From NCBI RefSeq assembly GCF_002009425.1, contig NZ_CP019936.1:1909297-1973296 (forward strand): a DNA stretch of 64,000 nucleotides, given 5' to 3'. This DNA is from Thiosocius teredinicola (GTDB lineage Bacteria; Pseudomonadota; Gammaproteobacteria; Chromatiales; Chromatiaceae). Made by a program: the position numbers and the translations under genes. Below the pieces are notes generated by a model that saw only the letters and a list, made by a program, of their open reading frames with translations, searched no databases and was not told the origin of the DNA. Within the stretch, counting starts at the first letter, position 1. Each line of letters starts with the position of its first letter. Positions 1 through 64,000 of the stretch are shown here, piece after piece.

Positions 1-194
1 ACGATCAGCAGCTTGGCCCACCAATCCGGGTGATGCAGTCCGACACCGATCAGCAAAGAAAGCGAACCGAGCGTGACCGCCTTGGTGCCGGCCTGGATGC
101 GGTTGTACACATCGGGCATACGCAGCAAGCCGAGTGCGCCGAGAAAGCAGAACACAGCGCCGATGATCAGAAACACGTCACCGATGATGCTCAT
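1..194 (-). CDS. mrpG: MrpG/MnhG-type subunit G of a multisubunit Na+(K+)/H+ antiporter (partial)
   Basis: Only the first 64-65 codons are visible; the 3' end lies beyond the left edge. The start ATG (194-192) overlaps the stop of mrpF in an ATGA arrangement, so the genes are translationally coupled. The peptide begins MSIIGDVFLIIGAVFCFLG and then has the family signature LLRMPDVYNRIQAGTKA, followed by a second hydrophobic stretch. Subunit G is a small inner-membrane protein of the Mrp complex, which uses the proton gradient to expel monovalent cations. The order E-F-G suggests that more mrp genes follow to the left. Confidence 0.9.
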   Translation of the reverse strand, partial: MSIIGDVFLIIGAVFCFLGALGLLRMPDVYNRIQAGTKAVTLGSLSLLIGVGLHHPDWWAKLLI

Positions 195-457
195 GACTGT
201 TTGGCCTCGATCACGCGGGCCAGCGCGACGACCCCGACAAAGGCGAGCACGCCGTACAGCAGGGCGACGTCGAGGTAGAACGGCGAATCGAACAGCATCG
301 CGCAAACGACGATTGCCGCCGTGGCGATTACCGCCAGAGTATCTGTCGCGACGATGCGGTCCGGGGTATAGGGTCCGATCCACATTCGCACCAGGGCGAG
401 CACTGCGGCAGCACTGAGCAGCGCCACCACGACAACATTAACCAGGTTAAGTGTCAT
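191..457 (-). CDS. mrpF: MrpF/MnhF-type subunit F of cation/proton antiporter
   Basis: An 88-residue hydrophobic protein, the usual size of MrpF. It shows three likely membrane spans (about residues 5-24, 35-55 and 62-82). Between spans 1 and 2 is the conserved stretch GPYTPDRIVATDTLAV, with the Arg-x-x-Ala-x-Asp pattern of subunit F. ATGA overlaps with mrpE upstream and mrpG downstream indicate one coupled operon. It acts in the inner membrane as part of the Mrp complex. Confidence 0.92.
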   Translation of the reverse strand: MTLNLVNVVVVALLSAAAVLALVRMWIGPYTPDRIVATDTLAVIATAAIVVCAMLFDSPFYLDVALLYGVLAFVGVVALARVIEAKQS

Positions 458-957
458 TCCAGAAAGCCTCTCAGGTGGCGCTCGAAGTCACCGGCGATCG
501 TCTGTGTCGCCGACTGCAGATCGGTGCCGGGCGGGCAGTCGATCCAGTGGATCGTCAATGTGTCGTCTTCGACGTCGACCGTCAGCGTGCCGGGGGTCAG
601 GGTGATGCTGTTGGCCAGCACCAACCGCCCCAAATCCGAGCGTAACGAGGTCTTGATGTGCACTATTGCAGGGCGGATCGGTAGCGATGGCGACAACACA
701 CGACGCGCCATGTCGATGTTTGCCCGAACCAACGACCAGGCCAATGCGAGTACATAGCGCGCGAAGGCGAGCGGCGCCATCGGGGTGAGGCGGATGCCGG
801 CAAACACTGGCGCCCGGTTGGCTGCGAGCACGGCAACGGCGGCCGCGACCAGCACGCCTGCAATCAGTTCCTGTCGGGCCAATGTTCCGACCAGCAGCAG
901 CCAGAACCCAAAAACCACGAAGAACGTCAGTAAGGAATGTCGAAGCTGTCGATACAT
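454..957 (-). CDS. mrpE: MrpE/MnhE-type subunit E of cation/proton antiporter
   Basis: I chose the ATG at 957, giving 167 residues beginning MYRQLRHSLLTFFVVFGFW, because the family starts just before its first membrane span. An in-frame ATG at 999 and a longer open frame to 1020 exist, and no strong ribosome site separates them. Two N-terminal spans are followed by a soluble part with LANSITLTPGTLTVDVEDD and IHWIDC, a hallmark of MrpE. The stop overlaps the mrpF start by 4 bases. It appears to be the first gene of this mrp transcript, as in mrp operons that begin E-F-G rather than A-B-C-D. Confidence 0.92.
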   Translation of the reverse strand: MYRQLRHSLLTFFVVFGFWLLLVGTLARQELIAGVLVAAAVAVLAANRAPVFAGIRLTPMAPLAFARYVLALAWSLVRANIDMARRVLSPSLPIRPAIVHIKTSLRSDLGRLVLANSITLTPGTLTVDVEDDTLTIHWIDCPPGTDLQSATQTIAGDFERHLRGFLE

Positions 958-1504
958 CTTGTTAGCTTGTTGTGATCCGGTCGGTGAGCGGGCGGTCATG
1001 CTGCTGACATCTTTGCACAACAGTGTCCGCCTTGGGTTTCAAACTGATGAACGCTTGATCCTGATCGATAGAGTTTGCTGCGCGGGCTCCGTGGGGATCC
1101 ATAGGCACAAACGATAACGCAAGCTTCATGCCGTGTTGTTGCGCTGCGACATAAAAACTACGGATTGTGCCGGCAATGGTTTCGGCCGCCGCCAATGAAG
1201 GGGCGGGATTCGTGCGCCGTATCCACAGGTAAGAATCCGGCGATCGCCGAAATTCGAAAGCATGGCGTTCGTGCATGTTGTGATTGACGCCAAGACGCGT
1301 GTCGGCACCTCAGTTCAATGCGTCTCAATGCGTCGACCAATGGCGTTGAAAATGGACTGGCGATTACCAACGTCAAAAAGCATGACGTGTTTTGTTCGAC
1401 GGGTTGGTGGTTCGCGTGACGGTCGGAAATCGATCGGTCGGGTGGCGAGTCCTTGCCTGTTGATTGCTATCATGGCCAGCTGACTTGTAAGCAATCGATC
1501 GAAC
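958..1504. other. 547-bp stretch upstream of mrpE and bioA with no confident gene
   Basis: This divergent intergenic region should hold the promoters of mrpE (leftward) and bioA (rightward). I could not place a convincing sigma-70 pair for either. A minus-strand open frame of 104 codons (962-1276, starting MHERHAFEFRR) covers much of it. It resembles no family I know, and its start codon lacks a good ribosome site. It could be a small lineage-specific gene or chance. Confidence 0.4.
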
Positions 1505-2836
1505 ATGAAAGCGACACCGCACGCCGACACCTTGCAGCAGCGCGACAGCGAATTCATCTGGCATCCCTACAGCGCGGTCGGTGCCGGCGCCACTGCCGTG
1601 CCCGTGGTTTCCGCCAGCGGCGTGAAACTGCGCCTCGCCGACGGGCGCGAGCTGATCGATGGCATGGCGTCGTGGTGGTGCGTGATCCATGGCTACAACC
1701 ACCCGCGCCTGAACGCGGCGATATCGCAACAGCTCGATGCCATGGCGCATGTGATGTTCGGCGGCATCACCCATCCGCCGGCGGTCGCACTTGCCGAGCG
1801 GTTGGTCGACATCACCCCCGCCGGGCTTGACCTGGTGTTCTTCGCCGATTCCGGTTCGGTAGCGGTCGAGGTGGCCTTGAAGATGGCGATCCAATACTGG
1901 CGCAGCCGGGACCTGTCGGCGAAATCGCGTTTCATTGCGCTGCGCAACGGCTATCACGGCGACACGCTGCACGCGATGTCGGTGTGCGATCCGGTAACCG
2001 GCATGCATACCCTGTTCAACGACGTGCTGCCGCAACAATTGTTCGTGCCGCCGCCGGGCGGTCCGATCGATGCCCCGGCGGATCCGGTCGACATCGAGGC
2101 GATGCGCACAATGCTGCACAAACATGCGCACGAGGTTGCGGCGGTGATCCTCGAACCGATCGTGCAGGGCGCAGGCGGGATGCGTTTTTACTCGGCGGAT
2201 TATCTGCGCCACGTACGTGCGCTGTGCGATGAGTTCGAGGTGTTGCTGATCGCCGACGAGATCGCGACCGGCTTTGGTCGAACCGGCAAGCTGTTCGCCT
2301 GCGAGCATGCCGATATCACGCCGGACATCCTGTGCCTGGGCAAGTCACTGACCGGCGGCTACATGACATTGGCGGCAACGCTAACCCGCCGCACGATCGG
2401 TGAGGCGATATCTGCGGGTGAGCCGGGCGTGTTCATGCACGGTCCGACCTTCATGGCCAATCCGTTGGCGTGTGCGGTGTCGCTGGCGAGCATCGATCTG
2501 TTGCTCGAATCGCCCTGGCAGTCGCGCATCGCTGCGATCCAGAGCGGGTTGGCCGAGGGGCTTGCGCCGTGTGCATCGATGCCGCATGTGGCGGATGTGC
2601 GCGTACTGGGCGCAATCGGCGTGGTCGAGCTGGCTGCGCCTGTTGACATGCCGACCGTTCAGCCGCTCTTCGTCGAGGCTGGCGTGTGGGTGCGTCCGTT
2701 CGGCAAGCTGGTCTACCTGATGCCGCCGTTCGTCATGTCGGCAAATGACCTGGCGACGCTGACCGCAGCGGTGGTCAAGGTTGTCGGTCGCCTGCAGATC
2801 GAGGGCGATCGCTGCACGACCGCAGCGACCGCTTGA
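1505..2836 (+). CDS. bioA: adenosylmethionine-8-amino-7-oxononanoate aminotransferase (biotin synthesis)
   Basis: A 443-residue class III PLP aminotransferase. BioA transfers the amino group of S-adenosylmethionine to 7-keto-8-aminopelargonate, giving diaminopelargonate in the cytoplasm. Visible signatures are the N-terminal IWHPYS, the substrate loop MASWWCVIHGYNHP (residues 54-67), FADSGSVAVEVALKMA (113-128), the cofactor-binding DEIATGFGRTG (251-261), and the Schiff-base lysine in CLGKSLTGG (Lys280). The Trp-Trp pair in the active-site loop is typical of BioA rather than of ornithine or GABA aminotransferases. It stands apart from other bio genes. It converges on the giant gene at 2842-7539, with only 5 bases between the two stop codons, leaving no room for a terminator. 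Confidence 0.96.
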   Translation: MKATPHADTLQQRDSEFIWHPYSAVGAGATAVPVVSASGVKLRLADGRELIDGMASWWCVIHGYNHPRLNAAISQQLDAMAHVMFGGITHPPAVALAERLVDITPAGLDLVFFADSGSVAVEVALKMAIQYWRSRDLSAKSRFIALRNGYHGDTLHAMSVCDPVTGMHTLFNDVLPQQLFVPPPGGPIDAPADPVDIEAMRTMLHKHAHEVAAVILEPIVQGAGGMRFYSADYLRHVRALCDEFEVLLIADEIATGFGRTGKLFACEHADITPDILCLGKSLTGGYMTLAATLTRRTIGEAISAGEPGVFMHGPTFMANPLACAVSLASIDLLLESPWQSRIAAIQSGLAEGLAPCASMPHVADVRVLGAIGVVELAAPVDMPTVQPLFVEAGVWVRPFGKLVYLMPPFVMSANDLATLTAAVVKVVGRLQIEGDRCTTAATA

Positions 2837-2841
2837 CCTAC

Positions 2842-5800
2842 CTAGCTGTCGAGATCGAAGACCGTCGAATACACCAGGCGTTCTTCGATCACCCGCCGTT
2901 GGAAAACCGTACCGTCACGCCGATGCGGCACCGTATGGTCGGTGTAGTAGCGTTCGAACTCGCGCAGCATCAATCGGCGCGGCAGGTCGCCGGTATCGGG
3001 TAATGCTGCGCTCGTCTTCCAGATCTGCGGATCGATGAACTGCAGAAAATCCGGCATCTTTTCGGCGAGCTCGAACTGATCGCGCGCACCGGGGGCGAGT
3101 TCGATCGCGGCGTCGAGCATCAATGATGCGCCGCTACGCAGATCGACCTTGCGAGCTTGGTCTGCTGCTTGCACGGTTGTCTCGACGCCGAACTTGCCGG
3201 TGTCGAGTATCGGCAGTCCATCGAACACACTGCTGCCCGGTTCGGCGGTCTGCGATGTTGCCAGGGTGGAGTGATCGGTCCATGCGAGATCGCTGTCGAT
3301 GTTCTTGTCACGCGTCTGCAGTACGAGTTCGACGCGGTTGCGGCCGGTCTCGAACGGGCCATTGGCGAACGACACGAATAGGTAATCTGAATCGACGGTG
3401 TATTTCATCGGCCCGGCATGCGGTACTGTGCCGAACAGGGTCAGGTCGACGCTATCTCCAGTGCGGCCATACACAGCGCGGCGCCGCGGCAACACCTGAA
3501 CGAACTCGCTGAGCACGACCTTGGAGATTCTCGCGTTGGGCAGCGCGTTGGGTTGGTAGCGCACCAGCGCCAGCCGGATGAACGGCATATAGCTGCGGCC
3601 CGGCTCGAGTTCGATATCGCAGTACCAGAGCTTGCGTTGTTCGTCCCAATGCACGCGATGACCGACGACGTGCGCCGGTGGTTCGTTGGGTTTTTCCTGC
3701 AGCGCGACCGGCTCGTCATGAACGCGAGCGGGGAAGTCGCTGACCTTGATGCTCGCCTTGGGCGAGCCGGTCTCCCACAGCGGATCGAGTCCCCATTGTG
3801 TGACGAAAGGTTGCATCGCATCCGGCATGTTCTTGAATGGTTTGTCGTCGCCGAACAGCATCACGCCCAACAGTTCGCCGTCGCCTGAACTGAACCACGG
3901 GCGGTCTATCCACACCCGCAATCCGTTGCCGTAGCGGATAACCTGTTGCTGTTTGCCGCCGGCAATCTCTTGCTGTTGCCAGCGGAAGGTCGGTACCACG
4001 TACAACACGCGCGGGTCGTCCGGCGGTTCGCTGGCCAGCACACGGGTGTTCTGTTCCGAACCGTTCGGATCGACCAGGATCGTTGCGCCGGCATCTGTCG
4101 GGTCGGCGACCAACACATGGTCGCCCAACGCGATAGGGCCAAGTCGCGTTATCTGCTCGGTGTCGGCATACAGCGACGGCGGCAGGTACTCGCGAAAGCG
4201 CGTCGTGGCACGCACCCGGTAGCGAATCAGGCGGAACTTGCTGTCGCCCAGTTCGTGACGGTCGGCGCGCGCGCGATCACGGTTCGGGTCGACCTGGGCA
4301 TTCTTGACCGCACTCGCAAGATCGAACTTGTTGATGTGATTCTCATGCAGCGGGATCTCGCCCAATTGGCCGTGGCCGCTGATACGTTCCGGGCCATCCT
4401 TTTCGAGATCGTCGATCCACTCTTCCCAGTCGGCCTCGATCTCGAACTTGCCAGTACTCGGACCGTGCAACACGACCGTCCGGCAAACGAGGTTGGCATA
4501 GCTTGCACCGCTCGGCCGGTGGATGCTCATCTTGATCAGCTCCGGCAGGCAGACCGGCTGCTGCGTGGCGTGCACCATCGTCAGCTTGCGGTAGGGCGAC
4601 AGCATCCAGTGGGTACCGAGTTGTGCCATCACCATGATGTCGTGCTTGGCGCCGCTCTTGATCCAGTGTGGCAGGCCGAAGCTGGGCAGATGCTTGGTAT
4701 GGACGAAGCTCGCATACGCAAGCCGTACGATCTCGCCCTTGGCGATGAACAGCGTCAGTTCGCGCGTTTCGGCATCCCACTTCGGCATGCCCGCATCCTT
4801 GTGGTTCACGCTGCACGGCAATTCATCGTACTCGGTATCGCGTTCTTGCAAAACGATGCGGCAGCCGAGGTTGTTTGGCCACGGCTGGTCGTAGCCGACG
4901 ACGAGCACCAAACGCTTGTCCGGGTCTTCGAGCACCATGCAACCCGGCCCGAGCACGGTCGGCCCGCTGACGCCGGGAATCTGGTGGCCGGGACGGGCGT
5001 AGATCGCGACGCCACCGGCGGCATCGTCCGGCAGGTAGGGCGTTTCGAGCTGGGCTTCACGGTGAACGATGTATTGTCCGCCGGCCATGCGATCGCCGAC
5101 CGGGTTCTCCGGCGTCGGCAGAGCAGGCGGTACGCTGGTCGTTGTCGCGACCGTGCTCAATGCCTGCGGAGTTACGAGTTCGATCTGTGCGCCGGGTATC
5201 GGGTCGTACAGCGTGCCGGCCTCGCGTGCGGCAATTGCATAACCCTGTTTGATGCTTGTCGGGTCGGCAAAGAAGGAGTCGAACAGGCCGTGGTGCTCGC
5301 ACTGTTGCTGCGATGCCTTCGGCGGTACGACATGGCGCTCATTTTGTTCGAGGTACTCGAAGTCAGCCGACGCCGGTAGCTGGACGGCATCTTTGAACGG
5401 TTGCGACTTGAGGTATTCGCCGCTGCTCAGATCGAAGTTGCTGCGGATGACCATGCGTTCGAGCGATTCACCCTCGCTGACGCGATGGCGGTGCACCAGC
5501 GCCGGTGGGTCGACCGGCTCGAAGCGCCAGTAGCCGACCGCTGCGGTCGCGTGTTCGAGCTCGCCGAGCGAGGGATCGTCGACAGCGAGACTGTTACCCG
5601 CCAAGTCGACAATACGTGCACGCAGGCGGTAACGCTGTCCGAAACGCAAGCGTGGCAGCGTGCCTTTCAAGGCCTTGAACTCGGCGACGATGCCGTTGCC
5701 GTTGCTGGCCTCGTCGGTGACGGTGGTCGGCACCTCGCCCTGCACCTGGCTGTCGTCTGCCTGCTGCGCGCGCAGGGTCAGACCCGGGCGCGGCGTACAC

Positions 5801-7539
5801 AGGCTCCAGCCGGTCCAACGAAACATCGATTCGTGCAGATAGTGATCGTCGGGGTTCGCACTGTCATCAGGGCTCTTGGAAGTGGATGCGCCCTTCACAT
5901 AGCCTTCGTCGGGCGGCAGTGGCAGCTCTTGATCGTTGGCGACGACGCGGTAGCGACCTTCGCGGGCGCAAAGGCTCATCCAGTGTCCGGGTGACATCTC
6001 GTCTTTGACCGGCGCGACATCGACGCGGTAACCGCGCAACAGATCTTCGGCAAACAGCACGACTGTGTCGGCATTGTTGTTCTCGATGGCGGCGTTCTTC
6101 AGGGTTGCCGATGCGGCCGTCTCGGCAACCTGCTCGGCACGTCCGTGACGCGATACGCCAATGCCCCCTGACCGCAGCGCGGCGACCGGTTGACGATCAC
6201 CGGTGGTGTAGGTGACCTCGCCGTCGCTCTGCAGCGAGTTCAGGCTGCGGGTCAGCAGGTTCTGGCTGGTGACGGTGAAGCCGACCGTCTTTAATGCGGC
6301 GCCATCGGGATCGACCTGGTAGACATCGAACGGTGAATCGGGCTCGTCTTTGTCGGCCACGCCCCAGCCGTCGTCGGCGCCCTCGAGGCGCAGCAGGCCG
6401 CGCCTGTGGTCGTGACTGCGCTCACGGGTAACGAAGCGTTCTTGGTCGGCATACCAGGCGGTGATCGGCCGACCATCCGTGGTGCCGGGTGCGCCGCTGC
6501 CATCGATCAGCAACTGCATCTGACCGACTGCCTGACCGCCACCACTGCTGACCAGTTGGCGGAACACGCGGTTGTCGGTGATCGCACAGTCGATCACCAG
6601 CCCAAGGCGGCGCATCAGCTCCGGATAGTCGGCATACGAGGCGATGATCCGATGGAAGTCGAATTCCGGTACCTCGGGCGGCTCGGGAATGTCGTCGAAC
6701 GACGGGCGGCGCGTCCGACGTTGTTTATCGGTAGGCGTGGTGCGCCGATAGAAACGATCGGCCTGATAGAAGGCGTATTCGTCGGCGCTGTTGAACTGGT
6801 TCATCACGTTCGCGCCGGGGCCGGGAAGAGCTGGGTTGCGCCAGTCCGCAGGTAATACCCGTAGCGGAAAACCCGATTCGGGCAATGGCAGCCCATTGCT
6901 GTCCAACTTGTTACCGGTGCTCGTGCCTTGATAGGGGCTCTTGCCCGAGAACACCGTGTTGTCGAGATAGGCGTCGGTCGATTCGGGGTTGCCGCGATCG
7001 AGGAAGCGCGAGAATCCCGGCAGCACGAAGGTGCGCGACTCATTGCCGAAGTCGCGCGTTATCGTACGCGTGCCCAGGTCGTCGAGCATGCCCTTCAATG
7101 AAGAATCGGCGTTGTCCCACGGCAACAGGGTCGGGTGGTCTTTGCGCGCATCCACCGCGAGTTGGCCATAGTGGCGGCGCATAAAGCCCAGCACGTTGCG
7201 TACGGCGAACGAGCGCAGGTTGACCTTGCTCATGTCTTGGTAGACGAAACCGGCGACCGGCGTGGTCGGCGTCAGCAGGGTTTGCCATAGCTGCGAGTTG
7301 GGTTGACTGAGCAGGCGCAGGCCGACGTCTTGATTGTTGATGCGCAGGCTCAGTCGGCGTCGACCGAGTGCCGCGGGCCAGTCGAGGAAGTCGGGAAAAG
7401 CCTCGAGCTTTTGCTGATCGGCCGCCTCCGGGGTCAGGCGCGGCGATACCACGATCGATATACGATGCGTGTCGCGGCCTTGTTCGTCAGTGATGCGACC
7501 GTAGGGCAGTACCGTCCAGAGAATATGTTGTTTGGCCAT
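2842..7539 (-). CDS. giant protein of unknown function, 1565 aa (second gene of a two-giant operon)
   Basis: I do not recognise this family. The frame is uninterrupted for 1566 codons, with the same G+C-rich codon use as its neighbours. It has no signal peptide, no clear membrane span and no nucleotide-binding or protease motif that I could see. The N-terminus (MAKQHILWTVLPYGRI, then ISIVVSPRLTP and FPDFLDWPAALG) looks like a soluble beta-rich domain. Around residues 632-650 is RYRLRARIVDLAGNSLAVDD, a phrase typical of Ig/FnIII-like beta-sandwich repeats. The rest is rich in Pro, Gly, Asp, Val and aromatic residues, consistent with strings of beta domains. The start has GGAG 11 bases upstream and follows the stop of the other giant gene by 27 bases, so both are probably cotranscribed. 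A structural or surface role is possible but is inference only. Confidence 0.85.
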   Translation of the reverse strand: MAKQHILWTVLPYGRITDEQGRDTHRISIVVSPRLTPEAADQQKLEAFPDFLDWPAALGRRRLSLRINNQDVGLRLLSQPNSQLWQTLLTPTTPVAGFVYQDMSKVNLRSFAVRNVLGFMRRHYGQLAVDARKDHPTLLPWDNADSSLKGMLDDLGTRTITRDFGNESRTFVLPGFSRFLDRGNPESTDAYLDNTVFSGKSPYQGTSTGNKLDSNGLPLPESGFPLRVLPADWRNPALPGPGANVMNQFNSADEYAFYQADRFYRRTTPTDKQRRTRRPSFDDIPEPPEVPEFDFHRIIASYADYPELMRRLGLVIDCAITDNRVFRQLVSSGGGQAVGQMQLLIDGSGAPGTTDGRPITAWYADQERFVTRERSHDHRRGLLRLEGADDGWGVADKDEPDSPFDVYQVDPDGAALKTVGFTVTSQNLLTRSLNSLQSDGEVTYTTGDRQPVAALRSGGIGVSRHGRAEQVAETAASATLKNAAIENNNADTVVLFAEDLLRGYRVDVAPVKDEMSPGHWMSLCAREGRYRVVANDQELPLPPDEGYVKGASTSKSPDDSANPDDHYLHESMFRWTGWSLCTPRPGLTLRAQQADDSQVQGEVPTTVTDEASNGNGIVAEFKALKGTLPRLRFGQRYRLRARIVDLAGNSLAVDDPSLGELEHATAAVGYWRFEPVDPPALVHRHRVSEGESLERMVIRSNFDLSSGEYLKSQPFKDAVQLPASADFEYLEQNERHVVPPKASQQQCEHHGLFDSFFADPTSIKQGYAIAAREAGTLYDPIPGAQIELVTPQALSTVATTTSVPPALPTPENPVGDRMAGGQYIVHREAQLETPYLPDDAAGGVAIYARPGHQIPGVSGPTVLGPGCMVLEDPDKRLVLVVGYDQPWPNNLGCRIVLQERDTEYDELPCSVNHKDAGMPKWDAETRELTLFIAKGEIVRLAYASFVHTKHLPSFGLPHWIKSGAKHDIMVMAQLGTHWMLSPYRKLTMVHATQQPVCLPELIKMSIHRPSGASYANLVCRTVVLHGPSTGKFEIEADWEEWIDDLEKDGPERISGHGQLGEIPLHENHINKFDLASAVKNAQVDPNRDRARADRHELGDSKFRLIRYRVRATTRFREYLPPSLYADTEQITRLGPIALGDHVLVADPTDAGATILVDPNGSEQNTRVLASEPPDDPRVLYVVPTFRWQQQEIAGGKQQQVIRYGNGLRVWIDRPWFSSGDGELLGVMLFGDDKPFKNMPDAMQPFVTQWGLDPLWETGSPKASIKVSDFPARVHDEPVALQEKPNEPPAHVVGHRVHWDEQRKLWYCDIELEPGRSYMPFIRLALVRYQPNALPNARISKVVLSEFVQVLPRRRAVYGRTGDSVDLTLFGTVPHAGPMKYTVDSDYLFVSFANGPFETGRNRVELVLQTRDKNIDSDLAWTDHSTLATSQTAEPGSSVFDGLPILDTGKFGVETTVQAADQARKVDLRSGASLMLDAAIELAPGARDQFELAEKMPDFLQFIDPQIWKTSAALPDTGDLPRRLMLREFERYYTDHTVPHRRDGTVFQRRVIEERLVYSTVFDLDS

Positions 7540-7566
7540 GACCTATGGATCTCCGGCTGATGCCTC

Positions 7567-10500
7567 TCAGGCGAACGCCTCGCAGTACTCGCGCCAGGCG
7601 TAATCTGTTTGGTCGTTGATCAGGGCGAGTTCGTCCGGCAACGGTAGCGATGGGTCGAAGCCAAGCATCTGGCGCAATGTCGGGTCGCCGTTCGAGCCGG
7701 CAAACTTGCGCTCGCAGGTGATCGTCACGCTGCCTGAGAACACCAGTACCTGTACCTCGATGGTCAGCTCGGCCTTGCCGACGCACTTGCCGCTTTCGAA
7801 TTCGTAGCGCAGCTCCAGATACAGTTCGAGCGAGGCGCTGATCAAGCCGAGTACATCGACGTGTCCGCCGAGGCGGAAGTAACCGGTCAACGACGACTCG
7901 TCCATCTCCATGCGGTAGTAAAGGCCGGCCATCACATGCACGCCGCCGGAGGCAACACCGAAATCGACCGAGATGCTGGCGCCGAATTCGAACGAGGCCT
8001 CGAGGATCTGCACACCGTGCGGGTCGATGGTCACACCGAAGAATCCGCCGCCGCCGAACATGTACACCGTAAGCAGGAACGGTTGTTCGCGCGTGCAGAA
8101 GTTGAAGCGCACGCTCAGTGGCTGACCGATGAAGGGTACGCAGAAGCCGGCACCGAGACTCAGGTTGTTGATGTTGAGTACACCAACGGAGATGCCGGGC
8201 AGAGAGATATCGAAGCCGGCATCGATGCCTTGCGGTGTGATGTCAAGGTAGGGTGGGTCGGAGAAGCCGTCGAGCGGGATCAGGTCGCGCAGGGTCTCGA
8301 CGAAACTCAAGGGGCCGACGAACTTGATGTCCGACAGCAGCACATCGACATCCATCTTCGACGAACTGTCGACCGCAAACTCGATCTTCTCGAAGTTGAG
8401 TTCGAGGAAGCTGGCGGGCGCAATCAACACCAAGTCGAAATGTTTCAGACTGCACACCACGCCGATCTTGGGGGTGCCGCCGCCGTTCTTCTTGACCTTG
8501 GCCTCGACCGCGACGATGAATCCGCGTTCGTCGTTGGCGCGGAAGATGGGATCGTCGCTGTTGGGGTTGGCACCGGGCAGCCACCAGCTGCTGATGCGCG
8601 GGTTCCAGTCGAAGCGGATCGTCAGCTCATCGCCGGTCAGCAGCTCGACCAACTGCAGCAAGTCGGCGCCGTCGGTCAGTTGTTCGATGATGCTCAGCGC
8701 GTCGAGCACAATCTTGCGCGGTGCGCCCGACAACAGATTGAAGTCGCTGATCGCGGGTTTGAATCCACCGAAGGCGTTGCCGACCGCCTCGATGCGGGTC
8801 TTCAGTTCGGCGGCGTTCGAGAACAGATCGCCGAGCTGGCCAGGGTCGCCGACGATGTCGTCCAACGCCGTGTACAGCGCCAACCCCTGGTTGACCAGGT
8901 TGGCGAGCTTGTTGAGATCGGCGAGAAAGGCGTCGAGCTTGTTGGCGAACGACAGCGCCTGTTGACGAAGGCCGGCAGCCAGAGAGATACCGTTGATCGG
9001 CGTATTGACGGCATTGACCAAGTCCGTGATGCGATTGCGCGCCGTGGCGATGTGTCCGGCGACGTCACCCAGCGGCGCGGCGAGCGTAGCGTCGTTGATC
9101 GACTTGCCTTGCAACGACTGCAGGTCACCGGCCACGTCATCGACGGCTGCGGTGAGCTGCGTTGCGGCGTTTTGCAGCGGCGCAACCTGAGCCGCTGCGT
9201 AGCCTGTAGCCTGCGCCAGGATATCGTTCAGTGTGCCGTTGAATACTGAAATCGCGGCGGACGCGATGTCGGCGGGCTGCGAAGCGAGGTTGGCGACCAA
9301 GGCGTATGTACGGCCAAGCCCGGTGATGAACGATTCCAGTTGGGTGCTGGCCTCGCTGATGAACTTCGGTACCTGATCGGTGTTGTCGGCGAGATTGGCC
9401 ACCGCCTTGATGATCTCGGCCAGCGGTATGCAGCCGAACAGCAGCGGTAACGGCAAGTCGTCCGGTGAGGTCGGGAAGCCGGCGCCATCCGGCACCGAGC
9501 CGGATATGAAACTGCCGACGTCGCCCATCATCGGGCCGGTCAATCGTGACAAGGCCTTGGGTTTGAGATTGGGCTGTACATAGCCGCCCGAGCGGTCGCC
9601 TTGGCTGGAAAAATCGAGCAACGCCATGCCGGGCTTGTTGGCGACGTCGGCGAATATCTGCCCCGCATTTGCGCCGAACCCGTGTCTCACATAGTGCGCA
9701 TTCCAGGTCAGCTCGTTGTTCGCATCGGTGCCCCCGAGGTGGGCGAGTGCGCCGACCCGCGCGGTGACGAGTTTGACTCCTGGAAAGCACACCGGACGCG
9801 TGAAGCCCTCGCTGGCGTTGTGCAGTGTTGCGTTGCCGACTTCGGCTTCGATATCGAACTGCACCTCTTCTGTTTCGACCGTGGTGTCGCCCGCCTTGTT
9901 GCTCGCGGCGAGCGCAACCCGCTGGCCCTTGAACGGTACCGTGTTGAAACTGGTCTTGTTTCGATACTCGGCCTGCGCCTGCGACATGTTGAAATCGGCC
10001 GACGGAAAATCGCCGGGCGCGGCCAGTGTGTTCTCGATGAAGATCATCGGCATATCGAATGCGACGGTGCGACCGTCGAGATCGGTCGCCGTACATTGGA
10101 AGCGAAATGCCTGGTCGGCCACATGTGGCCAGAACAACAGTTGGCCCTGGCCGTTGATATCGGATGGGTTGGTCGTCGGATCATCCAGGTTGGGAGTTAC
10201 CTGGGTAAGGATGCGCACCTTGGAAAACGGCAGCTGGTACAGATAACGCTTGGTGTCGGCGATGTCGCGCAGGCTTTCGTGCAGCGAACCGCCATAGGTG
10301 CGCTCTCGCTCCCGCACCACGATGAACAGCCGTTGACGCAGGAACGCGGCGTTGTCAGCGCGGTATTCGATGCCGGGTTTGAACTGACCGGGGTTGTCGT
10401 CGTCCGGGATCAAGGCCCCGTTGTGAAACTTGCGCTCGCTCACCTTGACCAGCGATACGCGGTGGCCGAACGGCAGCAGGAAACCTTTGTAGACGATCCG

Positions 10501-11868
10501 CACATAGTGATCGCGCGCCATGCTTGCGCGGTGCACCCACTCTTCCACCGACATGCCGGTCGGGGGCTCCCACGCGCCGCGCGAATCCAGCCAACCGCCG
10601 AGTGCACTCAGCATCAACAGATGGGTATCGACGGGTTGCGGCGTGAACCCGCGGCGCGAAAAGTTCGATGACAGATGCGCGATCTGGAAGCGATCGAAAT
10701 CGTTCATCGGCATGCGGAACGGCGCATTGTGCGGCGCGGGCAGCGGGTTGCTGGTGCTGGGAAAGTCGCCGTTCATCGTCACCGTCGATGACTCGCCGGT
10801 CTTGGCCCAGACAGCACGGATGGTCCGCTGCGGGTCGGCATACGGCGGTTCGATGAAACTGCCGTTCGTACCGGGTGCGACCAGGCGCGTGTGCCACAGC
10901 TCGGTATGGCCGGTGGCTTCGGAGGTGACGGGAGCCGCGGCATGCCGCCAGCGTTCGTTTGCATGCGGCGAGATCACCAGCCGCCAGGGCAGCTCGATCG
11001 CGGTGCGCGTGGCGCTCGGCAGCGCCGGTTTGGGCGGGTTGGGCCGCACCGACAGATCCGGAATCCGTATCGCCTTGTCGGCAGGCACGGGTTTCAAGGC
11101 CTCGGCTGCACCGAATTGACGCAACCTGAGCGTGGCGTCGTCACGCTGGACTGCAGCGAGGCGTAGCGAGCGCACCGCAAAGCCCGCCAATGCTCCGCGC
11201 TGCGCCGGCGAGAGTTTCTGAATCGCGGCCTTGTCGAACAGGCTGCCGAACTCGATCGTCGGCCCGGTCGACGGGGGAGGCCGGCTGTTGTTGGTAACAC
11301 TCAAAGCGAGTGATTCGCAGGCCTCGAGCACGCCTTCGAGTGTGTACGGGATGTCGAAGTCGTTGGGTACGCGAAACACGATGCGCGATTCATCGGCGAT
11401 GCGTGCACGCACCGGCGGGTCGGGCGGGGTCTCGCCACTACCGCCGGCATCCGGGTCGTCCGGCGGCAGGTCGGTTCCGGGCGGCTCGGCTTCGTAGAAG
11501 GTCTGCTCGATGATCGCCTGCGGCGGAAAGTGCAGGATCAGGTAGCTGGTCCGGTTCGACGTCTTGACCAAGCGGGGCGGATCGCCCGAGACGATATCCA
11601 GGTTGCGGGCCTCGACGCGCAGCGCCAGCAGATCGTCGCTGCGCACCACGGCGTTGCCGGGGCGATTCTTTTCGAACAGGTTGCCGATGTGATCGAACTG
11701 GAACAGCGGCGGTTTGAAGATGTCGGTCACCAACTCGGCGGTGATGTCGTTGTTGATGACCGTGATCGCGTCGGATGCGCCGGCTACGACGGTGCGTGTC
11801 GTGGCATTACGAATGGCTCGCCTGAGTGTCGTGGTCCGCGTTTCACCCTGCTTGCGTCTTATGGCCAT
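7567..11868 (-). CDS. giant protein of unknown function, 1433 aa (first gene of a two-giant operon)
   Basis: I do not recognise this family. The frame stays open to 11955, but the ATG at 11868 is preferred: it has AGGAG 7 bases upstream and gives a basic start, MAIRRKQGETRTTTLRRA. Four parts are visible. Residues 1-130 are mixed. A Pro/Gly/Asp linker lies near 133-152. A beta-rich region follows to about 800, with LPWRLVISPHANERW and TELWHTRLV near 300-330. Residues of roughly 820-1080 look helical, amphipathic and Ala/Leu/Asp-rich, like a long coiled or bundled rod. The last 350 residues are a Gly/Phe-rich beta region (MFGGGGFFGV, FEFGASISVDFGVASGG) ending with several Cys. No signal peptide is seen. 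It precedes the 1565-aa gene by 27 bases, and the two probably form one functional unit. Confidence 0.85.
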   Translation of the reverse strand: MAIRRKQGETRTTTLRRAIRNATTRTVVAGASDAITVINNDITAELVTDIFKPPLFQFDHIGNLFEKNRPGNAVVRSDDLLALRVEARNLDIVSGDPPRLVKTSNRTSYLILHFPPQAIIEQTFYEAEPPGTDLPPDDPDAGGSGETPPDPPVRARIADESRIVFRVPNDFDIPYTLEGVLEACESLALSVTNNSRPPPSTGPTIEFGSLFDKAAIQKLSPAQRGALAGFAVRSLRLAAVQRDDATLRLRQFGAAEALKPVPADKAIRIPDLSVRPNPPKPALPSATRTAIELPWRLVISPHANERWRHAAAPVTSEATGHTELWHTRLVAPGTNGSFIEPPYADPQRTIRAVWAKTGESSTVTMNGDFPSTSNPLPAPHNAPFRMPMNDFDRFQIAHLSSNFSRRGFTPQPVDTHLLMLSALGGWLDSRGAWEPPTGMSVEEWVHRASMARDHYVRIVYKGFLLPFGHRVSLVKVSERKFHNGALIPDDDNPGQFKPGIEYRADNAAFLRQRLFIVVRERERTYGGSLHESLRDIADTKRYLYQLPFSKVRILTQVTPNLDDPTTNPSDINGQGQLLFWPHVADQAFRFQCTATDLDGRTVAFDMPMIFIENTLAAPGDFPSADFNMSQAQAEYRNKTSFNTVPFKGQRVALAASNKAGDTTVETEEVQFDIEAEVGNATLHNASEGFTRPVCFPGVKLVTARVGALAHLGGTDANNELTWNAHYVRHGFGANAGQIFADVANKPGMALLDFSSQGDRSGGYVQPNLKPKALSRLTGPMMGDVGSFISGSVPDGAGFPTSPDDLPLPLLFGCIPLAEIIKAVANLADNTDQVPKFISEASTQLESFITGLGRTYALVANLASQPADIASAAISVFNGTLNDILAQATGYAAAQVAPLQNAATQLTAAVDDVAGDLQSLQGKSINDATLAAPLGDVAGHIATARNRITDLVNAVNTPINGISLAAGLRQQALSFANKLDAFLADLNKLANLVNQGLALYTALDDIVGDPGQLGDLFSNAAELKTRIEAVGNAFGGFKPAISDFNLLSGAPRKIVLDALSIIEQLTDGADLLQLVELLTGDELTIRFDWNPRISSWWLPGANPNSDDPIFRANDERGFIVAVEAKVKKNGGGTPKIGVVCSLKHFDLVLIAPASFLELNFEKIEFAVDSSSKMDVDVLLSDIKFVGPLSFVETLRDLIPLDGFSDPPYLDITPQGIDAGFDISLPGISVGVLNINNLSLGAGFCVPFIGQPLSVRFNFCTREQPFLLTVYMFGGGGFFGVTIDPHGVQILEASFEFGASISVDFGVASGGVHVMAGLYYRMEMDESSLTGYFRLGGHVDVLGLISASLELYLELRYEFESGKCVGKAELTIEVQVLVFSGSVTITCERKFAGSNGDPTLRQMLGFDPSLPLPDELALINDQTDYAWREYCEAFA

Positions 11869-12105
11869 CGCTGTGCTCCTGTCGCACGGGGTTCGTGGCT
11901 GCTTATTCTTGAACGCTGTTGGCCTTGCGAGTGAATACGGCACGCGAGCTCGCAAATGCGAAGGCTGAGCAAAGCGCGATCTCGGCGGGTCTCTCGAGCG
12001 GCGGGTGGGAAGCGCGATACTCGTTTTCAGTCAGTATTGCACAGGCTTTGAAACGCGCTAGGGCAATGCCGTCAATTGGTCATGCGAAGGTGATGGACTA
12101 ACCGC
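11869..12105. other. intergenic region between the giant-gene operon and thrS
   Basis: This stretch should hold the leftward promoter of the giant operon; the Shine-Dalgarno for 11868 lies at 11876-11880. I found no convincing -35/-10 pair on the minus strand and no open frame with coding character. The rightward thrS leader begins near its right end. Confidence 0.5.
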
Positions 12106-12172
12106 TATACTGGAGCACCCCGGGTACGCTCCGGGGTTTAGGAGACGGAGCCGATCGCAGGTCGGCTTTTTA
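12106..12172 (+). promoter_or_regulatory. candidate thrS promoter and attenuator-like leader
   Basis: A -10-like TATACT sits at 12106-12111 without a clear -35. A G+C-rich hairpin follows at 12117-12138 (arms ACCCCGG and CCGGGGT). A second hairpin, GCCGA/TCGGC (12150-12166), runs into five T residues at 12167-12171, the layout of an intrinsic terminator. It lies about 85 bases before the thrS start, so transcription must read through it to express thrS. Seen: the hairpins and T run. Inferred: attenuation or leader control of thrS. A further hairpin, GTGGCC/GGCCAC, occurs at about 12211-12231. Confidence 0.5.
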
Positions 12173-12254
12173 CTTGGAGATCACCGCTTTAGTGCACGGT
12201 CTCTTCACGTGGCCTTTGGTAGGGGCCACCACTGAACTATGGAGATGCTGCAGC

Positions 12255-14168
12255 ATGCCTGTTGTAACCCTTCCCGATGGCTCCAGCCGGAGCTTTGACA
12301 ATCCCGTAACCGTGGCAGACGTTGCCGCCGATATTGGACCCGGTCTCGCCAAGGCCGCGTTGGCCGGCAGTGTGGGCGGCCGTATGGTCGACACCTCGTA
12401 CCTGATCGACAGCGATACCGATCTGGCGATCATCACCGCCAAGAACGAAGAAGCGCTCGAGTTGATTCGGCACGATGCCGCGCACGTGATGGCGCAGGCC
12501 GTGCAGGAGCTGTATCCCGGCACCCAGGTCACGATAGGCCCGGCGATCGAAGATGGTTTCTACTACGACTTCGCACGCGAAGAGCCTTTCGGCCCGGCCG
12601 ACCTGCAGAAGATCGAAGACCGCATGCGTGAGATCGTCGGTCGTGACCTGCCGATCGAGCGCGAGGTATGGGATCGCGAACAGGCTAAGAAGACTTTCGG
12701 CGACATCGGCGAGGCCTACAAGGTCGAGATCATCGAAGACATCATCCCCGAAGGTGAAGAGGTCTCGGTGTATCGCCAGGGCGAGTGGTTCGACGTGTGT
12801 CGCGGTCCGCATCTGCCGAGCACCGGCAAACTGCCCAAGGCCTTCAAATTAATGAAGCTGGCCGGCGCCTACTGGCGCGGCGACTCGAACAACCCGATGC
12901 TGCAGCGTATCTACGGCACGGCCTGGCGCGACAAGAAAGAGCTCAAGGAATACCTGCATCGGTTGGAAGAGGCCGAAAAGCGTGACCATCGCAAGATCGG
13001 CAAGGCGCTCGACCTGTTCCATGCGCAGGATGAGGCCCCGGGCATGGTGTTCTGGCACAACCGCGGCTGGACGATCTACCTGGCGGTACAGCAGTACATC
13101 CGCGACAAGCTGCGCGACCACGGTTACCAGGAGGTGCACACGCCGCAGGTGATCGACCGCACCCTGTGGGAGAAATCCGGTCACTGGGACAAGTTCGGTG
13201 ACATGATTTTCACCACGCATTCGGAGAATCGCGACTACGCGATCAAGCCGATGAACTGCCCGGCGCACATCCAGATCTACAACCACGGGCTGAAAAGCTA
13301 TCGCGATCTGCCGCTGCGCTTGGCTGAATTTGGTTCCTGTCACCGCAACGAGCCATCGGGCACGCTGCACGGCCTGATGCGGGTGCGAAACTTCGTGCAG
13401 GACGATGCGCACATCTTCTGCACCGAAGAACAGATCCTGTCGGAAGTGCTCTCTTTTAATGATCTGCTGTTCGAGGTGTACAAGGATTTCGGCTTCGAAG
13501 AGGTCCTCGTCAAACTCTCAACGCGTCCAGAAAAACGTGTAGGATCAGACGAGTTATGGGATAAAGCTGAGAAATCACTTGAGAATGCGTTGAACGAGCG
13601 CGGGCTCGAATGGGAACTGCAGCCGGGTGAAGGCGCCTTCTACGGGCCGAAGATCGAATACTCGCTGCGCGACTGTCTAAACCGGGTCTGGCAGCTGGGC
13701 ACGATTCAGCTCGATTTCTCGATGCCGGCGCGTCTTGGGGCGACCTACATCGCCGAAGACAACAGTAAACAGGTGCCAGTCATGCTGCACCGGGCGATCC
13801 TGGGCTCGATCGAGCGTTTTATCGGCATTCTGATCGAGCACCATGCCGGTGCGTTCCCGCTTTGGCTTGCACCGGTTCAGGCCGTCGTCATGAACATTAC
13901 CGACCGCCAGGCCGAATTCTGCCGGGAAGTGGTGAAAAGCCTGCAAGATAAAGGCTTTAGAGCCGAATTAGACTTGAGAAACGAGAAGATCGGTTTTAAA
14001 ATTCGCGAGCACACCTTGCAGCGCACGCCGTACCTCTTGGTCGTCGGCGACCGCGAGATGGAGAATCGCAGCGTGGCGGTACGTACCCGTAGCGGTGAAG
14101 ATCTCGGGTCCATACCGTTGGATGAACTCATCCAACGGTTCGAAGGCGAGGTCGCGAAGCGCGCTTGA
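12255..14168 (+). CDS. thrS: threonyl-tRNA synthetase
   Basis: A 637-residue class II aminoacyl-tRNA synthetase that charges tRNA-Thr. The open frame extends upstream, but the ATG at 12255 has GGAG at 12241-12244 and matches the family start ([10 protein letters not shown]). An N-terminal TGS domain (about 1-62) precedes the editing domain, whose His73-x3-His77 lies in [10 protein letters not shown]. The catalytic core contains [10 protein letters not shown], with the zinc-binding Cys, and the motif 2 region [16 protein letters not shown]. The C-terminal anticodon-binding domain contains [15 protein letters not shown]. The length matches E. coli ThrS (642). It heads the infC-rpmI-rplT-pheST block. 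Two internal patches (about 13450-13590 and 13930-14010) use unusually A/T-rich codons such as TTA, AGA, GGA and TCA. Confidence 0.97.
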
Positions 14169-14230
14169 TGTGAAGCCCCGGTGTTTGCCCGCTTAGGGCT
14201 GCAAGCCGGGATGAATCGGGCCTGAATCCC

Positions 14231-14264
14231 AGAAAGCACTGGCGTTTGCCGGTGCTTTCTTGCT
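14231..14264 (+). terminator. hairpin between thrS and infC (possible weak terminator or processing site)
   Basis: The arms AGAAAGCAC and GTGCTTTCT pair perfectly over nine bases around a GC-rich loop, and the T-rich end TTTCTTGCTT overlaps the 3' arm. It lies 62 bases after the thrS stop and 41 bases before the infC start. It may reduce readthrough from thrS into infC or serve as a processing stem; it lacks a clean separate U tract. Confidence 0.5.
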
Positions 14265-14301
14265 TGTCGGGCCAACGTTAATTGACTAGAGGACAACGGC
14301 T

Positions 14302-14829
14302 ATCGCCAGACAACCCGAGAAGCGGAATCGCCTGAACGGAGAGATAACCGCGCGTGAAGTGCGACTGATTGACGCAGAAGGTGAACAGGTCGGTATCGTG
14401 CCGATTACAGAGGCGCAGGCTTCTGCCGATGAATCGTCGCTCGATCTTGTCGAGATTGTTCCGAACGCCGAGCCGCCGGTATGCCGCATCATGGACTACG
14501 GCAAGTTCATCTTCGAACAAAAGAAGCAGAAGCAGGAAGCGCGCAAGAAGCAAAAACAGGTTCAGGTTAAGGAAGTGAAGTTTCGCCCGGGCACCGATAT
14601 CGGCGACTACCAGGTGAAGCTGCGTAACCTCCATCGCTTCCTCGAAGAAGGCGACAAGGCGAAGGTAACGATGCGCTTCCGCGGTCGCGAGCATGCACAC
14701 CGTGAACGCGGTCTGGAACTGCTGGAGCGTATTGAGAAAGACCTCGAGGAGATCTCGCAGGTTGAGCAGCGACCGATGATGGAAGGGCGCCAGATGGTGA
14801 TGGTGCTCGGCCCTAAACGCAGTAAATAG
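14302..14829 (+). CDS. infC: translation initiation factor IF-3, with a non-canonical AUC start
   Basis: IF-3 binds the 30S subunit and proofreads initiator tRNA and start-codon pairing. The only start that restores the conserved N-terminus is the ATC at 14302, giving 175 residues: (M)[19 protein letters not shown], then [19 protein letters not shown] lies 7-8 bases upstream, and an in-frame TAG at 14287 closes the frame further up. The first in-frame NTG, a GTG at 14359, would remove 19 conserved residues. E. coli infC uses AUU, and this discrimination against non-AUG starts underlies its autoregulation; AUC should behave likewise (inference). Other signatures are [17 protein letters not shown]-like (here [16 protein letters not shown]), [13 protein letters not shown] and the C-terminal QMVMVLGPK. 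Confidence 0.95.
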
Positions 14830-14868
14830 CGCTGCAAATGACATGAATAACAGACCGTCTTCAGATTG

Positions 14869-14916
14869 AAGGCGGTTGGGCGGTCGGGCCAACAGGCATT
14901 GCCTTGGCCGCCTTTT
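14869..14916 (+). promoter_or_regulatory. hairpin in the infC-rpmI leader (candidate L20 control element or attenuator)
   Basis: The arms AAGGCGGTTGGG (14869-14880) and CCTTGGCCGCCTT (ending at 14914) pair over about 12 positions, including G-U pairs, and the 3' arm ends in TTTT. It lies 33 bases before the rpmI start. In E. coli, ribosomal protein L20 represses rpmI-rplT by binding a structure in this interval. The location fits, but no pseudoknot was modelled and the element could equally be a partial terminator. Confidence 0.4.
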
Positions 14917-14948
14917 ACACAACCCTTGAGAGTTTTAAGGAGTCGAAA

Positions 14949-15143
14949 ATGCCGAAAATCAAAACCAACCGTGGCGCTGCAAAGCGTTTCCGGATCACTG
15001 CTGGTGGCGTCAAGCGTAACCAGTCTCACCGTCGTCACATCCTGACCAAGAAATCGACCAAGCGTAAGCGTCAGCTGCGTTCGCCGTCGATGTTGCACAA
15101 GAGTGATGTGGCAGCAGCGCGTCGCATGATTCCGTACGCCTGA
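14949..15143 (+). CDS. rpmI: 50S ribosomal protein L35
   Basis: A 64-residue, highly basic protein of the usual L35 length. It starts [15 protein letters not shown] and ends in [13 protein letters not shown], both diagnostic. The ATG at 14949 has AAGGAG 6 bases upstream; the longer open frame to 14904 lacks a ribosome site. It sits between infC and rplT, and expression is probably controlled together with rplT. Confidence 0.97.
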
Positions 15144-15162
15144 TCGATAAGGAGACTGAGTA

Positions 15163-15522
15163 ATGCCAAGAGTTAAACGTGGTGTACAGGCGCACGCCAA
15201 GCACAAGAAAGTTTTAGATGCTGCAAAAGGTTATTACGGCGCACGCCGCAAGGTTTACCGTGTAGCCAAGCAGGCTGTTATCAAAGCCGGTCAATACGCG
15301 TATCGCGACCGTCGCGTTAAGAAGCGTGAGTTCCGTGCGTTGTGGATCCAGCGTATCAACGCCGCTGCGCGACTGTGCGACATGTCGTACAGCCGCTTCA
15401 TCGACGGCTTGAATAAAGCCGGCATCGAAGTCGACCGCAAAATGCTGGCCGATATCGCCGTTCACGACATGCCGGCGTTTGAGCAACTCGCTGAGAAGGC
15501 CAAGGCTGCCCTCGCGAGCTGA
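15163..15522 (+). CDS. rplT: 50S ribosomal protein L20
   Basis: A 119-residue, strongly basic protein beginning [19 protein letters not shown], followed by [19 protein letters not shown], the standard L20 signature. The start is preceded by AAGGAG. L20 is an early-assembly protein of the 50S subunit and, in enteric bacteria, a translational repressor of its own operon. A strong intrinsic terminator follows at 15570. Confidence 0.97.
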
Positions 15523-15565
15523 TGACGGCGCCGGGCGTTGCGTCCGGTGTATGCGTGATCGATAG

Positions 15566-16705
<1,140 letters not shown>

Positions 16706-16752
16706 GCATCCGCTGTGCGTTCATCGATATCGAATTGAGTTAGGAAAGAACA

Positions 16753-19131
16753 ATGAAATTCAGCGAAGCATGGCTGCGCGAATGGGTTAATCCCGACATC
16801 TCCACGGACCAACTGGCCGATCAGTTGAGCATGGCCGGCCTCGAGGTCGACTCGGTTGAACCGGCGGCGCCAGCGTTTACCGGTGTCGTGGTCGGCGAGG
16901 TCTTGAGCCGTGAGCAACATCCGGATGCGGACAAGCTCAGCGTCTGCTCGGTCAACATTGGCGCCGATGCGCCGTCACAGATCGTGTGCGGTGCGCGCAA
17001 CGTGGCCGCTGGCATGAAGGTGCCGGTTGCGACGGTAGGTGCGCGCCTGCTCAATGACTTCAAGATTAAGAAGGCGAAGCTGCGCGGTGTCGAATCGCTC
17101 GGCATGATCTGCTCGGCATCTGAACTCGGCCTTGCAGAGACGTCCGACGGCATCCTGCCGCTGCCGGCCGATGCGCCGGTGGGCAAGGACTTCCGCGATT
17201 ATCTGTCGCTCGATGATGCCTGCATCGATGTCGACCTTACGCCTGATCGTGCCGATTGCCTCAGCGTTGCCGGTATCGCGCGCGAGGTGGGTGTACTGAA
17301 CCAGGCGGCGTTGACCGCGCCTGACATTACGCCCGTGTCGCCTTCGATCGACGATCAGTTCGCGGTAATGGTCGACGCCCCCGCAGCATGTCCGCGTTAC
17401 CTGTGCCGCATCGTGCGTGGTATCGATGCCGCGGCAGCGACGCCGGATTGGATGGTCGAGAAGCTGCGGCGCGGCGGCGTGCGTGCGATCTCGCCGGTGG
17501 TCGATGTCACAAACTATGTGATGTTGGAGTTGGGGCAGCCGATGCACGGCTTTGACCTGGGAACACTCGCCGGCGGCATCAAGGTGCGCATGGCAGAGCC
17601 GGGTGAGAAGCTCACGCTGCTCGATGGCAGCGAGGCCGAGTTGCGCAGCGACACGCTGGTGATCGCTGACCATGAAAAGCCATTGGCGATGGCCGGCATC
17701 ATGGGTGGCGAAGGCTCGGGTGTGACCGACGCGACCAAAGACGTGCTGCTCGAATCGGCGTTCTTCGCCCCGCTGGCGATCGCCGGCAAGGCGCGCAGCT
17801 ACGGCCTGCACACCGATTCGTCGCATCGCTTCGAGCGCGGCGTGGACTATGAGCTGCAACGTACGGCGATTGAGCGCGCGACAGCCTTGCTGACAGATAT
17901 TGTCGGTGGTCAGGCCGGACCGATCACCGAGGCGGCGTCGGTCGATGATCTGCCGAAACAGCAGGCGATCGCTTTGCGCAGTGAGCGTATCGTCCGTCTT
18001 CTCGGCGTGCAGGTCGACGATGCAACCGTTGAGGACATCCTCAAACGTCTCGGCATGGCGGTGGCGTCGACTGATGGCGGTTGGAAGGTCACTGCGCCGA
18101 GTGCGCGTTTCGATATCTCGATCGAGGCGGACCTGATCGAAGAGGTCGGTCGAATCTATGGTTATGCGAACATCCCGGCCAGCCTGAGCTCGGCGCCGGT
18201 CAGTGTCGCTGTCCGCCCCGAGGCTGAGTTCAACCTCGCGGCCGCGAAGCAGATGCTGGTACATCGCGGTTACCAGGAAGCGATCACCTACAGTTTTATC
18301 TCGCCGGAGTTGGCCGAGGTGATCACACCCGACGTCGAGCCAATTGTGCTGGCCAATCCGATTTCGGCCGACATGGCGAACATGCGCGCCAGTATCTGGC
18401 CCGGATTGGTACAAACGCTCAAGCACAACCTGGCCCGTCAGCAGAGCCGCGTGCGCCTGTTCGAGAGCGGACTGACCTTCATCCGGCGCGAAGGTGAGCT
18501 AGAGCAGCATCCCAAACTGGCGGGGCTGATCTTCGGCCCGGCCCAGGTACCGCAGTGGGGTACTCCGCCGCGAAATGTCGATTTCTTCGACATCAAAGCA
18601 GATTTACAGTCTGTGTTACAACAAGTTAGCGAAGATACTGAATTTAGTTTCGAGATTTGCGAGCATCCAGTGCTGCATCCCGGGCAAGCTGCCCGGATTA
18701 CGCGCAATGGCGAGTTCGTCGGTTGGATCGGGGCGCTGCACCCAGCGGCACAGAAGGCGCTGGATGTGCCGGCAGGCGTCTATCTGTTCGAAATCGACCT
18801 GTTGCCGCTGCGCACCGGCGGCATTCCAAAGTTCGAGCCGTTGTCGAAGTTCCCGGCGATTCGGCGCGATTTTGCCCTGGCCCTGGCCCGTGAGGTGTCG
18901 TACCAGGCCGTTCTCGACGTGATCCGTGACGTTGCCCCGCCGGTCGTCAGAGACATCCAGTTGTTTGATGTCTATACTGGAGAGAAATTAGATTCCGGTC
19001 TAAAAAGCCTTGCTTTGAGCTTGATTTTACAGGAATCTTCCCACACGCTTACGGATGCTGAGGTAGAAGACGCCACAGGTGTCGTTCTGAAGGCACTCGA
19101 AGCGCGTTTGTCGGCGAAACTGAGAGATTGA
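16753..19131 (+). CDS. pheT: phenylalanyl-tRNA synthetase beta subunit
   Basis: A 792-residue beta subunit that binds tRNA and edits mischarged Tyr-tRNA-Phe. It begins [14 protein letters not shown]; an OB-fold tRNA-binding domain (about 40-150, including [14 protein letters not shown]) follows. The B3/B4 editing domain has [28 protein letters not shown] and [22 protein letters not shown]5 domain and a C-terminal ferredoxin-fold anticodon-binding domain ([17 protein letters not shown]) are visible. AGGA lies 8 bases before the ATG. Two short stretches (18590-18665 and 18965-19065) use A/T-rich codons unlike the rest. ihfA begins 4 bases after its stop, as in other Gammaproteobacteria. Confidence 0.97.
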
Positions 19132-19135
19132 AGCA

Positions 19136-19444
19136 ATGGCACTCACCAAAGCAGAAATGGCAGAACACCTGTTTGAAGAGTTGGGGCTGAACAAGCGCGA
19201 AGCCAAGGACATGGTGGAGATGTTTTTTGAAGAGATCCGCCTGTCGTTGGAGAACGGTCGGCAGGTGAAACTTTCCGGTTTCGGAAATTTCGACCTGCGT
19301 GAGAAGAAGCAGCGCCCCGGCCGGAATCCGAAAACCGGTGAAGAGATCCCGATTTCGGCGCGTCGCGTGGTCACGTTCCGTCCCGGCCAGAAACTGAAGG
19401 CTCGAGTAGAGGCATATGCTGGATCCCAACAGCAGCAACATTGA
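19136..19444 (+). CDS. ihfA: integration host factor alpha subunit
   Basis: A 102-residue member of the HU/IHF family that dimerises with IhfB and sharply bends DNA at specific sites. It starts [20 protein letters not shown]. The beta-arm region carries [12 protein letters not shown] and the DNA-intercalating loop [14 protein letters not shown], followed by [14 protein letters not shown]. The position directly after pheT is the classic ihfA locus and separates it from HU. Its last 29 bases overlap the start of the next gene, indicating coupled translation. Confidence 0.97.
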
Positions 19445-19790
19445 ACTACCCCCGATACCGGGCAAGCGCTACTTCACGATCGGTGAGGTCAGCGAACTCT
19501 GCCAGGTGAAGCCGCACGTCTTGCGTTACTGGGAGCAGGAGTTCCCACAGCTCAAGCCGGTCAAGCGGCGCGGCAACCGACGTTACTATCAGCGCCATGA
19601 CGTCGAGATGATCCGCAACATCCGTAGCCTGCTGTACGAACAGGGTTTCACCATCGGTGGCGCCCGTCAGCAGTTGTCCGGAGAAGGTCACAAGCACGAG
19701 GCGCCGACAGCGCAGGTTCAGGCGAGTCCGGATTCCATCAAAAAGCTGCGCAGCGACCTCGAAGAACTCCTCGAAATCCTGAAAAGCTGA
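19416..19790 (+). CDS. MerR-family transcriptional regulator
   Basis: A 124-residue protein with an N-terminal MerR winged helix-turn-helix (about residues 15-85: [20 protein letters not shown], then [20 protein letters not shown] and [11 protein letters not shown]). A short C-terminal coiled-coil-like tail has [17 protein letters not shown]. No Cys ligands or effector domain are present, so it is not a metal sensor of the classic type. It overlaps ihfA by 29 bases and is followed by tRNA-Pro; this ihfA-merR-tRNA-Pro order is conserved in many Gammaproteobacteria. Its target is unknown. Confidence 0.93.
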
Positions 19791-19849
19791 CCAGGAATTG
19801 CTTCATTGACAAAAAAGCGCCGCATCCATAGGATGCAGCGCTCGCATTT

Positions 19850-19926
19850 CGGAGCGTAGCGCAGGCTGGTAGCGCACCACAATGGGGTTGTGGGGGTCGG
19901 AGGTTCGAATCCTCTCGCTCCGACCA
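19850..19926 (+). tRNA. tRNA-Pro (anticodon GGG)
   Basis: A 77-nucleotide cloverleaf. The acceptor arms CGGAGCG and CGCTCCG pair fully. The D arm contains GCGCAGGCTGGTAGCGC. The anticodon stem CCACA/TGTGG encloses loop ATGGGGT, giving anticodon GGG. The T arm has GGTTCGAATCC. The 3' end continues ACCA, so CCA is encoded. It follows the merR-like gene by 59 bases. Confidence 0.96.
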
Positions 19927-19936
19927 AATCTAAAAG

Positions 19937-19960
19937 AAGCTGCCGAAGGGCGGCTTTTTT
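19937..19960 (+). terminator. intrinsic terminator of the tRNA-Pro transcript
   Basis: AAGCTGCC pairs with GGCGGCTT around loop GAAG (one T-G pair), followed by six T residues. It begins 11 bases after the tRNA CCA. Confidence 0.9.
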
Positions 19961-20080
19961 ATTGTCCAGAAGAAGCCACGATTCGAACCTCCGACATCAA
20001 AATGGCTGGTTCGACAAGGACCGGAGGTCCGCAGAACGGCCGAAGGCCGATAATCCTCTCGCTCCGACCAAATCTAAAAG

Positions 20081-20104
20081 AAGCTGCCGAAGGGCGGCTT
20101 TTTT
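20081..20104 (+). terminator. second copy of the tRNA-Pro terminator, within the tandem duplication
   Basis: An exact copy of the hairpin and T run at 19937-19960, displaced by 144 bases. As part of the duplicated unit it can act as a back-up terminator. It lies downstream of the convergent REC-GGDEF-REC gene. Confidence 0.85.
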
Positions 20105-20191
20105 ATTGTCCAGAAGAAGCCAAGATTCGAACCTCCGACATCAAAATGGCTGGTTCGACAAGGACTGGAGGTCCGCAGAACGGCCGAAGGC

Positions 20192-21472
20192 CTATTGAAG
20201 AAACCCACTTACCTTCGACAACAACAACTCTTCGTCGATCGGCCTGTGCATGTACTCGTCGGCGCCGGCGGTGTTTGCCTTCGCCAGTTGCTTCTCGCGA
20301 TCGTTGGCCGATATCAGAATCACCGGGATGCGTTGTGTTTTGGTGTCGGCTTTGAGTTGCTCGCATACCTGCACGCCATCCATGCCGGGCATGTCGATGT
20401 CCAGAAGAATCAGGTCGGGGCGCAGGCTGTGTGCGATGTCGACACACTCGTGTCCGGTCTCCAGTGTCACGATATTGCAGTGATTGCGTAGCGACTCACT
20501 CATCTGCTGCAGGTGGTTTTGATCGTCGTCGACGATCAACACGGTTTTGTGCGGTTGCTCTTTGCGCGCATAGACGCGATTGCGACCTTGTTGTTTTGCC
20601 TGATAAAGCGCCTTGTCGGCGGTTGCGACCAAGGTCTCGAGATCGGCGCCGTTGATTGAATCGCTACAGGCCACGCCGACGCTGGTGGTGACGAATTGTC
20701 CGGTGCTGGAGGATTCGTGTGGGATTTTCAAATCTTGTACGGCTTCGCGAACTGCGTTGCCCACCGTGATCGCGCCATCGAAGTCGGTGTCGGGCAGCAA
20801 CACGATGAACTCCTCACCGCCGTATCGCGCGACGATATCGTCGGGTCGATGCACGCGCGATTTGATCGCCTGTGCGACGCGCTGCAGGCAGTCGTCACCC
20901 GCCGGGTGGCCGTATCGATCATTGAACTTCTTGAAATGATCGACATCCATCATCAAGACCGAGGTGGGGCGGTTGTAGCGGTTGACCGACGACCATTGTT
21001 TGGCGGCCAGCTCATCGAAGGTACGGCGGTTGTACAGCTGGGTCAGGCTGTCGCGCTGACTCAGTGCTTCGAGCTCGGCGTTGAGCGCGTTCATTTGGTT
21101 GCGCATCGTCACGATGCGTTCCATTGCGCGAATCTTGGCGTTGAGGATCACCTGGCTGATCGGTTTGGTCAGGTAATCGTCGCCGCCGGCCTCGATGCCT
21201 TCACAGACGCTGTTGTCGTCGGACTTGCCGGTCACGAAGATGATCGGTACCCAATGGTCGCCGAACCATTCGCGCATCAAGCGCGTGGTCTCGAAACCGT
21301 TCAGTCCCGGCATCTCGACATCCATGATGATCAGATCGAAGCTGTCGTTTTCGATCAGCTGCAGCGCCTCTTCGCCGGTCTTTGCCACCACGGCCTTGTG
21401 TTGTGCCTGTTCGATGTACGAGCACAAGGCGTGGCGCAGGGTGGCGCTGTCTTCGACGAGCAGAATCTTCAC
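20192..21472 (-). CDS. REC-GGDEF-REC response regulator, diguanylate cyclase
   Basis: A 426-residue cytoplasmic protein with a GGDEF domain between two receiver domains. REC1 (about 1-120) has Asp51 in IIMDVEMPG and Lys103 in LTKPI. GGDEF (about 140-300) has the active-site GGEEF at 218-222 and an intact RxxD inhibitory site (Arg209-Asp212, five residues upstream), so it should make cyclic di-GMP and be product-inhibited. REC2 (about 308-426) has Asp358 in LILLDIDMPG, but the conserved Lys of the KP motif is replaced (YMHRPI), suggesting altered signalling. No kinase gene is adjacent. Its 3' end abuts the 144-bp duplication. Confidence 0.95.
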   Translation of the reverse strand: MKILLVEDSATLRHALCSYIEQAQHKAVVAKTGEEALQLIENDSFDLIIMDVEMPGLNGFETTRLMREWFGDHWVPIIFVTGKSDDNSVCEGIEAGGDDYLTKPISQVILNAKIRAMERIVTMRNQMNALNAELEALSQRDSLTQLYNRRTFDELAAKQWSSVNRYNRPTSVLMMDVDHFKKFNDRYGHPAGDDCLQRVAQAIKSRVHRPDDIVARYGGEEFIVLLPDTDFDGAITVGNAVREAVQDLKIPHESSSTGQFVTTSVGVACSDSINGADLETLVATADKALYQAKQQGRNRVYARKEQPHKTVLIVDDDQNHLQQMSESLRNHCNIVTLETGHECVDIAHSLRPDLILLDIDMPGMDGVQVCEQLKADTKTQRIPVILISANDREKQLAKANTAGADEYMHRPIDEELLLSKVSGFLQ

Positions 21473-21879
21473 GTTAAGTAGGATTCCCTGTGCCGGCTTT
21501 GCAGATGCCGAAGAACACTACCGCTGTCAGCGCAGCGTCGACGAAACAGCCGCCTTCCTCGCGCGGCGATCGGCGCGCGCCGATAGCGCGCCAGGCATGA
21601 CTGTTTGAATTCGAGATGGCCATTGAAGAGGGAACTAGGGTCTTTCTGAACATGGATTTGCTGCACCTGTTTTTTCGGTATGTCAGCGCAATTCTTGAAC
21701 AGTTCCGAGGCGCGCGATTCGCATTCTTGGATGCCCGACAGGCGCGTCTTTACATCTCAGTCCGGCAGGTGGACGACGGGCATGAATCACCTCTGAAGAT
21801 TGTTGCCGAGACGCAGGGTTGCAGGTGTGTGATCCATCATGAAATGCGTTGAAAGTGCCGTTTCGCAAGCGCCAAGTCG
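21473..21879. other. non-coding stretch between the cyclase and the VWA gene
   Basis: About 400 bases with no gene I can support. A plus-strand frame at 21616-21852 (78 codons, MAIEEGTRVFL...) and a minus-strand frame at 21469-21666 exist, but neither resembles a family. The cyclase promoter (leftward) should lie here. A G+C-rich inverted segment around 21575-21595 is noted. Confidence 0.4.
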
Positions 21880-21910
21880 CCCGATAACCGCCGTTGACGG
21901 GGTTATCGGG
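21880..21910 (-). terminator. hairpin downstream of the VWA gene
   Basis: CCCGATAACC and GGTTATCGGG form a perfect 10-bp stem around an 11-base loop, 17 bases past the stop of the VWA gene. No T run follows on either strand, so this is a 3'-end stem or a factor-dependent terminator at most. Confidence 0.5.
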
Positions 21911-21926
21911 CAATGCTGGGCCTGGG

Positions 21927-23120
21927 CTACTTGGCAAAGGTGTATTCTTTTTTCTCAGCGAGTTTGCCGACGGTGTCTTTGATCGCGTCGTTGAATGTCT
22001 TTTTGTCGTTGTGCTGACTGGACTTGCGCTGCGCCTCGACAAACGCCTCGCGTTCCTCGCTGAGTTTCAGGATCTCACGCTGCAGCGACTCGCGTTCGGC
22101 CTTCTTCTCTGCGACAAATGCTTCGCGTTGTGGTTTTGACATGGACTGCATGGGTTCCGGCAGTGCCTCGGTCTCGACGTCGTCGAGATCCACTGAACCG
22201 CTTTCCATTGCATCGACGAGATCCCAACCGGTATTGCGGTATACGGAAGAGGCTTTCGCCTTGGCGCGTTTCGCCAGATAGGCTTGGGATACATCCGCTG
22301 ACTTCGAGTCCTGAACGCGTTGCCGTTCCTGGGCCGATTTGCCTTGTTTGCCAAACGCGATATAGGTGTCGTTGAGTTGTTGGTTGAGGCGAGCGATCGC
22401 CGCGTCTTGGGGGGCGTCGACGTGGGCGATCTGCTGGTTGTGATCGATGCTCATGAAACTGCCGCCGGAAAGCTGTGCACCCTGCATCCAGCCGGTCGCG
22501 ATACCTTCGCGTCGCTCACCGGCGAAAATCGTGCTGACAGTGATGTCGCGCCCACCGGCCCGCTCTACCGCCTTGGTATAGTCCACCGGTCCTTGGGTGA
22601 AGGGTTCGTTGCCGGCGATAAAGATCAGCCGCATGTCTTGCGGGTTGCTGCTCCACTGCAACTGTGTGACCGCCTTGTCGATGGCGTAGCCGCAATATTC
22701 GTTGCCGCCGTTCGTCGTCAGCGAAAACAATGCTTCGGAAACGCGGTCGAGTTCGGTCGTCAATCCGACCACTTGGCGTAGATGACCCGATTGAGAGGGT
22801 AGGCCGTCGTTGCCGTACTCAAACACGGCAACCTGCAGCGTAGGGGTCACGCCGTTGCGTTTGGCTTTGCCCAGTTCGTCGACCATCTGCCATAGTTGTT
22901 CGCGTGTCTGGTTGATCAGGCCGTCCATGCTGTTGGATGTATCCAGCAGGATTGCGAGCTGGATCTGGGGCGCCTTTGCCGCGATCTCGGATGCAGCGTT
23001 GGGCTGAGCACCTGGTGCAGAGAAAGCGGGTGCAGCGCCCAGACACACTGCCAACAGCATGGCGGACGCGGTTTCGCGAACAGCGCGGGTGACGGGCGAT
23101 GAAAGAAACGGCTTGAACAT
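21927..23120 (-). CDS. secreted VWA-domain (MIDAS) protein
   Basis: The ATG at 23120 is chosen because AGGAG lies about 8 bases upstream and the resulting 397-residue protein starts with a signal peptide (MFKPFLSSPV ... AMLLAVCLGAAPAFSA). A von Willebrand A domain follows (about 52-240) with the metal-site motif DTSNSM (Asp60, Ser62, Ser64). The C-terminal third is charged and probably coiled coil (AEKKAERESLQREILKLSEE). VWA domains bind ligands through a metal ion; the partner here is unknown. It is probably periplasmic. A long inverted repeat upstream (23189-23219) may control it. Confidence 0.9.
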   Translation of the reverse strand: MFKPFLSSPVTRAVRETASAMLLAVCLGAAPAFSAPGAQPNAASEIAAKAPQIQLAILLDTSNSMDGLINQTREQLWQMVDELGKAKRNGVTPTLQVAVFEYGNDGLPSQSGHLRQVVGLTTELDRVSEALFSLTTNGGNEYCGYAIDKAVTQLQWSSNPQDMRLIFIAGNEPFTQGPVDYTKAVERAGGRDITVSTIFAGERREGIATGWMQGAQLSGGSFMSIDHNQQIAHVDAPQDAAIARLNQQLNDTYIAFGKQGKSAQERQRVQDSKSADVSQAYLAKRAKAKASSVYRNTGWDLVDAMESGSVDLDDVETEALPEPMQSMSKPQREAFVAEKKAERESLQREILKLSEEREAFVEAQRKSSQHNDKKTFNDAIKDTVGKLAEKKEYTFAK

Positions 23121-23188
23121 GGTGGTTCTCCTGGCATTGAAGTGTGTTCTCACTCTATGTGCACGAGGCGAATGATTGACCACCGAAA

Positions 23189-23227
23189 TAGGTAAACAGT
23201 TGGTGCGCGTGTTTACCTAAAGTTTAC
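23189..23227. promoter_or_regulatory. candidate operator: inverted repeat with GTTTAC half-sites
   Basis: TAGGTAAACA (23189-23198) and TGTTTACCTA (23210-23219) are perfect inverted arms separated by 11 bases, centres two helical turns apart. A third GTTTAC follows at 23222-23227. The site lies between the divergent VWA gene (start 23120) and the NagD-like gene (start 23319) and could control either. The cognate regulator is not evident in the window. Confidence 0.55.
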
Positions 23228-23318
23228 GTTTCGCCTGTGGTGTGCAAGCTGCACCGGTGGGGCGTAACCCGAAGTATATGTTGTTACTTCATTGGATCTC
23301 AGTTGACGGGAAAGCGGG

Positions 23319-24143
23319 ATGTCGACCTTCAAGGCGCTGTTGTTGGATATGGACGGGGTCTTGTTTCATGGCGACCGTGCATTGCCTGGTGCGGATGAGT
23401 TTCTGCAGGCCATCAGTCATCTGCCGTATTGCTTCATAACCAACAACCCGATACGCTCGCCCGCGATGTTGGTTGAGCATTTCGTGCGCCTGGGTCTGCC
23501 GCGCGTCGACGAATCACGCTTCGTAACGAGCGGGCAGGCGACGGGCGAGTGGCTGGCCCGGCAGCAACCGGACTTTGGTTTTTACGCGGTCGGTGCAGCC
23601 GGTCTGCACCAGACCTTGTCGCAGTACGGCAACTACGACCCGGAGACGGCCGATTTCGTGGTGGTGGGCGAGGGCGAGGGTCTTGATTTCGATACGCTCA
23701 CGATCGGCATCAATCTGATTCTCAAACAGGGGGCTCGCTTGGTATGCACCAACCCCGACCACAATGTCGATGCCTCGATCGATGGCCTGCATCGGGTGTT
23801 GCCTGGCGGAGGTGCGCTGGTAGCCCCATTCGCCGTGGCCACCGGTCAGACACCGGTATTCATCGGCAAGCCGCATCCGCTGCTGTACGAAATGGCGATG
23901 CAGCGTCTGGGTGTCGCGGCGCCCGATTGCGTGATGGTGGGCGACCGGCCGGATACCGACATCGCCGGGGCAGCGGCCTTGCAGATGGCGACGGCGCTGG
24001 TCAGAACGGGGCGCTTCGGGCGCGGTGAGAAACTGCCTTCGGGGCTTGAGCCGGACTGGGATTGCGAGAGCCTGACGGCGCTGCTGGATCGTTGGCGAGA
24101 CGCGTGCCCTGAAACCTTCGGCACAAAAACTAAAGCCGGCTGA
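23319..24143 (+). CDS. HAD-superfamily phosphatase, NagD/class IIA type
   Basis: A 274-residue protein. The nucleophile motif LLLDMDGVLF places Asp10 and Asp12. Motif II is FITNN, followed by the class IIA cap. Lys lies in VFIGKPHP, and motif IV is MVGDRPDTDIAGA. These enzymes dephosphorylate small metabolites such as phosphoglycolate, p-nitrophenyl phosphate or nucleotides; the true substrate cannot be deduced. It stands alone, with a terminator overlapping its stop codon. Confidence 0.93.
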   Translation: MSTFKALLLDMDGVLFHGDRALPGADEFLQAISHLPYCFITNNPIRSPAMLVEHFVRLGLPRVDESRFVTSGQATGEWLARQQPDFGFYAVGAAGLHQTLSQYGNYDPETADFVVVGEGEGLDFDTLTIGINLILKQGARLVCTNPDHNVDASIDGLHRVLPGGGALVAPFAVATGQTPVFIGKPHPLLYEMAMQRLGVAAPDCVMVGDRPDTDIAGAAALQMATALVRTGRFGRGEKLPSGLEPDWDCESLTALLDRWRDACPETFGTKTKAG

Positions 24144-24156
24144 AGCCGGCTTTACA
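24132..24156 (+). terminator. terminator hairpin overlapping the NagD-like stop codon
   Basis: AAAGCCGGC (24132-24140) and GCCGGCTTT (24145-24153) form a perfect 9-bp stem with loop TGAA, which contains the stop codon TGA. The flanking A and T residues give a bidirectional look; the U tract is short. Confidence 0.7.
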
Positions 24157-24566
24157 GTGACCGCCACGGCAGTAGCGACCTGGGTCGTTCTTGTTGTTAA
24201 ATCGGCACAATTTGTTATCGCTCTATACAAAGCAGGTAACGGGCCAATAGTAAAAAGACGTTTATAATCATGTTGTTACGAGGCAGGTTTCACGCGACTG
24301 CAATAGTCGTGTAAAGCAAGCTGACAATATTCATGAATCTTATTCGTCGCGCCGCAGATCGCTTTTTCGGCCGGCGGTGACCGGATAGCTGTCCTTTTCC
24401 TAGCAATTCGGTTTCGGCAGCGCGGCTCTGCTGTCGTTGGCTTTCCAATCAGCGTTTTCTGAAATAGACCCGGTTTTAGGGTGAGTATTGATTTTGACCC
24501 ACCCTAGGGGTTCGTCTGATAATGCCGCGCTGTTCGTAAACTGCCCGCTGGAAATTGATTAAAACT
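24157..24566. other. 410-bp leader region upstream of pntAA
   Basis: No convincing gene is present. It contains a perfect -10-like TATAAT at 24263-24268 without a recognisable -35, and a 15-codon frame at 24333-24380 (MNLIRRAADRFFGRR) that might be a leader peptide or chance. The inverted repeat TAGGGTG/CACCCTA (24477-24483 and 24500-24506) lies 60 bases before pntAA. Such a long leader suggests regulation of the transhydrogenase operon, but no known riboswitch was recognised. Confidence 0.4.
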
Positions 24567-25664
24567 ATGAAAATCGGGATTCCAAAAGAATCGCTCGATG
24601 GAGAAACTCGGGTCGCAACGACCCCCGACGTCGCCAAGAAGCTGGTCACAGGCGGCTTGACCGTATTGATGGAGAAAGGCGCCGGCGAAGGCTCGCATTT
24701 TCCGGATAGCGCCTACCAGGAGGTGGGTGTCGAGTTGACCGATCGGACCGGCGCGTTTGCCTGCGACATCGTCACCAAGGTGCGCAAGCCAACCCTGGAC
24801 GAAGCGGCGATGATCAACGAAGGCGCCATCCTGATCGGCTATGCCGAGACTTGCGACGAAGACCCGGTGATCGCCGCGCTGCACGCGCGCAATATCACGT
24901 TCCTCGCCATGGAACGGATTCCACGGATCTCGCGCGCCCAGTCGATGGATGCCTTGTCGTCACAGAGCAACATCGCCGGCTACCGCGCGGTCATCGAAGC
25001 CGCCCAGCACTTCGGTCGCTTCGTTCCGCTGATGATGACGTCGGCCGGTTCGGCAAAGCCGGCGCGCGTCGTGATCCTCGGCGCCGGTGTCGCCGGCCTG
25101 CAGGCGATCGCCACGGCACGACGTTTGGGTGGCGACGTGTACGCCTATGACGTGCGTCCCGAGACCCAGGAACAGATCGCGTCGCTCGGCGCCAAGGTGA
25201 TCGAGCTGGATATCGGCGAAGGTGGTGCCGGCGAGGGCGGTTATGCGCGTGAGCTGTCGGACGAGGGCAAAGCGAAACAACAGGCGTTGCTGGCCGACGA
25301 ACTCGCCAAGGCGCACATCATCGTGTCGACGGCGTTGATCCCGTGCAAGCCGGCGCCGGTGCTGGTCACCGAAGATGTCGTCAAGCGCATGCGCGAGGGA
25401 TCGGTGATTATCGATCTCGCTGCGGCGACCGGCGGCAACTGCCCGTTGACCGAGAAGGACAAGGTCGTCAACAAGCACGGTGTGATCCTCGTCGGTCATA
25501 CCAATTACCCGGCGATGATGCCGTCCGATGCGAGCGCGTTCTACGCTAAGAACGTCGCCAATCTCATCGAGATCATGCTCGACAAGAGCGGCGATACGAT
25601 CGCATTGAAAGATCTCGACGAAGACGAAATCACACAGGCAGCCCAGCTCAAGCCGACGGCCTGA
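24567..25664 (+). CDS. pntAA: NAD(P) transhydrogenase subunit alpha part 1 (NAD-binding domain I)
   Basis: A 365-residue soluble subunit. The ATG at 24567 gives the family start MKIGIPKESLDGETRVA; an in-frame TTG at 24555 is less likely. It belongs to the alanine dehydrogenase/PntA family. Signatures are MERIPRISRAQSMDALSSQ and the Rossmann VVILGAGVAGLQAIATARRL, then YDVRPETQEQIASLGA and the C-terminal GGNCPLTEKD. It binds NAD(H) and passes hydride to NADP bound on PntB, coupled to proton translocation. The alpha subunit is split, with the membrane part encoded separately by pntAB. Confidence 0.95.
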   Translation: MKIGIPKESLDGETRVATTPDVAKKLVTGGLTVLMEKGAGEGSHFPDSAYQEVGVELTDRTGAFACDIVTKVRKPTLDEAAMINEGAILIGYAETCDEDPVIAALHARNITFLAMERIPRISRAQSMDALSSQSNIAGYRAVIEAAQHFGRFVPLMMTSAGSAKPARVVILGAGVAGLQAIATARRLGGDVYAYDVRPETQEQIASLGAKVIELDIGEGGAGEGGYARELSDEGKAKQQALLADELAKAHIIVSTALIPCKPAPVLVTEDVVKRMREGSVIIDLAAATGGNCPLTEKDKVVNKHGVILVGHTNYPAMMPSDASAFYAKNVANLIEIMLDKSGDTIALKDLDEDEITQAAQLKPTA

Positions 25665-25710
25665 GCACGTGGCCATCGCTGAATAAAAGAATCGAACAGA
25701 GGAAACGCTG

Positions 25711-25995
25711 ATGCCAGACACACTGGTCGCGCTATACGTATTCGTTTTGGCCTGCTTCATCGGTTACTGGGTAATCTGGGGAGTCACGCCGTCGTTGCAT
25801 ACCCCGCTGGTCGCGTTGACCAACGCGATCTCCGGCATCGTGATCGTCGGCGCCTTGCTGGTGACCGGACTCGAGTCGGCCGGCTCGTTCGCCGAGATCA
25901 CCGGTTTCTTCGCGGTGCTGTTGGCATCGATCAACGTCTTCGGCGGCTTCCTGGTGACCAACCGGATGCTGTCGATGTTCCGCAAAAAGAAGTGA
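25711..25995 (+). CDS. pntAB: NAD(P) transhydrogenase subunit alpha part 2 (membrane domain)
   Basis: A 94-residue protein with about three membrane spans. It begins [20 protein letters not shown] and contains [20 protein letters not shown] and [20 protein letters not shown], which match the C-terminal membrane part of E. coli PntA. GAGG precedes the start. It lies 46 bases after pntAA and 11 bases before pntB, so the three genes form one operon. Confidence 0.95.
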
Positions 25996-26006
25996 GGTCC
26001 TGAGGC

Positions 26007-27407
26007 ATGCAGATTTCCGCCAACCTCCAGGCCCTGGCGTACCTGGCGTCGGCCGTGTTGTTTATCCTGTCGCTGAAGGGACTCACGCATCCGGCCACCG
26101 CGCGGCGCGGCAACTTCCTCGGCATGGCCGGCATGGCGATCGCGATCGTCGCAACGCTGCTCGGCAGCGAGGTGCAGTCGTACGGTTTCATCATTGCCGG
26201 CGTGCTGGTTGGTGGCCTGATCGGTGCCGTGCTGGCGATGCGTATCCAGATGACGGCGATGCCGCAGCTGGTCGCGGCGCTGCACAGTTTCGTTGGTCTT
26301 GCCGCGGTATTGGTCGCGATCGGTACCTTCCTCAACAAGCGAGACGAAGGTCTGCTCAACGCGGTGTTGATGGGTGAGCTGTCGGCCGGTGCGATCATCG
26401 GCGCGATCACCTTCACCGGTTCGGTCATCGCCTTCGGCAAGCTGCAGGGCCTGATATCCGGCAAACCGGTCAAGTTCGGTGGGCAGCATCAGCTCAATGC
26501 GTTGATCGCTTTGGTCACCATAGGGCTCGGCGTGCACTTTGCGATGACCGGCAGCGTGGTGTCGCTCGCCGTGATGACGATTCTTGCCATGGTCCTCGGC
26601 GTGACCTTGATCATCCCGATCGGCGGCGCCGACATGCCGGTGATCATCTCGATGCTCAACAGCTATTCGGGTTGGGCCGCGGCGGCGACCGGTTTCACGC
26701 TGCACAACAACCTGCTGATCATCGTCGGCGCGCTGGTCGGTTTCTCGGGTGCGATCCTGTCTTACATCATGTGTAAGGCGATGAACCGTTCGATCATCAA
26801 CGTGGTGTTCGGCGGCTTCGGCAGCGAGAGCAGTGGCGCACCGAGTGCCGGTGCAACCGCGATGGAGAAGGGCATCAAGTCGGCGTCGGTCGAAGATGCC
26901 GTGTATTGGATGGAAGACGCCAACCGCGTGATCATCGTGCCGGGTTACGGCATGGCCGTGGCGCAGGCTCAGCACGCCCTGAAAGAGATGATGGAGTTGC
27001 TCGAAGCGCGCGGTGTCGAGGTCAAATTCGGCGTGCACCCGGTGGCCGGTCGTATGCCCGGTCACATGAACGTACTGCTGGCCGAGGCCGACATTCCCTA
27101 CGATCACGTCCTCGAGATGGACGAGATCAACCCAGACTTCGCCTCGACCGATGTCACCCTGGTCGTCGGCGCCAACGACGTCGTCAACCCGGCGGCCAAA
27201 AACGACGCCTCAAGCCCGATCTACGGCATGCCGATCCTCGAGGCCGGCAGGTCAAAGCAGGTCTATTTCCTCAAACGCTCGATGAACCCGGGCTATTCGG
27301 GCGTCGACAACCTGCTGTTCTACCAGGACAACACCTCGCTGATATTCGGCGATGCAAAAGACACGATCGAGGGCATGGTCGCCACGCTGAAGGGCGGTGG
27401 ACACTGA
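26007..27407 (+). CDS. pntB: NAD(P) transhydrogenase subunit beta
   Basis: A 466-residue integral membrane subunit. Roughly the first 270 residues form several membrane spans making the proton path, with NSYSGWAAAATGFTLHNNLL. The C-terminal domain III binds NADP(H): VIIVPGYGMAVAQAQHALKE, FGVHPVAGRMPGHMNVLLAE, VVGANDVVNPAAKNDASSPI and KRSMNPGYSGVDN. With PntAA/PntAB it uses the proton gradient to reduce NADP with NADH at the inner membrane. The length matches E. coli PntB (462). The next gene converges with a 42-base gap. Confidence 0.97.
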   Translation: MQISANLQALAYLASAVLFILSLKGLTHPATARRGNFLGMAGMAIAIVATLLGSEVQSYGFIIAGVLVGGLIGAVLAMRIQMTAMPQLVAALHSFVGLAAVLVAIGTFLNKRDEGLLNAVLMGELSAGAIIGAITFTGSVIAFGKLQGLISGKPVKFGGQHQLNALIALVTIGLGVHFAMTGSVVSLAVMTILAMVLGVTLIIPIGGADMPVIISMLNSYSGWAAAATGFTLHNNLLIIVGALVGFSGAILSYIMCKAMNRSIINVVFGGFGSESSGAPSAGATAMEKGIKSASVEDAVYWMEDANRVIIVPGYGMAVAQAQHALKEMMELLEARGVEVKFGVHPVAGRMPGHMNVLLAEADIPYDHVLEMDEINPDFASTDVTLVVGANDVVNPAAKNDASSPIYGMPILEAGRSKQVYFLKRSMNPGYSGVDNLLFYQDNTSLIFGDAKDTIEGMVATLKGGGH

Positions 27408-27449
27408 GTTCGAGCAGACTCGGCGGCACGTTGAAGTGCCGTCCACCGC

Positions 27450-29486
27450 TCAGGCGACGATACTCAGATCCGACAGGTGATCCTGCGCTGCGACGATCTG
27501 CGCCTGGATGTTGCTGAGTGGCTCGGGGCGGTGAATGGCGAAGCCCTGCGCATGATCGATGTCCATCGATTGCAGGATCTTCTTCACCCGATGGTTCTCG
27601 ACGAACTCGGCAATCGTACGTTTGCCGAGTTTCTTACTGATCCTGCTGATGGATTCGACCAGCGCACGGTTGATCGGATCGCGGTCGAGGTTGTGAACCA
27701 GGGCGCCGTCGATCTTCAGGTAGTCGATGTCAACGTTGCGTAGCTGGTTGAACGCGGCCAGACCGCTGCCGAAGTCATCGAGTGCGAACCGGCAACCCAG
27801 ATCGCCCAATGCATCGATGATGGCCGCAACGCTGCTGAGACTGCGCACAGCCGTCGATTCGCTGATCTCGAAGCACAAGGATGCCGGTGGTACGTCGGTC
27901 TCTTTGATGCATTGACGCACGAATCGATGAAAGTGGGCGTCGAGGGCAGATGCACCACTGATGTTGATGCTTACCCGCAGTTGTTCGGCCGTATCGCCAA
28001 GATCGGCGAGCCAGTCCAGCGTATGGCGAACCACCCAGCGATCGATCTCCGGCACCATGTCGTGCCTTTCGGCTGCGGGCATGAACTGCCCCGGCGTGAT
28101 CAAGCCCAATCCTTGTTCGTCTTTCATGCGCACCAGGATTTCGAGCGACAGGTAGCCGTCGTCTTTGCTCGGATTGAGCGCCTTGATTATCTGCCCGTAC
28201 AACACGAAGCGATCGTGTTGCACTGCGTCGCTGATGCGCGAAACCCAGCGTATCTCGCTTGAGCGTTTGGTGAGCGCCTCGAGATCGCCGGTGGCACGAT
28301 GCACGCGGTTGCGACCTTCCTCTTTTGCCGTATAGCAACAGGCGTCGGCGGTGTTCATCAACTGAGTCAGCGTGATCGGCAGGGTACCGAAAGGCACCAG
28401 GCCAATGCTCGCCCCGATTTTGAACACCTGGTTGTCCCAACCAAAGGTGTACTCTTCGATAGAGCGCCGCATCTTTTCCGCAACCTGCTCGGCGTCGCGC
28501 GTATCCGTGAAACGCAGCAGAACCGCAAATTCGTCACCACCGATGCGCGCCAGCACGTCGGCGTGGCGCAGTAGTTTGGCCAACCGGTCGGCCACCTCGC
28601 GTAACAGCGCATCGCCGGCGGCGTGGCCACAGGTGTCATTGACCAGCTTGAAGCGATCGAGGTCCAGCATCAGCAACGCGTGGTGTTCGAGTTCGACCTC
28701 GCTCTGCTCGAGCACCGTGCGTAGCGTGGCTTCGAAAGCCTGCCGATTCAACAGACCGGTGAGCGGATCGTGCGACGCCTGGTACGACAGCTTACTCTGG
28801 CGCGAGCCGGCGTTGATCACGACGAACGCCGCGGTCGCAATCGCCATGATTACCGCAATGATGCCTAGCAGCGTGCTCATCAACAGTGCATCTTCGAAGT
28901 CGTTGTTGGCCGTTCGAATGTGCTGTTGAGTGCCTTGATGAATGGTGCGCACCAACTCGTCGACGTGCTGCAGCAGCGCCAAGTGCCCATCGATTGCCGC
29001 CTGGACGGCGATCCGGCGCTCCCTTGGCGTTGCCTGGTCGTTAAACAGGGCGGACAGTGCGCGGGAATTGGCAGGCCCGACGCTGCGTGCATCGGCGTCG
29101 AGACCGTCCATGATGCCTTGCTCTGCGTCGGTCCGGACATGCGACAGCAGCGATGCACGGGCGCGGCTATATTTACTGGCGTAGCCGAAGTAGCGCATCT
29201 TTTCTTCGTCGCGTGCGAAGACGTCGTACTGGCGGACCATCGTCCGCAGGCTGTCGACGCGTTCGCGGATGGCTTCGCGCATGGTGTAGGCGAGCACGGT
29301 CTTCATGCCTGTTTCTCGCACGAGCTGCGAGAGCGACGCGTGATGTTGGTTTTTGGTGTGGAAACCGGCGACCACGGAGACGAGAAACAGGGCAATGACC
29401 AGGCCGAAGCCGAGAGCGGTCATAGTGCGCACGTCGTAGCGACGAACGAGCGGATTGCTGTCGGCAGTGGGAGGTGTCTGTTGCAC
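27450..29486 (-). CDS. membrane GGDEF-EAL protein (cyclic di-GMP synthesis and/or hydrolysis)
   Basis: A 678-residue inner-membrane protein. Two membrane spans (about 22-43 and 202-224) flank a helical periplasmic sensor region. The GGDEF domain has an intact IGGDEFAVLL and an RxxD inhibitory site (RHAD five residues upstream), so cyclase activity is likely. The EAL domain shows LEILVRM in place of EALLRW-type EAL, but keeps the metal and catalytic segments (EISES, FALDDFGSG, YLKIDG, KRTIAEFVE), so phosphodiesterase activity is also plausible. It is monocistronic and convergent with pntB. Confidence 0.94.
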   Translation of the reverse strand: MQQTPPTADSNPLVRRYDVRTMTALGFGLVIALFLVSVVAGFHTKNQHHASLSQLVRETGMKTVLAYTMREAIRERVDSLRTMVRQYDVFARDEEKMRYFGYASKYSRARASLLSHVRTDAEQGIMDGLDADARSVGPANSRALSALFNDQATPRERRIAVQAAIDGHLALLQHVDELVRTIHQGTQQHIRTANNDFEDALLMSTLLGIIAVIMAIATAAFVVINAGSRQSKLSYQASHDPLTGLLNRQAFEATLRTVLEQSEVELEHHALLMLDLDRFKLVNDTCGHAAGDALLREVADRLAKLLRHADVLARIGGDEFAVLLRFTDTRDAEQVAEKMRRSIEEYTFGWDNQVFKIGASIGLVPFGTLPITLTQLMNTADACCYTAKEEGRNRVHRATGDLEALTKRSSEIRWVSRISDAVQHDRFVLYGQIIKALNPSKDDGYLSLEILVRMKDEQGLGLITPGQFMPAAERHDMVPEIDRWVVRHTLDWLADLGDTAEQLRVSINISGASALDAHFHRFVRQCIKETDVPPASLCFEISESTAVRSLSSVAAIIDALGDLGCRFALDDFGSGLAAFNQLRNVDIDYLKIDGALVHNLDRDPINRALVESISRISKKLGKRTIAEFVENHRVKKILQSMDIDHAQGFAIHRPEPLSNIQAQIVAAQDHLSDLSIVA

Positions 29487-29608
29487 GTCGTCCCAATAGT
29501 GATCGTTGCGGGGCCCAAGGTACCGGGCTGAAACAGCGATTCTCCGTTCGCCTAAACCCGTTATTGGCTCACGATTCGAATTCTTTAATCCTTTTCAAAC
29601 AATAGCCT

Positions 29609-29971
29609 ATGCCCAAAAAACAAGAAAAACTCTCGGCCTTGGCCAGCTGCGTCAGCGGGATCTGCCTGATCGCAGCGAGCACTGCTGCCTGTCTGGCCGA
29701 TAGCGGAGAACAGCATTGGAGGGCCGGCGAGCACGCCGCAGCGTTGGAATCCTGGCAGCAGGCAGCGCGCAGTGGCGATATGCAGGCGGCGTTGCGGCTT
29801 GCCGCGGTTTACCGGCGTGGTCCGATCGAGCTGCGCGACGCCGAGCAGGCGGGGATCTGGTTCAAGCGGGCCGGGTTGCAGGGCGATCCATCCGCGCTAT
29901 ACGAGTTGGGCCTGATGTATGAACTGGGTGTCGGCGTGCCGCAAGACCCCGCCGAAGCCGCGCGTTGGTAG
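29609..29971 (+). pseudogene. Sel1-repeat secreted protein, probably truncated by an in-frame amber codon
   Basis: The 120-codon frame has a signal-like N-terminus (LASCVSGICLIAASTAACLA) and Sel1/TPR-like repeats (HWRAGEHAAALESWQQAARS, then AGIWFKRAGLQGDPSALYEL and GLMYELGVGVPQDPAEAARW). It stops with TAG at 29969-29971, exactly where the Sel1 consensus ARWYxxAAxQG expects Tyr. In-frame codons continue GMATAQGVCPSAMPDD for 24 residues to TGA at 30044-30046. A single Tyr codon (TAT or TAC) changed to TAG, or a sequence error, would explain this. The remaining 120 residues could still be functional. Confidence 0.7.
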
Positions 29972-30140
29972 GGCATGGCGACCGCGCAGGGTGTTTGTCC
30001 CAGCGCGATGCCGGACGACTTCGGTTTGCTGTTGTCCTCGCCCTGACGGAGCGAGACGGACAAAGGCGCTTGGGTGATTGATTCGGCGCGGATGGGTCTG
30101 CGCCTGCTAAAATGGCGAATTTTTCGCGATCTCCTGCCGC

Positions 30141-33100
30141 GTGTCCGAGCTGCAACACAACATCGATACCTGCCTACTGCGCGACCGCCCACGTTTGCGT
30201 CGCCTGGCAATACAGTTGCGCGCGTCATCCGGCGAGGATGCGGCGTGGCTCGAGTTCGACCAGCAGCTTGCCGCTTCGGCAGCAGTCGCGCGGCAGCGCG
30301 CCGAGCAGCGTCCGGCAATTACCTTTCCCGCCGAACTGCCGATCTGCGAGCGCCTCGATGAAATCCGTTCGCTGATCGCCGCACACCAGGTCATTGTGCT
30401 GTGTGGTGAGACCGGTTCGGGCAAGTCGACCCAGTTGCCGAAGGTCTGCCTCGACCTGGGCCGCGGCGTCTTCGGTCGCATCGGGCATACCCAACCGCGC
30501 CGGATCGCGGCCCGCAGCCTGGCGACGCGGATAGCCGCCGAAGCCGGCCAGGAGGTCGGCGATGCCATCGGGTACAAGGTACGCTTCCGCGACCATGTCG
30601 GCGACAACACCCAGGTCAAACTGCTGACCGACGGTATGTTGCTGGCCGAGATCCGCCACGACCGCGACCTGCTCGAATACGACACGCTGATCATCGACGA
30701 GGCGCACGAGCGCAGCCTCAACATCGATTTCCTGCTCGGTTATCTGCACAAGCTGTTGCCGCGCCGGCCGGACCTGAAGCTGATCATCACCTCGGCGACG
30801 ATCGATCCGGGACGCTTTTCGCGGCACTTCAACGATGCACCGGTGATCGAGGTATCGGGCCGGACGTTTCCGGTGGACGTGCGTTACCGCGAACCCGAAG
30901 AGGCAGGCGCCGGTGAGCGCGACGAGGCCATGCAGCAGTCGATCGTCGATGCGATCGATGAACTGAGCCTGGAGGGCACGGGCGACATCCTGGTGTTCCT
31001 GTCGGGCGAGCGCGAGATCCGCGAAACTGCGGAGACCTTGCACAAGCACAAGATGCTGCACAGCGAGGTGATCCCGCTGTATGCGCGGTTGAGTCCATCC
31101 GAGCAGGCGCGGGTGTTCGCGCCGAGCGGCCGGCGGCATATCGTGTTGTCGACCAACGTGGCCGAGACCTCGCTGACCGTGCCGGGCATCCGCTATGTGA
31201 TCGATGCCGGCTTTGCACGCATCAGCCGTTACAGCGCACGCAGCAAGATTCAGCGCCTGCCGGTCGAACGCATCTCCAAGGCGAGCGCCGAACAACGCAA
31301 GGGGCGTTGCGGGCGCGTCGCCGAGGGTATCTGCATCCGCCTGTACAGCGAAGACGACTATGCCGCGCGCGCCGATTACACCGAGCCGGAGATTCAGCGC
31401 ACCAACCTGGCGGCGGTCATCCTGCAGATGGCGACACTGGGTTTCGGCGACGTGGCGTCGTTCCCGTTCGTCGACCCGCCGGACGCGCGGCTGGTCAAAG
31501 ACGGTTACAAGCTGCTCGAAGAACTGGCCGCGGTCGATCAGCGCCACAAGGTGACCAAGCTCGGCAACCGGCTGGCGCGCCTGCCGGTCGATCCACGCAT
31601 CGGCCGCATGCTGCTGGCCGCGGCGCAGCAGGGCTGTCTGCGCGAGGTGGTGATCATCGCCGCGGCCTTGTCGGTGCAGGATCCGCGTGAACGTCCTGCC
31701 GAAAAACGCCAGGATGCGGACGAGGCGCATGCCCAGTTCGCCGACGAACGCTCCGACTTCATGGCATTTCTGAAGCTGTGGCAGTTCCTCGAGGAAAACC
31801 GCAAGCACCTGACACGCCGCAAGTTCGAACGTCTGTGCAAGCTGCATTTCCTGTCGCCGACGCGCGTGCGCGAATGGCACGACGTGCAGGTGCAGTTGCG
31901 CGTGCAGCTGCACGAGCTGGGTTATCGCGACAACGAGCAGGATGCCGACTATGCGACCTTGCATCGCGCGTTGCTGACCGGGCTGCTCAGTCATGTCGGC
32001 CTGCGCACCCAGGGCAACAATCGCGATTACCTCGGCGCACGCAATCGCCACTTCTTTATCTTTCCGGGGTCGGGCCTGTTCGCCAAACAGCCGAAGTGGG
32101 TCATGGCGGCGGAGATGGTCGAGACCACGCGTCTGTACGCGCGCAGCGTGGCGGCTATCGAGCCGGATTGGATCGAGCCGCTGGCCAAGCACCTGATCAA
32201 ACACAGCTACTCATCGCCGCGCTGGCAGGCACGGCGCGGCCAAGTGGCGGCCGATGAGAAGGTGACGTTGTACGGCATGCCCATCGTGCCCAGGCGCGTG
32301 GTCAACTACGGCCCGATCGATCCGGTTGTGTCGCGCGAGATCTTCATCCGCTTCGGCCTGACCGAGGGCGATATGAATACGCGCGCGCCGTTCTGGCGGC
32401 ACAACCGCGAGCTGATCGCCGGGCTGCGCGATATCGAGGCCAAATCGCGGCGTCGCGATCTGCTGGTCGACGAAGAGGTGATCTACGGTTTCTATACCAA
32501 TCGGGTGCCCGAGGGTATCTATAGCATTGCGCAACTCGAAAGCTGGCTGCGCGAGCTGCCGCGCGATCGGGCCAAGGTGCTGCACATGCGCATGGAAGAC
32601 CTGCAGCGCGCGGATATGGATGCCGACTGGGTCGCGCAATACCCGGACAGTCTCGATCTGAACGGTTCGCGCCTGCCGCTGCGTTACCACTTCGCGCCGG
32701 GCGAGAGCAACGACGGGGTGACCTTGACGGTGCCGGCCGCGGTGCTTGGTCAGTTGACGCCGGGTGTGGTCGACAGGGTGGTGCCCGGCCTGCTGCTGGA
32801 AAAGATCACCCTGTTGCTCAAGAGTCTGCCCAAGGCGATCCGCCGCCAACTGGTGCCGATCCCCGAGTATGCCGAGCGCTGCCTGCAGGCGTTGCCGATG
32901 TCCGACGCGCCGCTGGTACAGACGCTCGGCAGCACGCTGAAACAGCTCGCCGGTATCCACGTGCCCGAGGATTCCTGGCAGCCGGATCAGCTGCCGGCGC
33001 ACCTGAACCTGCAACTGCGCGTGCTCGACGACGACGGTCGCTCGACGCTGGCGATGTCGCGCAATCTGCACGATCTGCAAAAACGCTATGCGGGCGCAGC

Positions 33101-34037
33101 GCGCAAGCTATCGCCGGAGAAGTGCGCGGGCTTGGGCAAGGCCGACGAGGCGATGACCGAATGGACCTGCGGCGCGTTGCCGCAAGAGGTCGTCCAGCAA
33201 TCAGGCAAGATGCAGGTCAAGGGCTTCCCGGCGCTGGTGGACGGTGGCGATCACGTGCGCGTCAAGGCGGTCGACAGCCTGCCGGGGGCGCAGCGGCAGC
33301 ATCACTTCGGTGTGCGCCGCCTGTTGATGCTACGTGAGAACAAGGCCGTCAGGGCTTTGAAGAAGAACATCCGCGGTGTGAAGGATATGCGGCTGCAGTA
33401 CGCCAAGGCCGCCCAGGCACCAAACCGCGAGGCGGCGGATGACGCCGACCTGGTCGATCAGTTGGTCGAGGTGGCATTCGATCGGGCATTTCTACCCAAC
33501 GGTGCCTGGGACATTCGTGACGTGAAGGCATTCGAACATTGCCGCGAGCAGGGTAGGCCAAAGCTGGGGCCGGCGCTGCTCGAGATCTCCGGGCTGATCG
33601 GCGACATTCTCGCCGAGGCGCATGCGGTGCGTTCGCAGCTGGCCAAGACCACCCAGGCCAACTGGCAGGCATCGGTCGCCGACATGCAGGCGCAACTCGA
33701 CCGGCTGGTGTACCGCGGTTTCGTTCATGCGACCCCGGCCGAGCGGTTGCTGCATCTTCCCCGTTACCTGAAAGGCCTTCGCCTGCGGTTGGAGAAACTA
33801 CACGCCGGTGGGGCCGCCCGCGATGGCCAGCGTATGGCGGAGATGACGGAGCTGCACAATCGATGGTTGCTGCGATGGCAGCAGGCAGAGCAGGCCGAGG
33901 TGTTCGACGCGCGGCTCGACGAGATCCGCTGGATGCTCGAAGAGCTGCGGGTTTCGTTGTTTGCACAGGAATTAAAGACACCGGCTCCGGTGTCGATCAA
34001 ACGTATCAGCAAGCGTTGGGAAGCGTTGGGGCTGTAG
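30141..34037 (+). CDS. hrpA: ATP-dependent RNA helicase HrpA (DEAH/RHA type)
   Basis: A 1298-residue protein, like E. coli HrpA (1300). The start is GTG at 30141 (first residues SELQHNIDTCLLRDRP). Walker A GETGSGKST lies at 89-97, and the DEAH box at 186-189 in LIIDEAHERS. SATI, the helicase C-terminal domain (STNVAETSLTVPGI and RKGRCGRVAEG), the helicase-associated HA2 region, an OB fold and the long C-terminal DUF3418 region follow. It is thought to remodel RNA-protein complexes; in E. coli HrpA acts in mRNA processing and stalled-ribosome relief. It appears to be monocistronic. Confidence 0.96.
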   Translation: MSELQHNIDTCLLRDRPRLRRLAIQLRASSGEDAAWLEFDQQLAASAAVARQRAEQRPAITFPAELPICERLDEIRSLIAAHQVIVLCGETGSGKSTQLPKVCLDLGRGVFGRIGHTQPRRIAARSLATRIAAEAGQEVGDAIGYKVRFRDHVGDNTQVKLLTDGMLLAEIRHDRDLLEYDTLIIDEAHERSLNIDFLLGYLHKLLPRRPDLKLIITSATIDPGRFSRHFNDAPVIEVSGRTFPVDVRYREPEEAGAGERDEAMQQSIVDAIDELSLEGTGDILVFLSGEREIRETAETLHKHKMLHSEVIPLYARLSPSEQARVFAPSGRRHIVLSTNVAETSLTVPGIRYVIDAGFARISRYSARSKIQRLPVERISKASAEQRKGRCGRVAEGICIRLYSEDDYAARADYTEPEIQRTNLAAVILQMATLGFGDVASFPFVDPPDARLVKDGYKLLEELAAVDQRHKVTKLGNRLARLPVDPRIGRMLLAAAQQGCLREVVIIAAALSVQDPRERPAEKRQDADEAHAQFADERSDFMAFLKLWQFLEENRKHLTRRKFERLCKLHFLSPTRVREWHDVQVQLRVQLHELGYRDNEQDADYATLHRALLTGLLSHVGLRTQGNNRDYLGARNRHFFIFPGSGLFAKQPKWVMAAEMVETTRLYARSVAAIEPDWIEPLAKHLIKHSYSSPRWQARRGQVAADEKVTLYGMPIVPRRVVNYGPIDPVVSREIFIRFGLTEGDMNTRAPFWRHNRELIAGLRDIEAKSRRRDLLVDEEVIYGFYTNRVPEGIYSIAQLESWLRELPRDRAKVLHMRMEDLQRADMDADWVAQYPDSLDLNGSRLPLRYHFAPGESNDGVTLTVPAAVLGQLTPGVVDRVVPGLLLEKITLLLKSLPKAIRRQLVPIPEYAERCLQALPMSDAPLVQTLGSTLKQLAGIHVPEDSWQPDQLPAHLNLQLRVLDDDGRSTLAMSRNLHDLQKRYAGAARKLSPEKCAGLGKADEAMTEWTCGALPQEVVQQSGKMQVKGFPALVDGGDHVRVKAVDSLPGAQRQHHFGVRRLLMLRENKAVRALKKNIRGVKDMRLQYAKAAQAPNREAADDADLVDQLVEVAFDRAFLPNGAWDIRDVKAFEHCREQGRPKLGPALLEISGLIGDILAEAHAVRSQLAKTTQANWQASVADMQAQLDRLVYRGFVHATPAERLLHLPRYLKGLRLRLEKLHAGGAARDGQRMAEMTELHNRWLLRWQQAEQAEVFDARLDEIRWMLEELRVSLFAQELKTPAPVSIKRISKRWEALGL

Positions 34038-34075
34038 CCGAGTTCGCCGGTTGAGAGCGGTTCGGCTCGGCTGCC

Positions 34076-34225
34076 TCAGTCTTTCTTCTTGCTTTTTTTG
34101 ACCTCTTTCTCGATCAGCTGGGTGATCCAGTTCGAAAGGCTGCGACCGTCTGCTTCGGCGATTTTTTTCGCTTTGGTCTTGAGGTCAGCGTCGATGCGGA
34201 AATTGATGATTTTTTCTTTCGGCAT
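34076..34225 (-). CDS. small ribbon-helix-helix protein, 49 aa (CopG/Arc-like)
   Basis: A short gene: MPKEKIINFRIDADLKTKA, then a helical segment KIAEADGRSLSNWITQLI and a Lys-rich tail. The pattern of one beta strand (INFRI) followed by two helices, with the SLSNWI turn, is typical of ribbon-helix-helix DNA-binding proteins such as Arc, CopG and antitoxins. The upstream sequence is A+T-rich with a TGTATACA palindrome and a plausible promoter (TTAATC, 17 bases, TATATA on the minus strand). No toxin-like gene is directly downstream; a small membrane peptide is encoded divergently 71 bases away. Confidence 0.8.
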   Translation of the reverse strand: MPKEKIINFRIDADLKTKAKKIAEADGRSLSNWITQLIEKEVKKSKKKD

Positions 34226-34296
34226 TGAATTTATGTGGGATTGGGTATATATGTTGTATACACAATGTGATTAATTTTAGCAGATGAGATGACGAC
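34226..34296. promoter_or_regulatory. A+T-rich divergent promoter/operator with a TGTATACA palindrome
   Basis: This 71-base interval separates the RHH gene from a divergent 40-codon frame and is clearly more A+T-rich than its surroundings. On the minus strand TTAATC-17 bases-TATATA is a plausible promoter, and the palindrome TGTATACA (about 34255-34262) lies between those elements, where an RHH repressor could act on its own gene. The regulatory role is inferred. Confidence 0.45.
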
Positions 34297-34419
34297 ATGG
34301 ACTATCAAATTGCAAAATCGGAATTGCAGTCGCCTCCGCCCCGGGTGTCTTTGTCCGGCGTGATGGTTGAAGCGGTCGCTATGGTAGCAATCGCTGTTCT
34401 GTTGACGGTATTCCTTTGA
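34297..34419 (+). CDS. putative 40-residue single-span membrane peptide
   Basis: The frame starts MDYQIAKSELQSPPPRVSL; its C-terminal 18-20 residues are hydrophobic (AMVAIAVLLTVFL at the end), giving a probable single membrane span with a cytoplasmic N-terminus. The ribosome site is weak (GAG in GATGAGATGACGAC). It is divergent from the RHH gene. It could be a small membrane protein, a toxin-like peptide or chance; size and hydrophobicity are the only support. Confidence 0.45.
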   Translation: MDYQIAKSELQSPPPRVSLSGVMVEAVAMVAIAVLLTVFL

Positions 34420-34602
34420 CCGCCAACCCGCTCGATGTGCGTGGCAGACTGGCAATGAACAGGTCGCGGCTGGCTACGGCCGCGACTCAATACTCCCGCT
34501 TTTCTTGATTCCTGCCGTTGCGGTGGTCACCGCAACAGAGGCATACCCGCCGAATAACCGTTAAAATCCCGCCGATTTTAAACCGAGACGGGACTCTTTC
34601 GA

Positions 34603-35094
34603 ATGCAGCCATGCCATTGCGGGTCGGACCGACCTTTCGCTGAATGTTGTGCGCCTTTCATCAACGGCACCGAGATACCTCCCACCGCAGAGGCCTTGAT
34701 GCGCTCGCGCTACAGCGGGTATGTCGAGCGGGCGGTCGATTACCTGGGCGATACCTTGCATCCCGAGCATCGTGCCGATTGGGATCGCGACGCCACCCAG
34801 CGTTGGGCCGAAGGTGCCGAATGGCTGGGTTTGCAGATCGTCGATACCGACGCCGGACAAGCGGGCGATGCCGAGGGCTGGGTCGAGTTCATCGCCACCT
34901 ATAAAGAGGGCGGCAATCTCAAGCGCCATCACGAACGCAGTCGCTTCGAATCGAAGGATGGCCGTTGGTATTACGTCGATGGCGAGCTGCCGAAACCGGA
35001 AACCAAACGCAACGCAACGCCCAAGGTCGGTCGCAACGACCCATGCCCGTGCGGCAGCGGCAAGAAGTACAAGAAGTGTTGCGGGGCTGCGTGA
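34603..35094 (+). CDS. ychJ: YchJ-family protein with N- and C-terminal SEC-C zinc motifs
   Basis: A 163-residue protein (E. coli YchJ is 152). The N-terminal zinc motif is [13 protein letters not shown] (Cys4, 6, 15, 16) and the C-terminal SEC-C motif is [14 protein letters not shown]. The core contains [16 protein letters not shown] and the NTF2-like [16 protein letters not shown] motifs bind zinc and, in SecA, SecB; for YchJ a ribosome-linked role has been proposed but the function is not settled. It overlaps the next gene by a GTGA, so they are coupled. Confidence 0.93.
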
Positions 35095-35693
35095 ACGACA
35101 AGCCTTATTCGGAGTCGTGTGAACAGAATCGAGCGCCGATCTTCGCGGTGCTCGAGCCGCGTGTGCGCGATTGCGAGCATTTGCTGGAGATCGGCAGTGG
35201 CACCGGTCAACACGCGGTGTATTTCGCCGCCGATCTGCCGCATCTCACCTGGCAAACCAGCGATTGCCGCGTCAATCATGCCGGCATCCGTGCCTGGCTC
35301 GACGAAGCCGGGTTGCCGAACGTTGAACGACCGATGGCGCTCGACGTGCTCGAAGACGAGTGGCCGACGGGCCCGTTCGACGCTGTGTTCAGCGCAAACA
35401 CCGCGCATATCATGCCTACCGATGCCGTGGTTGCGATGTTTCGTGGCGTCGGTGCCTTATTGCGCGACGCTGGCTCGTTTCTGCTGTACGGACCGTTCAA
35501 TGTCGACGGCAGATTCACCTCAGAAAGCAACGCCCGTTTCGATGCCTGGCTGAAGCAGCGTGACCCGCGTATGGGTATCCGCGATATGGCCTGGCTGAAC
35601 GAGCTGGCTATGGACAGCGGCCTGCGTTTCCGGGAGGATCTGGAAATGCCGGCGAACAATCGCACGCTGGTATGGACAAAAACCGTCGGATGA
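35091..35693 (+). CDS. DUF938 family SAM-dependent methyltransferase-like protein
   Basis: The start is the GTG at 35091, overlapping the ychJ stop; it gives 200 residues beginning (M)[17 protein letters not shown]. The SAM-binding motif I is [16 protein letters not shown] (about 32-47). Other conserved points are FSANTAHIM and [17 protein letters not shown], which mark DUF938. The substrate is unknown. Coupling to ychJ may be lineage-specific. Confidence 0.9.
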
Positions 35694-35821
35694 CCGGCGA
35701 CAACAACGATGATCGCTAAAGTATCGGCAAGTTCGGGCCGCTAAGCCTTTTAATCTTGCCCGCGACACCTTCTGAATTCAGGGAAGGAACGCGAAGTTAC
35801 TTTGTGCCGCAGGGAGTCTGA

Positions 35822-36469
35822 ATGAAATTCGCGATTAAGACAGTGTTGGCCGCTCTGGCCTGTGGGATGGTTTTGTGTGCCACAGCCTCGGCGGAAGTCT
35901 TCCAGTATCGCGATGCCTTCGGCCGGGTACACCTCACCGACAAGCCGATGCGTGGCATGAAGCTGGTCAAGCGCTACAGCATCTCGACCGGCCGTATCAA
36001 CGAACTGCCGCGCCTCAAGAGCAACACGGGCAACTGGGCCAAGGTGCTGAAGAAGCGCCGCGATGCGGTCGCTCACCTGATCGAAAAGGCCGCCGCCGAC
36101 ACCAATCTTCGCCCTGCATTGATCCACGCGGTGATCCGCGCTGAATCCGCCTATCGACAGGACGCCGTATCGTCGAAAGGGGCAGTTGGCCTGATGCAGC
36201 TGATGCCGGGCACCGCAGAGCGCTACGGCGTTACCGATCGTTATGACCCGGCACAGAACATCCGTGGCGGCACCACCTACCTGCGTGATCTGCTGCTGAT
36301 GTTCGAAGGCGATCTCGAACTGGCGGTCGCCGCCTACAATGCCGGCGAGAATGCCGTTATGAAATACGGCAACAAGATACCGCCATACCGCGAGACCCAG
36401 AATTACGTGCGCAAGGTCATGGCGTTTTACGAGTCGCTCGACGACGGTGATCGCGTCGCACTGCGCTAG
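35822..36469 (+). CDS. periplasmic lytic transglycosylase (SLT domain) with N-terminal DUF4124-like region
   Basis: A 215-residue protein with a signal peptide (MKFAIKTVLAALACGMVLCA, cut after ATASA). Residues 25-60 (EVFQYRDAFGRVHLTDKP) resemble the DUF4124 module. The SLT fold follows with catalytic Glu108 in AVIRAESAYR, then GAVGLMQLMPGTAERYGV, NIRGGTTYLRDLLL and VAAYNAGENAV. It cleaves the MurNAc-GlcNAc bond of peptidoglycan in the periplasm, leaving 1,6-anhydro ends. It is a small soluble SLT (family 1C-like). Confidence 0.93.
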   Translation: MKFAIKTVLAALACGMVLCATASAEVFQYRDAFGRVHLTDKPMRGMKLVKRYSISTGRINELPRLKSNTGNWAKVLKKRRDAVAHLIEKAAADTNLRPALIHAVIRAESAYRQDAVSSKGAVGLMQLMPGTAERYGVTDRYDPAQNIRGGTTYLRDLLLMFEGDLELAVAAYNAGENAVMKYGNKIPPYRETQNYVRKVMAFYESLDDGDRVALR

Positions 36470-36581
36470 GCAGCAGCGACTCTCTCGGCAAAACCTCACT
36501 TTCCGGCTTTGACGCAGCCTGTCTGCGTTCGTAACCTGCTGCCCATCGATTTACCCGGTTCACGGCAGAGCAGGTTGCCGC

Positions 36582-37112
36582 ATGGCGCAAGAACCTTCCG
36601 AAACGTCCAACAATCCCGACAAACGCCCGCGGCGCCGATGGGTGAGATGGCTGCGTGATGCGGTGCTGCTGCTTGTCGTGTTCGTACTGATCCAATGGTG
36701 GCAGGCGCGCAATCTGGTCGAGGGCGAAGCCCCGTCGCTTGTCGGACACCTGGTTGACGGCAGTCCGTATCAGCTCGATGTGCGCAATGGGCCGGTGCTG
36801 GTGCATTTCTGGGCGACCTGGTGCCCGATCTGCAAACTCGAGCAGGACAGCATCGACAGCATTGCCGAAGATCATCCGGTGATCACGATCGCAACCACGT
36901 CAGGTACGGCCGACGAGGTGTCCGCCTATCTTGCCGAGCATGAACTGTCGATGCCGGTATTGCTGGACGAGGGCGGCGACATCGGGCGCGCCTGGGGGGT
37001 GCAGGGCGTGCCGGCGACCTTCATTGTCGATCAGGAAGGGATCATCCGGCACGCGGGGATGGGCTATTCGTCGGAGATCGGGTTGCGTACCCGCCTTTGG
37101 ATAGCCGACTGA
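36582..37112 (+). CDS. membrane-anchored thioredoxin-like thiol-disulfide protein (TlpA/DsbE type)
   Basis: A 176-residue protein with a basic cytoplasmic N-terminus (RPRRRWVRWLRD), one membrane span (about 25-42, AVLLLVVFVLIQWW) and a periplasmic thioredoxin fold. The active site is WCPIC within HFWATWCPICKLEQ, and the cis-Pro loop is VQGVPATFIVD. It probably reduces or exchanges disulfides in the periplasm, perhaps in cytochrome maturation. No ccm or dsb genes are near. Its stop codon directly touches a CTAG at the left end of a MITE-like element. Confidence 0.9.
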   Translation: MAQEPSETSNNPDKRPRRRWVRWLRDAVLLLVVFVLIQWWQARNLVEGEAPSLVGHLVDGSPYQLDVRNGPVLVHFWATWCPICKLEQDSIDSIAEDHPVITIATTSGTADEVSAYLAEHELSMPVLLDEGGDIGRAWGVQGVPATFIVDQEGIIRHAGMGYSSEIGLRTRLWIAD

Positions 37113-37116
37113 CTAG

Positions 37117-37370
37117 CCCGAACATTTCACCAGTCGAACACCGCCTTTGTTTTAAGTATCTGGAGCGGCGAGGATATCCTTGAATCGTGATGCGAACGCC
37201 ACATGTACAGTTTGTACCCGGCGTCGTTCTATTCGGATTCCAGCGGTTTCTCGCTCGCTGCGGCTTGGCTTTCACTCAAGTCATAGCGACGGCTATGACT
37301 TTCGCTCCAAGCCGGTACCTCAACGGCTGCGAAACGCGCAGGCTCTGTGAATACTGGTGAAATGTTCGGG
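37117..37370. mobile_element. 254-bp MITE-like element with 18-bp terminal inverted repeats and CTAG flanks
   Basis: The ends CCCGAACATTTCACCAGT (37117-37134) and ACTGGTGAAATGTTCGGG (37353-37370) are exact inverted copies. Each is bordered by CTAG (37113-37116 and 37371-37374), fitting a 4-bp target duplication; because CTAG is a palindrome it could instead be part of the repeats. An internal hairpin AAGTCATAGC/GCTATGACTT lies at 37278-37301. No transposase gene is inside, so mobility would need an element elsewhere. CTAG (YTAR) targets are known for IS5-type elements; the family is not otherwise identified. Confidence 0.85.
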
Positions 37371-37386
37371 CTAGCCGCGCCTCGGT

Positions 37387-37620
37387 TCAGTCTTCGCCGA
37401 CGACGCGTTCATCGCGTGGCGCACTCAACAGCTTTTCCGCTTCCACCTGATTTTTCGCAAAGATCAGGCGGCAGTCGCGATTGGGCTCGTCGCTGAGCTC
37501 ACTGCGTTTGTCGCGTGCCAGCTTGCGCGCTTCTTTGTAGTTGTCGAAGGTCTCGATATGTTCGAGCAACTTTTTGGGACTGTCGGCGTGCTGCGTGATG
37601 TAGTACACGAAGTAGGGCAT
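37387..37620 (-). CDS. small hypothetical protein, 77 aa
   Basis: A soluble protein beginning MPYFVYYITQHADSPKKLLE, followed by a helical, charged stretch (FDNYKEARKLARDKRSEL) and RLIFAKNQVEAEKLL. The alternating pattern suggests a small alpha/beta fold. Codon use is normal, and the start lies before a short non-coding gap. I recall similar small proteins in gammaproteobacterial sulfur oxidisers but assign no function. Its stop lies 12 bases from the CTAG of the MITE-like element. Confidence 0.8.
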   Translation of the reverse strand: MPYFVYYITQHADSPKKLLEHIETFDNYKEARKLARDKRSELSDEPNRDCRLIFAKNQVEAEKLLSAPRDERVVGED

Positions 37621-37726
37621 TTCGCTAACCGTTCATGCTTGGATTCGATAGGGACCGGAGTTTACCCCAGCGCGTCGCGCAAGCCGAATCGGTGAAACCC
37701 GGCCATCTGCGGGGATGATCGCGACT

Positions 37727-38167
37727 TCACTCGCTCGGCCGCTCGCTGGCGGCACCTTGCGAGAGGTTGTGCAGGTGCGCCCGCAGTTGCTGCTCGCGAG
37801 ATTCGTAGAGCGCGGTCACCGCACCGATCTTGAGGCTCTTGCCCAGGCCGTCACGCCGCGCCGCGCCGCTGATGTCGAGCATGGCCAGTTCACTGTCGAA
37901 GAACGTCTGCCAGGCCTGTTGGCTGCGGTCGAATGCCAGCCGCTGACGGTTGTCGAGCCGGGTGCGGATAGCACGCGCGAGATCTTCTATGCGCTGCTGC
38001 AGTCGGGTTTGCTCCAACTTCTCGCAGCGCGCAATGCCGCCTGGACCGGGGGCGGTGTTGATACAGTCTCGCAGCGACTGGGTTTTGTTCGCCGGCGGTG
38101 CCGCGGGCGCGCTCGTCGCCAGCAAGGCGCACACCGCAAGTGCAATCAAGGCTTTGCGCGACCTCAA
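37727..38167 (-). CDS. secreted LprI/DUF1311-like protein with TTG start
   Basis: The frame runs open far upstream across the psiE gene, so a downstream start must be used. The TTG at 38167 gives a clean signal peptide, (M)RSRKALIALAVCALLATSAP, and a 146-residue protein. After the cleavage site come two Cys (LRDCINTAPGPGGIARCEKLE) and a helical region with Leu-Asn-x-x-Gln-Arg...Gln-x-x-Trp spacing (LDNRQRLAFDRSQQAWQTFF), resembling LprI-type lysozyme-inhibitor domains. It is divergent from psiE with a 48-base gap. Family assignment is moderate. Confidence 0.65.
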   Translation of the reverse strand: MRSRKALIALAVCALLATSAPAAPPANKTQSLRDCINTAPGPGGIARCEKLEQTRLQQRIEDLARAIRTRLDNRQRLAFDRSQQAWQTFFDSELAMLDISGAARRDGLGKSLKIGAVTALYESREQQLRAHLHNLSQGAASERPSE

Positions 38168-38215
38168 CGCCTTGGTTAGTCTTGTCGAAAAGGGGTTTGC
38201 CCTGGGGTACGTTGA

Positions 38216-38632
38216 ATGTCGGAAAGCACCACTGAGCGGAAGATCATCCGTTGGGGTAACCAGGTTTTTGAGTATTTTCATTTCCTTGGCCTGTTTGTCA
38301 TCGGCGCCTCGATCGTATGGGCGTCGTGGGTCGAGGTGTTGGCGATCATCGAGCATGGCGGCCCCAGTATCAAAGACGTGCTGTTGCTGTTCATTTATCT
38401 CGAACTCGGCGCCATGGTCGGCATCTATTTTCAGACCAAGCGGCTGCCGACACGCTACCTGATCTATATCGCGATCACGGCGCTCACGCGAGTACTCGCT
38501 GTCGATGCCAAGACCATGGAAGATCGGCATCTGATTGCTGTGACCGCTGCGATCTTGATACTCGCCGTGGCCGTGCTCGTGCTGCGTATCGGAAGTTCGC
38601 GTTTCAACGAACGCGATCCGATCGAAAAATAA
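38216..38632 (+). CDS. psiE: PsiE-family membrane protein
   Basis: A 138-residue protein with four predicted membrane spans (about 20-42, 52-74, 80-98 and 103-125). The order matches phosphate-starvation-inducible PsiE: FEYFHFLGLFVIGASIVWAS, then LLLFIYLELGAMVGIYF and TRYLIYIAITALTRVL. The function is unknown; in E. coli expression is controlled by PhoB and CRP. I see no clear Pho box in the 48-base upstream gap. It is followed after 18 bases by a hypothetical gene, probably cotranscribed. Confidence 0.88.
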   Translation: MSESTTERKIIRWGNQVFEYFHFLGLFVIGASIVWASWVEVLAIIEHGGPSIKDVLLLFIYLELGAMVGIYFQTKRLPTRYLIYIAITALTRVLAVDAKTMEDRHLIAVTAAILILAVAVLVLRIGSSRFNERDPIEK

Positions 38633-38650
38633 TCCTGACCGGGGCGTACG

Positions 38651-39007
38651 ATGCCAGAGTTTCCCAAAATCCTCACCGCCATTCCCCAACGCCGCTATCA
38701 GTTTGGCGATTACAACGTGACCGTGCTCGGTGACATCGAGAGTGGCGACCAGCGTAACTATCATTTCGTTGCGGCATTCGTCAAAGAAGGCGAAAGGCAG
38801 CCGCAGCTGTATATCGTGTCGGAGCGATTACCGCCAGGTCAGCGAGACCAGGGCAGCCATGCCTTGCGCGTGATCAACGCGGTAATGGACGAGACCATGG
38901 ACACGGCTAACCGATGGGGCAATGTCGGCGAGTTTGCCGATCAGGCGCTGGAAATGGGCGGCCAGATGCTGGGGCTTGAGCAGGACACCGCCTATCCCCT
39001 GATGTGA
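38651..39007 (+). CDS. hypothetical protein, 118 aa
   Basis: A soluble protein beginning MPEFPKILTAIPQRRYQFGD, then YNVTVLGDIESGDQRNYHFV, an alpha/beta core (AFVKEGERQPQLYIVSERL) and a C-terminal helical part with METGGQMLGL-like sequence (here EMGGQMLGLEQDTAY). I do not recognise the family. A GGGG ribosome site precedes the ATG, and the short distance to psiE suggests cotranscription. The downstream yheT gene converges. Confidence 0.8.
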   Translation: MPEFPKILTAIPQRRYQFGDYNVTVLGDIESGDQRNYHFVAAFVKEGERQPQLYIVSERLPPGQRDQGSHALRVINAVMDETMDTANRWGNVGEFADQALEMGGQMLGLEQDTAYPLM

Positions 39008-39029
39008 GCGTCTTAGCGCGATAACGGTT

Positions 39030-39998
39030 CTACCGGGCCGGTAGCTCACTGGCTATCCACTGTGCCACGCGCTGTTCCAGATAGTACTCGGCCAACCCCG
39101 GCCAACGGCCCCCTACGAAACCGACGTGGCCACCGCGTTGTGGTATCTCGAGCCAGACGTTCTCCGGCAGTTCGTCGGCCTCCGGCGGCGTGTCCGGAAA
39201 CACGAACGGATCGTTGCGTGCGTGCACGATCAGGGTCGGCACGCGGATTCTCGGGATGAACTGGCGGCTGCTGCATTGTCGATAGTAGTCGTCCGCACCG
39301 GCAAAGCCGTGCAATGGCGCGGTAACCTGGTCGTCAAATCGATAGAAATCGGTCAGCGAGGCAGGGTCGATATCCAGCGGCGAAACGATGCGCGAAAACT
39401 TGGCGCGATAGTCGGCGACCAGGCTGTCGATGAGGTGTTTCTGGTAGAGACGCGAAAGACCTGAGTCGAGGCGCTTGGCGGCGCGGTCCAAGCGAAACGG
39501 GATCGACGCGGCGACCGCGCGTTCGAGCGGTGAGTCGTCGCCCTGTTCACCCAGCCACTTGAGCAGCATGTTGCCGCCGAGTGAGACGCCGACCGCAGCA
39601 AACGGTGGGCGACCACTCGCCTCGATGATGTGTTCGAGTACGCGTTGGGCATCGTCGGTCTTGCCGCTGTGGTAACTGATCGGCAGTCGATTCGGCTCGC
39701 GGCCGCGACCACGAAACAACATCAGGCAGGTGCGGTAGCCGCGTTGCTGCAGCGCCAGCTTGAGGGCAGGGATGTAGTGCGAACCCAGCCCACCTTGCAG
39801 GCCATGAAACAGCAGCACGGTCGGTGCGTCGTGCGGCCCCGACCATGCGAGGTCGAGAAAGTCGCCATCGTCGAGTTCAAGACGCTCCCAATCGATGTTC
39901 AATCGGATGCGGCGGCGAAACAGCGCCGGCCACAGCGTCTGGGCGTGCGCCCCCAGCAGCCACCATGCTGGACGAAAGGCACTGTCGATGATCGGCAT
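39030..39998 (-). CDS. yheT: YheT-family alpha/beta-fold hydrolase
   Basis: The ATG at 39998 overlaps the stop of the ABC-transporter gene in an ATGA, giving 322 residues starting MPIIDSAFRPAWWLLGAHAQ. The PALFRR motif, LLFHGLQGGLGSHYIPAL, the nucleophile elbow AVGVSLGGNMLLKWLGE (GxSxG with Ser), the acid in LIVHARNDPFV and the catalytic His in RGGHVGFVGG match YheT. These proteins are esterase-like and their substrate is unknown. Coupling to the ABC exporter suggests coexpression. Confidence 0.93.
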   Translation of the reverse strand: MPIIDSAFRPAWWLLGAHAQTLWPALFRRRIRLNIDWERLELDDGDFLDLAWSGPHDAPTVLLFHGLQGGLGSHYIPALKLALQQRGYRTCLMLFRGRGREPNRLPISYHSGKTDDAQRVLEHIIEASGRPPFAAVGVSLGGNMLLKWLGEQGDDSPLERAVAASIPFRLDRAAKRLDSGLSRLYQKHLIDSLVADYRAKFSRIVSPLDIDPASLTDFYRFDDQVTAPLHGFAGADDYYRQCSSRQFIPRIRVPTLIVHARNDPFVFPDTPPEADELPENVWLEIPQRGGHVGFVGGRWPGLAEYYLEQRVAQWIASELPAR

Positions 39999-41824
39999 CA
40001 GAGGGTTTCTTTGACCTCGGAGTGGCGGTACAGGCTGGCGTACAGACCATCGTTGCGTAGCAGGTCGTCGTGGCTGCCGTCCTCGACAATCCTGCCGTTT
40101 TCGAAGACCAACGCGCGATCCGCCTGGCGGACCGCGCTCAAGCGGTGCGCGATGATCAGCGTCGTGCGACCGCGAAGAAACGATTGCAGCGCCTCGTGCA
40201 GGTGCTTTTCGGTGGTCGTATCGAGCGCCGAGGTGGCTTCGTCGAGGATGACGATCTTCGGATCGCTGAGCACCATGCGTGCAACCGCCAGACGTTGGCG
40301 TTGCCCGCCGGACAGCCGGATGCCATCGCGCCCGATCAGTGTCTCCAGCCCGTTCGGCAGATCGCGTACAACCTGGGAGAGTTGGGCGATGTCGAGCGCG
40401 TTCCACAGGCGTTCGTCGCTGGTGGGTCGGCCCAAGGTCAGGTTGTTGCGCACCGTGTCGTTGAACAGCGCAGGATGCTGCAACACGGTGGCGACATTGT
40501 CGCGCACCACGTCGAGCCCGATCTCGCTGACCGGCACGCCGTCGAAACAGACGTCGCCGCGGTGCGGCAGGTAGAGTCCAAGGAGTATCTGTACCAGGGT
40601 CGTCTTGCCGCCGCCGCTGGCGCCGACCAGTGCGACCTTTTCACCGGCGTCGATATGCAGGTTGAGCGAGTCGAGCACATCGGGGCCGTCACCGTAGCGA
40701 AAGCTCACGTTGCGCACATCGATGCTGGTGGTGCGCTTGTTGTCGAACGGGTTCTGTTTGGCCGGGTAGTGCGGCTCGAGGCCGACGTCCATCAGTTGGT
40801 TGATGCGGCTGAGTGCGGCCTTGGCGGCAAGGTAGGCGTACTGGATGTTCAAGATCTCCTGCACAGGCGTCATCATGAACCACAGATAGGCATACACCGC
40901 GAGCATCTCGCCGATCGACAGGTCGGAGAACAGCACCATGAACATGGACAGGGCGCGGAACAGGTCGAAGCCGAACAGGAAGACCATGAACGACAGCCGG
41001 TTGGCCGCATCGCTCTTCCAGGTGAACGCAGTCGAGCGGTCACGGATCGTTGCCGCCGCATCGATGACACGCTGTACGTAGTGACGCTCGCGGTTGCTCG
41101 CACGAATCTGCTGGATGGCATCGAGGGTCTCTGCCAGCGACTCCTGAAAGGTCTGGTAGGCGCTGTTTTCGCGCGACTTCAGCCGCTTCACCCGGCGACC
41201 GAAGATGGTGGTCAGGTAGATCACCACCGGGTTGAGCAGCAGGATGAACAGGGCGAGTTGCCAATGCATCCACAACAGCACGAAGGCCGTGCCGACCACG
41301 CTGAACACCGCGACAATGAACTTGCTGGTGGTCTGGCTGACAAACTGGTCGATGGCGTCGAGGTCGGTCACCAGATGCGAGGCGACGGTACTGCTGCCCA
41401 GCGTTTCGTACTCGGCCATCGAAAACCGTTCGAGGCGGTTGAGCAGGGTGCGACGGATACTGTAGATGACGTCTTTCGAGATGATTGTGAATTCGCGGGT
41501 CTGCCAGACGTTGAACACCAGCGTGAACAGACGCAGGATCAGGGTGAGCACCAACACCGCGGTGATATACAGCACAGGGCCGTGCCAGGACTCGGGAAAC
41601 ATGGCGTTCATCGAAGCGACCGCCGGTCCCGGCTGGTCGAGCAGTACTTCGTCGACCAGCAGTGGGATCAGCAGCGGAACCGGTACTGCAGTCAGCGCGC
41701 CGAGCACGGCGATAATATTGGCGATGACCAGTTCACGCCGGTGGCGCGCAATCATTTGGATTACTTCGGGCCACGTGTAGACTTGCGAGCGCAAGACGGG
41801 ATGTTGATCGCGGGGTTCAGCCAT
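39998..41824 (-). CDS. ABC exporter, fused permease and ATPase (ABCB/MsbA-like)
   Basis: A 608-residue half-transporter. Five to six membrane spans occupy about 30-310. The nucleotide-binding domain has Walker A GASGGGKTT, Q-loop TVLQHP, signature LSGGQRQRLAVAR, Walker B KIVILDEATSALD and the switch His in IIAHRLSAV. It should form a homodimer that exports a lipid, peptide or drug. It is divergent from the M23 peptidase gene and upstream of yheT, with which it is coupled. The substrate cannot be inferred. Confidence 0.93.
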   Translation of the reverse strand: MAEPRDQHPVLRSQVYTWPEVIQMIARHRRELVIANIIAVLGALTAVPVPLLIPLLVDEVLLDQPGPAVASMNAMFPESWHGPVLYITAVLVLTLILRLFTLVFNVWQTREFTIISKDVIYSIRRTLLNRLERFSMAEYETLGSSTVASHLVTDLDAIDQFVSQTTSKFIVAVFSVVGTAFVLLWMHWQLALFILLLNPVVIYLTTIFGRRVKRLKSRENSAYQTFQESLAETLDAIQQIRASNRERHYVQRVIDAAATIRDRSTAFTWKSDAANRLSFMVFLFGFDLFRALSMFMVLFSDLSIGEMLAVYAYLWFMMTPVQEILNIQYAYLAAKAALSRINQLMDVGLEPHYPAKQNPFDNKRTTSIDVRNVSFRYGDGPDVLDSLNLHIDAGEKVALVGASGGGKTTLVQILLGLYLPHRGDVCFDGVPVSEIGLDVVRDNVATVLQHPALFNDTVRNNLTLGRPTSDERLWNALDIAQLSQVVRDLPNGLETLIGRDGIRLSGGQRQRLAVARMVLSDPKIVILDEATSALDTTTEKHLHEALQSFLRGRTTLIIAHRLSAVRQADRALVFENGRIVEDGSHDDLLRNDGLYASLYRHSEVKETL

Positions 41825-41897
41825 GGCGAAAGTCTATCAAAGGCCCGCTTGCTTGCTGTTGCGACATCGCGACGACGCCGGCCAAAAGGAGTGTTTC

Positions 41898-42740
41898 TTG
41901 AAACGGTTGACAATCATTTTCTGCATTTTGCTGCAATGGACGGTCGCGTCGGCGGCTGACGAACCGTCGGCCGGGTATTCCCTGGATGGAAAACTCGTTC
42001 AGGGCGGCATGGTCGTTGGGCGTGCCCAGCCGGGCAGCAAGGTGACCCAGGACGGCCAAGCAGTGCGGATCAGCAAGGACGGCGTGTTTCTGCTGGGGTT
42101 CACGCGCGACGCACCGGAGACTTCCGCCTTGGAGATACGCAGCGCCGACGGCACTGTGATCAAAGAGACGCTGCAAGTGGCGCGGCGTGACTACAAGATT
42201 CAACGCATCGACGGTCTGCCCAAGCGCAAGGTGACACCGCGCAGCGAGGCAGACCTCAAGCGCATCCGCGACGACGTTGTGGCGGTCAAGCGCGCCCGGA
42301 CGCGTGACGACGACCGCCAGGATTTCCTGGGTGGTTTTCAATGGCCGCTGGAAGGCCCGATTACGGGTGTCTACGGCAGCCAACGTGTGCTCAATGGTGA
42401 GCCCCGGCGCCCACACTTTGGCGTCGATGTCGCAGCGCCTGTCGGCACCCCGGTGCGAGCGCCGGCACCCGGGATTGTTACGTTGGCCGTGCCCGATATG
42501 TTTTTCTCCGGAGGGACCATGATCATCGACCATGGTCACAAGCTGACATCGAGTTTCCTGCATCTGCATAAACTGCACGCGAAGGTTGGTGACCGGGTGG
42601 AGCAAGGGCAGGTTGTCGCCGAGGTCGGCGCCACCGGTCGCGTAACCGGGGCCCACTTGGATTGGCGGATGAATCTGCGCGACCGGCGCATCGATCCGGA
42701 ATTGCTTGTGCCGCCGATGCCGAATCTGAGTGCCAAGTGA
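41898..42740 (+). CDS. secreted M23-family peptidase with an altered HxH motif
   Basis: The TTG at 41898, with AAGGAG 7-8 bases upstream, gives a proper signal peptide (MKRLTIIFCILLQWTVASAA) and 280 residues; the ATG at 41823 would add 25 residues and bury it. After an N-terminal Ig-like region the M23 fold carries HFGVD (first His and Asp ligands) and a His-rich strand SSFLHLHKLHAKVGD, but the usual C-terminal His-x-His is HLDW, with Asp replacing the second His. The fold ends in YxG-type PPMPNL. M23 enzymes cut peptidoglycan peptide bridges or act as activators; the substitution leaves activity uncertain. Confidence 0.85.
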   Translation: MKRLTIIFCILLQWTVASAADEPSAGYSLDGKLVQGGMVVGRAQPGSKVTQDGQAVRISKDGVFLLGFTRDAPETSALEIRSADGTVIKETLQVARRDYKIQRIDGLPKRKVTPRSEADLKRIRDDVVAVKRARTRDDDRQDFLGGFQWPLEGPITGVYGSQRVLNGEPRRPHFGVDVAAPVGTPVRAPAPGIVTLAVPDMFFSGGTMIIDHGHKLTSSFLHLHKLHAKVGDRVEQGQVVAEVGATGRVTGAHLDWRMNLRDRRIDPELLVPPMPNLSAK

Positions 42741-42871
42741 GGATTGCGGTTACCCAGACCACTTATATGAGGTATTTTGTCTGCCTTACATGACCAGTGC
42801 CGGCGTGCGCGCCAGCCGCAGGCTTTGATTTGCCACAATCGGCGGCGATTTCCACCGTTACCCGCGGTGTA

Positions 42872-42892
42872 AACAGGTCATAAAAACCTGTT
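42872..42892. promoter_or_regulatory. inverted repeat upstream of tolC (candidate operator)
   Basis: AACAGGT (42872-42878) and ACCTGTT (42886-42892) are perfect 7-base arms separated by seven bases, 39 bases before the tolC start. The following sequence is A+T-rich (TATATT at 42892-42897, TAATAT at 42907-42912), suitable for a -10. Its position near the expected promoter suggests repressor or activator binding, but no regulator is assigned. Confidence 0.45.
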
Positions 42893-42930
42893 ATATTTGG
42901 ATTATCTAATATTTTGGGGAAACGAATAAG

Positions 42931-44241
42931 ATGAAGCGGATCGCATGGGCGATTGGCCTGGTGCTCGGCACTTCTGTGGTTTCAGCGGCAGATCTCGCCG
43001 AGGTCTACCGGATGGCAACCGAGAACGATCCGGGGCTGCGCGCAGCGCGGGCCACGCGAGACGCGAATCTTGAGGCCAAACCGCTGGCCGAGGCCCAGTT
43101 GCGGCCGAACGTGGCCTTGACCGGTGATGCCAACTACCTGAACCAGGACATCAAGGACTCGGTTCGCGGTGCCTACGACGAAGACTACGGTACCGCCGAC
43201 GCGGCCCTCCAGGTGGTCCAGCCGCTGTATCGCAAGGACCGCTTGATTCAGCTCGAGCAGGCTGAAGACCAGGTGGCCAAAGCCGGCATCGACTACAACG
43301 CCGCAGAACAAGACCTGATTCTACGTGCCGCCAACGCCTATTTCGGGGTGCTGTCGGCCAAAGACACGCTGACCTTCGCCGAAACCGAAAAGAAGGCGAT
43401 CGCCCGCCAGCTCGACCAGGCCAAGCAGCGATTTGAGGTTGGCCTGATCGCTATCACCGGCGTGCACGAAGCGCAGGCGCGCTACGACCAGTCCCGCGCC
43501 GATGAAATCCTGGCGCAGAACAATCTCGATAACGCCGTCGAGGCGCTGTTGGAGATCACCGAGCAGAACGCGCTACCTCTGGCCGACCTGCGGCGCAATG
43601 TGCCGATGTTGTCGCCTGAGCCGGCCAGTCTCGAAGAATGGAGCAAGACGGCGACCAGCACCAACCCGGGCATCGTCTCGGCCCGGTACGATGCCGACAT
43701 CGCCCGCAAACAGATCCGTTTGCAGGGCGCGGGCGACTCGCCGGCGGTTGACCTGGTGGGTTCTTATGCCATGGGGCGCTCGGGTTCCGACTTCGGTACC
43801 GATCAGAACACGGCGACGATCGGCGTCCAGCTCAATTGGCCCTTGTATACCGGCGGCGGTGTTTCGGCGGCGACCCGCCAGGCACGCTACCAGTACGAAG
43901 CGGCGCAAGAGGTGCTGGAGCAGCGGCGCCGTTCGGTGCAGACCCAGGTGCGCAACGCCTACCGAGGCGTCGAATCGAGCATCAGCCGTGTCAAGGCACT
44001 CGAGGCCGCCCAGGTGTCGGCACAGAGCGCCCTGGAGGCCACCGAGGCGGGTTTCGAAGTCGGTACCCGGACCCTGGTCGACGTGCTCGACAGCCAGCGC
44101 GACCTGTACCGTGCCAAGCGCGACCTTGCCCAGTCACGCTACGACTACATCATCAATACGCTGTCACTGCTGCAGGCGGCCGGCACTCTGAACATGGAAG
44201 ATGTCACGACGGTGAACGGCTGGCTGGAACAACAGCCCTAG
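42931..44241 (+). CDS. tolC: TolC-family outer-membrane efflux protein
   Basis: A 436-residue protein with a signal peptide (MKRIAWAIGLVLGTSVVSA). It shows the two tandem OEP repeats with long heptad-rich helices: first RAARATRDANLEAKPLAEAQ, ARQLDQAKQRFEVGLI and ARYDQSRADEIL; second AGFEVGTRTLVDVLDSQRDL and LLQAAGTLNMEDV. It forms a trimeric channel for type I secretion and RND/ABC efflux. It probably serves several transporters, including those in this window; no direct operon partner is present. Confidence 0.95.
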   Translation: MKRIAWAIGLVLGTSVVSAADLAEVYRMATENDPGLRAARATRDANLEAKPLAEAQLRPNVALTGDANYLNQDIKDSVRGAYDEDYGTADAALQVVQPLYRKDRLIQLEQAEDQVAKAGIDYNAAEQDLILRAANAYFGVLSAKDTLTFAETEKKAIARQLDQAKQRFEVGLIAITGVHEAQARYDQSRADEILAQNNLDNAVEALLEITEQNALPLADLRRNVPMLSPEPASLEEWSKTATSTNPGIVSARYDADIARKQIRLQGAGDSPAVDLVGSYAMGRSGSDFGTDQNTATIGVQLNWPLYTGGGVSAATRQARYQYEAAQEVLEQRRRSVQTQVRNAYRGVESSISRVKALEAAQVSAQSALEATEAGFEVGTRTLVDVLDSQRDLYRAKRDLAQSRYDYIINTLSLLQAAGTLNMEDVTTVNGWLEQQP

Positions 44242-44251
44242 TCGACGCTTT

Positions 44252-45133
44252 CTATTGGCGCTCGCGCCGCGCGAACATCAGGCTGGTGATCTGCTCGGAG
44301 ACGATGCCGATCAGGAACGTCAGCAGCGATGTCATGTAGAGCAGGGCGCTCATGTTGGTGAAGCGCGCCTCGGTGATGTAGGTGTAGACGTAGAGCGCCG
44401 AGGCCAGGCCGAACAAGACCCCGCTGATTGGCAGGAATAATTTCATCGGTGAATATAGCGCGCCGATCTTGAAGATGATGATCATGAAGCGCGCGCCTTC
44501 GCGCCAGATCTTCAAGTGGCTTCGGCCTTCACGTTGCAGCACGTCAATCGGTTCATAAGCCACCGTGTAGCCCGAACGGAAGAATGCCATCGTGCTGGTC
44601 GTCGGATAGGAAAATCCGTTGGGCAGCAGGTGGATGAACTCGCGAAAACGCCGCGCTTTGCAGATGCGGATACCGCTGGTCAGGTCCATGATCTGCTGGC
44701 CTGTCATCCAGGTCGCCACCCGGTTGAACACGAAGTTGCCAAACCGCCTGAACAGGCTGGCGTGATCACCCTGTTTTCGAGCGCCGATGATCATGTCGAG
44801 ATCTTCGCGCTCGAACCGATTCCAAAGCGACATCAGGTGTTCCGGGGTATGTTGGCCGTCGGCGTCCATCATCGCGAGGTTGGTGCCGTGCGCGGCGCGT
44901 ACACCGCGCTTGATCGCGGCGCCGTTGCCCATGCGGTAGGGGTTTGACACAACCCGGCATCCGTGGCGTTCGACGGTTGCCGCCGTATCGTCATCCGATC
45001 CATCGTTAACCACAATGATCTCGGCTTCGGGAAGAGCCGACCTGAGTTTCGGCAGCAGGTTGTCAAGACTCTTGGCTTCGTTCAGCGCAGGCAGCACGAT
45101 GCTGAGTAAAGGCGGGTTGGTCTTTGCGTCCAT
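44252..45133 (-). CDS. family 2 glycosyltransferase with C-terminal membrane spans (DPM1/GtrB-like)
   Basis: A 293-residue protein. The GT-A domain (about 1-210) has SIVLPALNEAKSLDNLLPKL, the DXD-type metal site MMDADGQHTP, VNDGSDDD and TSGIRICKARRFREF. Two C-terminal spans (about 230-285) anchor it. Such enzymes transfer a sugar to polyprenyl phosphate, which then feeds membrane glycosyltransferases. It follows the GT-C gene by 6 bases on the minus strand, and its role there would be to supply the lipid-linked sugar (inference). Confidence 0.9.
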   Translation of the reverse strand: MDAKTNPPLLSIVLPALNEAKSLDNLLPKLRSALPEAEIIVVNDGSDDDTAATVERHGCRVVSNPYRMGNGAAIKRGVRAAHGTNLAMMDADGQHTPEHLMSLWNRFEREDLDMIIGARKQGDHASLFRRFGNFVFNRVATWMTGQQIMDLTSGIRICKARRFREFIHLLPNGFSYPTTSTMAFFRSGYTVAYEPIDVLQREGRSHLKIWREGARFMIIIFKIGALYSPMKLFLPISGVLFGLASALYVYTYITEARFTNMSALLYMTSLLTFLIGIVSEQITSLMFARRERQ

Positions 45134-45139
45134 AGATCC

Positions 45140-47062
45140 TTATTTGCCGAGCGCACTTTCGATGTGCTGGCGTACTTGTTCGGTCTCGTCTGTCTGTTCG
45201 CGATTACGAGCCACTGAAGCCGCTACGTCAAGGTGCTGCAGCGCTTCCTGCCGGCGACCGAGCTTTAGCAACAAGCGCGCGACGCGCATGCGGGGCTTCC
45301 ATTGGGAGCGCCAAGCATCGGCGGCGGCAATCCCATGTTGCAGGGCTGCGTTCAGGTTTTTGGTGACGAACTCGTGATATTCGCGGTATGCGCTTTCGAT
45401 GCCCGAGCGGCCGGTGTATCCCCATTTCGGATTGGCGAGCGCAGCATCCAGTATCGACTCGAGTTGCTCGTTGCCCATGGAACTGCCCCCGGCCTTCTGC
45501 CAATCGACGAGAAAACTGAACTGGCTCACGGATACCCGGGTTGGGCCAACGTCTCCATCTTTGAGGGCGTCGCTCAGCATGTTCACGGTGGCATCCGAGG
45601 GCCGCTGATTGAGGTGGAGGTCGAGTACGACCAAACCAAACAAGCAGTTGAGGCAGCGCGAGTCTGCCTCCAACCCTTTTAGCAGATAATCGGCGGCAGC
45701 TTGAGCAATCTGCGGTCTGGACTCGTCGGCATGTTCGACGGCAGAGATAAGAAACTGAGCCGCTGCGAAATTGGCCCGTGCCGACGCCGGGTGGTTGTTG
45801 GCACTGCTCATGACGAAAGTCTGGAAACTGGACCAGTTGTTCACGCGGACGAAGGTGGTGGCCGCGTAGGCAGCCAACAGCGCGACACCGACGGCGACCA
45901 CGAGTTTGTGCTGTTTCAGACGGCGTGAACCGACGACAACCGCATAGCTCAGTGCCATGAGAGGCCCGAGCCCCGGCAGATAATTGCGGTGTTCGAACAC
46001 CATTTCGAGCGCCAGCACCGTTGATTCCAACGCGTGACCGGCGAAGTAGAAGAGCACCGCGAAGGCGAAAACCGGGTGCTTGCGGCGCGTTATCCACGCG
46101 GTAAGCAACAAGGCTGAGATGCCCATAACCGCCAGTATCGTGATCGGTGGTGAGAACAAGCTGGTCGACAATGCGATATCGTCATGAAACAGGCCGAACT
46201 GCGAGATGTCGGGGATAAATAACAAGCGTAGGTAGAACCACAGTATCCGCGGCTGCGTCAGCACTCGCTCTTCGAGTGTGAACGGCCGTTCGTCGTAGTA
46301 GACGAGCCCGGGGTGGGTCATGAAATACGCTGCGCCCAAAATGAGCGGAACCACGATGTAGGTGACCTGCAGCGCTCTGAGCGCCCCTGGTCTGCGGCCA
46401 AGTGATACCTTGTTCAGGAGGGTGAGCTCACAGGCGAGCAGCAACAATGGAAGTAGGGCGGCGTTTTCCTTGCCGAGGAAGCCGATTGCAGCAAGAACCG
46501 GAACCAGCAACAGCCAGCCGAAGCCCGAGCGATTCTCCGCCAGTTGCAGCCGCCCCCACAGATAGGCGCTCAGCGACAGCAAGGTGAACAAGGCTGAGAT
46601 CTGGGTCATACGTTGCACGGCGTACAGGACGGTGCTGACATTGATGGGATGCAGCAACCAGACGGCCATCGTGGCCAGCGCCCAGCCGAGTTCGTATTTC
46701 GCGTCGTACGTATTTCGCGCGATGGCTCGGTAGGCAAGGCGGGTGAACAGGAAGACGGCCACGCCCGTCAGGATATGGATCGCAAGATTGGTCGCCTTGA
46801 AGGCCCAGGGGTCTAATCCGGCGATAGCATGGTTGATGCCGAATGACAGCTGGGCAAGGGGGCGACTGGCAGGGAAATCGTTGAACGACGAATTCCAGGC
46901 GCGAAGCAATTCGCTTGCGGCTAGGGAGTTGATCTTGACCCACTGGTTCTGGACGATGTGGATGTTGTCGTCAAACAAAAACGGGCCGTTCAAGCCCGGC
47001 GTGTAGATTGCCAGGCTGGCGGCAACTATCGCTGATAGTGCAAGAAGTAATTTGTATTGCAT
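45140..47062 (-). CDS. large membrane protein, GT-C/TMTC-like, with C-terminal helical repeat region
   Basis: A 640-residue protein. The first 420 residues hold many membrane spans; the N-terminus has GPFLFDDNIHIVQNQWV with the Asp31-Asp32 pair in the first loop, the expected position of the catalytic acid in GT-C glycosyltransferases, and SRPLAQLSFGINHAIAG. Residues of about 430-640 are soluble and helical (LLKGLEADSRCLNCLFGLVV, LLKLGRRQEALQHLDVAA), resembling TPR units as in TMTC O-mannosyltransferases. Together with the GT2 gene it may glycosylate proteins or build polysaccharide. Acceptor unknown. Confidence 0.8.
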   Translation of the reverse strand: MQYKLLLALSAIVAASLAIYTPGLNGPFLFDDNIHIVQNQWVKINSLAASELLRAWNSSFNDFPASRPLAQLSFGINHAIAGLDPWAFKATNLAIHILTGVAVFLFTRLAYRAIARNTYDAKYELGWALATMAVWLLHPINVSTVLYAVQRMTQISALFTLLSLSAYLWGRLQLAENRSGFGWLLLVPVLAAIGFLGKENAALLPLLLLACELTLLNKVSLGRRPGALRALQVTYIVVPLILGAAYFMTHPGLVYYDERPFTLEERVLTQPRILWFYLRLLFIPDISQFGLFHDDIALSTSLFSPPITILAVMGISALLLTAWITRRKHPVFAFAVLFYFAGHALESTVLALEMVFEHRNYLPGLGPLMALSYAVVVGSRRLKQHKLVVAVGVALLAAYAATTFVRVNNWSSFQTFVMSSANNHPASARANFAAAQFLISAVEHADESRPQIAQAAADYLLKGLEADSRCLNCLFGLVVLDLHLNQRPSDATVNMLSDALKDGDVGPTRVSVSQFSFLVDWQKAGGSSMGNEQLESILDAALANPKWGYTGRSGIESAYREYHEFVTKNLNAALQHGIAAADAWRSQWKPRMRVARLLLKLGRRQEALQHLDVAASVARNREQTDETEQVRQHIESALGK

Positions 47063-47578
47063 TCTGTTTTGCGCGTCACAGTTTCAGATGGTCGCCGAAT
47101 CCAATTGAAATGCAGCTTGTGCCCGATGTGGCTCAAAGTCGACTGCTAGTCAGCACAGGGCCGTGGCGGGCCACACGTGCTGCTGTACGCAGACTAGCGG
47201 CCGATCTGCCGGAAATTTGCGTAATTGGACAACAGCTAGCGGCTATAGAGTGGACCGACGAACACGAATACCGGATGTCGTGAGCGCTGTTTGGCAGCGA
47301 GTAGCCGTAGGATTTTGTCGACGAACATGTGGGACTCTGTCCTGAGGTGAGTAGGGCGGTGTCTGGTTCGGATTGGGGTTGCCCTGAGCGGTCAAGCAAG
47401 GTCTTAGGATGCCGGTGCTCAGGATCTGGAACATTGACAGGAAGGGACTGAGCGCTCACGCCAGGTAACCTCGAACTCTTGGTATCAAGTGACATTAAAT
47501 GTCGCCGATAATCATGTAATTGGCTATTAAAACGAAAATGCTCTCGGCTTCACACCCAAAAAAGTTGCTCGGTTCACG
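47063..47578. other. 516-bp non-coding gap between the GT-C gene and wzm
   Basis: This divergent gap should hold both promoters of the polysaccharide locus. Several short chance frames occur (for example 47008-47283 on the plus strand), but none resembles a known family. The sequence is mixed in composition, more A+T-rich near 47500-47575. Its length is large for this compact genome; it might retain a decayed gene or a long regulated leader. Confidence 0.45.
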
Positions 47579-48415
47579 ATGATGGACAACAACGCGAACA
47601 CCGTTGAGGTGGCCGCCGAAGGTCGACGTCGTGGCTATTGGCGCGAGGTCTGGCAGTACCACGAACTCTTGCTGTTTCTTGCTTGGCGGGATCTCAAGGT
47701 TCGCTACAAACAGACGGCTATCGGGGTTGCTTGGGTCATCCTGCGTCCATTGATCACGATGGTCATCCTCACATTCGTGTTTCAGCGCGTCGCGGGGTTG
47801 GGCAAGAATCTCGATGTGCCGTACCAGATGTTGGTCATCGCCGGTCTGCTTCCGTGGCATTTCTTTTCGACCGTGTTTGCCGAGTCTGCAAACAGTCTGG
47901 TCGCTAATTCTCAAATGATTTCAAAGGTTTACTTTCCGCGCGTATTGATTCCACTGAGCTCCTCGCTGGCCGGCGCGGTCGACTTTATGGTCACTGTGCT
48001 GATCCTTGTACCGTTCATGATCTGGTTCGGCGTGTTTCCGGGGCTTGAGATCTTGCTGTTTCCGCTGTTCCTTTTGCTGTTGATCTTGTTCACCCTGAGC
48101 ATCGGGATCGGCTTTGCGGCACTCAACGTCCGGTTCAGGGATGTCAGGTTTATCGTGCCGTTCATCGTACAGATTGGCCTCTACGTGTCCCCGGTGGGCT
48201 TCAGCGTTTACGAGATCCCCGAGCAGTGGCGCGTGCTGTACAGCCTCAATCCGATGGTCGGCATTGTTGAAGGGTTTCGTTGGTCGTTATTTGGCGACTC
48301 GTACCCGGTTCCAACGTTCGCAGTTGCCGTCAGCGTTGCATGTACGGTATTGATCATGTTCGCTTCTTTGCACTTCTTTCGGAAGGTAGAACGTACCTTC
48401 GCAGACGAGATCTGA
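47579..48415 (+). CDS. wzm: Wzm-type ABC-2 permease of polysaccharide export
   Basis: A 278-residue protein; starts at 47579 or three bases later. The N-terminal amphipathic stretch ELLLFLAWRDLKVRYKQT is typical of ABC-2 permeases of O-antigen and capsule exporters, followed by six membrane spans, including LIVRFRDVRFIVPFIVQ-like (here LNVRFRDVRFIVPFIVQIG) and PVGFSVYEIPEQWRVLYSLN. With Wzt it moves a completed, lipid-linked polysaccharide across the inner membrane. The Wzt ATPase gene follows after 3 bases. Confidence 0.94.
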   Translation: MMDNNANTVEVAAEGRRRGYWREVWQYHELLLFLAWRDLKVRYKQTAIGVAWVILRPLITMVILTFVFQRVAGLGKNLDVPYQMLVIAGLLPWHFFSTVFAESANSLVANSQMISKVYFPRVLIPLSSSLAGAVDFMVTVLILVPFMIWFGVFPGLEILLFPLFLLLLILFTLSIGIGFAALNVRFRDVRFIVPFIVQIGLYVSPVGFSVYEIPEQWRVLYSLNPMVGIVEGFRWSLFGDSYPVPTFAVAVSVACTVLIMFASLHFFRKVERTFADEI

Positions 48416-48418
48416 GCG

Positions 48419-49675
48419 ATGGGTGCGGCGATAGAAACACAAAGGCTCGGCAAGTGCTATCAGTTGAGTCATAACCAATCGCCCCCATACGACACGCTGC
48501 GCGATTGGCTCGCGGCTCGATTCCGGAGGGGTTTCCGACCGATTCGACAGATTGTCCGCGAAGATTATTGGGCGTTGAGAGAGATAGATCTCCAGGTAGA
48601 TCGGGGAGAAAAACTGGGGCTTGTCGGCGCGAACGGTGCGGGCAAATCCACGTTGTTGAAGCTCTTGAGCCGAATAACGGCCCCGTCCGAAGGCCGTTTG
48701 GCACTCAATGGCCGAGTGGCCAGTCTGCTGGAGGTGGGCACCGGCTTTCATCCCGAGTTGACGGGCAGAGAGAACATCTTTCTGAACGGGTCGATACTCG
48801 GGATGCGCAAAAAGGAAGTCGTGCAACGATTCGACGAAATCGTAGCCTTCTCGGGAGTCGAGCAATTTCTCGATACACCGGTTAAACGCTATTCGTCGGG
48901 AATGTACACGCGATTGGCTTTCGCAGTGGCTGCGCACCTGGAATCTGAGATTCTGCTGGTTGATGAGGTGCTGGCAGTGGGGGATGCGTGGTTTCAGAAG
49001 AAATGCATGTCCAAGATGGAAGACATGCATAGCAGCGGACGAACGGTGGTACTGGTTAGTCACAATATGTCGGCGATTCGCGCGTTTTGTGATCGGGCAA
49101 TCTGGCTCGATCACGGACGCATCGTCGGTGACGGCGATGTGGGCGATGTCGTCCATGCCTATGGCACGTCAATCAGGGAAAGCGGTGATGCGTGCTCAGT
49201 AGTCAGATATGACCCTCAGTTAACGGATAGCGAACGGACTGTGGTCTTCCATTCTCTAAAGGTCAGTGACGCCGACGGCAATTCACGTGTCACCTTTGAC
49301 AGCACGGAAGCGATCACCGTATCGATAGAGATAGAGCTGACGCGACCGGTGACAGGCTTGCTGGTTGGATTTGAACTCTACGCGGGCGACGGTAGCCTGG
49401 TGTTTCAATCATTCGTTGGCGAGAGCGGAAAGGCCGACGTTTCCGAAGCTGCAGGCCGCGATGGCGTAGTCATCTCGACACAGATTCCTCCGGGCCTTCT
49501 GGCCAATGGCAGCTATCACCTGACGATAGCGGCGGCTATACATGGCGTTCGTTGGCTGGTTCGCAAAGAGAAAGGCGTGCATTTCGGGGTTACGTTCAGT
49601 TGTCCTTCGGGCGAGTTCTTCTTTGCCCACCGCGACGGAGCTGTTGCGCCAATGCTCACCTGGTCGGTTCAATAA
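48419..49675 (+). CDS. wzt: Wzt-type ATPase of polysaccharide export with C-terminal carbohydrate-binding domain
   Basis: A 418-residue protein. The ATPase domain (1-240) has Walker A GANGAGKST, LNGRVASLLEVGTGFHPELT, the signature YSSGMYTRLAF and Walker B ILLVDEVLAVGD. Residues of about 270-418 form a beta-sandwich like the Wzt C-terminal domain (VEFELYAGDGSLVF-like), which recognises the capped end of the O-polysaccharide. The presence of this domain predicts that chain termination by a methyl or other capping group is coupled to export. The FkbM methyltransferase gene is next. Confidence 0.93.
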   Translation: MGAAIETQRLGKCYQLSHNQSPPYDTLRDWLAARFRRGFRPIRQIVREDYWALREIDLQVDRGEKLGLVGANGAGKSTLLKLLSRITAPSEGRLALNGRVASLLEVGTGFHPELTGRENIFLNGSILGMRKKEVVQRFDEIVAFSGVEQFLDTPVKRYSSGMYTRLAFAVAAHLESEILLVDEVLAVGDAWFQKKCMSKMEDMHSSGRTVVLVSHNMSAIRAFCDRAIWLDHGRIVGDGDVGDVVHAYGTSIRESGDACSVVRYDPQLTDSERTVVFHSLKVSDADGNSRVTFDSTEAITVSIEIELTRPVTGLLVGFELYAGDGSLVFQSFVGESGKADVSEAAGRDGVVISTQIPPGLLANGSYHLTIAAAIHGVRWLVRKEKGVHFGVTFSCPSGEFFFAHRDGAVAPMLTWSVQ

Positions 49676-49687
49676 GCGGGAAACCAA

Positions 49688-50542
49688 ATGTACAAGAAGA
49701 TATTACGGCACATCGCAGAGCGCATCGCTGAGACAAGCGTGTTCGTTCAATCGAGAAGTTGTTACCTCGGTGACCATCGCGTGCTGACCAACACGGTACA
49801 AGGGTACAAAATGTATCTCGACAGCCGCGACATCAGTCTCACCCCTCATCTCATTCAGGATGGCATATGGGAAGACTGGGTGACCACAGCGATACAGCGG
49901 CTCGTCAGGCCGGGCGACAGAGCCGTGGATGTGGGTGCCAACGTCGGTTATTTTTCTCTTCTCCTGGCCGGATTGGTCGGTAAACAAGGCTATGTTTGGT
50001 CGGTTGAAGCGAATGCCGAGATTTATGAACTGGCATATCGCAATCTGGAAGTGAACGGTTTTCGCGATCGCAGTTCCGTCTCGATGTGTGCAGCGTATAA
50101 AGAGCAGACCACCCTCGAGTTCAAGGTTTATGAAAAGCACAAAGGTTCATCGTCGATTCATGTGCCCGACGGAGATCCGGAAAAATACAATGATTCGGTT
50201 ACCACGGTGAACGTCGAGGCGAGAAAGCTTGACGACATCGTTGGCGAAGGTACCGTCAATTTTATGAAGATTGACGCAGAAGGCAGCGAGCCGGAAGTGT
50301 TGTTGGGTGCAGATCGGTTGTTGACCGAGAGCACGGATCTTGGGATTGTGCTCGAATTCGCGCCGAGTTTTTATGCAGGTACGTCGCGTGGAGCCGATCT
50401 GCTGGATCTGTTGTCGAGCCGGGGATTCTCGTTTTCGATGATCATGAAAGACAGCTCGATAAAGCCGGTGACGCGTGAACAGTTGTTGGCGCGAACAGAA
50501 TACTGTGACGTCTATGCGTACAAAGGCGCACAACGCTTCTAG
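49688..50542 (+). CDS. FkbM-family methyltransferase
   Basis: A 284-residue SAM-dependent enzyme. Motif I is AVDVGANVGYFSLLLAG; post-motif acids lie in WSVEANAEIYELAYRNLE, and the family mark is MKIDAEGSEPEVLLGA. It could methylate a sugar hydroxyl in the exported polysaccharide, possibly as the chain-end cap recognised by the Wzt domain, a link that is inference from adjacency. AT-rich codon use fits a transferred surface locus. Two GT4 genes converge with it. Confidence 0.9.
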   Translation: MYKKILRHIAERIAETSVFVQSRSCYLGDHRVLTNTVQGYKMYLDSRDISLTPHLIQDGIWEDWVTTAIQRLVRPGDRAVDVGANVGYFSLLLAGLVGKQGYVWSVEANAEIYELAYRNLEVNGFRDRSSVSMCAAYKEQTTLEFKVYEKHKGSSSIHVPDGDPEKYNDSVTTVNVEARKLDDIVGEGTVNFMKIDAEGSEPEVLLGADRLLTESTDLGIVLEFAPSFYAGTSRGADLLDLLSSRGFSFSMIMKDSSIKPVTREQLLARTEYCDVYAYKGAQRF

Positions 50543-50598
50543 AGAAACTATGTGTCCTACCTGGTGACTCGGTAGTTACGCATGCGATGTGCGAGATA

Positions 50599-51954
50599 TC
50601 AGGTTTCTGCGGGCGAAGCCTGATCGGCGAGCTTTGAGCAAGTATCCAAGAGGCGTCGCGTGGCCTGATCCCAGTCATGCCATTCGAGCGCATCATGCTG
50701 TTCCGGTTTGTTTTCAACGAATTCGACAATTGTGCGTTCTAGATCGTCGAGATCCTGGGTGACGAAGTATCGTGCCGAATCGCCCCCTATCTCTTTGAAA
50801 ACCGGTATGTCGCTCGCGATAACATCCAATCCCTTTTGCATCGCCTCTACCAGTGGCAGGCCGAATCCTTCCGCCCGCGATGCGAAGATCAGTGCTGTGG
50901 AGTGCTCGTAGAAAAAATCAAGTTCGTTGTCATTCGCATTGGTATAGATGAAGAGATGTCGATTGACGTAGGGACTGTTGGTCATCGCTTCGACCAAGTC
51001 CTCGCACATCCATCCTACGCGACCGACGATGACGAGGCGTTCTGTTCGACCGGCGTCCCACATCCGGGTGAAAACCGCGAAAGCATCGTCGTAACCTTTA
51101 CGTGGCTCGATTGTGCCGACCATCAGGAAGGTATCGGTCGCAAAATCCATGGTCTGGACGTCGCTGCGAATCGGCAATTCCTCGATGCCGGAATCCGGCT
51201 CGTTGGCGATGTCGGCGCCGGAATACCAGATTGCCGTTGGCAGGGCTGCTTCCCGTTGCATGTCATGGTCTTTGAAAAAAGCGAGTAGGCTGTTGAGGGT
51301 TGAATGCGAGATGCAGACAAATGCTGAGGAATGAGCGCATATCTGTGGTAGCAGACGTTTAAATGTCTTTACAAAATGCTTGTCGCAATATTGTGGATGG
51401 GTCACGGGAATAAGGTCGTGGATCATCGGCGCCACGATCAGTTTCTGGTTACGTCTCTTGTTCAAGGGCGTTACGACGTCATAGGCCCAGAAAGCGTCGG
51501 GCATCAACAGGAAATCGCCTGATTTCGGCTTTATTCGACGTATGCTTCCAGTCAACAGTCCGACAACGAAGGGCGTTTGCAACAAGGCATAACCGCCGTA
51601 TCGAATCAGTCGCCGGATAGCGGAGATGAAATAGGCATAAGCCAGCCAGGGCGAGAATTTTTTGCTCTTTTGAATAGCCTTTTTCTCATGTGCCGACAGC
51701 CACACCGAGGCCTTGGTGCCACCGTGCATCACCGTGCTCATGTTCTGCGAGGCGAGCTGCAAGGCGTTGAAGCGGGGAGAGCGCCAAAAATGTCCAAAGT
51801 TCGACACGACCGGGACGAATTTCTGCCCTTCAGTATCCGACAATGCAACCGCGCGTTTTACGATATTGCGCACGACGCGTTGAATCCCCGTATTGATGCC
51901 CAGGTAGTAGGTCGCGGTGCAATCGATATAAATCGTTCTGGATGTTTTGGTCAT
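50599..51954 (-). CDS. family 4 glycosyltransferase
   Basis: A 451-residue GT-B enzyme. The N-terminal domain begins IYIDCTATYYLGINTGIQRV, typical of a subgroup acting on surface polysaccharides. The C-terminal domain has MVGTIEPRKGYDDAFAVF and the nucleotide-sugar site ALIFASRAEGFGLPLVEAMQ (E-x7-E). It should add a sugar, donor unknown, to a growing lipid-linked chain. It lies 24 bases after the next upstream GT4 gene, with which it shares an operon. Confidence 0.9.
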   Translation of the reverse strand: MTKTSRTIYIDCTATYYLGINTGIQRVVRNIVKRAVALSDTEGQKFVPVVSNFGHFWRSPRFNALQLASQNMSTVMHGGTKASVWLSAHEKKAIQKSKKFSPWLAYAYFISAIRRLIRYGGYALLQTPFVVGLLTGSIRRIKPKSGDFLLMPDAFWAYDVVTPLNKRRNQKLIVAPMIHDLIPVTHPQYCDKHFVKTFKRLLPQICAHSSAFVCISHSTLNSLLAFFKDHDMQREAALPTAIWYSGADIANEPDSGIEELPIRSDVQTMDFATDTFLMVGTIEPRKGYDDAFAVFTRMWDAGRTERLVIVGRVGWMCEDLVEAMTNSPYVNRHLFIYTNANDNELDFFYEHSTALIFASRAEGFGLPLVEAMQKGLDVIASDIPVFKEIGGDSARYFVTQDLDDLERTIVEFVENKPEQHDALEWHDWDQATRRLLDTCSKLADQASPAET

Positions 51955-51978
51955 TGTTCGGGGCTTGAGGGACTGTTC

Positions 51979-53169
51979 TTATCGCTGTGGTTCGATCGTA
52001 GTTTGAAAGAAAGCGCAGATCTTTTGTGAAATCGAAGCCCAAGAGAATCGCTGTGCGAGAAATTCCGAATGAGAACACAGTGTCGCGTAGAGGTCTGCGT
52101 TCGAAAGTATCTCGCGGAGACGCTCGGCCAGCCGCAACGCATTGTCGCGTGGGACGACGGATTCATCGTCGATCACCAGATCCTGCAGTCCACCACAGTC
52201 AGACACAACGACGGGCAGTCCGTAGGTCAGCGCTGAAGTGCCGACACCGCTTTGGGCATCGAAGTGCTTGTAGGGCATGAGCAGAACGTCTGCTGCCGAA
52301 AGGTAGTGGTGAATATCGGTTTCTTGTACGAACGCGAGGTCTAGACGCACGTTGGGTTCCAGTTTCAACGTTCGCACCGTGTTGTTGATTGCGTCTGCGC
52401 TATCCCATGCCTGACCGGCGATGATCAGCAACGTGTTTGGCTCGTTGTTGCGTAGCGTATCGACTGCCTTCAATGCAGTATCCCACCCCTTGTATTCGCG
52501 AACTGCGCCGAACAGAAGCAGCACTCGCTTGTGCTGAGCGATTCCCAGATGTTGTCTGGAGGCCCGTTTGTCCACGACTCGATCGTGTTTGAAGTCTGCG
52601 GCACCCATCGGGAATACCGCCGTGCGATCTTCGAATGCTGGGAAAACCTGGTGAAATACTTCTTCGTTGCGCCGCGAGTGCAGCAGAATCGCATTTGCCA
52701 GGGCGTAGAGAATGCTACTGGCAATCCGGTGCAACACGCGGTTGCCATTGTGTGGCGTTACGTTGTGGACGGTAACGACAACGGGTACGCCGCGGGCCTT
52801 CGCCGTGAGCGCGATGACGATAAGGATCGGCGCCAGGGGTAACGACCACCATTGCAGGTTGAGTACGTCGCCCTTCGCCCGCAAGCCGGCAGAAACCCAG
52901 CTCAAGGGGTTGTACCAAGCCAGTCGGCGATGGATCAACAGGTTCGGATGACGCGGAGGCTCGCTCTGGTCATCGACTTGGATCGCGCCGGGATAGAGTG
53001 CCTTTGGATAGAGCGCCGAAAAGCTGAAGAACTCGACTTCGGTATGTTCTGCCAGCGCCAGCGCGACCCCTTCACAGTAACTGCTTATGGCGCGCAGCGG
53101 CGGGAGTGTGCCGACCATGGTTATCCGTTCAGGGCACGAAACAGATGAAGCAGCGGAACGTTGGGTCAT
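51979..53169 (-). CDS. family 4 glycosyltransferase (second)
   Basis: The ATG at 53169 is preferred over a TTG at 53190. The 396-residue GT-B protein begins MTQRSAASSVSCPERITMVG. The N-terminal domain has GVPVVVTVHNVTPHNG; the C-terminal domain has LLLFGAVREYKGWDTALKAV and DVLLMPYKHFDAQSGVGTSA, followed by LTYGLPVVVSDCGGLQDLV. It lacks the first Glu of the usual E-x7-E pair, as in some SGV-type transferases. It is the first gene of the minus-strand pair of GT4 genes. Confidence 0.88.
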   Translation of the reverse strand: MTQRSAASSVSCPERITMVGTLPPLRAISSYCEGVALALAEHTEVEFFSFSALYPKALYPGAIQVDDQSEPPRHPNLLIHRRLAWYNPLSWVSAGLRAKGDVLNLQWWSLPLAPILIVIALTAKARGVPVVVTVHNVTPHNGNRVLHRIASSILYALANAILLHSRRNEEVFHQVFPAFEDRTAVFPMGAADFKHDRVVDKRASRQHLGIAQHKRVLLLFGAVREYKGWDTALKAVDTLRNNEPNTLLIIAGQAWDSADAINNTVRTLKLEPNVRLDLAFVQETDIHHYLSAADVLLMPYKHFDAQSGVGTSALTYGLPVVVSDCGGLQDLVIDDESVVPRDNALRLAERLREILSNADLYATLCSHSEFLAQRFSWASISQKICAFFQTTIEPQR

Positions 53170-53286
53170 TTTCGACCAGTCATGGCGCAATTTGCGTTGA
53201 ATGGCACGGCGGGCGACACGAGGGTGCCTAAGCCATTATCATTGGCCGAATAATTCAACTGCTTATCCAACATCCGTTTCCAAAAA

Positions 53287-54393
53287 ATGTCCGGCAATAC
53301 TATCGGAAAACTCTTTACGTTGACGTCTTTCGGCGAAAGCCACGGTATCGCAATCGGTTGCATCGTCGACGGTTGTCCGCCGGGTATGGCGCTCAGCGAA
53401 GCGGACATCCAGCCCGACCTCGACCGCCGTCGCCCCGGTACGTCACGCCATACCACGCAGCGGCGCGAGCCGGATCAGGTCCAGATTCTCTCCGGGGTGT
53501 TCGAGGGCAAAACCACCGGCACACCGATCGGACTCGTGATCTTCAATCAGGACCAACGTTCTAAGGATTACGGCGACATCGCACAGAAATTTAGGCCGGG
53601 ACACGCCGATTACACCTATATCCAGAAGTACGGCATCCGCGACCATCGCGGCGGTGGTCGCTCGTCCGCCCGCGAGACTGCGATGCGGGTGGCGGCCGGC
53701 GCGATCGCCAAAAAGTACCTGCGCGAACGCTATGGCATCGAGGTGCGTGGCTACCTTTCAGCGCTCGGACCGATTCGGCCGAACGGCTTTGCGTGGGACC
53801 CGGTTGAGTCTAATCCGTTCTTCTGGCCGGACGCGGCGCAGGTCAGCGAGCTCGAAGACTACATGGACGAGTTGCGCAAATCCGGCGATTCGGTCGGCGC
53901 TGAAGTCTCTGTTGTCGCTACCGGCGTTCCTCCCGGTTGGGGAGAACCCATCTTTGACCGGCTGGACGCGGATATCGCGCATGCGCTGATGAGCATCAAT
54001 GCCGCCAAGGGCGTAGAGATCGGCGCCGGTTTCGCGTGCGTCGCGCAGAAAGGCACCGAACACCGCGATCAGATGACGCCCGAAGGCTTTCTGTCGAACA
54101 ACGCCGGCGGCGTGCTCGGCGGGATCTCCAGCGGGCAGGACGTCGTGGCTCGCGTGGCGTTCAAACCGACCTCGAGCATCCGCCTCGGCGGGCAAACGGT
54201 CGATGTTGCCGGCCACTCCACCGAGGTGATTACCAAGGGGCGTCACGATCCGTGTGTGGGCATCCGCGCGACCCCGATCGCCGAGGCCATGCTGGCGATC
54301 GTGTTGCTCGATCATGCCCTGCGCCAGCGTGGCCAGAATGCAGATGTGGCGCCGGATACCCCGGTGATCCCGGCCGGCAGCAGCAAGCCTTGA
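53287..54393 (+). CDS. aroC: chorismate synthase
   Basis: A 368-residue enzyme making chorismate from EPSP, using reduced FMN, as the last shikimate step. Signatures are [19 protein letters not shown], the Arg-rich [16 protein letters not shown], the phosphate-binding [20 protein letters not shown], and the C-terminal [18 protein letters not shown]. No clear ribosome site precedes the ATG. Its length is that of the family. An MFS transporter gene follows. Confidence 0.97.
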
Positions 54394-54439
54394 GGCGGCG
54401 CCGGCGAGGGATGCGCGCGCGATATCACGCCGAAGTCTG

Positions 54440-55579
54440 ATGCCTTACTGGCGACTGTCGTCCTTTTACCTGTTCTATTTCTCGGTATTGGGCGCCCTGG
54501 TGCCTTACTGGGGACTGTTCCTGCGTGAGCGCGGATTCGATGCGGTAGCCATCGGTGAGCTGATGGCAATCTTGATGGCCACCAAGATCGTCGCGCCAAA
54601 CCTGTGGGGTTGGTTGGGCGACCACCTGGGCCATCGCATGCGGATCGTGCGGCTGGCGTCGATGGTTTCGATCCTGGTGTTCGCCGGCATGTTCTGGGCG
54701 CAGGGGTTCTGGCCGATCGCGCTGGTCATGACACTGTACAGCTTCTTCTGGAACGCCTCGTTGCCACAGTTCGAGGTGATCACCTTTATCTACCTGAAAG
54801 AGCGCGTGGCACGCTATGCACAGATCAGGGTTTGGGGGTCGATCGGTTTCATCGTCACGGTGATTGTGCTTGGTTGGCTGGTCGACCTGCACAGTGCCGA
54901 GGTCGTGCTGCCAACGTTGCTGTTGCTGTTCGTCGCAATATGGCTGAGTTCGTTGACGGTCAAGGATCCGGACCCTGAGCCCCATCCGAAGGCCCAGCCG
55001 CCGCTTGCTGATGTACTTAAAAAACCGGCGATCATCGGCTTTTTTCTCGCTGTCTTTCTGATGCAGGCCAGCCACGGGCCTTACTACGCCTTCTACTCGA
55101 TCTTCATGAAAGACCACGGCTACAGCGAGTCGCTGATCGGGCAGCTGTGGGCGCTGGGCGTGCTGGCCGAGGTCGGCCTGTTCCTGATCATGCATCACCT
55201 GCTCGGGCGGTTCGGTGCGCGTCGCGTGCTGATCGCCAGCCTGGTCATCGCCGCGCTTCGCTGGGTGTTGATCGGCAATCTCGCCGACTCGCTGTGGGTA
55301 CTGCTGCTCGCGCAATTGATGCATGCCGCTACGTTCGGCACCTTTCATGCCGCCAGCATCCACCTAGTGCACCACTATTTTCAGGGGCGTCATCAAGGCC
55401 GGGGCCAGGCGCTGTACAGTAGCGTCAGTTTCGGCGCGGGAGGTGCCGTCGGCAGCCTGCTCAGCGGATATGCCTGGGACGGGATTGGGCCGGCGATGAC
55501 CTTCGCGGGTGCCGGCGTCCTGGCGGTGCTGGGCGCACTGGCCGCCTGGTACTGGATCGATGCCCAGCATGATTACTAA
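54440..55579 (+). CDS. MFS transporter (HcaT/MFS_1-like)
   Basis: A 379-residue membrane protein with about 12 spans. The start MPYWRLSSFYLFYFSVLGAL, the GD-x-x-GHR motif between spans 2 and 3 (LGDHLGHRMRI), and IYLKERVARYAQIRVWGSIG fit the MFS_1-like group that includes HcaT. The substrate is unknown; the name comes from 3-phenylpropionate uptake in E. coli. Placed between aroC and lpxD. Confidence 0.9.
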   Translation: MPYWRLSSFYLFYFSVLGALVPYWGLFLRERGFDAVAIGELMAILMATKIVAPNLWGWLGDHLGHRMRIVRLASMVSILVFAGMFWAQGFWPIALVMTLYSFFWNASLPQFEVITFIYLKERVARYAQIRVWGSIGFIVTVIVLGWLVDLHSAEVVLPTLLLLFVAIWLSSLTVKDPDPEPHPKAQPPLADVLKKPAIIGFFLAVFLMQASHGPYYAFYSIFMKDHGYSESLIGQLWALGVLAEVGLFLIMHHLLGRFGARRVLIASLVIAALRWVLIGNLADSLWVLLLAQLMHAATFGTFHAASIHLVHHYFQGRHQGRGQALYSSVSFGAGGAVGSLLSGYAWDGIGPAMTFAGAGVLAVLGALAAWYWIDAQHDY

Positions 55580-55608
55580 ACACAAGCTTGATCAGTAGGT
55601 AACGGCCG

Positions 55609-56664
55609 ATGACCGACTACACACTTGGTGAACTTGCGCAAAAACTCGGTGCGACGCTCGAAGGCGATGCCGCTACGGTTATCGTCGGAGTCGCGGCGCT
55701 CGAAGCGGCCGGCGAGGGGATGCTGACCTATGCCGAATCCGACAAGTACCGCGAGCAGGTCGAATCGAGCGGCGCGGCGGCGATCATTGTCGGTGCCGAC
55801 TTTCCCGCCACGGCAGGCAAGAGCCTGCTGCGCGTCGAGCGCCCCAAGCCGGCTTTTGTCGCCGCCATGGAGCTGTTCAGGCCGGCACGTGCCGTGATCG
55901 GCATCCACCCCACCGCGGTCATCGCCGACGATGCGCAGATCGGCGAGGGTGTCGGTATCGGCCCGTTGGTGGTGGTCGACAGCGGTGCCGCGATCGGTGC
56001 GGGTAGCCGAATTCGTGCCGGGGCCTATATCGGGCCGAACGTGTCGGTCGGCGAGGCGTGCGACATCGGGCCGAACGTGTCGCTGATGGACGACACACGG
56101 GTCGGCGATCGCTGTATCCTGCACCCGGGCGTGGTCATCGGTGCCGATGGCTACGGCTATTACTGGGATAGCGACCACCACCACAAGATTCCCCAGCTGG
56201 GGAACGTTGTGGTCGAAGACGATGTCGAAATCGGCGCCAACACCTGCATCGACCGGGCTACGCTGGGCGAAACGCGCATCGGTCGGGGCAGTAAATTCGA
56301 CAATCTCGTCCAGGTCGGGCACAACAACCAGATCGGCGAACACGTGATCCTGGTGTCGCAGGTCGGCATCGCGGGCAGCAGCAAGCTGGGCAAGGGCGTG
56401 GTGGCGGCCGGGCAGGTCGGCATCGCCGATCACGTAACGATCGGCGATGGCGTGCAGATCGGCGGCCAGGGCGGCGTCAACACGGATATCGAGCCTGGAG
56501 AAAAGGTCTGGGGATCACCCGCCAAGCCGATGGCGCGCGAGATGCGTGAGATCGCTGCCGTCGGCAAGCTACCGGAACTGCTGCGCAGTTTTCGCCAGCA
56601 ACAGCGTGATCTGGATGCATTGCGTGATCGCATCGCAGCCCTAGAAGACAAACCGGCAAAATAG
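55609..56664 (+). CDS. lpxD: UDP-3-O-acylglucosamine N-acyltransferase LpxD
   Basis: A 351-residue enzyme of lipid A synthesis, transferring a hydroxyacyl chain from ACP to UDP-3-O-acylglucosamine in the cytoplasm. It starts MTDYTLGELAQKLGATLEGD. The left-handed beta helix has many hexapeptide repeats (IGEGVGIGPLVVVDSGAAIG), the loop GYGYYWDSDHHHKIPQLGNV, and the catalytic region GRGSKFDNLVQVGHNNQIGE. It lies outside the usual bamA-skp-lpxD-fabZ-lpxA cluster, here between an MFS and an RND gene. Confidence 0.95.
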   Translation: MTDYTLGELAQKLGATLEGDAATVIVGVAALEAAGEGMLTYAESDKYREQVESSGAAAIIVGADFPATAGKSLLRVERPKPAFVAAMELFRPARAVIGIHPTAVIADDAQIGEGVGIGPLVVVDSGAAIGAGSRIRAGAYIGPNVSVGEACDIGPNVSLMDDTRVGDRCILHPGVVIGADGYGYYWDSDHHHKIPQLGNVVVEDDVEIGANTCIDRATLGETRIGRGSKFDNLVQVGHNNQIGEHVILVSQVGIAGSSKLGKGVVAAGQVGIADHVTIGDGVQIGGQGGVNTDIEPGEKVWGSPAKPMAREMREIAAVGKLPELLRSFRQQQRDLDALRDRIAALEDKPAK

Positions 56665-56702
56665 CCCCTTTTACGTAACGACAAGAACACCGCCAGCCAA
56701 CA

Positions 56703-57974
56703 ATGACGTCCGACACCAACACAGGGAAGAGTACGCCCAGAAAACGCTGGTTACCGCTGGTCATTCTATTGGTGGCCGCCGGCGCGGCAGCCGCCCTGAT
56801 CGCCACCAAGCCAAAGCCCACCCCCGTGCAGGTTAGCGAGCGCGCCTGGCTGGTCAGTGTCGAGCAGGTCGAGCGGGCGCGCCACAGCCCCACCGTCACG
56901 TTGTACGGCAAGGTCGAATCGCTGTGGTCGAGCCAGTTGACGGCCGGCATCACCGCCGACGTCAACGAGGTGCTGGTCGTCGAGGGCGACCGGGTCGAAA
57001 AGGGTCAGGTGCTGATCAGGCTCGACGACCGCGACGCGCGTCTGCAACTGGCGCAGCGTGAGGCCGAGCTCAAGCAGGCGGATGCGCGGATCGTCTCGGA
57101 GAAGCGTCGCCAGGAGGCCAATCTCGAATCGTTGCCGCGTGAACGCCGGCTGCTCGGCCTGGCGCGCAGTGAGGTTAAACGCCTGCAGGACCTGGTCGCG
57201 AAGAAGGTCGGTGCGCAGTCGCAACTGGACACCGCGCGCCAGGCGTCTGAGAAACAGGCAATCACGTTGGCGGCGCGTGAGCAGGCCGTGGACGAACACG
57301 AGGCGCGCCTGGCGGAAGTCGAAGCGGCGCGAGCGCGCGCCGAGGCGTTGCGCGATCAGGCGCAGCTCGAATTGGAACGCAGCGCGATTGCATCGCCGTT
57401 CAACGGCCGGATCGCCCGGGTACAGGTGTCGCCCGGGCGACGCGCCAGGGTTGGCGACCCGTTGATTCAGCTGTACGACACCGATGAGTTGGTTATCCGT
57501 GCGCAGATTCCCAGCCGACACCTGCCGCAGGTGCGCGCGGCGATCGATGCCGGTCGGCCACTGACGGTGCATGGCACGATCGACGGCATTGCCGTTGAAG
57601 GTAAGCTGCGCAGCCTGGCCGGTGAGGCGTCGAGCAGTACTGGTGGTGTTGACGGCCTGTTTACGGTAACGCGCGGCGCGACGCAGATAAGCCAGGGGCG
57701 TTTTTTGCGCGTCGAGCTGAACCTGCCGGCACGCAATGACCTGATCGCGCTGCCGCCCGAGGCCGTGTACGGTACCGACCGCATCTACGTTATCGATAGC
57801 GAAAGTCGCATGCGGCCGAAACGAGTCGAGCGCATCGGCGAGGCCCGCCGGCAAGGCAAGGTGGCGCGCGTCCTGATCCATGCCCCGCAGCTCGAACCGG
57901 GAACCACTGTCGTGACCACGCAACTTCCCAACGCCCTCGATGGCCTGTTGGTGCGCGTCGCCGAAGAGCGCTGA
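56703..57974 (+). CDS. RND efflux periplasmic adaptor (membrane fusion protein)
   Basis: A 423-residue protein with an N-terminal anchor (RWLPLVILLVAAGAAAALIA). The lipoyl half-motif precedes a long helical hairpin rich in heptads (AQREAELKQADARIVSEKRR and QLDTARQASEKQAITLAARE), followed by IASPFNGRIARVQVSPGRRA and a beta-barrel domain. It links the RND pump to an outer-membrane channel. The stop lies 1 base before the start of the RND gene, so the two are coupled. Confidence 0.93.
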   Translation: MTSDTNTGKSTPRKRWLPLVILLVAAGAAAALIATKPKPTPVQVSERAWLVSVEQVERARHSPTVTLYGKVESLWSSQLTAGITADVNEVLVVEGDRVEKGQVLIRLDDRDARLQLAQREAELKQADARIVSEKRRQEANLESLPRERRLLGLARSEVKRLQDLVAKKVGAQSQLDTARQASEKQAITLAAREQAVDEHEARLAEVEAARARAEALRDQAQLELERSAIASPFNGRIARVQVSPGRRARVGDPLIQLYDTDELVIRAQIPSRHLPQVRAAIDAGRPLTVHGTIDGIAVEGKLRSLAGEASSSTGGVDGLFTVTRGATQISQGRFLRVELNLPARNDLIALPPEAVYGTDRIYVIDSESRMRPKRVERIGEARRQGKVARVLIHAPQLEPGTTVVTTQLPNALDGLLVRVAEER

Positions 57975-57975
57975 C

Positions 57976-60900
57976 ATGCCGTTTCAGCACCGCAGCGACA
58001 TCGTCGGCATCTTTGCCCAACACAAGGTGGCGGCCAATCTCCTGATGGTCGTGATGCTGATGATCGGCGTCTGGGGCGTCGCCAATCTCAATGTGCAGTT
58101 CTTTCCGAACTTCGAGGTCGAGGTGGTCTCGGTACGCACCGTGTGGACCGGGGCATCGGCCGAGGACATCGAAACCTCGATCACCATCCCATTGGAACAG
58201 GCGCTGCGTTCTACCGACGGTCTCGACAAGATGACCTCGACCTCGAGCCAGGGCGTCAGTTCGATCCTGCTCGAGTTTCCGGAAGGCACCGATATGGGCG
58301 CGGCGACCGATCGGGTCGAAGAACTGGTCAATGGGGTGCGCAACATACCCACGGATGCCGAAGAGACCGAGGTCAGCCACGTGGTGCGTTACGAACCTAT
58401 CGCGCGCCTGCTGATCCACGGCCCGGCCGATATCCGCGAGCTGCGTCCGTTGGCGCGACGCATCGAACGCGAGCTGCTCGATCGCGGCATTGCCAAGGTC
58501 AACATCACCGGCCTGCCCGAAGACGAACTAGCCATCCAGATTCCGCAGGCGACGCTCGAAGACCTCAAGCTGTCGCTGCGGCAGGTGGCCGACCGGGTGG
58601 CGGCGGAGTCACGCGATCTGCCGGCCGGTACGGTGGGGCGCGACGATGTCGGGCGCGAGATCCGCACCCTCAATCAACGGCGCAGCGAGGCCGGTTTCGA
58701 GGAACTGGCCCTGGTCGCCGACCGCGAAGGTCGGTTGATTCGCATCGGAGATGTCGCCGAGGTCGAGCGGCGCGCACGCCCCAACCAGGTCGAGATGACC
58801 TACCAGGGCGAGCCGGCGGTCGAACTGCAGCTGATGCGCTCGGCCAACGCCGATTCGCTTGAGTCCGCGCGCATCATGCAGGAGTGGCTCGCCGAGGCGC
58901 CCAAGCGGTTTCCGCCGGGGGTCGAGATCACCGCCTACGACGAGAGCTGGACGCTGATCAAGGACCGCATCAACCTGCTGCTGAAAAACGGCGCCAGCGG
59001 GCTGGTGCTGGTCGTTATCATCCTGTTCCTGTTTCTCAACGGGCGGGTCGCTTTCTGGGTCACGGTCGGTATCCCGGTGTCGTTCATGGCGACGCTGGCG
59101 ATCGTCTACGTCGCCGGCGGCAGCATCAACATGATCTCGATGTTCGCCCTGATCATGGCGCTCGGGATCATCGTCGACGATGCCATCGTGGTCGGCGAGG
59201 ATGCGCTGACCCACTATCAGACCGGCGAGAGTTCGCTCGAAGCCGCCGAAGGCGGCGCGCGCCGGATGCTCGCGCCGGTCATGTCATCGTCGCTAACGAC
59301 GATCGCGGCCTTCATCCCACTATTTGCGATCACCGGTATCATCGGCAAGTTTCTCGGCGACATCCCGTTCGTGATCGTGTGCGTGATCATCGCCTCGCTG
59401 GTCGAGAGTTTCCTGATCCTGCCTGGCCACCTGCGCCACAGTTTCAAGGGCATCAAGCCGGCGCAGCCGGGCTCATTCCGCGAACGCTGGGACAAGCGCT
59501 TCAATCACATCCGCGATACGCATTTCCGCGCGATGGTCACCTGGGCGGTCAACAACCGCTTCGCGATCGTGGCGATCGCACTGGCCTTTGTCATCGTGTT
59601 GGTTGGTGTGCTGCGCGGTGGGCGCATGGGTTTCAGCTTCTTCCCCAATGTCGAAGGCAACGTGGTCGTTGCCAGCGCGACGTTTGTTGCCGGCACGCCG
59701 CCAGAGCGGGTCGTGGGTTTCATCAAGGACGTCGAAACCGCGGTATACCAGACGGACAAAGAACTCGGCGGCGGGCTGGTCAGGCTGGCCAATGTCGCCG
59801 AAGGCCTGGGTTTCTTCTCCAACGGGCGCCAACAACAGCAGGGCGAACAGTTCGCCACGGTCACGGTCGAGTTGATCCCGTCCGACCACCGCGAGGTGCG
59901 TAACGAAGAGTTCATCAAGGCCTGGGAAAACCGCCTGGTCAAGCCGCCCGGGCTCGAGTACCTGACCATCACCTCCCGCCAGGGCGGCCACCCGGGGCGC
60001 GACCTGGAGATTCGCCTGACCGGGCCGGATGCCGATCGCACCAAGGCCGCGGCGCTCGAGCTGTCGGATGCGATCGCCGCGATCCCGGGCGTGCAGGGCG
60101 TCGAGGACGACATGCCCTACGGACAGCAGCAGCTGGTTTACAAGCTCAATCCCTTCGGCGAGTCGCTGGGCCTGAGCGTCGAGGATGTCGGGCGGCAGTT
60201 GCGCGCCGCGTTCGATGGCCAGCTGGCGCAGATCTATAACGAGGGCGACGAAGAGGTCGAGGTGCGGGTGATGCTGCCCGATGCCGAGCGCTACCGCCTG
60301 ACCGCGCTCGACGACTTCAGCGTGTTCCTGTCCAACGGCCAGACGGTGCCGCTGTTATCGGTGATCGACCTGGAGGAACGGCGTGGCTTCAAGGCGCTGC
60401 GGCATGCCGAGGGCCAGCTGGCGGCGACCGTGTATGCCGACGTCGACAAGAAGATCGCCAATGCGAACGAGGTCCGCAGCCAGCTGCGCGAGGAGCTGTT
60501 GCCGCAGCTGTCGCTTCGTTACGATCTGCACTGGGCGTTCACCGGCCGCGCCGAAGACCAGCAGGAAACCGCCGGCGATATGCAGCGCGGCGCCTTGTTC
60601 GCGCTGGCGATGATCTACATCGTGTTGGCCTGGGTGTTCGGCTCATACGGCTGGCCGCTGGTGGTGATGGCGATCATCCCGTTCGGCATCGTGGGTGCCC
60701 TGTACGGTCACTACGTGATGGATATCACGCCGACGATCCTGTCGATGTTCGGCCTGTTCGCCCTGTCGGGCATCGTGGTCAACGACTCGATCATCTTGGT
60801 CGTGTTCTACAAACACCTGCGCGAAAAGGGCATGGAGATCAAGGAGGCCATCATCGAGGCGGCCTGCCAGCGCCTGCGGGCGGTGCTGCTGACCTCGCTG

Positions 60901-61128
60901 ACCACGATCGCCGGCCTGCTGCCGCTGTTGTTCGAGACCTCGTTGCAGGCGCAGTTCCTGATCCCGATGGCGGTGTCGATCTCGTTCGGTCTGGCCTTCG
61001 CGACGTTCCTGGTGCTGCTGCTGGTGCCGACGCTATTGGCTGGGCTGGAAACTACCCGGCAACGCATCGTCGCGTGGACCGCCGGCCGCGCCGCGTCGCC
61101 GGTGGCCGAGGAAACCGCCGACAAATGA
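57976..61128 (+). CDS. RND-family inner-membrane efflux pump
   Basis: The ATG at 57976, directly after the adaptor gene, is chosen; the frame continues upstream without a ribosome site. The 1050-residue protein has 12 spans in two halves. Span 4 has the proton-relay pair in ALGIIVDDAIVVGED. N-terminal pores show SVRTVWTGASAEDIETSITI and RTLNQRRSE. It probably pumps a lipophilic compound or drug with its adaptor and a TolC channel, the latter possibly the tolC at 42931. Confidence 0.94.
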   Translation: MPFQHRSDIVGIFAQHKVAANLLMVVMLMIGVWGVANLNVQFFPNFEVEVVSVRTVWTGASAEDIETSITIPLEQALRSTDGLDKMTSTSSQGVSSILLEFPEGTDMGAATDRVEELVNGVRNIPTDAEETEVSHVVRYEPIARLLIHGPADIRELRPLARRIERELLDRGIAKVNITGLPEDELAIQIPQATLEDLKLSLRQVADRVAAESRDLPAGTVGRDDVGREIRTLNQRRSEAGFEELALVADREGRLIRIGDVAEVERRARPNQVEMTYQGEPAVELQLMRSANADSLESARIMQEWLAEAPKRFPPGVEITAYDESWTLIKDRINLLLKNGASGLVLVVIILFLFLNGRVAFWVTVGIPVSFMATLAIVYVAGGSINMISMFALIMALGIIVDDAIVVGEDALTHYQTGESSLEAAEGGARRMLAPVMSSSLTTIAAFIPLFAITGIIGKFLGDIPFVIVCVIIASLVESFLILPGHLRHSFKGIKPAQPGSFRERWDKRFNHIRDTHFRAMVTWAVNNRFAIVAIALAFVIVLVGVLRGGRMGFSFFPNVEGNVVVASATFVAGTPPERVVGFIKDVETAVYQTDKELGGGLVRLANVAEGLGFFSNGRQQQQGEQFATVTVELIPSDHREVRNEEFIKAWENRLVKPPGLEYLTITSRQGGHPGRDLEIRLTGPDADRTKAAALELSDAIAAIPGVQGVEDDMPYGQQQLVYKLNPFGESLGLSVEDVGRQLRAAFDGQLAQIYNEGDEEVEVRVMLPDAERYRLTALDDFSVFLSNGQTVPLLSVIDLEERRGFKALRHAEGQLAATVYADVDKKIANANEVRSQLREELLPQLSLRYDLHWAFTGRAEDQQETAGDMQRGALFALAMIYIVLAWVFGSYGWPLVVMAIIPFGIVGALYGHYVMDITPTILSMFGLFALSGIVVNDSIILVVFYKHLREKGMEIKEAIIEAACQRLRAVLLTSLTTIAGLLPLLFETSLQAQFLIPMAVSISFGLAFATFLVLLLVPTLLAGLETTRQRIVAWTAGRAASPVAEETADK

Positions 61129-61137
61129 CGAGCCTCT

Positions 61138-61157
61138 GCCGGTCGTGACCGGCGGGT
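61138..61157 (+). terminator. intrinsic terminator after the RND gene
   Basis: GCCGGTC pairs with GACCGGC, followed by GGGTTTTC. The stem is strong; the T run is short. It also lies at the 3' side of the convergent LysR gene. Confidence 0.7.
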
Positions 61158-61181
61158 TTTCGTTGTCAGTCAGGTGCCTAT

Positions 61182-62051
61182 TCAACGGGCAGCGTTACAC
61201 ACCTCGATCATCGCGCTGGCGGCGTTCGACAGGCTGCGTTTCTGGTGGGTGACCGCGCCGAGCTGGCGGGTGAGTCGCATACCGTCGATTTCCAGTGGAA
61301 CCACCTTGTCGTCGAGCACGGTCGCCGGTAGAAGGCTCCAGCCCAGGCCGGTGGCGACCAGCATATGCAGCGTTTCCAGGTAGTTGGTCGCCATACCCAC
61401 CTTCAGTTCGACACCGGCCTTGCGCACGGCTTGCTCCAGCACGCCGCGCGTATAGGTCGTCGTACCCGGCAGCACCGCCGGGTATTCGAGCAACTCCGTC
61501 AACGAGACCTTCGTTCTGCCGGCCAGCGGGTGATCCGGGGCCACCATGAAGGCCAGGGGATCGTCCCAGATCGTCGCCAAGTTCAGGTTGGGCGGGCGTT
61601 CCGGCGGCAGGGTGACGATTGCCAGCTCGAGGTCGCCGGTCTCGACGGCGCGGCAGGCGGCCTCGGAATCCATGAAGCGGATGTCCAGTTCAACCGCGGG
61701 GAACGCCTCGGTGAAACGCTTGAGCGGCGTCGGCAGGCGATGCAGCCCGATGTGGTGACTGGTGCCCATGGTCAACCGACCGCGCACCTCACCGGACAGG
61801 TCGCTGACCAGGCGCTTGAGTTCACGCGCGTCGTTGATCAGGCGGCGCGCCCGTGGCAGCAGGGCGCTACCGGTCGCGGTCAGCGACACGCGTCGCCCGA
61901 TACGGTCGAACAGCTTGGTGTTCAGTTCACTCTCGAGCTGGGCCACGCGCTTGCTGACCGCGGGCTGAGTCAGGAACAGGGCCTCGGCAGCCTCGGAGAA
62001 CGACTGGTGATCGGCGACCTCGACGAAGGCCTGCAGTGCGGCGATTTCCAT
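61182..62051 (-). CDS. LysR-family transcriptional regulator, divergent from leuC
   Basis: A 289-residue protein with an N-terminal winged helix-turn-helix (about 1-60: ALQAFVEVADHQSFSEAAEA, then LFLTQPAVSKRVAQLESEL). The rest is a periplasmic-binding-like effector domain (TMGTSHHIGLHRLPTPLKRF). Divergence from leuC implies it may control leucine synthesis, as LysR proteins usually act on a neighbouring divergent promoter. The effector is not known. Confidence 0.93.
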   Translation of the reverse strand: MEIAALQAFVEVADHQSFSEAAEALFLTQPAVSKRVAQLESELNTKLFDRIGRRVSLTATGSALLPRARRLINDARELKRLVSDLSGEVRGRLTMGTSHHIGLHRLPTPLKRFTEAFPAVELDIRFMDSEAACRAVETGDLELAIVTLPPERPPNLNLATIWDDPLAFMVAPDHPLAGRTKVSLTELLEYPAVLPGTTTYTRGVLEQAVRKAGVELKVGMATNYLETLHMLVATGLGWSLLPATVLDDKVVPLEIDGMRLTRQLGAVTHQKRSLSNAASAMIEVCNAAR

Positions 62052-62145
62052 TATTCCTCAAAAGAATTCAAACAATGAAAAACATGAATTTGTGTTATTC
62101 ATATTAGCCGCTATCGTTATTCCCGTCAGTTAATGGAATGTCGCC
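62052..62145. promoter_or_regulatory. LysR-leuC divergent control region with inverted repeats
   Basis: The segment is A+T-rich. AATTCA (62065-62070) and TGAATT (62085-62090) are inverted arms, and TTCAAACAATGAA (62067-62079... region) forms a T-N11-A LysR-type box. Both could bind the adjacent LysR protein. No strong -35/-10 pair was fixed. Confidence 0.5.
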
Positions 62146-63549
62146 ATGAAACCGAAAACGCTCTACGACAAGTTGTGGGAATCGCATGTGGTCCGCGAAG
62201 AGGCCGACGGTACGGCGTTGCTGTACATCGACCGGCACCTGGTGCACGAGGTGACCTCGCCGCAAGCGTTTGAGGGGCTGCGTCTGGCCGGTCGTCCGCT
62301 GTGGCGCACCTCGGCCAACCTGGCGACCGCCGACCATAACGTCCCGACCACCGATCGCAGCAAGGGTATCGAAGACCCGGTATCGCGGCTGCAGGTCGAG
62401 ACACTCGACCAGAACTGTGCCGACTTCAACATCGTCGAGTTCGGTATGAACGACCAGCGTCAGGGCATCGTGCACGTGATCGGCCCGGAGCAGGGTGCGA
62501 CCCTGCCGGGTATGACGGTGGTGTGCGGCGATTCGCATACCTCGACCCACGGCGCGTTCGGCGCGCTGGCGCACGGCATCGGCACGTCCGAGGTCGAACA
62601 CGTGCTCGCTACCCAATGTCTGATCCAGAAAAAGTCGAAGTCGATGCTGGTCGTCGTCGAGGGCGAGGCGCCCGCCGGCGTCACCGCCAAGGACATCGTG
62701 CTGGCGATCATCGGCCGCATCGGCACGGCCGGTGGCACCGGCTACGCGATCGAGTTCAGCGGGCAGGCGATCCGCGATCTGTCGATGGAAGGCCGCATGA
62801 CGGTGTGCAATATGGCGATCGAGGCCGGCGCGCGCGCAGGTTTCGTCGCGGTCGACGACAAGACCATCGAGTATGTCCGCAACCGGCCGTTCGCCCCGTC
62901 GGCCGAGCATTGGGACCAGGCTGCTGCCTACTGGCACACGCTGCACAGCGATGACGGCGCCGAGTTCGACCACGTGGTCGTGATCCCGGCCGCCGAGATC
63001 CGTCCGCAGGTCACCTGGGGCACCTCGCCCGAGATGGTGGTGAGCGTCGACGGCAAGGTGCCGAACCCGGCCAACGAGAGCGATCCGGTCAGGGCCGAGG
63101 GCATGCGGCGCGCCCTCAAGTACATGGGGCTGGAGGCGGATACGCCGATCAGCGCGATCGCGGTCGACAAGGTTTTTATCGGTTCGTGCACCAATTCTCG
63201 AATTGAAGACCTGCGCGCCGCGGCCGGCGTAGCCAAAGGACGCAAGGTTGCTGATAACGTGAAGCAGGCGCTGGTGGTGCCCGGTTCCGGTCTGGTGAAG
63301 TCGCAGGCGGAGCGCGAAGGCCTGGACAAGATCTTCATCGAGGCAGGCTTTGAATGGCGCGAGCCGGGGTGCTCGATGTGTCTGGCGATGAACGCCGACC
63401 GTCTGCAGCCGGGGGAGCGCTGTGCGTCCACGTCCAACCGCAATTTCGAAGGCCGGCAAGGCCAGGGCGGGCGGACACATCTGGTCAGTCCGGCCATGGC
63501 GGCAGCCGCCGCGGTTGCCGGGCATTTCGTTGATATCAGAGACCTTTGA
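62146..63549 (+). CDS. leuC: 3-isopropylmalate dehydratase large subunit
   Basis: A 467-residue aconitase-family enzyme of leucine synthesis, holding a [4Fe-4S] cluster. It starts [20 protein letters not shown]. Cluster ligands are in [15 protein letters not shown] and [11 protein letters not shown], and the catalytic region includes [20 protein letters not shown]. It works with LeuD to isomerise 2-isopropylmalate. The small lipoprotein gene and leuD follow. Confidence 0.97.
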
Positions 63550-63582
63550 CGCCGCTGCGGCCGAAGGTCTGGAGGGGCAAGA

Positions 63583-63711
63583 ATGAAACGGGTTCTGTGG
63601 GTATGTATCGTGTTCGCCGTGCTGTCGATGGCGACCGGGTGTGAAACAGTCAAAGGTGTCGGTCGCGATATCACCAATGCGGGTGAAGCGATGGACGACG
63701 CCACGAGGTAG
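63583..63711 (+). CDS. small entericidin-like lipoprotein, 42 aa, between leuC and leuD
   Basis: The frame starts [20 protein letters not shown], a lipoprotein signal with a lipobox (MATGC), followed by [19 protein letters not shown], which matches the entericidin A/B motif (G-x-D-I-x-x-A-G). GGAGGGG precedes the ATG. The small outer-membrane lipoprotein is placed inside the leu operon; in E. coli ecnA/ecnB regulate cell lysis. Its stop is 2 bases before leuD. Confidence 0.85.
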
Positions 63712-63713
63712 CC

Positions 63714-64000
63714 ATGCAAAAGTTTGAGACCTTTACCGGTGTGGTCTGTCCGTTGGACCGATCCAATGTCGATACGGACGCGATCATCCCGAAGCAGTTC
63801 CTGAAGTCGATCAAGCGCACCGGTTTTGGTCCGAACTTGTTCGACGACTGGCGCTATCTCGACCACGGCGAGCCGGGCATGGACAACAGCACGCGTCCGG
63901 TCAATCCGGACTTCGTGCTCAACGATCCGCGCTACGCCGGCGCCAGCATCCTGTTGGCGCGCGAGAACTTCGGTTGCGGTTCGTCACGCGAGCACGCGCC
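63714..64000 (+). CDS. leuD: 3-isopropylmalate dehydratase small subunit (partial)
   Basis: The first 95 codons are visible; the 3' end is beyond the right edge. It begins [20 protein letters not shown], followed by [19 protein letters not shown] and [18 protein letters not shown], the family signature at the substrate loop. It pairs with LeuC. Separated from leuC by the small lipoprotein gene. Confidence 0.96.

Follow-up and report, generated by a model that had tools for sequence, protein, structure and literature searches.

Among the described systems closest to the gene pair analysed here are the Tat hitchhikers, of which HybOC and PaoABC of Escherichia coli are documented examples; in the account drawn on here, the known hitchhikers are enzymes (PMC4273604). 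The locus that we compare with them consists of two giant genes of Thiosocius teredinicola, found in a stretch of 64,000 nucleotides that we call the window. The single folds recognizable in the two proteins are already known, but we found no system with a matching gene pair, architecture or distribution.

Gene frames and family status

The original prediction described two intact giant frames lying 27 bases apart, and this is what the open reading frame (ORF) list gives (Table 1). The frame of the first gene, P0002, opens mechanically at 11955 (TTG, 1462 aa), the ATG being the preferred start. AGGAG precedes this ATG, so that the predicted ribosome site is present for P0002; the site of the P0001 gene, which was also expected to have its own, looks weak by eye. 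No sigma-70-like promoter was found in 11700–12300, and no strong repeats were found within the gene pair. Each protein has one match in the single-contig genome of 4.79 Mb. Codon use had been called native, and GC3 agrees, at 0.80 in the P0002 gene and 0.76 in the P0001 gene, both within the range of four neighbouring genes (0.71–0.80). Both genes are under purifying selection in the nine locus pairs sampled, as had been claimed for the window's own frames: dN/dS is 0.047–0.313 in all 18 comparisons (nine pairs of related loci for each of the two genes), where the window pair stands outside the nine, starts are mechanical and three pairs have a dS above 1.5.

Table 1. Features of the gene pair and its site (window positions)
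Feature	Position	Strand	Basis
P0002 (first gene), 1433 aa	7567..11868	-	ORF list, ATG at 11868
P0001 (second gene), 1565 aa, ATG start	2842..7539	-	ORF list
27-base gap between the P0002 and P0001 genes	7540..7566	-	ORF coordinates
Conserved beta-rich region of P0002 ahead of the insert, aa 61-819	9412..11688	-	Alignment A3, L068 model mapping
P0002 insert of 267 aa showing helical periodicity, aa 820-1086	8611..9411	-	Insert-length count
Porin-wall-like amphipathic beta sheet, C-terminal in P0002, aa 1200-1395	7684..8271	-	L068 model residues 751-948
P0002 aa 1425-1433, conserved C-terminal tail, type W..Y..AFA	7570..7596	-	Alignment A3
P0001 aa 1-673, mixed helix/strand half, fold barely tested	5523..7539	-	L068 model
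P0001 aa 674-1528, counterpart of FnIII-like domain chain	2958..5520	-	L068 model residues 556-1200
Stretch between bioA and thrS leader holding the pair	2837..12150 (approximate, right end by eye)	.	Same-genus bioA/thrS comparison

The two proteins had been presented as unrecognised, and they stay so after searches of Pfam, NCBIfam, PADLOC, PHROGs and PDB, none of which returned a strong profile hit. The sole Pfam match at E up to 1 was AreA_N at 0.061, under its cut-off; NCBIfam gave no match for either protein, and among the Pfam and NCBIfam profiles no toxin or enzyme family was matched. The PADLOC anti-phage defence models yielded 0 families at E up to 0.1. PDB sequences gave no acceptable match to either protein, and the best PDB results for the family profiles (66 and 72 sequences) were two odorant-binding chains, rejected as relatives because their E values of 0.43–0.44 are at chance level. 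A further lead, DUF6603, was dropped: the two genomes searched for it (G000 and G090) gave no match with E as high as 10, and it is also not among the Pfam hits. We likewise rejected a phage tail, contractile injection or tape-measure protein: the best PHROGs result, a tail protein scoring 0.013 over the helical stretch with no passing segment, is at chance level, 50,697 phage records held no match to the pair, and two viral-contig scans gave 0 confirmed relatives. Comparison of the P0001-family and P0002-family profiles showed no sign of homology between them (E 0.13, probability about 0.4%). In annotated plasmid records both genes are labelled 'hypothetical protein', and no description of this gene pair was found in a literature search that left subscription papers mostly outside. 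Because both families and the system are absent from the libraries searched, and no literature description was found, we rate the two-gene system as new.

Distribution, linkage and genomic site

Scanning 84,980 species genomes with one peptide pattern returned 393 stretches, of which 250 are relatives of the second gene, a lower bound because a single pattern was used. The best 80 of the 250, together with 11 plasmid loci, make up a set of 91. In 86 of these the first gene immediately precedes the second on the same strand, and in the remaining five the contig ends first; the intergenic gap in homologous pairs has a median of 14 bases. At least three loci have a gene split into two frames (the first gene in L017 and L086, the second in L025). 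With these exceptions to intactness, the pair is found as the two-gene unit that had been proposed. Two adjacent giant genes also occur at two further rhizobial plasmid loci outside the 91-locus count. The second protein matched 10 plasmid records and the first 14, of which the pair count covers 11, leaving out two rhizobial records and the second C. metallidurans record. The plasmid carriers are Rhizobium, Cupriavidus, Diaphorobacter and Streptomyces, with longer, distant forms in Sinorhizobium, Agrobacterium and Ruegeria, in which the first gene reaches up to 3311 aa.

The 72 rows of the second-gene tree, many of them metagenome bins, cover 14 named phyla; a gene pair of about 9 kb that is under selection and spread this widely is without a family name in the libraries searched. 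Two of the loci, L060 (a bin labelled Oscillospiraceae) and L082 (Clostridiales), may be mis-binned. Whole-genome searches show the second gene to be sparse: it turned up in 3 of 93 relatives and, across the phylum, in 5 of 398 genomes, the window's own genome being included both times.

The pair is flanked by genes that we take to be bioA and thrS, counterparts of which are present in same-genus genomes. Among the eight other same-genus genomes searched, five have both genes on one contig, 184–423 bases apart in four and 2.26 kb apart in one; the pair is absent from the site in all five, since the spacing is too short in each. One same-genus genome (G007) carries fragments of the second gene elsewhere, with broken frames and 57–67% identity, and the 12 kb examined near them gave no match to the first gene; as this is a draft genome, the broken frames may be an assembly error. 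In a quick tree of the 72 second-gene rows, the window row groups with 13 rows of Pseudomonadota, presumably alphaproteobacteria, in a set of 14 (support 96). Gene order in the window itself points to Gammaproteobacteria. Arrival of the pair as one unit at the bioA–thrS site is likelier than repeated loss.

A link to a secretion, phage-tail-like or adhesion system, which had been suggested as a guide to function, was not borne out: the phage records gave 0 matches and the tested neighbours have nothing in common. The 72 downstream ORFs contain no Pfam family more than twice, nor do the 67 upstream ones, and no immunity gene or other common companion was found among them. This Pfam comparison is a weak test because one ORF per side was picked mechanically by length, some of the picks surely not being genes; six near-duplicate loci and neighbours above 1100 aa were left out. 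Clustering of 946 flanking ORFs brought out mainly Achromobacter synteny and one 17-locus cluster, the displayed member of which we take to be a GGDEF protein. Phospholipase-like neighbours (L017 has a patatin and L081 a gene like it, L026 has PLC, and one more neighbour is Tle1-like) are too few to serve as a functional clue and were set aside.

Protein architecture and export signals

Tat signals in some relatives, a porin-wall-like sheet, a clade-specific helical insert and signs of mobility had no place in the original prediction. The structural part of what follows draws on models of a homologue, L068, and not of the window proteins themselves, to which it is 35–36% identical (pTM 0.71 and 0.74). 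Conservation was read from alignments of the first protein (A3, 65 of 68 locus rows plus P0002) and the second (A4, 71 of 78 locus rows plus P0001), near-duplicate, X-containing and too-short rows having been dropped.

The second-protein model of L068 begins with a strand at residue 6, and structure comparison matches its residues 556–1200 to chains of the FnIII/Ig-like beta-sandwich fold. Both proteins had been described as mostly beta-rich and Ig/FnIII-like; the models are indeed beta-rich and Foldseek finds an FnIII-like structure for the second protein, but neither protein matches the FnIII sequence family in Pfam. An FnIII-like chain and mostly beta models would suit a structural scaffold or surface assembly, such as a coat, fibre or adhesion complex, as would the Tat signals of some relatives and a PG_binding_1-like insert in one Streptomyces member of the family. 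The hydrophobic face of the sheet described below would then be a buried core or a subunit interface. We regard such an assembly as somewhat unlikely.

In the first protein, a helical insert of about 267 aa ahead of the sheet is a feature of the window's clade: it measures 260–288 aa in 36 of 66 rows, 140–155 in four and 22–83 in 26. The sheet itself has one hydrophobic face in the L068 model, the face being chosen as the more hydrophobic parity in the same data. By structure comparison it matches the walls of CymA, OmpG, LptD and FhaC, with weak Foldseek scores (best E 3.1e-4, TM about 0.1). The sheet is present in bacteria classed with and without an outer membrane, and it extends to Actinomycetota, Chloroflexota and one Bacillota bin. 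A separate comparison with a viral structure library gave 1.7e-4 with TM 0.10 at best and was set aside.

The wall matches could point to a resident outer-membrane porin-like or lipid-transport complex. Sec export, as expected of an outer-membrane beta-barrel in a diderm host, was however not seen, the N-termini being Tat-like or without a signal by filter and eye, and no Sec signal was visible by eye in the N-termini of the long frames. Since part of the family carries Tat signals and the sheet extends to phyla classed as monoderm, an ordinary porin is unlikely for the whole family, and we consider a resident complex of this kind very improbable.

A sheet shared by bacteria with and without an outer membrane would also suit a membrane-attacking factor, a two-part pore-former or other antagonistic protein that would enter a target membrane by means of this amphipathic sheet, helped in the window's clade by the helical insert. 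The patchy spread, the relic in one same-genus genome and the length of the insert in part of the family are consistent with this. The tested neighbours, however, include no common companion such as an immunity gene, no toxin family is matched and, to our knowledge, single-chain barrels this large are not a usual design for pore-forming proteins. We think such a role decidedly improbable.

Tat-like N-termini were sought with a filter for S/T/N/G-R-R-x-hydrophobic followed by an uncharged hydrophobic stretch, applied to first-gene ORFs of 800 aa or more. It picks out 18 of the 77 first-gene ORFs and none of the 85 second-gene ORFs; among 1033 internal control pieces it picks out 2. One positive (L101, at aa 177) is probably spurious, and L098 has a first-gene signal that is visible by eye and escaped the filter. 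Some of the 77 are fragments. The other 59 are negative; among them are P0002 and its whole clade, and no Tat signal was found in the 33 rows of that clade. Inspection by eye agrees with the original prediction that P0001 and P0002 have neither signal peptide nor membrane span. On the tree, the Tat state changes at least five times, counting L098 as positive and leaving out the window and rows whose N-terminus lies off the contig. A tatA gene follows the second gene on S. meliloti pC, and two TatA/B-like genes are encoded in the genome to which the window belongs.

At the level of sequence, these signals support Tat export in part of the family, and because the signal is on the first protein and a signal-less partner is encoded next door, we propose that export would be of the hitchhiker type. 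Export is not claimed for P0002 and its clade, which have no Tat-like start. An enzyme complex that uses Tat because it folds in the cytoplasm, its conserved polar residues forming an active site, would be in keeping with the hitchhikers of the source cited above, which are enzymes (PMC4273604), and with the many near-invariant residues of both alignments, some of them polar. The invariants are, however, largely W, G, P and R, no enzyme family is matched, and the tested neighbours have no common maturation gene; an enzyme complex thus seems improbable.

A tentative model and the described systems

Our preferred reading, which we put forward as possible though short of probable, is that the pair is an undescribed, self-contained and horizontally moving two-gene unit encoding a two-subunit complex, with Tat hitchhiking in some lineages and a module that engages lipid or membrane. 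The two genes would give rise to one complex of about 3000 residues, the subunits of which would assemble in the cytoplasm; that the proteins bind each other is suggested by the strict linkage of their genes, our one ground for it. In Tat-bearing lineages, the complex would cross the membrane folded, the second subunit riding on the signal of the first. The C-terminal amphipathic sheet of the first subunit might then bind lipid or enter the membrane, and the FnIII-like chain of the second may be a scaffold or recognition arm. Contact of the sheet with lipid or membrane, read from the model, is speculative: because a large hydrophobic surface ought not to be open on a Tat cargo, the hydrophobic face may be covered, either within the protein itself or by its partner.

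A stronger version is that the pair encodes a machine of a new kind that engages lipid or membrane. This would be a giant soluble heterodimer that folds in the cytoplasm, is exported by Tat in part of the family and bears an outer-membrane-like amphipathic sheet, yet functions in bacteria with and without an outer membrane and moves between phyla as a two-gene unit. This we judge unlikely. Should the sheet truly be in contact with lipid, its membrane-active design would lie outside the families of porins, pore-formers and lipid-transfer proteins of which we are aware.

Several described systems share single features with the pair. Fibronectin, contactin and other FnIII/Ig chains share the fold of the second protein, which is not proof of kinship, there being no FnIII hit by sequence. 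Alpha-2-macroglobulin and complement proteins are alike in being large chains of beta-sandwich domains, and C3, C5 and A2M rank near the top of the Foldseek matches by E-value; TM is about 0.1, however, and a global rmsd of 37–62 Å leaves no overall fit, nor did either protein give a Pfam hit to this family. Compared with the outer-membrane beta-barrels CymA, OmpG and LptD, the pair has no sequence match and no visible Sec signal, and its sheet is part of a giant protein that is also present in phyla classed as monoderm.

There is also a likeness to the Tat hitchhikers HybOC and PaoABC, which, like some relatives of the pair, have a signal on one subunit only and a partner without a signal, encoded together. 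In contrast to them, most first-gene ORFs, including that of the window, have no signal, and the pair has no enzyme or cofactor family match and no sequence relation that we found to either. It is also far larger and, if the Tat reading is true, its size as a hitchhiker cargo would be very great, which could serve to probe the size limit of folded Tat complexes.

Split genes of the pair and partial matches

One gene of the pair is represented by two frames instead of one at three loci of other genomes or plasmids: the first gene at L017 (10661-14984) and L086 (5387-9979), and the second at L025 (25436-30974). These split frames could be the result of decay or of sequencing error. Upstream of the pair of Achromobacter pulmonis (L039) there are two more partial matches to the first gene, at 1121-1792 and 2939-4894, which are perhaps a decayed duplicate.

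Distant and extended forms

Distant, longer versions of the pair are carried by conjugative rhizobial plasmids. Transfer genes lie nearby at L024, an N-6 DNA methylase at L117 and SOS-related genes at L118. The second protein of Streptomyces nigrescens (L021, 14119-19008) has a peptidoglycan-binding-like insert (E 1.8e-4) and a tail rich in His/Asp/Gly.

The tRNA-Pro repeat and the bioA-thrS site

In the window, the 3' end of a tRNA-Pro gene is overlapped by the first of two tandem copies of a repeat unit, the copies being 98% alike. In the same-genus genome G003 (L113), bioA and thrS are 2.26 kb apart, as compared with short gaps in four relatives.

Repeat and tRNA gene in the window
Feature	Position
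Tandem repeat, 2 x 144 nt	19908-20195
tRNA-Pro gene	19850-19926
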